Source: a virus. From it: a stretch of 30,148 nucleotides of DNA. The position numbers were made by a program, and so were the translations under genes. The notes under the pieces were generated by a model. It was not told where the DNA came from. It saw only the letters and a list, made by a program, of their open reading frames with translations, and made no database searches. The stretch covers positions 1-30,148 of the IMG/VR virus record IMGVR_UViG_3300032285_001395. One strand, written 5' to 3'. Shown here piece after piece: positions 1 through 30,148 of the stretch (position 1 is the stretch's first letter; every line of letters begins with the position of its first letter).

Positions 1-228
1 ACACCAGGGTTCTTACCAGAGTTTATTCATATAAAGACCGACACTGATAGACCTTTTTATATTCTTAATCCAGAAACGGGTGAACGTACCTTTATGAATA
101 CCCGAGTTGCCTATTGGAATGAAAGAGACTGGCATGGTGGATTACCTATTCATCGCCCTACATATACTTTACGAGTAAATGGCTACTTCACAGATGAATT
201 TAAACGAAAAGCAGGGATGCCCGTATAA
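1..228 (+). CDS. Partial 2OG-Fe(II) oxygenase-like protein (C-terminal 75 residues)
   Basis: The reading frame is open from the first base of the window and stops at 226-228, so only the C-terminus is present. It is clearly paralogous to the last third of the protein at 7164-7964: both contain the EFIHI block, a 'DPET/NPETG..TFMNTR' block, an acidic-tryptophan-His-Gly-Gly motif (RDWHGG here, VDWHGG there) and a final Leu-Arg-(Val/Ile)-(Asn/Asp)-Gly followed by 'F(T)(D/E)EF(K/R)'. By that comparison the WHGG histidine would be the distal iron ligand and the following arginine the 2OG carboxylate binder. The HxD motif lies off the left edge. The next gene starts on the base after this stop codon, so they are probably co-transcribed. 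Confidence 0.8.
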   Translation, partial: TPGFLPEFIHIKTDTDRPFYILNPETGERTFMNTRVAYWNERDWHGGLPIHRPTYTLRVNGYFTDEFKRKAGMPV

Positions 229-807
229 ATGAGTTACGATATCGAAAACTTATTTCCGACTCCTATATACAGTTGCGTCATAGAGAATCAACATGCCGTT
301 CAATTAGAAATCGCCAATGCGTTATTGAATGTGAAATATGACGACGCTTATCATTATAACAATTGGGGTAATACATTTGAAACTACAGATCCTACTGTGG
401 ACATAATTGTAGAAAAACAGTTAACAAATCTCGATCAAGCGATTCATCAAAACTTAGAACAATACTGTACTGAACTTAGATTTGATATGCGTAAGTATCG
501 AAGAACCTCTTGGATTGTTAAAAATTCAACGGGCGGACATACAATGTGTCATACACACAGCGAGTACGATATTGCCGGAGTATACTATTATCAAACTAAT
601 GAAGCTGATGGTGAAATTTATTTCGAGTCGCCAGTAAGTTCGGCAGTATCTTCACTGTGCTATCAAAGGTATGCAGAAAAATATCAACATAAGCCTGTAG
701 CCGGAAAGCTGTTGTTATTTCCCGGTTGGCTAGCACACGGTGTTAAGACAAACACTACAGATACTGATAGGATCAGCGTAGCATTTAGTATCGGATTTGT
801 ACGTTAA
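229..807 (+). CDS. 2OG-Fe(II) oxygenase family protein (2OG-FeII_Oxy_5 / TIGR02466 type)
   Basis: This 192-residue protein starts with 'LFPTPIY' near the N-terminus, has a tryptophan-led strand (SWIVKN), then a His-Thr-Met-Cys-His-Thr-His stretch followed by 'AGVYYY', a beta segment ending in FESP, the segment 'GKLLLFPGWLAHGV', and a final 'RISVAFSIGF'. That order matches the family that usually reads 'HxHp..lSGvyYl ... lFPs.l.H.V ... Risis.N'. Likely iron ligands are H108 or H110 and H170, with R181 binding 2OG. The usual carboxylate ligand after the first histidine is not obvious. Members are common in marine phages and picoplankton, but substrates are generally unknown. Its 3' end shares a TTAA with the stop codon of the convergent gene. 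Confidence 0.8.
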   Translation: MSYDIENLFPTPIYSCVIENQHAVQLEIANALLNVKYDDAYHYNNWGNTFETTDPTVDIIVEKQLTNLDQAIHQNLEQYCTELRFDMRKYRRTSWIVKNSTGGHTMCHTHSEYDIAGVYYYQTNEADGEIYFESPVSSAVSSLCYQRYAEKYQHKPVAGKLLLFPGWLAHGVKTNTTDTDRISVAFSIGFVR

Positions 808-1448
808 GGTAGTTCGTCAATTTCGATGTACTTGCCAGTAATGCCTTGCTTAGTAGCGGCATCCTCTATTAGCTTCTTCCATCCATCTAACGCATCATGT
901 CGTGCTATAATCATATGCATACGATCTTCGTTGCTGTTGTTAATTACAGAATGATGATAGTGTAAATTCATAGCATAAACACCACCGGGCTCCATAATTA
1001 TTTCTTCACCATCACCCCAGATCCATTTACATCCTACAGGATTATTAAGAGCAACATTTATATTTTCTATTAGCTTTATGCTAGAGTCACTATGTAATGC
1101 AATCTTTCCGCCTGCACGTAACAACATAAATCTAACACGCCCGTATTTGTTACAGGGAAATACTTCTGTAAGCCATTTAGTTGTTACTGGACAAGACTCT
1201 GCTATCTCGGTCCAACGCATATCATTACTAGCATCTTTACCTTTTTTGTAGCCGTAGACATCGTAGTTCTCATGCTTATCCCAACCAAGACCATGTATAG
1301 TTAAACTTTCCCAACCGTGTGAATCTTCGTCTCCTCTGTGAGGACTAAATTTATCAAGTAGGGCAAATGCTTCTGCACACATCTCTTTATGTGGAAGTGC
1401 TATATCTAATTTTAGATAACGCCCATCTGATTGAAAATATTCTTTCAT
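804..1448 (-). CDS. Aspartyl/asparaginyl beta-hydroxylase-like 2OG oxygenase
   Basis: This 214-residue protein has a clear cupin-type oxygenase core. 'GRVRFMLLRAGGKIALHSDSS' holds the HxD pair (H119, D121), 'NINVALNNP' and a tryptophan-rich strand follow, then 'PGGVYAMNLHYHHSVINNS' gives a distal histidine (H166) and 'EDRMHMI' an arginine (R176). This spacing is typical of the aspartyl/asparaginyl hydroxylase family (PF05118), which hydroxylates Asp, Asn or Arg side chains or small-molecule relatives. The start overlaps the stop of the upstream 482-residue gene by one base (TAATG), so the two form a coupled operon. The C-terminal 30 residues are charged and not recognised. The substrate is unknown. 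Confidence 0.8.
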   Translation of the reverse strand: MKEYFQSDGRYLKLDIALPHKEMCAEAFALLDKFSPHRGDEDSHGWESLTIHGLGWDKHENYDVYGYKKGKDASNDMRWTEIAESCPVTTKWLTEVFPCNKYGRVRFMLLRAGGKIALHSDSSIKLIENINVALNNPVGCKWIWGDGEEIIMEPGGVYAMNLHYHHSVINNSNEDRMHMIIARHDALDGWKKLIEDAATKQGITGKYIEIDELP

Positions 1449-2896
1449 TAGTTAACTCCAAGCGGCCTTTCGCTAGTGTGTTTCCAATCCTCAGTGTGCC
1501 ACTCTGGGGTTTTTAATTCTTTAATGTCTGTATAGGCAAAATTACTAGCTAGGTCTACACGCTGATCAGTTTTTTTAACTTTCCAAAATCCGTCGGCTGC
1601 TCTAGAAGTTATTATAACTGTTATGTTCGGATCTTTATTTTTAAGTTTTTGTAGTAGATTGTTTTCACAACTAATACGATATTTTAAACTTGAACTAGCA
1701 ATAAAAGGTGAATGATTGTATAGGTCGCTTAGATTTAACAATGTTTTCTTGCCGGCTTCTAACCAATCAAAGTTAAAGGATGCTGTGTAGTCTATAAGGA
1801 TATAGTCATAGGTTAATTTTTTAACCTTACTCCATAAGGAATCCCAATCATCGATTGTTGTTAAAAACTTCTGCCATTGCTCTGTTATTTGATCTTTATA
1901 AGTATCCGGAATATGCGGTGGGTTATTTGGCAACATAGGTTTGTGCTTCCAATAAAACTCATCATAGTCTTTTCCGTCCCATTCGTCAACCATCTTCTTC
2001 ATAAACATCAAACAGTTATAGTTAATGTCTGTAAAAATTACTTTGGTATTTTCTGTAAAGCCGACTATTTCTAAATTCTTAATCCAGTTAAACCCAATAC
2101 CTACACTAGCATATTGCTCAACAGGACCATCAAATGGCAAGTCTTCTCTTAGTCGATCTGAATTCCAGCCTGCAAAGAAATTCATTCCAAAAAATTGATA
2201 GTACTTTATATCTGCTAGTTGTCTTAGGAAAACATGATCATGTTCATAGTACAGATATTTTTTACTATCACGAATTCTTCGAGTCAATGGAATTAATAGT
2301 TTGTCATTTTCTAATCCAACATTTAGTATATTCCAGCCATGTAGTTTAACTGAATATGTTTTAAGCTCAGTACCCTTTTTCATCCAAGCAGGTATTTCCG
2401 GGTCGCCGTGTAAACATTCTTCACTACGAATAGGAGCAAGCTGTTGATACTCTACCCATTCTTCATTGCCTACTATAGGATATCCTAATTCTTTATACTG
2501 CTCAAGATTGATAACATAAAATTGTTGATGTAATTCAAAACAGGCATTTTTCTTATAATAGGAATGGTCACCTCTATCTAATATATGACCTGCTATAAAG
2601 AATTCTTCATTGCATTGATCTTCAACTGCATCAAATAGCCTATCTGATAATCCTAAACTAGTACCAGCTGAAATAAGAACTGCATGGGTATAACCATCAT
2701 CAGCTACTGTTCTAAGTAGCTCATCTTCGTCCTTGCTGATAAAAATATCGTAATGATGTAGATCAGATCGATGTATTAGAAAATCTGTTAAATTAGCACA
2801 AATTTCTTTAGCTTCTCCGCTACGGCAATTATCTGTAATATCTAATATACAAAAAGCAATCAAACGTTGCTTTTCTGTCCGAAACTTCATTACCAT
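1448..2896 (-). CDS. Two-domain protein: glycosyltransferase-like N-terminus, methyltransferase-like C-terminus
   Basis: I do not recognise this 482-residue protein as a whole. Residues about 10-160 alternate hydrophobic strands and helices (AFCILDI, 'YTHAVLISAGTS', 'EFFIAGHILDRGD', 'FYVINLEQYKELG'), resembling an A-type nucleotide-sugar glycosyltransferase or related Rossmann-like fold, though no clear DxD motif is present. Residues about 262-430 resemble a class I SAM methyltransferase: 'ASVGIGFNWIKN' could be a degenerate glycine loop, 'TKVIFTDIN' the acidic second strand, 'YDYILIDYT' motif IV and 'NITVIITS' a later strand. An AGGG Shine-Dalgarno six bases before the first ATG supports the start, rather than the ATG two codons later. 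It is the first gene of a two-gene minus-strand operon with the beta-hydroxylase-like gene. Both domain assignments are inferences. Confidence 0.5.
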   Translation of the reverse strand: MVMKFRTEKQRLIAFCILDITDNCRSGEAKEICANLTDFLIHRSDLHHYDIFISKDEDELLRTVADDGYTHAVLISAGTSLGLSDRLFDAVEDQCNEEFFIAGHILDRGDHSYYKKNACFELHQQFYVINLEQYKELGYPIVGNEEWVEYQQLAPIRSEECLHGDPEIPAWMKKGTELKTYSVKLHGWNILNVGLENDKLLIPLTRRIRDSKKYLYYEHDHVFLRQLADIKYYQFFGMNFFAGWNSDRLREDLPFDGPVEQYASVGIGFNWIKNLEIVGFTENTKVIFTDINYNCLMFMKKMVDEWDGKDYDEFYWKHKPMLPNNPPHIPDTYKDQITEQWQKFLTTIDDWDSLWSKVKKLTYDYILIDYTASFNFDWLEAGKKTLLNLSDLYNHSPFIASSSLKYRISCENNLLQKLKNKDPNITVIITSRAADGFWKVKKTDQRVDLASNFAYTDIKELKTPEWHTEDWKHTSERPLGVN

Positions 2897-2908
2897 GTTA
2901 ATCCCTAT

Positions 2909-2916
2909 TATAAATA
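2909..2916 (+). promoter_or_regulatory. T4-late-promoter-like octamer TATAAATA in a divergent gap
   Basis: The gap 2897-2975 separates divergent operons. It contains the exact octamer TATAAATA, which is the -10 element recognised with gp55/gp33/gp45 in T4-like phages, and a plain TATAAT at 2952-2957 without a recognisable -35 partner. Either could serve the + strand gene at 2976. The gap is very AT-rich, so chance occurrence is quite possible. On the minus strand the overlapping bases also read TATAAT (2907-2912), but this would leave almost no leader for the gene starting at 2896. Confidence 0.3.
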
Positions 2917-2975
2917 GTGTCGTACAGTTATATATCTTTATTAAACAGAGGTATAATTAAATTAGAGAGAACCTG

Positions 2976-3833
2976 ATGAATTACCATTTACATGAAAACG
3001 GTTGGGCTATCATAGTCGACGATTTTGATTTCCTAACAGCAACCAAAGAAGATATTAAACAAATATCAGATCTTTTAAAAATTCATACATTAGTTGCATT
3101 TAAAGATCAATCATTGACTATTAGAGATCAAATAAAAATTAGCGAAATGTTTGGAAATATCAGACCCGAGTTTGAACCCGGTACAGAAGAATTCAAACAT
3201 GAAAGTGCAAATTTATTAGAAGATCCAGATGGCATTGTAGTACGAGTGACTGGCGAACTTAATGAACATGGTGTTCCGGGAACTGCTGGATATGTCGACG
3301 CTATGGAATGGCATAATAATCAACCTCACAGAAATTGGAGACTACCTGGTACAATGCGCGGTCCTCTAGTTTGGTTGTATGGTGTTAAAGGTACTGTAGG
3401 ATCAAGGACTAGTTATACAAATAGTATGTTAGCATACAAAGAGCTTGATCCAGAACTTAAAGAACAGATCAAGGACCTTAAGGGTATATACTACGGTGCT
3501 ACTGATTTCGAAGCTACTAAAGTTGCTGGTGTAGAACAGGATCTTGAATCACCTGCACAGTCTGTAGTTATCAAACATGTAAGCGGAGAGTACGGCATTT
3601 ATCATTCACATACCCAGCTTGAAAATTTTGAGGGTATGACTAGAGAAGAAAGTTTGCCTCTATCTGAAAAATTACATAACCATTTGATACAAGACAAGTA
3701 CTGTTACCATCATGATTGGCAAAATGGTGATATTGTTATTGCTGATCAATGGTTTGGAATCCACAAGCGTTGGCCGTTTGAAAAGATAACAGAACGCCTA
3801 TTGCATAGAATAGTATTTGGTTACGTTGATTAA
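2976..3833 (+). CDS. TauD/TfdA-like 2OG dioxygenase with HxN in place of HxD
   Basis: This 285-residue protein is of usual TauD length. The N-terminus ('LLKIHTLVAFKDQSLT ... ISEMFGNI') matches the family start, 'AMEWHNNQPH' occupies the metal-binding turn, 'SRTSYTNSMLAYKELDPELK' is the typical mid-protein block, and 'GDIVIADQWFGIHKR ... ITERLLHRIVFG' carries the distal histidine (H263) and arginine (R274 or R278). In place of the usual His-x-Asp the protein has H113-N-N115, so the carboxylate iron ligand appears to be replaced by asparagine. The codons read cat-aat-aat. A GAGAG Shine-Dalgarno precedes the ATG. It is a single-gene operon whose stop shares a TTAA with the convergent gene. Substrate unknown. 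Confidence 0.8.
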   Translation: MNYHLHENGWAIIVDDFDFLTATKEDIKQISDLLKIHTLVAFKDQSLTIRDQIKISEMFGNIRPEFEPGTEEFKHESANLLEDPDGIVVRVTGELNEHGVPGTAGYVDAMEWHNNQPHRNWRLPGTMRGPLVWLYGVKGTVGSRTSYTNSMLAYKELDPELKEQIKDLKGIYYGATDFEATKVAGVEQDLESPAQSVVIKHVSGEYGIYHSHTQLENFEGMTREESLPLSEKLHNHLIQDKYCYHHDWQNGDIVIADQWFGIHKRWPFEKITERLLHRIVFGYVD

Positions 3834-4369
3834 ATCTTAGGTGCAGAGCTTAGTTGTTCGAGGAACACATCTGCATTTAGTTTCCAAAATGTTTGTACGT
3901 GTCCTCTGTACTCTTTTTCAAAAGCTCTAGTAAGCACTCCTGTCTTTTCTAAACTAGGACCCCATACTGTATGTACTAGTCGTTGTGTTCCTACTTCGCT
4001 AGGATGACTAGTAATATACATATCACCTCGCTTATTAACCCAATCAATACATGCTGGCATTAAGTATTGTGCTGTAACATGTTGATGTGTAATAATTTGA
4101 TTACGAGTGCGTAGTGTGTTTAACGGCAATAGATCTGATAGTACACAGGTTCTTGCACAAATACGATAGCCCTCATCTATACTATGTGCTGCCACGCTTC
4201 CTACAGCAACATCGTTGTAAAACAGTATCCATACACACCACTCGCGTTCATTACGAAAGCAATCTATCATAGCTTTCTGACTAGCATTGTTTACAAATGC
4301 CTTAGCTGTACAGTATCTATAGAAATCTGTTAAATCTAATTCTGGACTCCAGGGAATTATTTTATACAT
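3830..4369 (-). CDS. GNAT-like N-acetyltransferase (tentative)
   Basis: This 179-residue protein has a layout reminiscent of GNAT acetyltransferases: an N-terminal helix pair, then a strand 'WCVWILFYNDVAVGSVAAHSI' that resembles the GNAT beta-strand carrying 'g.iVG.i', a second strand 'RICARTCVLSDLLP', and an amphipathic helix before 'DMYITSHPSE'. The usual (R/Q)xxGx(G/A) acetyl-CoA loop is not clear, although 'TRNQIITHQHVTAQYLMPACIDWV' lies where the loop and helix would be. The start overlaps the end of the upstream kinase-like gene by 13 nt, so they form an operon. A related fold or a degenerate enzyme is equally possible. Confidence 0.45.
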   Translation of the reverse strand: MYKIIPWSPELDLTDFYRYCTAKAFVNNASQKAMIDCFRNEREWCVWILFYNDVAVGSVAAHSIDEGYRICARTCVLSDLLPLNTLRTRNQIITHQHVTAQYLMPACIDWVNKRGDMYITSHPSEVGTQRLVHTVWGPSLEKTGVLTRAFEKEYRGHVQTFWKLNADVFLEQLSSAPKI

Positions 4370-5046
4370 TCTTTTACACGTTCAATAAAATCTGCAGGAT
4401 AGTTAGTACTAAAACTAGCCCAACATAGTTGATCCATGACTGCCCAGGGCTGTGGCTTGTCCCATTCTATTCCTAGTGTGCTTAGATGCTTACGCATTTC
4501 ATCTTGCCTAGTAGAGTAGATATGGCTTTCAACTTCTTTTATACTAATATTCGGTTCAGTATCTCTATAGGTAAAAAAATAATTAATACTTTTCAATTTA
4601 CCATTTACAATAAAGTAACTGCTAGGATGCATACTATATTTGTGCCATCCTAACTTTTTATGTGTTTTAATAATCTCAAGCATTTGTTCCTGCCAGTCTG
4701 GCAACACTGAATCATAGTTAGCCATATCACAATTTGCTTGTTCCCAAAAGTCAGGACCATCAATTTCTAAATATAGTTTACGATCTTTTAAATCGATATT
4801 TTTAATTGTAGGAACTAGGTCCGGATATGCATTACGCATTTGAGTTAGATAGTTTACTTCACGCAACCATTTCTCTTCCATTTTGGAAGGATCTATAACT
4901 TGGTTCTTACCTTTATGATATTCAGTATCATTATGGTACCATTGAACGAATACTTTTTTATCGAGGCTGATTAAACTAGTGTAAATAAGATTGTTCCGAC
5001 AAAGCCCTTGTCCAGGAACATTATTGTAGTAGTATTCGTATTTCAT
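4357..5046 (-). CDS. Kinase-like (APH-type) protein lacking catalytic aspartates
   Basis: The 229-residue protein resembles a small protein- or aminoglycoside-kinase-like fold. 'KWLREVNYLTQMR' looks like the helix with the conserved glutamate, 'RKLYLEIDG' like the hinge strand, and 'KKLGWHKYSMHPSSYFIVNG' followed by 'KLKSINYF' aligns with the usual 'H.D.HP.N.lv..g.l..iDf' catalytic and metal-binding loops. In this protein the catalytic Asp is replaced (Tyr137/Ser138), the Asn is Ser143 and the metal-binding Asp is Asn155, so it is probably a pseudokinase. It is paralogous to the protein at 9767-10465, sharing an 'N-LIYT' N-terminal block and a 'PDW(Q/K)EQM' helix. It is the first gene of a minus-strand operon with the GNAT-like gene. 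Confidence 0.5.
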   Translation of the reverse strand: MKYEYYYNNVPGQGLCRNNLIYTSLISLDKKVFVQWYHNDTEYHKGKNQVIDPSKMEEKWLREVNYLTQMRNAYPDLVPTIKNIDLKDRKLYLEIDGPDFWEQANCDMANYDSVLPDWQEQMLEIIKTHKKLGWHKYSMHPSSYFIVNGKLKSINYFFTYRDTEPNISIKEVESHIYSTRQDEMRKHLSTLGIEWDKPQPWAVMDQLCWASFSTNYPADFIERVKECIK

Positions 5047-5059
5047 ACAATTAATTATC

Positions 5060-5067
5060 TATAAATT
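5060..5067 (+). promoter_or_regulatory. Late-promoter-like TATAAATT in a 39-nt divergent gap
   Basis: The gap 5047-5085 lies between a minus-strand operon and the plus-strand operon starting at 5086. It contains TATAAATT, one mismatch from the T4 late octamer, inside the palindrome ATAAATTTAT (5061-5070), which could in principle serve both directions. No -35 box is visible. The gap is extremely AT-rich, so this is weak evidence. Confidence 0.2.
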
Positions 5068-5085
5068 TATGGCCAAGAAAATAAT

Positions 5086-6120
5086 ATGCTAAACCAAACA
5101 ACATCCTTATGTGAAACATGCTACCGTCATATACCAGCAGAACGGTTTGAAAAGGATGGAAAAATGATGTTAGGTAAAACTTGCCCAAAGCATGGATATC
5201 AAGAAGCAATACTAGATATTAACATAGACTTCTACAAAAGTCAACAATATCAAAGACGCAGGCCTAGTAGTTATTGGCTAGACATTACCAATCGTTGTAA
5301 CTTAGACTGCCCCCATTGTTATCAAATGCCGGATAATAACAGCAAAGATCCTAGTATCGATTACTTGTTATCGGAAGTTATGAGTTGGCCAGATAATGGG
5401 TTGCCTGTAAGTCTAGTCGGTGCTGAGCCTACAGTGCGTCGAGACTTACCTGATTTAGTTTTGGCTATACACGCCTTGCAGACAAAGCCTAGAAATGTTA
5501 TAATAGTTACTAATGGAGTATATTTGGCCAAGTGGGATTATGTTAAACGTTTTCAAGGGATACCAAATTTGAAATGGACCTTTGGTCTTAACCATCCGGA
5601 CTATAACGGCGGCAATATACGTGTTAAACAAATGGAAGGGTTAGAGAACTGTATTAAATTAGGGCTAGATGTTAAGACACTAACTTATACATTGGCCAAT
5701 TTAGAACAACTAACTGACGTGATGCATGAAGTACAAAAGTTTGGTATTAATGCTAGGATACAGTTGGGGGTAGAAATTGGTCGTGTCCCCGAAGGAGACT
5801 TTAAAGAGTTGTACTTGTCTGAGTTGGTTGCAGTCGCTGAACAATTTTGTTTAGATAACGGATGGTCATGGGAGCCTGATTATATAGGAGGCAACCGTAC
5901 ACACTTTGCTGTTAGGATAAATGGCATTGAACATAAGTTTATCAAATGGTGCGATGTAAGAACTATAGATTTAGAAGAGATACAAAGTGAGTCATGGGCA
6001 AGCATAGTGCCGGGAAAACCGATGAGCCCATTACTACATCAAGTTATATTAAGAGATCAAGCAGTTAACAAAGGACAGATGTTGTACGATACAGTACCTG
6101 AAAAATATAGACATGAATAA
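5086..6120 (+). CDS. Radical SAM protein with N-terminal zinc-like knuckle (COG1964-like), copy 1
   Basis: The 344-residue protein begins with a CxxC ... CxxH knuckle (C9, C12, C33, H36; 'LCETCYRHIPAERFEKDG' then 'KTCPKHG'), which is a hallmark of the radical-SAM group that includes MJ0619 (tetrahydromethanopterin methylation) and tetraether lipid synthase Tes. The radical-SAM cluster motif CX3CX2C follows at C71, C75 and C78 ('TNRCNLDCPHCYQ'), with 'GAEPT' in place of GGEP and 'VTNGVYL' later. The protein is much shorter than the roughly 500-residue family members I recall and lacks a cysteine-rich C-terminus, so extra clusters are probably absent. The next gene is a tandem paralogue that overlaps its end by 8 nt. 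Substrate unknown. Confidence 0.85.
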   Translation: MLNQTTSLCETCYRHIPAERFEKDGKMMLGKTCPKHGYQEAILDINIDFYKSQQYQRRRPSSYWLDITNRCNLDCPHCYQMPDNNSKDPSIDYLLSEVMSWPDNGLPVSLVGAEPTVRRDLPDLVLAIHALQTKPRNVIIVTNGVYLAKWDYVKRFQGIPNLKWTFGLNHPDYNGGNIRVKQMEGLENCIKLGLDVKTLTYTLANLEQLTDVMHEVQKFGINARIQLGVEIGRVPEGDFKELYLSELVAVAEQFCLDNGWSWEPDYIGGNRTHFAVRINGIEHKFIKWCDVRTIDLEEIQSESWASIVPGKPMSPLLHQVILRDQAVNKGQMLYDTVPEKYRHE

Positions 6121-7177
6121 AATACACGATACGACATCAGTATGTGAACATTGTTACAGACATGTTCCTGCTGTTCTTTTTGAAAGAGATGGATCTATAT
6201 GGCTTTCAAAGAAATGTAAATGGCATGGCGAGTCTGAACACCTGGTAGAACCCAATGCTGATTTTTATATCAATTACAAATATGATAGGCCGACAAATCA
6301 TACATACTGTTTAGACATTACTAACAGATGTAATCTAAATTGCCCACATTGTTATCAAATACCAGATAACATGAGTAAAGATCCTAGCATAGAAACTATA
6401 CTTGATATTATTCGAGCATGGGATGATGATGGGTATGCTATTGCGCTAATGGGTGCGGAACCTACTACCAGGAAAGATCTTCCAGAATTATGTAAAGCAA
6501 TACGAGCATTGCCTGGCAAGCCCAGAGCAATTATGATATTAACGAATGGCGTATATCTGTCTGACCTTGAATATTGCCAACAATTTTTAGATATACCTAA
6601 TCTATTTTGGACCATAGGATTGAATCATCCGGACTATCAAGGACTAACTGTTAGAAAGAAACAGATGGAAGGCATTGATAACTGTATGAAGTTAAACATG
6701 ACAATTAAAAATGTCAGCTATACTCTCGAAACTATTGATCAACTAGAATACTGTTTAGACGAAATACAAGAGTTTGGTCGTACACTTAGTCCTCACAACT
6801 ATAGAGTCCGAGTAGGTACAGATATCGGACGTCACCCAGGCGAGGAAAAAATATACTTGTCAGAATTAGTAGACATGGTCATAGATATTTGTAAACGCAA
6901 GGGTTGGGAATACAAATACGAACCATCATACGGGATTAGAGTACACTATCCATTACGTATTAATGGAATACTAGTTAAGATAATACAGTGGCCTGATGTA
7001 CGCACTATCGACCTTGAAGAAGATCAAACAGAATCTTGGGCAGATATGTTACCGGGTAAACCTGTAAGTCCATTAGTCCATCAAGTTATACTACGAGATG
7101 GTGCAGTAAATAAAAACTTACCACTATACGATACAGTACCTGAAAAGTATCAAAGGAAATACGATGCACGGGATTAA
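6113..7177 (+). CDS. Radical SAM protein with N-terminal zinc-like knuckle (COG1964-like), copy 2
   Basis: The 354-residue protein is a close tandem paralogue of the preceding one. The N-terminal knuckle is C11, C14, C35, H38 and the CX3CX2C motif is C73, C77, C80 ('TNRCNLNCPHCYQIPDN'), followed by 'MGAEPT', 'LTNGVYL' and 'WTIGLNHPDYQG'. The C-termini are nearly superimposable ('DVRTIDLEE.Q.ESWA', 'LPLYDTVPEKY'), and 19 bases are identical between 6086-6104 and 7128-7146. This points to tandem duplication followed by divergence, perhaps to act on successive sites or as a heterodimer. The downstream oxygenase gene starts 14 nt inside this one with an AAGGA Shine-Dalgarno. Confidence 0.85.
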   Translation: MNKIHDTTSVCEHCYRHVPAVLFERDGSIWLSKKCKWHGESEHLVEPNADFYINYKYDRPTNHTYCLDITNRCNLNCPHCYQIPDNMSKDPSIETILDIIRAWDDDGYAIALMGAEPTTRKDLPELCKAIRALPGKPRAIMILTNGVYLSDLEYCQQFLDIPNLFWTIGLNHPDYQGLTVRKKQMEGIDNCMKLNMTIKNVSYTLETIDQLEYCLDEIQEFGRTLSPHNYRVRVGTDIGRHPGEEKIYLSELVDMVIDICKRKGWEYKYEPSYGIRVHYPLRINGILVKIIQWPDVRTIDLEEDQTESWADMLPGKPVSPLVHQVILRDGAVNKNLPLYDTVPEKYQRKYDARD

Positions 7178-7964
7178 TGGTAAACCTTATTTCGATATGA
7201 CTCCTTACCTAGATATGGTCGGGTTCGATAACTTACAGCCTGAGATATTATCAGGATTTGCTTTAGCTAGACATCATGCCAAGGAAGGTACATGGATGGC
7301 TCCAGGTTTTACATTTGATGATATGAGCTATAGAGTAAGTTGGAAACCTATATACGAAGCTATGCAAGAGTTTATGGCCTTGCCAGATACAGACCCTATC
7401 AAGCAAGCAGGTTTAAAATTAATGCCCAAGGATTTTAAAAACTTTCAAGAACGTAATATATTCACACGTTACTTAAAAATGGCAATAGGCGCATATGATC
7501 CATACATTTACTACTACTTGTGGGAAGAAGGTTCTTGGGATGATAGAACTGCTCCACGCAAACTAACACCTGAAGCAACCTTCTTTCCAGAAACTGTTAA
7601 ATGGGTTGAAAGTTTAGTAGGCACAGTATTTGAAGACATCGGTCGTGTTATATTCTTCCACTGTGAAGCAGACGGCATACCATTTGAACACAGAGACCTA
7701 GATGCTAAGAATGGCGTTAACATAGTCAAACCGCACCGCAATGAGTTTATACATATTCGTCCTAATACTAAGAAAGCATTTTATTTGTGGGATCCTGAAA
7801 CTAAAGATAAAACATACTTGAATACTCGTGCCGCATGGTGGAACGATGTAGACTGGCATGGTGGTGAGCGTATTATGGAACAAAGCTATGGCCTACGTAT
7901 AGATGGCAAGTTTACAGAAGAATTTCGTAAACAATTAGGAATTGATCATTTAGAGACATACTAA
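7164..7964 (+). CDS. 2OG-Fe(II) oxygenase-like protein
   Basis: The 266-residue protein has an alpha-helical N-terminal half of unknown role and a C-terminal double-stranded beta-helix signature: 'GIPFEHRDLDAKNG' provides HxD (H176, D178), 'EFIHIRPNTKKAFYLWDPET' and 'TYLNTRAAWW' form strands, 'VDWHGGE' gives the distal histidine (H232) and 'SYGLRIDG' the arginine (R245). All the residues needed for Fe(II) and 2OG binding seem to be present. The truncated protein at 1-228 is a paralogue of its last 75 residues. The start has a good AAGGA ribosome site inside the upstream radical-SAM gene, and its stop overlaps the next start as TAATG. It sits in an operon of two radical-SAM genes, two oxygenases and an SGNH hydrolase. 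Confidence 0.7.
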   Translation: MHGINGKPYFDMTPYLDMVGFDNLQPEILSGFALARHHAKEGTWMAPGFTFDDMSYRVSWKPIYEAMQEFMALPDTDPIKQAGLKLMPKDFKNFQERNIFTRYLKMAIGAYDPYIYYYLWEEGSWDDRTAPRKLTPEATFFPETVKWVESLVGTVFEDIGRVIFFHCEADGIPFEHRDLDAKNGVNIVKPHRNEFIHIRPNTKKAFYLWDPETKDKTYLNTRAAWWNDVDWHGGERIMEQSYGLRIDGKFTEEFRKQLGIDHLETY

Positions 7965-8488
7965 TGAAGTTTATTGGCAATTATAAATCCTGGATTGAAG
8001 AACAGGGCATCATGGAACACTTAACTAGTTGCAAAGGCGATAATACCCCAGTATGGCAACCTGATAGATGGAAAGGCAATCCTATTTTAGAAAAATTTAC
8101 AGAAATGGCTCGTCCTGGATATTCTAACAATAAATTCTCTTTCCATCAGATGAATCCTAAATCTAAAGAAATGCAAGACTTTAAATGGTCGTTACCTGAT
8201 GTTCCTGAAAAAAGAACTAATGTCAATTGGTGGTTTGTAATGTTGTATCCTGGCGAGTTCCAAGCTATGCATATTGATCCACAACTAACTGAAGTTAGTA
8301 ATCCTGTACGATATACTATGTTCTTACAAGATTGGGAACCCGGACATATCTTTGTTTACGATGATAAAGTAGCCGCAAATTATAAAGCTGGAGACTTGTT
8401 TGAATGGAGTGATCCTATGACAATACACGGTCCTGCTAATATCGGATACAATACAAGATACACGCTACAGATTACTATGTACGATTAA
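7964..8488 (+). CDS. 2OG-Fe(II) oxygenase, compact aspartyl-hydroxylase-like
   Basis: The 174-residue protein contains the full oxygenase signature in its second half: 'WWFVMLYPGEFQAMHIDPQ' with HxD at H103 and D105, 'RYTMFLQDWEPGHIFVYDD', 'YKAGDLFEWSDPMTIHGP' with the distal histidine H155, and 'NTRYTLQITMYD' with R165. The strand 'PGhifvYdd ... yKaGDlfeW....iHg..N' resembles oxygenases that are common in marine phages. The first 80 residues have no recognisable motif. Its start codon overlaps the stop of the upstream oxygenase (TAATG), indicating coupled expression and perhaps sequential action. Substrate unknown. Confidence 0.75.
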   Translation: MKFIGNYKSWIEEQGIMEHLTSCKGDNTPVWQPDRWKGNPILEKFTEMARPGYSNNKFSFHQMNPKSKEMQDFKWSLPDVPEKRTNVNWWFVMLYPGEFQAMHIDPQLTEVSNPVRYTMFLQDWEPGHIFVYDDKVAANYKAGDLFEWSDPMTIHGPANIGYNTRYTLQITMYD

Positions 8489-8489
8489 T

Positions 8490-9317
8490 ATGTTAAGTCC
8501 TAAGTTAATAACATTCGCAAAAACTAAAAGTACATATCTTGTTAAGACTCCGGCAGACATGCTTCAATTTGGTTGCTTACAATATGCTATCAACAATGAG
8601 TACTTCGATGAGTACAGTAAGTTTGGATGGATTCCATATATCTCCGAAGAAGAAAAAAACAGTACAACAGATACTTCGTTTAGTTATTATATAAATGATA
8701 TTGGATTTAGAGGTACCTATCCAAGCATTGACGACAAAAAGCTAATGGCATTCTTTGGATGCAGTATAACGTTTGGTCAAGGGTTACCCGAAGATAAAAT
8801 CTATGCTGACCTAATTGCTCGTCACTATAACAAACAGTATTTAAATTTAGGAATTCCAGGTGCAGGTTGCCATCGAATAGCTTTAACATTTTCAGCGGCT
8901 GTTAAAGTGTGGGATATCGAAACAGCAGTTATAATGTTGCCACCATTTAGAAGATTTCATTATTGTGATGACGCTAATCATTTACAGTCAATCTTATTAA
9001 CTTCTACGGAAGAACAAGATGATTTAGAAAGTATAAGAAAAGACATTGTAAAACATTTTAGTGATCAATTCTTAGCGTCACAAGCTATAGATGCTATACA
9101 GTGGATTATAGATATTGCTAAGTCAAAACAAATTAAGCTAGTACTAGCTACGTGGGATTTAGATACGAGCCAGTTAGTCAAGCTAGCTTTTGATTTAGAT
9201 ACTCTCGTGTTCAATATTAGTGATAGGGCTAGAGACGGACATCCTGGAACGGTCTCGCATCAAACATTCGCTGATACTGTAATTAAAAGCCTAGCAAGTG
9301 GAACATGTATTTGTTAG
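8490..9317 (+). CDS. SGNH/GDSL-family hydrolase-like protein
   Basis: The 275-residue protein has an 80-residue N-terminal extension, then 'KKLMAFFGCSITFGQGLPEDKIY', a block I in which Gly-Cys-Ser replaces Gly-Asp-Ser (candidate nucleophile S92). 'YLNLGIPGAGCHRIAL' is the glycine-containing block II, and 'DGHPGTVSHQTFA' near the C-terminus is the block V with D249 and H251. This matches a family of SGNH-like proteins frequent in phage and surface-glycan loci, often acting as acyl-esterases on sugars or lipids. It starts two bases after the upstream oxygenase stop and overlaps the convergent gene by 35 nt. A second SGNH protein is encoded at 13545-14171. Confidence 0.75.
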   Translation: MLSPKLITFAKTKSTYLVKTPADMLQFGCLQYAINNEYFDEYSKFGWIPYISEEEKNSTTDTSFSYYINDIGFRGTYPSIDDKKLMAFFGCSITFGQGLPEDKIYADLIARHYNKQYLNLGIPGAGCHRIALTFSAAVKVWDIETAVIMLPPFRRFHYCDDANHLQSILLTSTEEQDDLESIRKDIVKHFSDQFLASQAIDAIQWIIDIAKSKQIKLVLATWDLDTSQLVKLAFDLDTLVFNISDRARDGHPGTVSHQTFADTVIKSLASGTCIC

Positions 9318-9774
9318 ATAAGCTACCATTAATGCCATTGTGCCATTCTCTATAGTTCTGCCATTCTAATACAGATCCCTGGATCTTATTATAATGATAC
9401 TCGTTACCTAATATGAATAACTGACCTACAGTAGGTTGGTTTATAAAAACAGAATAACGTTTTATAGTACCGTGTGTTAAATATTCTTTTTCGTTATCAT
9501 CAATGTCATAATGATAGCCAGTCATGTATCCAGGTTCAACACAACTGATCCAACTACGCAATGGTGTTATGTTAAGTTGTACAGCAAGCTCTGCTTCTAA
9601 ATCCTTAGTGTCATAATAGTTTGTCCACTTAACACTGTCTGTATTAAAATTACTATCCTTCCATAACTTTAGGATTTCTGCATATTCGGGATTATTCATA
9701 TTCCATCGTGTAGGATCAACTGTAACTACCCTACCGTCCTTGAGATTAGATATTACCGAGTCCCAATTAATCAT
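9283..9774 (-). CDS. 2OG-Fe(II) oxygenase-like protein
   Basis: The frame is open from 9825, but the start at 9774 (MINWDS) is preferred: it follows a GAAG element by nine bases and overlaps the upstream stop by 8 nt as ATGATTAA, like several other junctions here. An ATG at 9786 is possible. The 163-residue product has 'SCVEPGYMTGYHYDIDDNE' with HxD at H88 and D90, 'RYSVFINQPTVGQLFILGN' and 'EWQNYREWHNGINGS' with the distal histidine H145. At the 2OG-binding position there is a lysine (K155, 'NKYMFHLLGF') instead of arginine, as in some other branches of the superfamily. It is the last gene of the 12668-9283 operon and overlaps the convergent SGNH gene by 35 nt. Confidence 0.65.
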   Translation of the reverse strand: MINWDSVISNLKDGRVVTVDPTRWNMNNPEYAEILKLWKDSNFNTDSVKWTNYYDTKDLEAELAVQLNITPLRSWISCVEPGYMTGYHYDIDDNEKEYLTHGTIKRYSVFINQPTVGQLFILGNEYHYNKIQGSVLEWQNYREWHNGINGSLSNKYMFHLLGF

Positions 9775-10465
9775 TTTTATATACTTCATTAAAAATATCA
9801 GAGAACACAGTATTACCCCATGCACGTTCTTTCAGATGTTTTGTTATTGTAATTTCAAAAAACTTTTTAAAATCGATGTAACCTTTTTCATCAGTTGATT
9901 GATCAAATCGATAGGCTCCATCTTTACCTATAATCCCTTCGATTATTTTTCTTTCTATAAAACGTTCTTCATAAGGAATTACAGCATAGTTGTCAATAGT
10001 TTTTAATTGACCATCTTTTGAAATGTAAAAACAGTTTGGATATAAAGATACCTTCCAGAATTTATTTGCCTTTGTTGAAATGAAGAAATCTTTCATTTGT
10101 TCCTTCCAATTGGGTATCTCTGCATCCAAATCTCTACCCGGAGTAAACAAAACTTGTGATAGTGTTTCTTTATTCCATTCCATAAAGATTTTTCTGTTCT
10201 TAGTATCTACATCATACAGTATTGGAGTAGTTTTAAGATGCGACAGTTGAGTTAGGAATTTAACATCTCTATGAAAGAACCATTCTATCAAATCCTCAGG
10301 TACTATTATATCCTCATCTGGACGATATTCGGGATCAAAACAATAGTGCGCACACATTACTGTTTGATCCGGATTGACTCTAGGAGTATATAATAAGTTT
10401 GAAGTATGTGGTGTTCCTGTAGGATTTAGTTTGTGATAGTATTCCCAAGTGCTAGTATCTGTCAT
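9767..10465 (-). CDS. Kinase-like protein, probably inactive; paralogue of the 4357 gene
   Basis: The start at 10465 is chosen because GGAG precedes it by six bases and the ATG overlaps the upstream TGA as ATGA; a longer reading frame begins at 10477. The 232-residue protein shares with the 4357-5046 product an early 'SNLLYTPRVNPD' block, a 'PNWKEQMKDFF' helix and the loop 'WKVSLYPNCFYISKDG' followed by 'QLKTIDNYA'. Aligned with kinase-like folds, the catalytic aspartate is missing (VSLYPN), while the loop Asn (N144) and the metal-binding Asp (D158) are retained. A binding or scaffolding role, or an atypical transferase, is plausible. The glycine-rich loop is not obvious. Confidence 0.5.
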   Translation of the reverse strand: MTDTSTWEYYHKLNPTGTPHTSNLLYTPRVNPDQTVMCAHYCFDPEYRPDEDIIVPEDLIEWFFHRDVKFLTQLSHLKTTPILYDVDTKNRKIFMEWNKETLSQVLFTPGRDLDAEIPNWKEQMKDFFISTKANKFWKVSLYPNCFYISKDGQLKTIDNYAVIPYEERFIERKIIEGIIGKDGAYRFDQSTDEKGYIDFKKFFEITITKHLKERAWGNTVFSDIFNEVYKND

Positions 10466-12006
10466 TGTTTGCTCCAATTTAATTTTTTGTTAATGTATGA
10501 TTGTACTTGATCTTTAAACTTTTGATCAGATGTATCTATATCTGATAATTTGTAATCGTATATGCTTTCATAGGAATTTGTCTCGTGATATGCAAATAGT
10601 CTATCAGACAAGAACGGATTACATCCTCTAAGTCCTATAAAGCCTGCTTCTGAATAAAACTCTTGAACTAACGATTCAGCTTGATACCAATCCATTGTAT
10701 CGTGCTTCCAAATAACGACATCGTTTCTAGTACTACCTACACCACCACCACGTGGAGTCGTAGATTTGAATACAACATTGCCTCTGCTGTCTTTAGTTAC
10801 TTCGTATCCTGGATTTTGTCTTGCTTCTAATTTAACTAATCCATTGCTTACTAATTCTTTTGTAAACTTACTTTGATTAGTAAGTGTTTCATCATAGTCA
10901 GGTACTTCTAATATATGTGCGCTGGCACTTTGTCTAGTCCAATTAGTGTTAAGCCATTCCAATGAATGATGCCATGACTCTGTAGTCTCACCCGGAATCC
11001 CGCATATCATTTGTATGTTAGCTCTATAGCGTCTAGGAGCATGAATGTCTGTATATTCTTGAAAGTCTAATAATCCTTGTTGTAACTTGTCAGGGTCCAT
11101 GCCCTTACGTACAAGTTTGCCAGCGGCATGATTAAATGTTTCAATGCCCATTGAATGTCCTAGGAAGCCTAGTCTAATATAAGTGTCCCAGTGTTCTCGA
11201 TGTTTAACGACTAAGTCGCCGCGGGCAAATCCACATATCCAAGGATTGTATCCTAGTTCATCTACTGCGTCTGCATACTTCTGTAGTTTCTCAGGACGGT
11301 CATTAAATGTTTCATCCATTACACGCCAATTAACGATACCCCACTTTTCAAATCCAGACTGCATTTGTAGTTTGAATTGTTCTTTGCTTACACTAACATC
11401 TTTAGCTTGTCCAATGATAGGAAAGTTACAGTAGCTACAACTAAACATACAACCACGTGCTGTTTCAATTTGCGGACATTCCCAGGGCATCATAAAATCT
11501 CGAGTTTCATAATCTACAAGGTAACTATCCAATGGCGCACTAGGATAATGATGTAGTCCACGTATAACTTTCTTACTGCCAAAGAAAGCAGAGTCTGTCA
11601 TTAAAGGTGCGCCCAGTGTACCGATTAAATGTTGGCATAATGCTAATACAGCATTTTCACCGTAACTATCTACCCAGTAGTCGACATTATCTGCAGGCGT
11701 AGTCAGTGCGTTGTTTCCACCAACTACAACAGGGATACTAGGGTATTCTTGTTTTAACCAATTAATAAATTCGTTTAAATATGGGCTCCACGGATTTAAA
11801 AATGCAGTACCAAAACAAAACATTACAGTCTTATCAGTCGTTCTACTTTGAACTAACTCTTGTAGTTCTTCTAAAGACCAAAATGCTGTAAAGTCTATCA
11901 CTTCGGCATCCCAATCATTCATTCGCAAGTATGTAGCCACTCGGTGTGTCCATAGGATCCTTTCCCATCGCTTGCCAGTTAAGGAAAAGAATAATGCATG
12001 ATTCAT
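10462..12006 (-). CDS. B12-binding-type radical SAM protein without the cobalamin histidine motif
   Basis: The 514-residue protein has the two-domain plan of cobalamin-type radical-SAM enzymes. The N-terminal 130 residues form a Rossmann-like domain ('TVMFCFGTAFLNP', 'SIPVVVGGNNAL'), followed by 'CPQIETARGCMFSCSYCNFP' with CX3CX2C at C186, C190 and C193, then 'VMDETFNDRPEKLQKY', the acidic strand typical of this class, and 'IQMICGIPGETTESWHHSL'. The DxHxxG motif that ligates cobalamin is not found in the N-terminal domain, so it probably does not bind B12 in the base-off/His-on manner. The C-terminal 130 residues are unfamiliar. It overlaps both neighbouring genes by 4 nt, in an operon with an oxygenase and a kinase-like gene. 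Confidence 0.85.
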   Translation of the reverse strand: MNHALFFSLTGKRWERILWTHRVATYLRMNDWDAEVIDFTAFWSLEELQELVQSRTTDKTVMFCFGTAFLNPWSPYLNEFINWLKQEYPSIPVVVGGNNALTTPADNVDYWVDSYGENAVLALCQHLIGTLGAPLMTDSAFFGSKKVIRGLHHYPSAPLDSYLVDYETRDFMMPWECPQIETARGCMFSCSYCNFPIIGQAKDVSVSKEQFKLQMQSGFEKWGIVNWRVMDETFNDRPEKLQKYADAVDELGYNPWICGFARGDLVVKHREHWDTYIRLGFLGHSMGIETFNHAAGKLVRKGMDPDKLQQGLLDFQEYTDIHAPRRYRANIQMICGIPGETTESWHHSLEWLNTNWTRQSASAHILEVPDYDETLTNQSKFTKELVSNGLVKLEARQNPGYEVTKDSRGNVVFKSTTPRGGGVGSTRNDVVIWKHDTMDWYQAESLVQEFYSEAGFIGLRGCNPFLSDRLFAYHETNSYESIYDYKLSDIDTSDQKFKDQVQSYINKKLNWSKQ

Positions 12007-12668
12007 AGTATTTTAAATTCTTCTGGTAACATACGTTTAAATGATTCTAATCGATCCTGCTCTATATTAAATTTTATTGTCACAGCACCTTGTGTAAAAC
12101 TGTTTATGAATCCTGCTTTGTTTGCATCGTTAAACCAAGGACTCATCGTATTGTCAAACAGGAATCTGGCATGATTAGGATTATCCATACTAGTAGCTAA
12201 TGATACTTCGACTGGGTTTTTTAGTTTATTCTTTTTTAGTAATTTTCTAACTACTAACTGGACTCTAGCTTTACGACCAAAGTTAGTAGCAGTATGTAGA
12301 AAACTTGCATCCATATCATACCAAATACCATCCTGTGTGAGTGGGTGCATGATATCTCTAACTAAGTCTATTAGATAGCTGTTGTCGCCTAGTATATTCA
12401 AATGGTAACGGTCATCTATGTCGGCATGCGTTTGGTAGCATTGGCCTGGATCCAAAATAATAATCCTTGCTTCACCTTTGACCGCAGGCAAACTGTTATA
12501 AAGTGTTTCCCAAACTGTGCCTTTATATTCATCTTTGATGATCCACGGATCGTAAAAGAAATCACCGGTTGGCTGATTGATGGTTGTTTTCATTGCACCT
12601 TTTGGTAAATGGTTACAAGCCTCTTGATATAATTTTGGATCGACTGTATAATTAGTAGGAGTGAGCAT
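12003..12668 (-). CDS. Aspartyl/asparaginyl hydroxylase-like 2OG oxygenase
   Basis: The 221-residue protein contains 'ARIIILDPGQCYQTHADIDDRYHLNI', giving HxD at H81 and D83, then 'SYLIDL', an aspartate-rich turn 'DGIWYDMDASFLHTATN' with the distal histidine H125, and 'KARVQLVVRKLL' with R135. This order and spacing match cupin-type hydroxylases related to the aspartyl/asparaginyl family. The last 75 residues ('LATSMDNPNHARFLFDN', 'GFINSFTQGAVTIKFN') form an additional unrecognised domain. No ribosome-binding site is evident before the ATG at 12668. It heads a four-gene minus-strand operon (oxygenase, radical SAM, kinase-like, oxygenase) and overlaps the next gene by 4 nt. Confidence 0.75.
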   Translation of the reverse strand: MLTPTNYTVDPKLYQEACNHLPKGAMKTTINQPTGDFFYDPWIIKDEYKGTVWETLYNSLPAVKGEARIIILDPGQCYQTHADIDDRYHLNILGDNSYLIDLVRDIMHPLTQDGIWYDMDASFLHTATNFGRKARVQLVVRKLLKKNKLKNPVEVSLATSMDNPNHARFLFDNTMSPWFNDANKAGFINSFTQGAVTIKFNIEQDRLESFKRMLPEEFKIL

Positions 12669-12706
12669 GAAATATTTATGTGCTACTATAATGATGTAAA
12701 TAAAAC

Positions 12707-13552
12707 ATGAAAACTAAAATCGCACCAGAATACGATCCAAAATTTTTAGAAACAGAAAGACCTCAACCCCTAGTAGATAATCAAATTGAATCGTTGATTC
12801 AAGAGGTAATGTCTGGTAAATTGGATAAGGATATTAGCGATCAAGTCTATACTAATTTCAAAAAGGAAATGACCGCTTGGTTGTTACAGTCTAAACTTAA
12901 TACAATTACAGGACTAGATGATTTCAATCGAGTAGATATCATAAATGGATGTACACAGTTTATAGACACAACCTACATGAATGGTCCTGTACAAGTACTA
13001 GCAGGCGACTATAGATATCATACTCGTCTAGGGAACTGGTATACATATCCTGGATTTTTAAATCAAGAAAAACAACTAGTTCTAGCGTGGCCGTTTCCTA
13101 GTACCGGCGACACTCACGAACAGATAACGGAGATATTAGATGAAGCGAGAGACAAAGGTATTAGTGTACATGTGGATGGCGCTTGGTTTACTTGCTGTCG
13201 CGGAATTAACTTTGATGTATCTCATCCTGCAATCAGGTCTGTAGGTATAAGTTTGAGTAAAGGATTAGGACTAGGGTGGAATAGGATCGGCTTACGCTGG
13301 ACTAAGGACACAAGTGCAGATGCTGTTACTATAATGAATGATTTTAACATGAACCTCAGAGCCCCTGCTATGATCGGATTGCATTTCATTCGTAACTTGC
13401 CAGCCGACTACTTGTGGAATACACACGGAGAACAATACTATAAAGTATGTTCAGATTTTGATTTGACTCCCACTAAGAGTATCTACTTAGCATTGCGAGA
13501 CGGTCATCCGGTTGGTGTGAGTCCTCTTATAAGGTATCTCGATAATGTCTAG
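12707..13552 (+). CDS. Short PLP-dependent (fold type I) aminotransferase-like protein
   Basis: The 281-residue protein carries the core of a fold type I PLP enzyme: 'GISVHVDGAWFTCCRGINFD' has the aspartate (D157) that would contact the pyridine nitrogen, and 'SVGISLSKGLGLGWNRIGLRW' supplies the Schiff-base lysine (K185) and a nearby arginine (R193). 'DIINGCTQFIDTTYMNG' may be the phosphate-binding turn. Typical aminotransferases are about 400 residues, so the large domain is reduced and the C-terminal small domain is mostly missing. It may act as a heteromer, as a lyase or desulfurase-like enzyme, or be degenerate. It begins a plus-strand operon with an SGNH hydrolase and two radical-SAM genes, overlapping the next gene by 8 nt (ATGTCTAG). 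Confidence 0.65.
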   Translation: MKTKIAPEYDPKFLETERPQPLVDNQIESLIQEVMSGKLDKDISDQVYTNFKKEMTAWLLQSKLNTITGLDDFNRVDIINGCTQFIDTTYMNGPVQVLAGDYRYHTRLGNWYTYPGFLNQEKQLVLAWPFPSTGDTHEQITEILDEARDKGISVHVDGAWFTCCRGINFDVSHPAIRSVGISLSKGLGLGWNRIGLRWTKDTSADAVTIMNDFNMNLRAPAMIGLHFIRNLPADYLWNTHGEQYYKVCSDFDLTPTKSIYLALRDGHPVGVSPLIRYLDNV

Positions 13553-14171
13553 ATTAATAACGTTCGGAGATAGTTTTACCTACGGACACGGATTGGCAGA
13601 TTGCCACGTTGCTCCTGATCTAGCCGGAACTAATCCTAGTGAACTTGCATGGCCTGCTTTATTAGGAAATAAATTAGGTATGACAGTAGTTAATGAATCA
13701 AAGCCGGGTAACAGCAATATAGAAATATTAAGAGACATTTTAAATTTTAAAGATATCCTACCGACAGATCTAGTAGTCGTAGGGTGGACTTTTGTAGTAA
13801 GAGATTATATTTTTAAAAAAAACTTATTAGGGTTTGATACTTCTTTTAAAGTAAGCCCTTGGACTAAAGACACAGGATTTATTAAAAATTGGCTTTCAGT
13901 GCATAACAACTATGATCTGTCAATCCGATCTGGATTGAATATGCATCATGCGAGCTGTTTCTTAAAAACTAAAAATGTACAACAATATCATTTCTGTGCC
14001 CATCAAGAGTTGTTTGATGTAATGCCTGAGTTTACACTAGTTCCTGAAAATTTTATAGATGGAAAAATATTGCCAAGGATAGACAAGGCATTTGATAATA
14101 GTCATCCCGGACCTCTAAGTCATCAGCAGGCCGCTAACAAATTATATGAGACCATTAATGAATCAAAGTAA
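13545..14171 (+). CDS. SGNH/GDSL-family hydrolase
   Basis: The 208-residue protein has a textbook block I, 'LITFGDSFTYGHGLAD', with nucleophile S10 directly at the N-terminus, 'VVNESKPGNSNIEILRD' with the oxyanion glycine and asparagine, and 'DNSHPGPLSHQQAA' with the Asp-x-x-His pair D184 and H187. The catalytic triad therefore looks complete, unlike the more divergent SGNH protein at 8490. No signal peptide is visible, so it should be cytoplasmic. Likely reactions are O-acetyl or other ester hydrolysis on a sugar, lipid or peptide intermediate, but the substrate is not indicated. It overlaps the radical-SAM gene downstream by 14 nt. Confidence 0.8.
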   Translation: MSRLITFGDSFTYGHGLADCHVAPDLAGTNPSELAWPALLGNKLGMTVVNESKPGNSNIEILRDILNFKDILPTDLVVVGWTFVVRDYIFKKNLLGFDTSFKVSPWTKDTGFIKNWLSVHNNYDLSIRSGLNMHHASCFLKTKNVQQYHFCAHQELFDVMPEFTLVPENFIDGKILPRIDKAFDNSHPGPLSHQQAANKLYETINESK

Positions 14172-15420
14172 AACATTTTGTATGCATCCGTTTACAGGAC
14201 TAGCCACTAGAGAAGATGGTGCTGTACAGGCATGTTGTCGTAGCCATCCTGTCGGATTTATACAGGAACAAACCTTAGAAGAAATCTGGAACAATGATAC
14301 AATGAAACGTATACGTAAGTCAGTACTTACAGACATACGTCCACCAGAATGTGATCAGTGTTTCAGTCTAGAGGATCAAGGTGTCGAATCATTACGACAG
14401 CGTCATGTGAACGGTCGTATACCCGAAGCTAGGGTCAAGCTATATCCTAATGCGTTAGATGCGTTATGTGAAGATTATAGTATGCCGTTTGAAATTCCTA
14501 CTATAGAGTTAAAATTAAATAATTTGTGTAACCTAGCATGTCGCATGTGCCATCCAATGGATAGTACAAGTTGGAATGACTGGAGTGAGGTTAAAGAGTT
14601 TTATAAAGCAGAAGGCAACATCATGTATGCTATTGTTGAAAAACATGATTTAGAAAACAAACCACATTTAGATAAGTTTCAAGATAATCCAGAATGGTGG
14701 GCTAGTTTAGAAAAGTTATTGCCTTACTTCCGTCGTGTAGAGTTTGCAGGTGGCGAACCATTAATGGATCCGCAACACTATCGCATACTTGACATGCTCG
14801 CCCCATATGGTCATCAAATAGAAATTAAGTACGCAACTAACTTAACTATGCTAGGTAAAAGTAATCGCAATGTTTGGGAGTACTGGCCTAAGTTTAAATC
14901 AATCGCAGTTAACGTTAGTATAGATGGAATTCAAGATAGCTATGAATATGTTCGTACTAATGCTCGTTGGGCTGAACTCATTAACAATATTAGACAAATA
15001 CAAACTATTCCTAACATCAGTCGTATTGTAGGTGCTGTTACAGTACAAGTAAGCAATGTAATGGTGTTGGATAAAATAATAGAATATTTTTTAGATAACA
15101 TCGGAATCGTATTTCATACACATCGAGTAGCATATCCTAAAGTACTAAGTGCCCAGGTATTGCCTAAACCATTGAAGGCATTAGCTATTCAAAGATTAGA
15201 AGCAATCAAACTTCGTGTTCCAGATTTTAAAATGGTCAAGCAACACCCTGAACTATTAGCGTATACTCTAGGACAAATACAAGACAATATAAATTATATC
15301 AATGCTATCGATCAAAGCGATAAGTGGGAAGACTGTGTAGAATTTAATCGTAGATTAGATGCTAGTAGAAACAGTAAATCTTTTACAGATGTTACTATGG
15401 AGTTTAAAGACTATGTTTAA
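14158..15420 (+). CDS. Twitch domain-containing radical SAM protein, copy 1
   Basis: The ATG at 14158 is preferred over 14146 because a GAGA element precedes it at suitable spacing. The 420-residue protein starts with a cysteine-rich SPASM/twitch-like module before the catalytic domain: C8 ('FCMHPFTGLATREDG'), C26-C27, 'LEEIWNND.MK.IRK', then C65 and C68 ('PPECDQCFSLE'). The radical-SAM motif follows at C124, C128 and C131 ('NLCNLACRMCHP'), then 'FAGGEPLMDPQH', 'KYATNLTML' and 'VNVSIDG'. N-terminal-twitch radical-SAM proteins usually modify peptides or proteins, but no precursor peptide is visible nearby. It is paralogous to the minus-strand gene at 17314-18726 and overlaps the next gene by 8 nt. 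Confidence 0.85.
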   Translation: MNQSKTFCMHPFTGLATREDGAVQACCRSHPVGFIQEQTLEEIWNNDTMKRIRKSVLTDIRPPECDQCFSLEDQGVESLRQRHVNGRIPEARVKLYPNALDALCEDYSMPFEIPTIELKLNNLCNLACRMCHPMDSTSWNDWSEVKEFYKAEGNIMYAIVEKHDLENKPHLDKFQDNPEWWASLEKLLPYFRRVEFAGGEPLMDPQHYRILDMLAPYGHQIEIKYATNLTMLGKSNRNVWEYWPKFKSIAVNVSIDGIQDSYEYVRTNARWAELINNIRQIQTIPNISRIVGAVTVQVSNVMVLDKIIEYFLDNIGIVFHTHRVAYPKVLSAQVLPKPLKALAIQRLEAIKLRVPDFKMVKQHPELLAYTLGQIQDNINYINAIDQSDKWEDCVEFNRRLDASRNSKSFTDVTMEFKDYV

Positions 15421-16300
15421 AGTTACTAGTCGCTGGCCTCATCAGAATAGTATTAAGATCGAATGGAATCTTGGCAAGCGTTGTAACTATGATTGTAGTT
15501 ATTGCCCGAGTAGTATACATGATAACTCAAGTCCGCATACTGATTTAGAAATACTTAAAGCAACTGTGGATAAACTAGTAGAATTAGGTAAACCTATCCG
15601 TCTTAGTTTTACAGGTGGCGAACCTACAGTACATCCTAAGTTTAGAGAACTTGTTCAGTATGCTAAATTTAAAGGCATTAGTTGGATTAGCGTAACAACT
15701 AACGGGACATTACCTTATGAGTTTTATGCTAGCCTGCCTGTAGATCAATATGTGTTTAGTTTACATTTAGAATACAATTGGTCGCGTGTATACAACACTA
15801 TGAGTAAACTAGCCGATTCTACTAAGATTAAATTAATAGCACAAATCATGTGTCATCACGATCATATGACTTCAGCTTATACGCTATTTGCTAGATGTCT
15901 TACTGATCATATTCCAGCAACACTAAGACGTATTCGTTGGACTGAAGGTGACCACGATTTGTTTGATGATATGCGATATCATCCCGATGATTTGTTATGG
16001 ATTAAGAAACAAGAAGCAACAGTACAAGGCAACTGTGTTATAGACGATACCCAAATTATCCACGCCAACGATGTAATCAAATTGCATTTTAATCAATACA
16101 AAGACTGGACTTGCAATGCAGGTTTAGAAAGCCTAATGATAAATTGGGACGGAGATGTACACAGAGCAACTTGCAGGGTCGGCGGTAGCCTGGGCAACAT
16201 ATACGAAGATACCTTTGTTGCTCCTAGCGAACCTGTAACGTGTGATCGTAATTTCTGTACCTGCGCGGCAGATATTCCATTAACTAAGTCTAAACTTTGA
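15413..16300 (+). CDS. Small radical SAM protein with C-terminal cysteine cluster, copy 1
   Basis: The start at 15413 (MFKVTSR) gives an 8-nt overlap (ATGTTTAA) with the upstream gene; an upstream frame extension from 15359 lies inside that gene and is unlikely. The 295-residue protein has CX3CX2C at C24, C28 and C31 ('GKRCNYDCSYCPSS'), 'SFTGGEPTVHPKF' and 'VTTNGTLPY'. Near the C-terminus 'DWTCNAGLESLMINWDG', a further cysteine and 'CDRNFCTCAAD' form a SPASM-like auxiliary cluster site. It belongs to one family with the genes at 16280 and 21357. It ends tail to tail with the 16280 gene, overlapping by 21 nt. Confidence 0.85.
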   Translation: MFKVTSRWPHQNSIKIEWNLGKRCNYDCSYCPSSIHDNSSPHTDLEILKATVDKLVELGKPIRLSFTGGEPTVHPKFRELVQYAKFKGISWISVTTNGTLPYEFYASLPVDQYVFSLHLEYNWSRVYNTMSKLADSTKIKLIAQIMCHHDHMTSAYTLFARCLTDHIPATLRRIRWTEGDHDLFDDMRYHPDDLLWIKKQEATVQGNCVIDDTQIIHANDVIKLHFNQYKDWTCNAGLESLMINWDGDVHRATCRVGGSLGNIYEDTFVAPSEPVTCDRNFCTCAADIPLTKSKL

Positions 16301-17317
16301 TTGATGTGTTTCACAAGAACATAGGCAGTTCTTGATAGAACAAATCGATGATTTAAATTCGGGGTCAAACTTTTCTACAAAGTCGTTATCTAAAATATTA
16401 AAACTATAATCTAATCCATATATTGTTTGTTGACAGGAACCTTGTATTTCACCGGTCCAATTGATATAGACGTTGTCTAAACCTATGTCGCAGTTCCACC
16501 CTTCAAAGCCTGTCCAGTTTTTATTAATGTAAGTATTAGACTTGGCTTTAATTGTTTTACCATTATCAAGTGTTGCTATACTTTCATATATACGCATTTG
16601 GCCACCGAAGATGAGTTTTCGATTTTTCCAAAGCCATATTAAATTAGGTATTCTTTTTAATGGATTTTTTAAAAAACTTTTTTGTTTTTTTGTTAATTGA
16701 ATATCACTAGCATCTATGACTTTTATACCTTTAATGCTTGAAACCTCTGGCTCAATAACTTCACAAGTCATAAGGATCCATTTGTGTTTACTATTCTTTT
16801 TCATATAGTCGATAACATCCAATCCTTCCTGCCAATGTTTCCTATCCATTAGTACCTTAACAGTTACTTTTTTATTAAGCTCAAAAAGCGTATCTGCTAC
16901 AGCAATCATATGATCTGGATCAGCTTGCGATATATGATATGACAAGTGAGCATTATCTATTAGATGCCCATATTCTTTCCACCAGCGTAGAGTCCTCGAC
17001 CCATTACTGATTAAACTAAAATAGATATCATTTTCTTTTTTAATTGCTTCTATAAACTGTGCAAGGTCTCGCCATAATGTAGGCTCTCCGCCTGCAAGGC
17101 TTAGATGTATTTTAGTCTTACCTAGCTTTGTACGATAACGTTCGATCATATGATTGAAGTTTCTAATTATAAGATCTAAATCAGCAGGAGATCGATAGTC
17201 CCCAGCATTACTGCCAGGCCAGCAGTACTCACACTTATAATTACAAAGATTATTAGGATTCCATCTTATTGCTAAGATGTGAGGTTGCTGAGTCGATACT
17301 ATCTTTATAGGGGTCAT
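16280..17317 (-). CDS. Small radical SAM protein with C-terminal cysteine cluster, copy 2
   Basis: The 345-residue protein contains 'NNLCNYKCEYCWPGS' with CX3CX2C at C25, C29 and C32, 'LSLAGGEPTLWRDL', 'LISNGSRTLRWW', and a C-terminal auxiliary motif beginning 'GWNCDIGLDNVYINWTGE' and continuing through a further Cys to 'CSIKNCLCSCETHQ'. It is about 50 residues longer than its paralogue at 15413, because of a lysine-rich stretch around residues 200-260. It is the last gene of a six-gene minus-strand operon that starts at 22316. Its ATG overlaps the upstream TGA by 4 nt. Confidence 0.85.
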   Translation of the reverse strand: MTPIKIVSTQQPHILAIRWNPNNLCNYKCEYCWPGSNAGDYRSPADLDLIIRNFNHMIERYRTKLGKTKIHLSLAGGEPTLWRDLAQFIEAIKKENDIYFSLISNGSRTLRWWKEYGHLIDNAHLSYHISQADPDHMIAVADTLFELNKKVTVKVLMDRKHWQEGLDVIDYMKKNSKHKWILMTCEVIEPEVSSIKGIKVIDASDIQLTKKQKSFLKNPLKRIPNLIWLWKNRKLIFGGQMRIYESIATLDNGKTIKAKSNTYINKNWTGFEGWNCDIGLDNVYINWTGEIQGSCQQTIYGLDYSFNILDNDFVEKFDPEFKSSICSIKNCLCSCETHQSKFRLS

Positions 17318-18726
17318 AGCAAATGAGCAAGCTCAGGGAACGTTTTAGTAAAATCTGTTTTGCGTTGTTTATCTAAGGTAGTAATATATTCTCGAAAATC
17401 CGGAAGTAGATGTGTATCATCTTCTTCGTCCATCCAATCGAGTATACCTTCCCAACGTTTCCATCCCCAAGGATTCTTACCTAGAGATTCATCATCTTTA
17501 TTATTTTCTTCTAACCAAACTTTTAGTTCTTCAAATTTTCTACGAACTTCTAATTTGTCTTCTTTGGGAAGTACACGTAAACTTAGCCATGTAGGAATCC
17601 ATAATAGGTGTACACCTATCAATCCGCCGCCCTGTGTATACCCGCTAGCGTTTACTTGTTTGTTAACCTTTTTAAAGCCGCTAGACACTTTCCATCTTAT
17701 AAAATCTGGAATATGTTTAATGTTTAAAATCTGTGCGGCTAGTGCTATAGTAACATGAATGTTATCAGGAGTGTTATCTAGTTTGTGTAGATTCGTTACA
17801 ATAGTGTCCCAGTCTGATGGGAAACGTATATAATGGTTACGATCGTCCATTCCATCTAAACTTACTCCAACTTTAACTACTTTAAAATTTTTCCATAATT
17901 CGATAATCGAATCATCTAGCATTAAGACATTGGTATTGTAACGTAGATGTATTTGACCAGCGTAACCTCTGCGAACGATCTCTTCTAAGAAAATCTTATG
18001 TTCTTTAATGATCAAAGGTTCGCCACCAGCAAAATACAACTGCCGAATGTTAGGTATTTGTTCGTATATCTCTTCCCAGAATTTAGGATTCTCATGCCAG
18101 TAGTTATTAAACTCTTTTGGATCCCATCCCATTTGTTTTTTAATCAAAGGACTTTGAAATATAGGGAATACCTTTTTATGATCAGGAACCCACATACTGC
18201 TATCATGCGGACTGCACATGATACATTTTAAATTACAAGTATGTCCAAGTCTAAGATCTAGATACTGCAACTTATAAGGAACAGTACCATCTTCTTCTGT
18301 ATTGTTAATCAATTCAGGAATATCAAGTTTATCTAAGTGCCATGCACCGGTTTCCCAAATACGCTTACTTACGATTCCGTTAGACTCTTCTTCAAAACAT
18401 TTTGTACAACTACTAGGAATATTTCCCTCTAGCATTAGCTTACGTACAGAACGCATATAATCACTATTGAATACTTGACTAGGTAACTCGTTTCCAAAGT
18501 TACTAGGATCTCCATCTTCTTTCTTTACAAGTCCTACTCCGTAGTCTCCAGAGTACGATCCGGATGCGTTTGCTACACAGCAGATACGTGCATCACCATT
18601 TGGTCTGGTTGCAAGATGTATCCATGGGATAACACAAAATGATGCTGATCCGGTTACTTGTTCTAGTTGTTGTTGCCAACTAGCAAGTTCGCTGTTTTCA
18701 TGTTTCATCCAAAATACTTTATCCAT
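17314..18726 (-). CDS. Twitch domain-containing radical SAM protein, copy 2
   Basis: The 470-residue protein repeats the design of the 14158 product: an N-terminal auxiliary module with C31 ('FCVIPWIHLATRPNG'), C49-C50, 'FNSDYMRSVRKLMLEG', C107 and C110, then the radical-SAM triad C164, C168 and C171 ('HTCNLKCIMCSPHDS'), 'FAGGEPLIIKEH', 'RYNTNVLML' and 'VGVSLDGMDDRN'. It has about 25 extra N-terminal residues and a longer C-terminus rich in Trp, Lys and acidic residues. The start overlaps the upstream stop by 8 nt as ATGGATAA. Together with the downstream 16280 gene it mirrors the 14158-16300 gene pair on the other strand. Likely a peptide- or protein-modifying enzyme; substrate unknown. Confidence 0.85.
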   Translation of the reverse strand: MDKVFWMKHENSELASWQQQLEQVTGSASFCVIPWIHLATRPNGDARICCVANASGSYSGDYGVGLVKKEDGDPSNFGNELPSQVFNSDYMRSVRKLMLEGNIPSSCTKCFEEESNGIVSKRIWETGAWHLDKLDIPELINNTEEDGTVPYKLQYLDLRLGHTCNLKCIMCSPHDSSMWVPDHKKVFPIFQSPLIKKQMGWDPKEFNNYWHENPKFWEEIYEQIPNIRQLYFAGGEPLIIKEHKIFLEEIVRRGYAGQIHLRYNTNVLMLDDSIIELWKNFKVVKVGVSLDGMDDRNHYIRFPSDWDTIVTNLHKLDNTPDNIHVTIALAAQILNIKHIPDFIRWKVSSGFKKVNKQVNASGYTQGGGLIGVHLLWIPTWLSLRVLPKEDKLEVRRKFEELKVWLEENNKDDESLGKNPWGWKRWEGILDWMDEEDDTHLLPDFREYITTLDKQRKTDFTKTFPELAHLL

Positions 18727-19804
18727 TTTGCTCTACCTTAATTTTTTGATCATCTATACTTATAAACGGACTATGAGGTCCACACATTATTATGCAGGTA
18801 CTACTGGATTTTTCATTCCATTTTTTCTGCCACATGGTTTGCCACTGCTCAGTTTCAACAATAGTTTTTAATCCTGTTTCTAATACATTCAATCTTGGAA
18901 ATCCTAACACCTGCTGACGAACTTTTTCGCCTTCTTCTATAACTGAATCTTCTTGAAATAGATTATATGATTTTAATAAATCAACATCATAATTTGTATG
19001 TAAAAACGCACCAATCATACAGCACGGACTTAGTTGATAGTGTGCATCAATAAACAGTTCTTTGTCTTTAATTGCTACACAATTAATCTTATCTGCATTG
19101 GGCCAATTTTGATGTCCTGTTAGATCCTGTTTACTTACAAACTTAACAGTACTGTCCGATGGTTGTTCAAGATTATATAAAACTTTTCCCTGACTGTTTA
19201 CAACTGGAAATGGGCGAGCATGTCGTCTGCTATTTTTCACAGTAAACTTTTTAAAGCCTGTTTGTTTGGCTACTAGTTCTGCGGCATCAACTTGATGTTC
19301 ATTATGCTTGAATCTAATAAACATCCATTCAGCAAGACCGCCCGCATCGATAAATGTTTTAGCGTTCTTTAAAATTAAATCATAGTTAGTACCAACACGA
19401 TATAAACTATGAGTATCTGCTAGACCGTCTAATGCAAATACTACGATATGACGACTAGGCAACGCATCATATAAATTTTTCCACCAGGTAGTAGACCTTA
19501 AGCTACCGTTAGTATGTATTTCAATTCTAACATTAGGCGCAGTAGTCTTAACATATTGGCACATATCAATAAGATCAGCGTTCATTAATGGATCACCGAA
19601 ATTGCCACAAAAATTAACAGTATCTAGTTGCTCTAATACGTCTATTGGAAATATTTTTATAAAATCAGCTAGTGTCCATTCATTGATGGATAGCAACGGA
19701 TTTTCTATGCCGCCATGTATATTACGAGGACACATAGGACACGACGCTTGGCATCGATTAGTAATTTCCACGTGAACACTTTTGAGTTCATCAAACCTAA
19801 ACAT
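18719..19804 (-). CDS. Radical SAM/SPASM-like protein, copy 1 of the pair flanking the methyltransferase
   Basis: The 361-residue protein opens with 'VHVEITNRCQASCPMCPRN', giving CX3CX2C at C18, C22 and C25. The usual GGEP motif is replaced by 'FCGNFGDPL', followed by 'IEIHTNGSLRSTTWW', 'FALDGLADTHSLYRVG' and 'FIRFKHNEHQV'. The C-terminal third has a reduced SPASM pattern: a single Cys ('INCVAIKDKE'), 'LSPCCMIG' and 'CIIMCGPHS', consistent with one auxiliary Fe-S cluster. The last 15 residues form a basic-acidic tail. It overlaps the methyltransferase gene upstream and the twitch gene downstream by 8 nt each, so the cluster is translated as a unit. Confidence 0.85.
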   Translation of the reverse strand: MFRFDELKSVHVEITNRCQASCPMCPRNIHGGIENPLLSINEWTLADFIKIFPIDVLEQLDTVNFCGNFGDPLMNADLIDMCQYVKTTAPNVRIEIHTNGSLRSTTWWKNLYDALPSRHIVVFALDGLADTHSLYRVGTNYDLILKNAKTFIDAGGLAEWMFIRFKHNEHQVDAAELVAKQTGFKKFTVKNSRRHARPFPVVNSQGKVLYNLEQPSDSTVKFVSKQDLTGHQNWPNADKINCVAIKDKELFIDAHYQLSPCCMIGAFLHTNYDVDLLKSYNLFQEDSVIEEGEKVRQQVLGFPRLNVLETGLKTIVETEQWQTMWQKKWNEKSSSTCIIMCGPHSPFISIDDQKIKVEQNG

Positions 19805-20402
19805 ATTTCTTTCCTATAACCATATAACGAGTATACAACGGCAATTCTAATTCACCTGCCCATGCTACATTAATGTTACATTGTTTTTTAAATTCTTCTA
19901 AACTATTTGCAATTCTAATATGTTCATCTATCTGGTAGTTGTTACTTTGTAATACCAATAGTTGATTATCCTGGCGTTTGCCTAACCATGTATTATATTG
20001 GTCTTGTGTTATATGTTCACAACTGGTATTAATAACAACATCAACGAAAGATATTAGATTACACATATCTCCAGTTATTGCCTGAAATCTTCCCTGTATC
20101 TCTTCGCCCTTATTCATCATAGTAGCAATAGGCTCGCATGTAGTATCAATATCGAGACTAGCAATACGTTTAATAGGAATACTACTTTGAAATAACATAC
20201 TAGCTAGTACGCCTACCCATCCGCCATGTATTTCGATACTAACAGGATCGTCCTTAACTGAGATTTGCATACCCAAAGCTTCAATCAACCATTCTTTACT
20301 TTTAAGTTGGCCAGACCAAAAGGCATCCATAGTTCGCATAGGATCTGGGCTTTGTCGGATAGCTTGCATCCAATGATGTAAATGTTCTGTATCAATTAAC
20401 AA
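19797..20402 (-). CDS. Class I SAM-dependent methyltransferase-like protein
   Basis: The start codon is TTG at 20402, supported by AGGAG six bases upstream; it overlaps the end of the preceding gene by 11 nt. The 201-residue protein shows Rossmann methyltransferase features: 'VSIEIHGGWVGVLASML' as the glycine-containing first loop, 'IKRIASLDIDTTCEPIA' with the acidic residue at the end of strand 2, 'GRFQAITGDMCNL' and 'FVDVVINTSCEHITQDQYNTW' as motif IV with the post-strand Ser-Cys-Glu-His. This combination resembles small-molecule and lipid or quinone-type methyltransferases. It lies between two paralogous radical-SAM genes, so methylation probably belongs to the same pathway. Confidence 0.75.
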   Translation of the reverse strand: MLIDTEHLHHWMQAIRQSPDPMRTMDAFWSGQLKSKEWLIEALGMQISVKDDPVSIEIHGGWVGVLASMLFQSSIPIKRIASLDIDTTCEPIATMMNKGEEIQGRFQAITGDMCNLISFVDVVINTSCEHITQDQYNTWLGKRQDNQLLVLQSNNYQIDEHIRIANSLEEFKKQCNINVAWAGELELPLYTRYMVIGKKYV

Positions 20403-21369
20403 ACTGTTCTCCTAACTTATCAAACTTGCCGCATTGCTTACTACATTCCACTAATGGCTTGGTCGCCCATGTATCTTCTATTTGTTTAAAATATCCAGCT
20501 TCGAATATTTCTGTTATTGTAGAATCATTGAGATTAGGAAACAGTCCTACAGCATCCATATAATCAATCCTATTATCTTGATTAGGCAATTGCCAAGAAA
20601 AGTCTAACCAACAACAGGGACTGATTGTACCATCTGCCGCGATATAAATTTGTTTATATTTTTGAGCCTTGCATTGTATTTCCGAAGGTACTGTTGATAA
20701 TACGTTTGAAGTTAATTTTTTACTAACTTCTGTAGGATATAAAATATTAATAGTTTTACCAGACTCATCTAGTACATTAAACTTGCCGTCTTTAAATCTA
20801 CTAGTGTGTTTAGTTGTAAACTTTTTAAATTTCATATCATCGCTTATCTTGCGACAATCTTCTATTTGATGTTCATTATGCTTGAACACTAACATATGCC
20901 ATTCGGCATTACCACCTGCTTGTATAAAGTTCCAAGCATTGGTTATAATTTTATGCCAATCTGTGCCTATTCTATAAAGGCGGTGTGTATCCTCTAATCC
21001 ATCGATACCAAATGTAACTTTAACATCGGTACGGGCTAGTGATTGCCACCATTGCTGGTCCCTAGCACTTCCATTTGTATGAAGGCTTAATTTTATAGTA
21101 GAGTTTGTTTCTCTCAAGTATTGAAATATTTCTAAACAGTCTCGTGCAATAATAGGATCACCCAGGTTACCACACATAAACAAACTATCTAGTTGTCGAA
21201 TAAAATCTGCTGGGAACCAATTCTTAAATGTTACTAAATCAATTTCAGTTATTTCAAATAAAGGATTTATTAGACCGCCGTTGATGCGCCGTGGGCACAT
21301 AGGACACCGTGCTTGGCATTTGCTGGTTAGTTCTAAATGAACATCTCTAATATCTTCTAATTTATACAT
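20392..21369 (-). CDS. Radical SAM/SPASM-like protein, copy 2 of the pair flanking the methyltransferase
   Basis: The 325-residue protein is paralogous to the 18719-19804 product throughout. It has 'VHLELTSKCQARCPMCPRR' with C18, C22 and C25, 'FMCGNLGDPI' at the GGEP position, 'LSLHTNGSARDQQWW', 'FGIDGLEDTHRLYRIG' and 'LVFKHNEHQI'. The C-terminal auxiliary site reads 'IQCKAQKYKQ', 'DGTISPCCWLD' and 'VECSKQCGKF'. It is about 35 residues shorter because it lacks the C-terminal tail of copy 1. Its start overlaps the upstream gene by 13 nt. Position two of the six-gene minus-strand operon. Confidence 0.85.
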   Translation of the reverse strand: MYKLEDIRDVHLELTSKCQARCPMCPRRINGGLINPLFEITEIDLVTFKNWFPADFIRQLDSLFMCGNLGDPIIARDCLEIFQYLRETNSTIKLSLHTNGSARDQQWWQSLARTDVKVTFGIDGLEDTHRLYRIGTDWHKIITNAWNFIQAGGNAEWHMLVFKHNEHQIEDCRKISDDMKFKKFTTKHTSRFKDGKFNVLDESGKTINILYPTEVSKKLTSNVLSTVPSEIQCKAQKYKQIYIAADGTISPCCWLDFSWQLPNQDNRIDYMDAVGLFPNLNDSTITEIFEAGYFKQIEDTWATKPLVECSKQCGKFDKLGEQFVN

Positions 21370-22316
21370 TTTGGTATCTTGCTGTCTGCACTACTAACAC
21401 ATCTAGCAGTTATACATTTTTTCGGTTCAGAAAATAAAGTAAAATCGTCTAGTGTACCTAACGGTGCTTCGTGACAGCTATAAGCACGTTTGACCTCATT
21501 ACCTCTTATTATAACACTCTGATATCCACTATTGCAAGTCCAATTGGTGAAACTATTAAATCCTAATGCATTAAACCGTTCAGCTTGATCGATGAAGTAA
21601 TCGTTCTCACCATCGGTAAGTCTAATCTGGAACCCTTCTTGCTGTTCAAAATCATCCTGCATGATCTTAACCATTTCAGGAGAGTAGCCATCTACAATAG
21701 CAGTAGCCGTATCATTACTTTGTGGTTTAAGGGTAACATTGATTCCACGGCTACGTAATCTATTACAGCGTTCTAAGGTTTCAAAAAAATGTTCTGGTAC
21801 CATTACTTGGTTAACAGTTACATGTACACGTTCATACATTAACTGTAGGCACTTATCTCCAAACTCTTGCTCTCGAGCGAACTCTGCGTGAAAGCTGGCT
21901 GTGATACTACGACGTTGTAGTAATTCGGTATTGGTACACCAATTCTTCCACCATTTGCTACCTGGACTTAAATTAGTAGTCATGTGTATACTTTGGTAAC
22001 TACTTTCAAGTTCGTCCAGATGTTTTACTAACTCTGGTAACTGTTTATATGCTGTAGGCTCACCACCCGAGAAGCTCCAGTGAAATTGAGTAAATCCATT
22101 TGCACGAGCTTGACGTTTTATCTCATCTATGGTATTCTTATATACATCTAAGGTTTGATAGTCCATCTTATCACTGCGAGCATAGGGCCAGCAGTAACTA
22201 CATTTATAATTACAAAATCTTCCTAAGATCCAACTAACGTTAAATAATGGACGGTCCAACATAGTTTGCTGTCCAAAGTGTGTAATCTTTTCGAATGGTA
22301 TGGTTGAAAATTGCAT
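21357..22316 (-). CDS. Small radical SAM protein with C-terminal cysteine cluster, copy 3
   Basis: The 319-residue protein is the promoter-proximal gene of the minus-strand operon. It contains 'LGRFCNYKCSYCWPYARS' with C35, C39 and C42, 'WSFSGGEPTAYKQL', 'MTTNLSPGSKWWKNW' and a C-terminal auxiliary motif starting 'NWTCNSGYQSVIIRGNE', followed by a lone Cys and 'CITARCVSSADSKIPK'. It groups with the genes at 15413 and 16280. The ATG at 22316 directly abuts the TTGACA box of the divergent promoter for the tRNA-like RNA, so expression in the two directions is likely to interfere. No good ribosome-binding site precedes the ATG. Confidence 0.85.
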   Translation of the reverse strand: MQFSTIPFEKITHFGQQTMLDRPLFNVSWILGRFCNYKCSYCWPYARSDKMDYQTLDVYKNTIDEIKRQARANGFTQFHWSFSGGEPTAYKQLPELVKHLDELESSYQSIHMTTNLSPGSKWWKNWCTNTELLQRRSITASFHAEFAREQEFGDKCLQLMYERVHVTVNQVMVPEHFFETLERCNRLRSRGINVTLKPQSNDTATAIVDGYSPEMVKIMQDDFEQQEGFQIRLTDGENDYFIDQAERFNALGFNSFTNWTCNSGYQSVIIRGNEVKRAYSCHEAPLGTLDDFTLFSEPKKCITARCVSSADSKIPKCIN

Positions 22317-22344
22317 TGACAGTATTTAAGTGCGAATGTATAAT
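22316..22344 (+). promoter_or_regulatory. Perfect sigma70 promoter, TTGACA-17-TATAAT
   Basis: TTGACA at 22316-22321 and TATAAT at 22339-22344 are both exact consensus with an optimal 17-bp spacer. The expected start site, six or seven bases after the -10 box, is G22350 or G22351, which is the 5' end of the tRNA-like RNA. The downstream coding genes from 22490 follow without an obvious terminator and may be read from the same promoter. The -35 box touches the start codon of the divergent radical-SAM gene. Confidence 0.85.
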
Positions 22345-22350
22345 TAGCTG

Positions 22351-22468
22351 GTAGACGTGAGTGGAACATGGTATACCTCCTCCTAGTAAGCTGACCCCCA
22401 GCTGAACGGAGGGAATTGGGCTAGCCCATTGGGCGCCTTTGCAGGTTCGAATCCTGCCGTCTACACCA
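22351..22468 (+). tRNA. tRNA-like RNA with intact acceptor stem, T arm and CCA but atypical middle
   Basis: Seven perfect pairs join 22351-22357 (GTAGACG) to 22458-22464 (CGTCTAC), followed by discriminator A and encoded CCA (22466-22468). The T arm is canonical: GCAGG, loop TTCGAAT, CCTGC (22441-22457). A D-arm-like segment with GGAAC-ATGG-TA occupies 22361-22376. The remainder is 118 nt in total rather than 75-95. CCTCC at 22379-22383 pairs with GGAGG at 22408-22412, but encloses 24 nt including a hairpin (AGCTG/CAGCT, 22389-22403), and a second hairpin TGGG/CCCA (22417-22428) lies before the T arm. One reading is an anticodon loop CTAGTAA (22383-22389) with an inserted hairpin, which would give anticodon AGT; this is tentative. 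Alternatives are a non-decoding tRNA mimic or a decayed class II tRNA. Confidence 0.65.
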
Positions 22469-22489
22469 ATTTAATAACTAACTACGCAA

Positions 22490-23029
22490 ATGAAAAAAGT
22501 AGCATCGAGTCCAGAACGCAATACCTTCCAAGTAGAAGGAGTAATCAGGCGGGCGGAAGAAGCAGGCGAAGAGCCCGATCAAGCATATATCGAAATGTGG
22601 GAACAGATTAAGATCGATGATGCTAACAAGATTAATGATCCCGAGTGGCAAAAGAACAACATGGAGTATGACCTGCGTAGTTCAAAGGAACTATGCGATA
22701 AGGCAAAGGCCAGTGATACGTATGCTCAAAACTTGTATGCGGCCATGTGCAATATGACTTGGCAAAGCAGAGAATTTTGGCAAGAACTAAAAGGTGAAGT
22801 TTGGTCGTGCAGTTGGCGCCATAGTGGTGGTATTGTTGCCGACATGCGTGAACAAGGCGACTACATTGATTGGTACTGTAGTGGTATTGGTAATGACGAT
22901 GCTGGCTATGGACTAGATGCCCGACCAGCGACAGGTTATGTGCCAGAGGGTACCGTGACTGAAGAAATTGAATTAGACTTAAATCGGCTAGGTTGGAGGC
23001 CGGTTCCTTGGGCAGATAACGATGAGTAA
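22490..23029 (+). CDS. Conserved hypothetical protein, phage-type
   Basis: I do not recognise a domain in this 179-residue acidic protein. The first 60 residues are helical and charged ('VIRRAEEAGEEPDQAYIEMW'). The middle ('YAQNLYAAMCNMTWQSREFW') and a segment rich in Trp and Gly ('EVWSCSWRHSGGIVADM', 'GDYIDWYCSGIGND') look like a compact fold, and the ending 'YVPEGTVTEEIELDLNRLGW' resembles small conserved proteins I recall from large marine phages. It starts 21 bases after the tRNA-like RNA with no clear Shine-Dalgarno sequence and ends 8 nt inside the next frame. Confidence 0.75.
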   Translation: MKKVASSPERNTFQVEGVIRRAEEAGEEPDQAYIEMWEQIKIDDANKINDPEWQKNNMEYDLRSSKELCDKAKASDTYAQNLYAAMCNMTWQSREFWQELKGEVWSCSWRHSGGIVADMREQGDYIDWYCSGIGNDDAGYGLDARPATGYVPEGTVTEEIELDLNRLGWRPVPWADNDE

Positions 23030-23213
23030 AGTAAATAATTATATGGAAAAATTAACATTTAACATAGACGACATTTTTGAAGACATTCCTGGTGATCCAG
23101 ATAATGTCATTATGAAAATCCCTCCAGAAATTATCAAACACACTGGATGGAGAGAAGGTGATACACTTAACGTTGAAGTTGAGGACGGTGCTATTGTTAT
23201 TAAAAAACTATGA
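23022..23213 (+). CDS. AbrB/SpoVT/MazE-like small DNA-binding protein
   Basis: The 63-residue product ends with 'VIMKIPPEIIKHTGWREGD' and 'TLNVEVEDGAIVIKKL', the swapped-hairpin beta pattern '(i)P..i...hGw..GD.l.v...dg.i.i.k' of AbrB/MazE-type transcription factors and antitoxins. The N-terminal 'FNIDDIFEDIPGDPDN' is acidic. The start at 23022 overlaps the upstream stop by 8 nt (ATGAGTAA); the ATG at 23043 (MEKLTF) is an alternative. No toxin gene is apparent next to it. In phages such proteins are often stand-alone and of unknown role. Confidence 0.65.
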   Translation: MSKVNNYMEKLTFNIDDIFEDIPGDPDNVIMKIPPEIIKHTGWREGDTLNVEVEDGAIVIKKL

Positions 23214-23431
23214 GTAATAAAGATAATATACTAGAACTAACAGGTATAGTTGATGAAGTATTACCAGCTAACATGTTTAGAGTTAAAGTAGAAAACATGC
23301 CAAACTTACTGTTATGTTACATGGGTGGCAAGTTAAAGCAACACAAGATTAGAATCATTCAAGGGGACTCGGTTAAAATTGAAGTCAGTGCTTATGACCT
23401 AAGTAAGGGCAGAATAACCTATAGATTATGA
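23210..23431 (+). CDS. infA: Translation initiation factor IF-1
   Basis: The 73-residue product has the same length as bacterial IF-1 and aligns along its whole length: 'DNILELTGIVDEVLPANMF' matches the E. coli start ('DNIEMQGTVLETLPNTMF'), followed by 'RVKVEN', 'GGKLKQHKIRIIQGDSV' and the diagnostic 'YDLSKGRITYR'. IF-1 binds the 30S A site and assists initiation together with IF-2 and IF-3. Here it sits between a small AbrB-like gene and a metallopeptidase-like gene, overlapping each by 4 nt (ATGA), which is not its usual chromosomal setting. A phage-borne copy that modifies host initiation is the simplest reading. Confidence 0.9.
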   Translation: MSNKDNILELTGIVDEVLPANMFRVKVENMPNLLLCYMGGKLKQHKIRIIQGDSVKIEVSAYDLSKGRITYRL

Positions 23432-24093
23432 ACTCAATAATGGAATCCGTTTGTGCTATCTGTAATAATGTAAGGACTAGCACAAAGCAAGGCCTGAATT
23501 TCCAACAGCTGATAAATCGAGTTCGACGTGAGTTTAAATTAAGCGATATACAAATAAAGATATCTGCAAAGAGAGATAAGACCCTCAATGAAGATTGTAT
23601 CTACGTAAATGGATTTTATGATCCAGAAGACGATCAAGAAAACGAATGTCCAATCGAATTAATCGTAACTCATAATTTTCCAAAAGACCTACTATGGTAC
23701 CCTGTAAATTCTACTCTAGTATTGACACAGATATTTGATACAGTAGTACATGAACTGAGGCACCAGCGACAGTACAGAAAACGCAAGTTTAAAATTGGCC
23801 CACCTCGCGGAACTGAACACAAAGAATACCTAGCAGACCCAGACGAGATTGATGCATACTCAATCAGTATTGCCGCAGAACTAGTACGTAGTTTGGGTAG
23901 GATTAGGGCTCTTCGCTATCTGCATAACATCGGCACACTTAGCCGTTTCAAATTAAATCAGCAGTTTGTCAGTCCTTGTTTGAGCATGTATGTAGGTGAA
24001 TTCCAAAATGTTTCGGATCCAATCATTAAAAGTTTAACCAAAAAGATCTATATACGTTTGAAAAAGATTGACACAGATGTAGTTTTCCTGTAA
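23428..24093 (+). CDS. Zinc metallopeptidase-like protein (HELRH)
   Basis: The 221-residue protein contains 'FDTVVHELRHQRQYRKR', an HExxH zincin motif with H108, E109 and H112, followed about 28 residues later by 'YLADPDEIDAYSISIAAEL', in which E140 or D142 could be the third ligand, as in gluzincin-like proteins. The rest is basic, with a C-terminal 'LSRFKLNQQFVSPCLSMYV'. Similar small HExxH proteins are common in large phages, but their substrates are unknown. It is coupled to IF-1 by a 4-nt overlap. Its stop codon overlaps the -10 box of a promoter for the following gene. Confidence 0.65.
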   Translation: MNSIMESVCAICNNVRTSTKQGLNFQQLINRVRREFKLSDIQIKISAKRDKTLNEDCIYVNGFYDPEDDQENECPIELIVTHNFPKDLLWYPVNSTLVLTQIFDTVVHELRHQRQYRKRKFKIGPPRGTEHKEYLADPDEIDAYSISIAAELVRSLGRIRALRYLHNIGTLSRFKLNQQFVSPCLSMYVGEFQNVSDPIIKSLTKKIYIRLKKIDTDVVFL

Positions 24094-24096
24094 AAT
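24068..24096 (+). promoter_or_regulatory. Sigma70 promoter, TTGACA-17-TAAAAT
   Basis: TTGACA at 24068-24073 is exact and TAAAAT at 24091-24096 matches the -10 consensus in five of six positions, with a 17-bp spacer. It lies over the last codons of the metallopeptidase-like gene, and transcription would begin near 24103, about 27 bases before the ATG at 24130. Confidence 0.65.
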
Positions 24097-24129
24097 ACAA
24101 AGTATATTAACTCATGTAGCGAGCGAGCA

Positions 24130-24810
24130 ATGTCCAAAAAAGAGTTTCCCACTCAGCAGGTGCTAGAACTAGCCTGTGCCGCTCAACGAGTAAACGGTTC
24201 CTATGTCAAAGAAGGTGAAGTAGTATATGCCGCTGATGGTGTTGCCATGTACTCTAAACAGCCTAATAAAACTCTAATGTTGTACACGTTAGATGATACC
24301 AAAGTTATTCCAAATGTAAAAGCACTTAAGATTTCTCCAGAGGATGTAGTTCGTGCAGAGGAAATCAAAACTTACTACAAGCGATTACTGTTTGCGGCTA
24401 TTGATGGTGAAAACGATTTCCTAATTACTATTAATAGTATTTTGGCTAGCGAAACTGTTAAAGAAAATCAATTTGGGTATGTAGCATGCCTGCCTAGTGT
24501 ACAACTTAGAGATGCGGATCAAAATCGAATTAAAAAAGCCGCACGTCAAGTTGATGAAGGATATCTAGCAGATATCGGTAGTACAGTCAAAGACTTAGAT
24601 GCAGAAATACTTTCATCGATTAAGTCAAAAAACTTTGAAGGTTACAATATTGATGCTATAATAAACAATAAGATGGTATCTTGGTTAAACAAGACAAATT
24701 TGGAATTAGGTCCATGTGTCATTGTTAAGGCTAAGGTTAAGGATCATAACAAGCACTGGAAACATCAAAACGATGTTACTAGACTAAATTTTGTGAAAGC
24801 CGCACAATGA
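24130..24810 (+). CDS. Conserved hypothetical protein, phage-type
   Basis: This 226-residue protein is not recognised. It begins with a helical segment ('QQVLELACAAQRVNGSYVKEG'), continues with beta-rich stretches ('KTLMLYTLDDTKVIPNVKAL') and two helical regions, and ends in the basic segment 'CVIVKAKVKDHNKHWKHQND' before 'TRLNFVKAA'. The composition and lack of membrane segments suggest a cytoplasmic, possibly nucleic-acid-interacting protein, but this is only an inference. It has its own promoter at 24068 and overlaps the next gene by 4 nt. Confidence 0.75.
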   Translation: MSKKEFPTQQVLELACAAQRVNGSYVKEGEVVYAADGVAMYSKQPNKTLMLYTLDDTKVIPNVKALKISPEDVVRAEEIKTYYKRLLFAAIDGENDFLITINSILASETVKENQFGYVACLPSVQLRDADQNRIKKAARQVDEGYLADIGSTVKDLDAEILSSIKSKNFEGYNIDAIINNKMVSWLNKTNLELGPCVIVKAKVKDHNKHWKHQNDVTRLNFVKAAQ

Positions 24811-25025
24811 CTTATTCTTGGATATTGATAGTTGCAATGTATAGCCCAGCAGGTGACTTCATGGGCAAAAACACTGTTGAGTTTGAATCAAAGAAAACTT
24901 GTGAATCAGTTAGAGTACAATTATCTAAATTAGATAATCCAATGCATGTACATCATAAAGGTTTATGTGTAACACGAGATCATTGGGAAGGTAAGAAACA
25001 AATGCCTGGTGTAGCGTACGATTAG
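24807..25025 (+). CDS. Small conserved hypothetical protein
   Basis: The 72-residue product has a hydrophobic N-terminal strand ('YSWILIVAMYSPAGDF'), a middle 'VEFESKKTCESVRVQLSKL' that looks like a helix capped by a cysteine, and a second cysteine in 'HHKGLCVTRDHW', so a disulfide or metal pair is possible. This strand-helix-strand layout with two cysteines resembles small phage proteins I recall, without known function. It overlaps the preceding gene by 4 nt (ATGA). Confidence 0.65.
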   Translation: MTYSWILIVAMYSPAGDFMGKNTVEFESKKTCESVRVQLSKLDNPMHVHHKGLCVTRDHWEGKKQMPGVAYD

Positions 25026-25033
25026 GAAAAATT

Positions 25034-25621
25034 ATGAAAAAAGAATATGACGAATACTTGTGTAAGGTATATCCAAAGATGATGGTGAACCGCAACAAGA
25101 ACATGCAGGAAACTTGTATGTGTTGGGGATTTGAATGTGGTGACGGCTGGTTCCAGATCCTTAATCAACTTATGGGTAATATTCAGCATCACATCGATTG
25201 GAAGGAAAGACAGCGTGAAGTCGCTATCAAATTTAGAAAGATAGCTGAACAACTCAAAGCCGGTGACTCTACATTATTCGATGAAGACATGAAAGATGTA
25301 ATCAATCTGGAATACAAAGAAAAACGTAAGCAAGAACTTATCGATGATCCATTGCGTGAAATACCCGACCCTATTCCGCAAGTAACTCTGGATCAAGTCA
25401 AAGAAAAGTTTGGTACCCTGCGTTTTTACTACTCAGGTGGTGATGACTACATCAGCGGACTAGTGTCTATGGCAGAATCAATGAGTGGTGTTACTTGTGA
25501 AGAATGTGGTAAGCCTGGAACACAGACCAGTGGTGGTTGGATTAAAACAGTATGTGTAGAGCATGGTGGTGAAGATTTTGATACTCCGGAAGATGAATAC
25601 TTAGCAAAGGAAACAGAATGA
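25034..25621 (+). CDS. Conserved hypothetical phage protein with C-terminal zinc-ribbon-like motif
   Basis: The 195-residue protein begins with 'YDEYLCKVYPKMM', has Cys-rich and Trp-rich segments ('ETCMCWGFECGDGWFQILN'), a charged helical middle ('WKERQREVAIKFRKIAEQL') and the conserved-looking block 'TLDQVKEKFGTLRFYYSGGD' followed by a helix and 'CEECGKPG ... VCVEHGG', which could bind one zinc. The block 'QVKEKFGtLRFYY' recurs in phage proteins of unknown function. An AGGA Shine-Dalgarno seven bases before the ATG supports the start. It overlaps the next gene by 4 nt. Confidence 0.75.
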   Translation: MKKEYDEYLCKVYPKMMVNRNKNMQETCMCWGFECGDGWFQILNQLMGNIQHHIDWKERQREVAIKFRKIAEQLKAGDSTLFDEDMKDVINLEYKEKRKQELIDDPLREIPDPIPQVTLDQVKEKFGTLRFYYSGGDDYISGLVSMAESMSGVTCEECGKPGTQTSGGWIKTVCVEHGGEDFDTPEDEYLAKETE

Positions 25622-26235
25622 TTACGATTAAAGAATGGATGGAACTAACAGACTATAAAATCACTGAAGGTAGTGATTATGGTTGGTCGTGCTACGGCCC
25701 TTACAGCTATACACTAGATAGCTGGAATCGAGTTCACGGCAAAGGTGGATATAGCTTTAGTATTACGTTTAGCACTAAGAGTCAAAAGGTATACGAAGTG
25801 CAAGTGCATGACTATACTAATGATCGTGCCTATCGCATGATCAACCCTAAGTTTCAAAAGAAACATGAAAAAGAAGCAATGGAACGTGGTGTTGCTTTGA
25901 ATGAAGCATGGGATGATGTTAACTATATCGATTTAGATGTGCTAGACGATTTTATCCAAAAGTCACTTGCTATCAAAGCAGGCGAGGACTATGATACACG
26001 AGTGCAAGTTCCGGTTGACTTTTCGGATGAAGATCTGTTACAATATATGAAGATGGCGCATGAACGTGACATGACCTTTAACGATTTCGTTGAAGAAGCA
26101 CTACGTCATGCTCTTGTAGAAGTCGAAGCTGGTCGTCTTACCAAAGAAGATGCTCAAAAATTTGTTTTAGAAAGTGCCGAGAAGCCTTGGCCATTTGCGA
26201 AAGAAAAAAGCGATGAAGATCAAACTAGTTTCTGA
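25618..26235 (+). CDS. Conserved hypothetical protein
   Basis: The 205-residue protein has an N-terminal beta-rich half ('SDYGWSCYGPYSYTLDSWN', 'YSFSITFSTKSQKVYEVQV') and a helical C-terminal half. The segment around residues 138-165 ('VPVDFSDEDLLQYMKMAHER' then 'MTFNDFVEEALRHAL') looks like a ribbon-helix-helix-like or small helical domain of the type that follows a strand in Arc/MetJ-like proteins, although this is uncertain. It overlaps the metallophosphoesterase gene by 23 nt. Confidence 0.7.
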   Translation: MITIKEWMELTDYKITEGSDYGWSCYGPYSYTLDSWNRVHGKGGYSFSITFSTKSQKVYEVQVHDYTNDRAYRMINPKFQKKHEKEAMERGVALNEAWDDVNYIDLDVLDDFIQKSLAIKAGEDYDTRVQVPVDFSDEDLLQYMKMAHERDMTFNDFVEEALRHALVEVEAGRLTKEDAQKFVLESAEKPWPFAKEKSDEDQTSF

Positions 26236-27067
26236 CCTACATTTAGAGTTCAGTGACTGCAACATTCAAAATGATCAAGACTATGATGTATTGATCCTTG
26301 GTGGTGACATTATGGTTGCCCAGGATCTCCACGACCATCCTGAGATGGACTACGGTATGTACACTAACATCAATTTGGAAAGTCTTGGTCGCCGTCAGCG
26401 TAAGGCACAGCAGTACAGAGACTTTTTGAAGCGTTGTAGTTTTCAGTTTCCGCATGTTATCTACATCATGGGCAATCACGAATTCTATCACGGCAAGTTC
26501 TATGGTGCTATTGATTACATGCGTGAAGAATGTGCTAAGTTTCCCAACGTCTACATGTTAGAACAGGACACAAAGATTATTGATGATGTTGTATTTGTGG
26601 GTGGGACACTTTGGACTAACATGAACAAGCGTGACCCACTTACCATGCATGCCATTGAAGGTATGATGAACGACTTCCGTATCATTCGTAATGACTTTAG
26701 AAGCTATGCTCCTATGAGTGCGTTGGATGTTGCTATCCGGCACGATAAGACTCTTGCCTATATCAAGATTGTTGTAGAGCAAAACAAAGATAAAAAGTGT
26801 GTTGTAGTCGGACATCACAGTCCTAGTTTTCAAAGTTGTCATCCAATGTACGGTAACGATACATTGATGAATGGTGGCTACCACAGCGACTTGAGTGAGT
26901 TCATCATGGATCACCCGCAGATTGTTCTGTGGACACATGGACACACTCATCATCCGTTTGATTACATGATTGGTGAAACTCGTGTTGTATGTAATCCACG
27001 TGGTTACGAAAATGATGGTTACAGCGAAGATACTGGCTGGAACCCAAATATTTTATTGGAGATTTAA
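26213..27067 (+). CDS. Calcineurin-like metallophosphoesterase
   Basis: Translation most likely starts at 26213 (MKIKLVSDLHLE), which places the first metal-binding motif at the N-terminus as is usual; a longer frame from 26174 lies inside the upstream gene. The 284-residue product has all the family motifs: D8-L-H10, 'VLILGGD' (D32), 'YIMGNHEFYHG' (N88, H89), 'KCVVVGHHSP' and 'LWTHGHTHHPFD'. These bind two metal ions and hydrolyse phosphomono- or diesters. The substrate could be a nucleotide, a nucleic acid or a phosphoprotein, and the sequence does not distinguish them. The next gene begins directly after its stop. Confidence 0.9.
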   Translation: MKIKLVSDLHLEFSDCNIQNDQDYDVLILGGDIMVAQDLHDHPEMDYGMYTNINLESLGRRQRKAQQYRDFLKRCSFQFPHVIYIMGNHEFYHGKFYGAIDYMREECAKFPNVYMLEQDTKIIDDVVFVGGTLWTNMNKRDPLTMHAIEGMMNDFRIIRNDFRSYAPMSALDVAIRHDKTLAYIKIVVEQNKDKKCVVVGHHSPSFQSCHPMYGNDTLMNGGYHSDLSEFIMDHPQIVLWTHGHTHHPFDYMIGETRVVCNPRGYENDGYSEDTGWNPNILLEI

Positions 27068-27256
27068 ATGACAGAAGAAACAACCCAAGCATCAGTTAAG
27101 GTTAGCGATATGATTCGAATCACTGCTGAAAATCAAAATACATTTTTGATTCAAATAGCAGATCATATTGATAAGCTAGAACAAGCTATTGACGAACTTC
27201 GTACTCGTGTTAGTACTATGGAGCAGGCAAATGAGCCAGATAATACGGCACAGTGA
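27068..27256 (+). CDS. Small coiled-coil protein
   Basis: The 62-residue product is mostly one predicted amphipathic helix: 'ITAENQNTFLIQIADHIDKL' continuing to 'EQAIDELRTRVSTMEQ' has hydrophobic residues in heptad-like spacing, flanked by polar ends. It probably oligomerises. It starts on the base after the phosphoesterase stop and overlaps the next gene by 26 nt. No family recognised. Confidence 0.65.
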   Translation: MTEETTQASVKVSDMIRITAENQNTFLIQIADHIDKLEQAIDELRTRVSTMEQANEPDNTAQ

Positions 27257-27470
27257 TACTTGTCAAATTAAAATGGCCAAGTCAAGTAAGATGACTGAGG
27301 CAGTTGTGCAGGACTTTGAAGACAAGGTCCTGCTCAATGTAGTTGTAGGTAAAGCAGTTAAAATTAGTATGAAATGGAACGGCAAGTGCTACGAAGGTCG
27401 CAATGCCGGAATGGACTTCGAAAGTGTGGGACCAACTGTCACACGCACATCTACGGGAAGCAGAGGATAA
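27231..27470 (+). CDS. Small hypothetical protein
   Basis: The start at 27231 is chosen because GGAG lies seven bases upstream; the frame itself extends to 27189. The 79-residue product ('MSQIIRHSDTCQIKMAKSSK') has a strand-rich core ('KVLLNVVVGKAVKISMKWNG', then a Lys-Cys-Tyr-Glu-Gly-Arg turn) and a polar tail. No motif identifies it. The following gene starts one base after the stop codon of this one. Confidence 0.6.
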   Translation: MSQIIRHSDTCQIKMAKSSKMTEAVVQDFEDKVLLNVVVGKAVKISMKWNGKCYEGRNAGMDFESVGPTVTRTSTGSRG

Positions 27471-27471
27471 T

Positions 27472-27918
27472 ATGAAAATTGGATTAAGCTATAGTCGTTG
27501 TGTCAGAGACATTGTTGACGGAGTAGTTGACATTGACGATGTGTTAGTTGTCATTGCCCGTACAGATTTTGATCCACATGATGATGAACAATGGGCAGGA
27601 ATTTGGGAAGGCTATGCCGGAGGCTCCGCTCCCCAAACAATGCGTGGACTGTTTGGTGGATCCAATCCAGAATGGTTTGGTACTTCTGACGAAGACGAAG
27701 ACCGTTATCGTAGTGTCAGCATCGAACTTTGGGAAACAGGCAAGTTTCACCAACCACGTAAGTTTGGCGCACATCCTACTCGCCGTCCGGAAATTTGGTT
27801 AGAAGCAGTTCTGCCAAATAGTGAGCTAGAGGCAAACCCTGCCGCTAAAATGGCTTGGGAAAAGTTCCAAACTATTGCAGGACTTTCGAGCGTCGAATTG
27901 GATGACAAGTATCGATAA
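27472..27918 (+). CDS. Conserved hypothetical phage protein
   Basis: The ATG at 27472 has GAGG five bases upstream and gives 148 residues. The N-terminus 'MKIGLSYSRCVRDIVDGVVD' with 'IDDVLVVIARTDFDPHDDEQ' and a Trp-x-Gly-Ile-Trp stretch looks highly conserved and resembles proteins I recall from T4-like marine phages. It is followed by a Gly-rich linker and 'SIELWETGKFHQPRKFG' and 'EIWLEAVLPNSEL'. No catalytic motif is evident; the Asp/His-rich 'DFDPHDDEQW' could bind a metal. Function unknown. Confidence 0.75.
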   Translation: MKIGLSYSRCVRDIVDGVVDIDDVLVVIARTDFDPHDDEQWAGIWEGYAGGSAPQTMRGLFGGSNPEWFGTSDEDEDRYRSVSIELWETGKFHQPRKFGAHPTRRPEIWLEAVLPNSELEANPAAKMAWEKFQTIAGLSSVELDDKYR

Positions 27919-27930
27919 TTCAACTATACT
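27902..27930 (+). promoter_or_regulatory. Sigma70-type promoter, ATGACA-17-TATACT
   Basis: ATGACA at 27902-27907 and TATACT at 27925-27930 each match consensus in five of six positions with a 17-bp spacer. They lie at the end of the preceding gene, and the expected start near 27937 leaves about 23 bases before the lipoprotein ATG at 27960. An inverted repeat brackets the -10 box (separate entry). Confidence 0.55.
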
Positions 27931-27951
27931 AACAGTATTGTAAATTATCGA
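27912..27951 (+). repeat. 9-bp inverted repeat around a promoter -10 box (possible operator)
   Basis: TCGATAATT at 27912-27920 and AATTATCGA at 27943-27951 are perfect inverted copies separated by 22 bases that contain the -10 box and the expected start site. There is no T-run after the right arm, so it is a poor terminator. An operator for a dimeric repressor or a loop around the start site fits better. Confidence 0.4.
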
Positions 27952-27959
27952 AAGAGCAA

Positions 27960-28229
27960 ATGAAATATATTGCCATTATACTAGTGTTAGCTCTAATAGG
28001 ATGCACAGAAGATCAGGCCGCTCCGGTTAAGGATCTTACCTATAAAGAGCTAGAGGCGCTCCCAATGAATTGTCAGTATGCCAACGAGCAACTTGCCGTA
28101 CTCAAAGATCTTCAAAAGTTAAAAAACTTCAATTCAGATCCAGATATGCTTACCGAAGGTGCTCAATTATATAACGGACTGCTAAAAGCTAAAATCTGGT
28201 GGTATGCATATAGGTGTGCTAAATCATGA
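27960..28229 (+). CDS. Small lipoprotein, unknown function
   Basis: The 89-residue product begins with 'MKYIAIILVLALIGC', a lipoprotein signal with lipobox LIGC and lipidated C15. The mature part has two further cysteines ('MNCQYANEQL' and 'YAYRCAKS'), a helical region 'LAVLKDLQKLKNF' and no recognised domain. It should be anchored in an envelope membrane on the periplasmic side. It overlaps the next gene by 4 nt, and both appear driven by the 27902 promoter. Confidence 0.75.
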   Translation: MKYIAIILVLALIGCTEDQAAPVKDLTYKELEALPMNCQYANEQLAVLKDLQKLKNFNSDPDMLTEGAQLYNGLLKAKIWWYAYRCAKS

Positions 28230-28756
28230 AAAAACTTTTATTAATTTCGGCTGTTATCAGTCAAATGGCATTTGCTGAATGTGATGTTCGTTCGGCTAGT
28301 ATTAATCAAAACCAAACCCAGGTAGGCCCGGTAACTAATTTAGTCAAAAGTCTATCGGCTAATAAATGCTCTGTCAAATTTCAAATAATGGTTAATGGTA
28401 AGAATCAATCCCTTGAAGGATCATGGTCGGGCACGGATCCTGCAGAATACCTATGTAACTACGCCATAGAACAGACTAGGAAGGAATTTTTAGTAACTAT
28501 GGGCGGAACTTTTCGGACAGATGCTGTAACTGCTTGTATTGAAGGTAGAGCTCCCCAAAAGAAGCTTAAAATTGGAGATGCTATTTTGGAGGCGGAAGTT
28601 GGACCTAGTCCAATTAAACAATACTTTATGTATGACATGTCAAGATGTAGAATGTTCCAAGAACGTATCGATACTGTAGATAGAACAGTCACATACAATG
28701 GAGTTATTTGCCAAATTAAGCATACCGATTATTGGAGAATCATTGACAAGTGGTAA
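28226..28756 (+). CDS. Secreted cysteine-containing protein, unknown function
   Basis: The 176-residue product has a classic Sec signal peptide, 'MKKLLLISAVISQMAFA', followed by 'EC', with cleavage likely after residue 17. The mature protein carries six or more cysteines ('ECDVR', 'NKCSVKF', 'YLCNYA', 'TACIEG', 'SRCRMF', 'VICQIK'), suggesting disulfides in the periplasm. The central 'SVKFQIMVNGKNQSLEGSW' is beta-rich. No family recognised. It may cooperate with the small lipoprotein encoded just upstream. Confidence 0.75.
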   Translation: MKKLLLISAVISQMAFAECDVRSASINQNQTQVGPVTNLVKSLSANKCSVKFQIMVNGKNQSLEGSWSGTDPAEYLCNYAIEQTRKEFLVTMGGTFRTDAVTACIEGRAPQKKLKIGDAILEAEVGPSPIKQYFMYDMSRCRMFQERIDTVDRTVTYNGVICQIKHTDYWRIIDKW

Positions 28757-28773
28757 TTTGGTTATCATCATAG

Positions 28774-28802
28774 TTGACATTCGAGCACAAGTGCAGTATA
28801 AT
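28774..28802 (+). promoter_or_regulatory. Perfect sigma70 promoter, TTGACA-17-TATAAT
   Basis: TTGACA at 28774-28779 and TATAAT at 28797-28802 are exact consensus with a 17-bp spacer, in the 81-base gap 28757-28837. Transcription would start near 28809 and read the run of small envelope genes beginning at 28838. An AAAGG Shine-Dalgarno lies at 28826-28830. Confidence 0.85.
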
Positions 28803-28837
28803 ATTAACATGCAAAACACACACAGAAAGGCATTTAT

Positions 28838-28966
28838 ATGAAGGCATTCATAGCAGGCACAATCTTTGGACTAGTTCTAGCTACTGTTGGTTTCAGCGGT
28901 ATTGCTAAAATGTTGGACAAAGGTGTAGATACGGTTAAAACTCAATCAACGGAGTTGGCAAAATGA
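28838..28966 (+). CDS. Small single-span membrane protein (42 aa)
   Basis: The frame 28838-28966 encodes 42 residues. Residues about 3-24 ('AFIAGTIFGLVLATVGFSGI') form one membrane span with a glycine-rich face, and the remainder ('MLDKGVDTVKTQSTEL') is a short amphipathic tail. AAAGG seven bases upstream and a perfect promoter support expression. The stop overlaps the next start by 4 nt (ATGA). Small proteins of this kind are found in large phages without known function. Confidence 0.7.
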   Translation: MKAFIAGTIFGLVLATVGFSGIAKMLDKGVDTVKTQSTELAK

Positions 28967-29085
28967 AAACTTTTGTAGCATTAATTTTGGCTAGTACACT
29001 AGCCGCATGTAGTACAGTTTCAGGTGTAGGCAAAGACATTTCGTCAGCCGCTGACTGGACTAAAGAAAAAATGAATGGAAAATAA
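28963..29085 (+). CDS. Entericidin-like small lipoprotein (40 aa)
   Basis: The frame encodes 40 residues. 'MKTFVALILASTLAAC' is a lipoprotein signal with lipobox LAAC and C16, followed by 'STVSGVGKDISSAADWTKEK', which matches the entericidin EcnA/EcnB pattern 'C(n/s)TV.G.GkDi..a'. Entericidins are tiny envelope lipoproteins first described as a toxin-antidote pair in E. coli stationary phase. Only one copy is seen here. It overlaps the preceding membrane protein gene by 4 nt, and the next gene starts one base after its stop. Confidence 0.75.
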   Translation: MKTFVALILASTLAACSTVSGVGKDISSAADWTKEKMNGK

Positions 29086-29086
29086 A

Positions 29087-29647
29087 ATGAAAAAGATTTT
29101 TATCGTATTGCCTATTGTAGCCGCTTTGACCGCTTGCGGAACTACTGATGTATATCAAAAACGTGCAGACAACGAACGCCAATATAAAGAGCGTCAAGTT
29201 GAACGTGCTATTGATCAGGCTCCTAAATGGATGACTGTTACTCCACTTAGTAACTCAGCTGTCTATGCCGCAGGTACTAGTTCTAGTGGTGATTACTCAA
29301 TGGCATTTCAAAAGGCCAAAGCTGATGCCTATGGTAAGATTTGTATGACTGCTGGCGGTACTGCTAGTCAACGTACTAAAATCTACAAAGCAGATACTGC
29401 TGATGCAAGTACTGAGTTGAGCGAAATGGTGCTCCGCACTTCATGTAAGGAAGTTGATCTTACTGGTGTAGAAACAGCAGAAAAGAAAATCGTATCAGAA
29501 GGTAATCGCTTCCGTGCGTATGTATTAGTTGCATTGCCTACAGGTGATGCTAACATTTTGAAGAAGGCTAAAGAGCAAGCCAAGCTGAATGAAATTGCGG
29601 CGGCACGTGCTCCAGAAGCATTTAAAGAATTAGATAAACCACAGTAA
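29087..29647 (+). CDS. LPP20-like lipoprotein
   Basis: The start at 29087 (MKKIFIV) follows the end of the entericidin-like gene by one base; a longer frame from 29075 would overlap it. The 186-residue product has 'MKKIFIVLPIVAALTAC' with lipobox LTAC and C17. The mature part contains 'APKWMTVTPLSNSAVYAAGT' and 'DYSMAFQKAKADAYGKICM', then 'GNRFRAYVLVALPTGDANI' and a C-terminal Ala/Lys/Glu-rich helix. The order 'PkW......vya.Gts...d...A...A..dA...i' and 'yra.vL..lp' fits the LPP20 family of outer-membrane-associated lipoproteins. Two mature cysteines may form a disulfide. Confidence 0.75.
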   Translation: MKKIFIVLPIVAALTACGTTDVYQKRADNERQYKERQVERAIDQAPKWMTVTPLSNSAVYAAGTSSSGDYSMAFQKAKADAYGKICMTAGGTASQRTKIYKADTADASTELSEMVLRTSCKEVDLTGVETAEKKIVSEGNRFRAYVLVALPTGDANILKKAKEQAKLNEIAAARAPEAFKELDKPQ

Positions 29648-29648
29648 T

Positions 29649-29873
29649 ATGAAAACGTTTGATACATTTGAACAAGTAGACAACATGGGTGCCTGCGTTA
29701 AGCGGCCCATTGTTGTTCATGCTAAAAAGATTGATGAGGAATTCCGAGTCAATACACTAGAAGGCAATTACAAACAAGGCAAGCCTGGCGACTACCTGAT
29801 GAAGGGCATCGACGGCGAGCTTTATATTTGTGATGGACCTATTTTCGAAAAGTCGTACGATTTTGTAAAATAA
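29649..29873 (+). CDS. Small conserved protein with PGDYL motif
   Basis: The 74-residue product has 'RPIVVHAKKIDEEFRVNTLE' as a beta-hairpin-like start and 'KPGDYLMKGIDGELYICDGP' with 'IFEKSYDFV' at the end. This arrangement, 'pGDyl..g.dGe.y....iFe.tY..v', is widespread in phage and prophage small proteins of unknown function. No membrane span or signal peptide is present. It starts one base after the preceding stop. Confidence 0.7.
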   Translation: MKTFDTFEQVDNMGACVKRPIVVHAKKIDEEFRVNTLEGNYKQGKPGDYLMKGIDGELYICDGPIFEKSYDFVK

Positions 29874-29881
29874 GGAAATAT

Positions 29882-30148
29882 ATGTTTAAAGAAATCTCAG
29901 CAATCGTAGTTGGTTGGATAGCTCTTATTGTTGTAGCTATGTTTGGTAGCTTTTTTGCCTATCAGTACTTTGCGCCTAAGTATCGTCAAGTAGACAATGA
30001 AGTGTTCAAACAAAGTGAGCAGTATAATGACGGCATGATCCGTGATTTGGAAAACTTGCAGATTGAATACATCAATGCCGATGCGGAGAAGAAACAAGCT
30101 CTCCGTGCTATTGTGTTACATCGTTTCTCGGTGTACCCAGAGGATAAG
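29882..30148 (+). CDS. Partial membrane-anchored protein (runs off the right edge)
   Basis: The frame is open from ATG 29882 to the last base, giving 89 residues without a stop. Residues about 7-30 ('AIVVGWIALIVVAMFGSFFA') form one membrane span, followed by a charged coiled-coil-like region ('VDNEVFKQSEQYNDGMIRDL', 'NADAEKKQALRAIVL'). A TAAGGA Shine-Dalgarno lies seven bases upstream. Topology suggests a short cytoplasmic N-terminus with the helical part outside, or the reverse. Function unknown. Confidence 0.7.
   Translation, partial: MFKEISAIVVGWIALIVVAMFGSFFAYQYFAPKYRQVDNEVFKQSEQYNDGMIRDLENLQIEYINADAEKKQALRAIVLHRFSVYPEDK

Follow-up and report, generated by a model that had tools for sequence, protein, structure and literature searches.

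The locus described here lies in a 30,148-base IMG/VR virus record, the whole of which is referred to as the window. Positions 22351-22468 on the plus strand encode a tRNA-like RNA (TLR) of 118 nt, including an encoded CCA. The principal features of the locus are as follows:

21357-22316, minus strand: radical SAM gene, divergent from the TLR, sharing its intergenic region and starting a variable radical SAM cassette
22316-22321, plus strand: -35 element TTGACA, found with no more than one mismatch in 117 of 118 distinct upstream regions
22339-22344, plus strand: -10 element TATAAT, preceded by a 17-nt spacer and followed by 6 nt to G1
22351-22357, plus strand: acceptor 5' strand GTAGACG, pairing at 7 of 7 positions with CGTCTAC (22458-22464)
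22358-22377, plus strand: D region TGAGTGGAACATGGTATACC, containing U8, A14, A15, G18, G19, U20 and A20a, with a tRNALeu-type D loop
22378-22413, plus strand: arm in the place of the anticodon arm, without an anticodon, made up of a TCCTCC/GGAGGG stem, a TAGTA/GAAC bulged-G module and an apical hairpin (22389-22403)
22418-22438, plus strand: variable arm, with the strongest covariation of the TLR
22441-22457, plus strand: T arm GCAGG-TTCGAAT-CCTGC, 5 bp, with U48 at 22440
22458-22468, plus strand: acceptor 3' strand, A73 (22465) and encoded CCA (22466-22468)
22490-23029, plus strand: conserved 179-aa protein with no family in Pfam, PHROGs or NCBIfam
23210-23431, plus strand: translation initiation factor IF-1 (infA; TIGR00008, 87 bits versus a cut-off of 61)

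The promoter is of the strong consensus sigma-70 type, and its -35 element shares sequence with the start codon of the radical SAM gene on the other strand. Across the 118 distinct upstream regions of the family, the -10 element, too, departs from TATAAT by no more than one base in 117, and 116 have a 17-nt spacer. The gap between the -10 element and G1 measures 6 nt in 113 regions and 7 nt in a further three. Judged by the usual distance from a promoter, transcription is predicted to start at acceptor base G1 (22351). The initial annotation had described a perfect promoter that starts the RNA at its mature 5' end, and the TTGACA-17-TATAAT-6 nt-G1 geometry behind this description is indeed kept in the family. 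The near-constant distance suggests that a start at G1 is under selection. With transcription set to begin at acceptor base 1, the RNA would carry no 5' leader requiring RNase P.

Upstream, the window holds a cassette (229-22316) of about ten radical SAM genes, two of them with an HMPTM zinc ribbon and one of the B12-binding type, together with 2OG-Fe(II) and TauD oxygenases and GDSL-like and aminotransferase-like genes. The content of the cassette varies among relatives at the same site. An obligate link between the TLR and radical SAM genes was rejected, as the two are adjacent in most loci and other genes take this position in the L035, L062 and L072 clades. A methyltransferase-like protein (assigned by eye; window 19797-20402) is found in 104 loci on either side of the TLR and is thus mobile but retained.

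Downstream, the usual gene order is a small secreted-type protein, the 179-aa protein, an AbrB-like protein (assigned by eye) and IF-1. The first gene after the TLR encodes the secreted protein in 112 cases, the 179-aa protein in 23 and other proteins in nine. The small protein (L005:141-444, relative to the TLR; homologues in 113 loci) has a signal-peptide-like N terminus and an HExxHC motif and appears protease-like; it usually comes first after the TLR and is lost in the window. The predicted structure of the 179-aa protein has low confidence (pLDDT 57).

This arrangement raises the possibility that the TLR forms the 5' end of the downstream operon mRNA, encoding the secreted protein, the 179-aa protein and IF-1, where it would control how this mRNA is processed, translated or kept stable, much as a tRNA may head a translation-factor operon. 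In nearly all loci, roughly 20-35 nt separate the CCA from the next start codon. No obvious terminator is seen, and IF-1 is found near the TLR in 109 loci, about 1 kb downstream in the same plus-strand gene run. However, the downstream gene differs by clade while the TLR stays constant, the strict A73-CCA end and the leucyl-tRNA synthetase (LeuRS) determinants described below have no evident use in a leader, and the SD-like GGAGG is missing from short TLR forms. We regard such a leader acting in cis as improbable. The retention of the TLR while its neighbours change favours action in trans.

The family was collected by several routes. An exact 28-base pattern spanning the T arm and acceptor retrieved 29 IMG/VR loci, each of which has an RNA and a promoter of this type, and a D-region pattern and a looser pattern added many more. 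Furthermore, the 179-aa protein was used as a probe and returned 228 relatives. All 76 loci newly fetched in this way (L125-L200) contain a TLR. The strict pattern detects it in 57 of them, and in the other 19 it was recognised by a test of the acceptor and T arm that is independent of the pattern. In all, we collected 121 distinct TLR sequences, which range from 94 to 121 nt in length and occupy 159 distinct contexts. The carriers are very large freshwater phages with contigs of up to 356 kb. Full-size records (265-356 kb) hold a single TLR, located apart from the array of ordinary tRNAs, which comprises 24-37 members according to ARAGORN in ten records. A T4-type Gp23 capsid protein is found in three of the four largest records and ribosomal protein S21 in three. 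Outside these phages, the exact D-region pattern gave three matches in 84,980 bacterial genomes, all by chance, in coding sequence and without the fold, and BLAST searches of cultured phages returned T-arm fragments only and no TLR. We found no published description of this RNA in literature consisting mostly of papers available without subscription, where absence is not proof.

The TLR combines features of an ordinary tRNA, namely a 7-bp acceptor, a 5-bp T arm with a TTCRANY-type loop and CCA, with a body that standard models do not accept. The acceptor, the T arm with its TTCGAAT loop, the CCA and the 118-nt length had been read from the sequence at the outset, and their coordinates were confirmed. 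A73 is present in all 121 distinct sequences, and the 3' end is CCA in 118 and CCG in three (L044, L261 and L276). Nevertheless, the Rfam tRNA model RF00005 scores the TLR at 25.1 bits, under its cut-off of 29, and ARAGORN calls no tRNA or tmRNA anywhere in the window, nor any in loci L001-L029. When flanks were supplied, ARAGORN called 29 of the 121, with conflicting isotypes (Pro, Arg, Ser or undefined). The score below the cut-off and the missing ARAGORN call indicate that the TLR is not a normal tRNA, and a normal isotype was ruled out since no isotype model fits. A tmRNA was ruled out as well, given that there is no tmRNA call and no tag frame; the 3:70 pair is A-U in 30 of 39 homologues, G-C in five and G.U in four, rather than the G3.U70 of tmRNA. 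An allo-tRNA was ruled out by the 7/5 acceptor domain and A73 of all TLRs, as opposed to an 8/4 or 9/3 domain and G73.

The folding energy of the window TLR alone (z = -1.3 versus shuffles) is no better than that of many shuffled sequences, so that comparative evidence is needed. We therefore aligned 39 homologues, in which the anticodon arm was trimmed to its base to match lengths. The cloverleaf is paired in 99.6% of cells in this trimmed set, compared with 89.5% in shuffles and 40-51% in slid-alignment controls. Compensatory changes are found at 15 of 26 pairs, in the acceptor, T, anticodon and variable arms, and the observed values were reached by none of 500 shuffles. On this comparison of sequences, the fold is real, proven by covariation, and pairing is conserved in the extra stems as well. 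A family model built from the RNA (R1) scores the window TLR at 105 bits (E 8.7e-30), although the window's trimmed sequence is part of its training set. Across full phage records, R1 gives 71-114 bits for TLRs and at most 41 bits for ordinary tRNAs. The closest cultured phages by capsid, PA5oct, Vibrio phage 2.275.O and Phosso, reach at most 36 bits, within the range of ordinary tRNAs.

Taken together, the compensatory changes in four arms, the maintained promoter-to-G1 distance and the presence in 76 of 76 loci argue for selection on the RNA product. A chance origin was rejected on the grounds of the covariation and of this presence. The initial annotation had also considered a decayed class II tRNA. 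The TLR sits where the variable radical SAM cassette meets conserved genes, which would suit a remnant of this kind or an att-like recombination landmark; in either case the RNA itself would be without a function. Both readings are contradicted by the compensatory changes, through which pairing persists in each of the four arms, and we give them hardly any credence. The proposal of a tRNA mimic, on the other hand, is borne out as a conserved, non-decoding tRNA fold with 121 distinct homologues.

The variable arm consists of two 4-bp stems and a 3-nt loop. More specifically, the outer stem pairs GGGC (22418-22421) with GCCT (22435-22438), the inner stem pairs GCCC (22424-22427) with GGGC (22431-22434) around the loop ATT, and a 2-nt bulge, TA (22422-22423), separates them on the 5' side. 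The variable-arm pair 48-64 alternates between U-A, C-G, G-C and A-U across the family. A hairpin proposed earlier at 22417-22428 (TGGGC-TA-GCCCA) would need a 2-nt loop and was discarded. The GCCC/GGGC pairing that had been offered as its mutually exclusive alternative is the true inner stem of the variable arm, whereas the suggestion of two possible conformations did not hold, as covariation backs one structure.

The arm in the place of the anticodon arm is 14 nt or 18-39 nt long in the family, compared with 17 nt in normal tRNAs. A 5-bp stem with a 7-nt loop can be drawn from U27 in none of the 121 sequences, in line with the non-canonical anticodon region noted at first. One register off, such a stem-loop can be drawn in 18 of the 121, all of which are 7-bp helices capped by cUUCGg and lacking U33. 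With the anticodon loop missing, a Leu anticodon is absent. Instead, the helices end in UUCG, CUUG or GNRA-type loops. A UAGUA/GAAC module, which we take to resemble the bulged-G motif of the 23S sarcin-ricin loop, is found in 52 of the 121 TLRs, the window's among them, with another hairpin on top. In the window this apical hairpin, AGCTGACCCCCAGCT (22389-22403), is real, as had been claimed. The description of a tRNA with an inserted hairpin is correct as anatomy, since every member has longer or capped helices. Apical sequences like UGUAACAAAC recur on the long anticodon-arm helices of L037, L062, L150, L217 and L243 and possibly represent a specific loop or receptor motif. A Shine-Dalgarno or anti-Shine-Dalgarno role of ACCUCC/GGAGG was rejected because short TLR forms lack it. 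The sequences of this arm and of the variable arm turn over fast while their shape is kept.

A73, U8, A14-A15, G18G19, A20a and U48, the bacterial Leu determinants with the D-loop form AA-N-GGUA, are found in 121 of 121 TLRs; the D-region search pattern itself fixed several of the D-loop bases, a bias that does not affect the 76 loci retrieved through the neighbouring protein. In a comparison with 290 ordinary tRNAs from these phages, the set was complete in 26 of 28 Leu, two of seven Tyr and none of 20 Ser tRNAs, and for four class I isotypes in a minority of the tRNAs. One D-region pair varies jointly (G.U in 85, U-A in 15, C-G in 2 and G.G in 19 of the 121). As it is the only D-region pair to covary, and is G.G in 19 sequences, the register of the D stem is not fixed by covariation, and the stem as drawn must tolerate A10.C25 or an extra base. 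The closest D regions to that of the TLR are those of phage tRNALeu(UAA/UAG). An ordinary phage tRNALeu(UAA) on contig L219 (minus strand, 7635-7720), apparently from a different phage, has the same D arm as some TLRs, with 19 identical bases (TGAGTGGAATTGGTAGACC), and a tRNALeu(UAA) of this type is a possible ancestor of the TLR. The same contig also has several tRNAs with odd anticodon calls.

According to a review, A73, A15-U48, G18G19 and A20a are essential for E. coli LeuRS, as is A14 in related systems, and a tRNA stripped of its anticodon arm and variable arm can still be leucylated (PMC9976931). These findings suggest, with somewhat more support than doubt, that the TLR is a leucyl-tRNA or LeuRS-type tRNALeu mimic that is non-decoding, stand-alone and acting in trans. 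In such a scheme, host RNA polymerase would make the TLR, presumably early in infection. The RNA would keep the elbow, the acceptor end and the CCA of a class II tRNA, with a capped helix taking the place of the anticodon loop. Host LeuRS, which does not read the anticodon, would bind the TLR and probably leucylate it. Lacking an anticodon, the TLR could not be used by the ribosome, is predicted to be missing from polysomes and would therefore act in trans outside translation, either as a dedicated leucyl-tRNA or as tRNA-shaped bait for tRNA-binding enzymes. Counting against the leucyl reading are the ambiguous register of the D stem and a variable arm that exceeds those of known bacterial tRNALeu in length. 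Furthermore, neither a phage LeuRS nor a Leu/Phe-transferase was found in the full-size phage records, which thus offer no dedicated user of the charge.

The leucyl reading can be extended to a ribosome-excluded aminoacyl-tRNA channel in freshwater jumbo phages, a proposal for which we see the case as evenly poised. Here, an anticodon-less tRNALeu would be charged by the host and then used by some host or phage enzyme, or sacrificed to tRNA-attacking immunity.

Alternatively, the TLR may be a pure anti-defence decoy, a bait for effectors that attack the acceptor end, elbow or variable arm of tRNAs, in which case charging would be irrelevant. Candidate attackers include toxSAS and CapRel-type enzymes, tail-cutting Cas12a3, Septu or retron PtuAB, and Schlafen-like nucleases. 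A TLR without an anticodon could be damaged without jamming ribosomes and would be immune to anticodon nucleases. Septu and retron-Eco7 cleave the variable loop of class II tRNATyr, which we count in favour of a decoy, and phage tRNA has been discussed as decoy or supplement (PMC13096335). The near-complete tRNA sets of these phages, a usual sign of tRNA warfare, point the same way, as do the strong consensus promoter and the fast turnover of the variable and anticodon arms. In contrast, A73, A15-U48 and the Leu D loop are far stricter than a generic bait requires, a nuclease bait would be expected to conserve the cleavage sequence rather than the tRNALeu core, and no defence system is known to pair with the TLR. 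A decoy that works irrespective of charging thus seems rather unlikely to us.

The normal explanation for phage tRNAs is codon usage or the replacement of cleaved host tRNAs. Neither purpose fits the TLR, which every related phage examined retains although it cannot decode, and this points to a use of tRNA outside translation. It may have gone unnoticed because tRNA-finding programs either overlook it or assign it to Pro, Arg or Ser. The TLR offers a natural test of the tRNA parts that matter to synthetases, EF-Tu and tRNA-targeting immunity and, if the aminoacyl-tRNA channel exists, would represent a new class of phage effector RNA.

Among known RNAs, bacterial class II tRNALeu has in common with the TLR the 7-bp acceptor, the D and T loops, A73, A14-A15, U48, G18G19, A20a, a long variable arm and CCA. 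In contrast, the TLR has no anticodon loop, a variable arm of 8-9 bp interrupted by a 2-nt bulge, and its own promoter starting at base 1. The 3' tRNA-like structures of plant viruses and tmRNA are likewise tRNA-shaped, CCA-ended and recognisable by tRNA enzymes without decoding. However, these are genomic RNA ends or a tagging RNA, whereas the TLR is a free RNA of 94-121 nt with no tag frame. The sarcin-ricin bulged-G module of 23S rRNA, a known stable motif, has the same UAGUA/GAAC strands as the 52 TLRs described above, where its sole use is to lengthen a helix that carries other loops at its end, and many members lack it. The Bacillus cereus pseudo-tRNA tRNAOther, like the TLR, is a tRNA-like RNA outside translation and is poorly aminoacylated in vitro, but it is bacterial, keeps a Trp anticodon and is part of a larger regulatory RNA (PMC3399842), while the TLR is phage-borne, class II and without an anticodon. 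Allo-tRNAs are also odd metagenomic tRNAs whose identity is set outside the anticodon, with 8/4 or 9/3 acceptor domains and SerRS elements (PMC7609411), in contrast to the 7/5 domain, A73 and Leu elements of the TLR. None of the nearest known kinds, be it tRNALeu, tRNAOther, the plant-virus structures, tmRNA or allo-tRNAs, is at once phage-borne, class II and without an anticodon.
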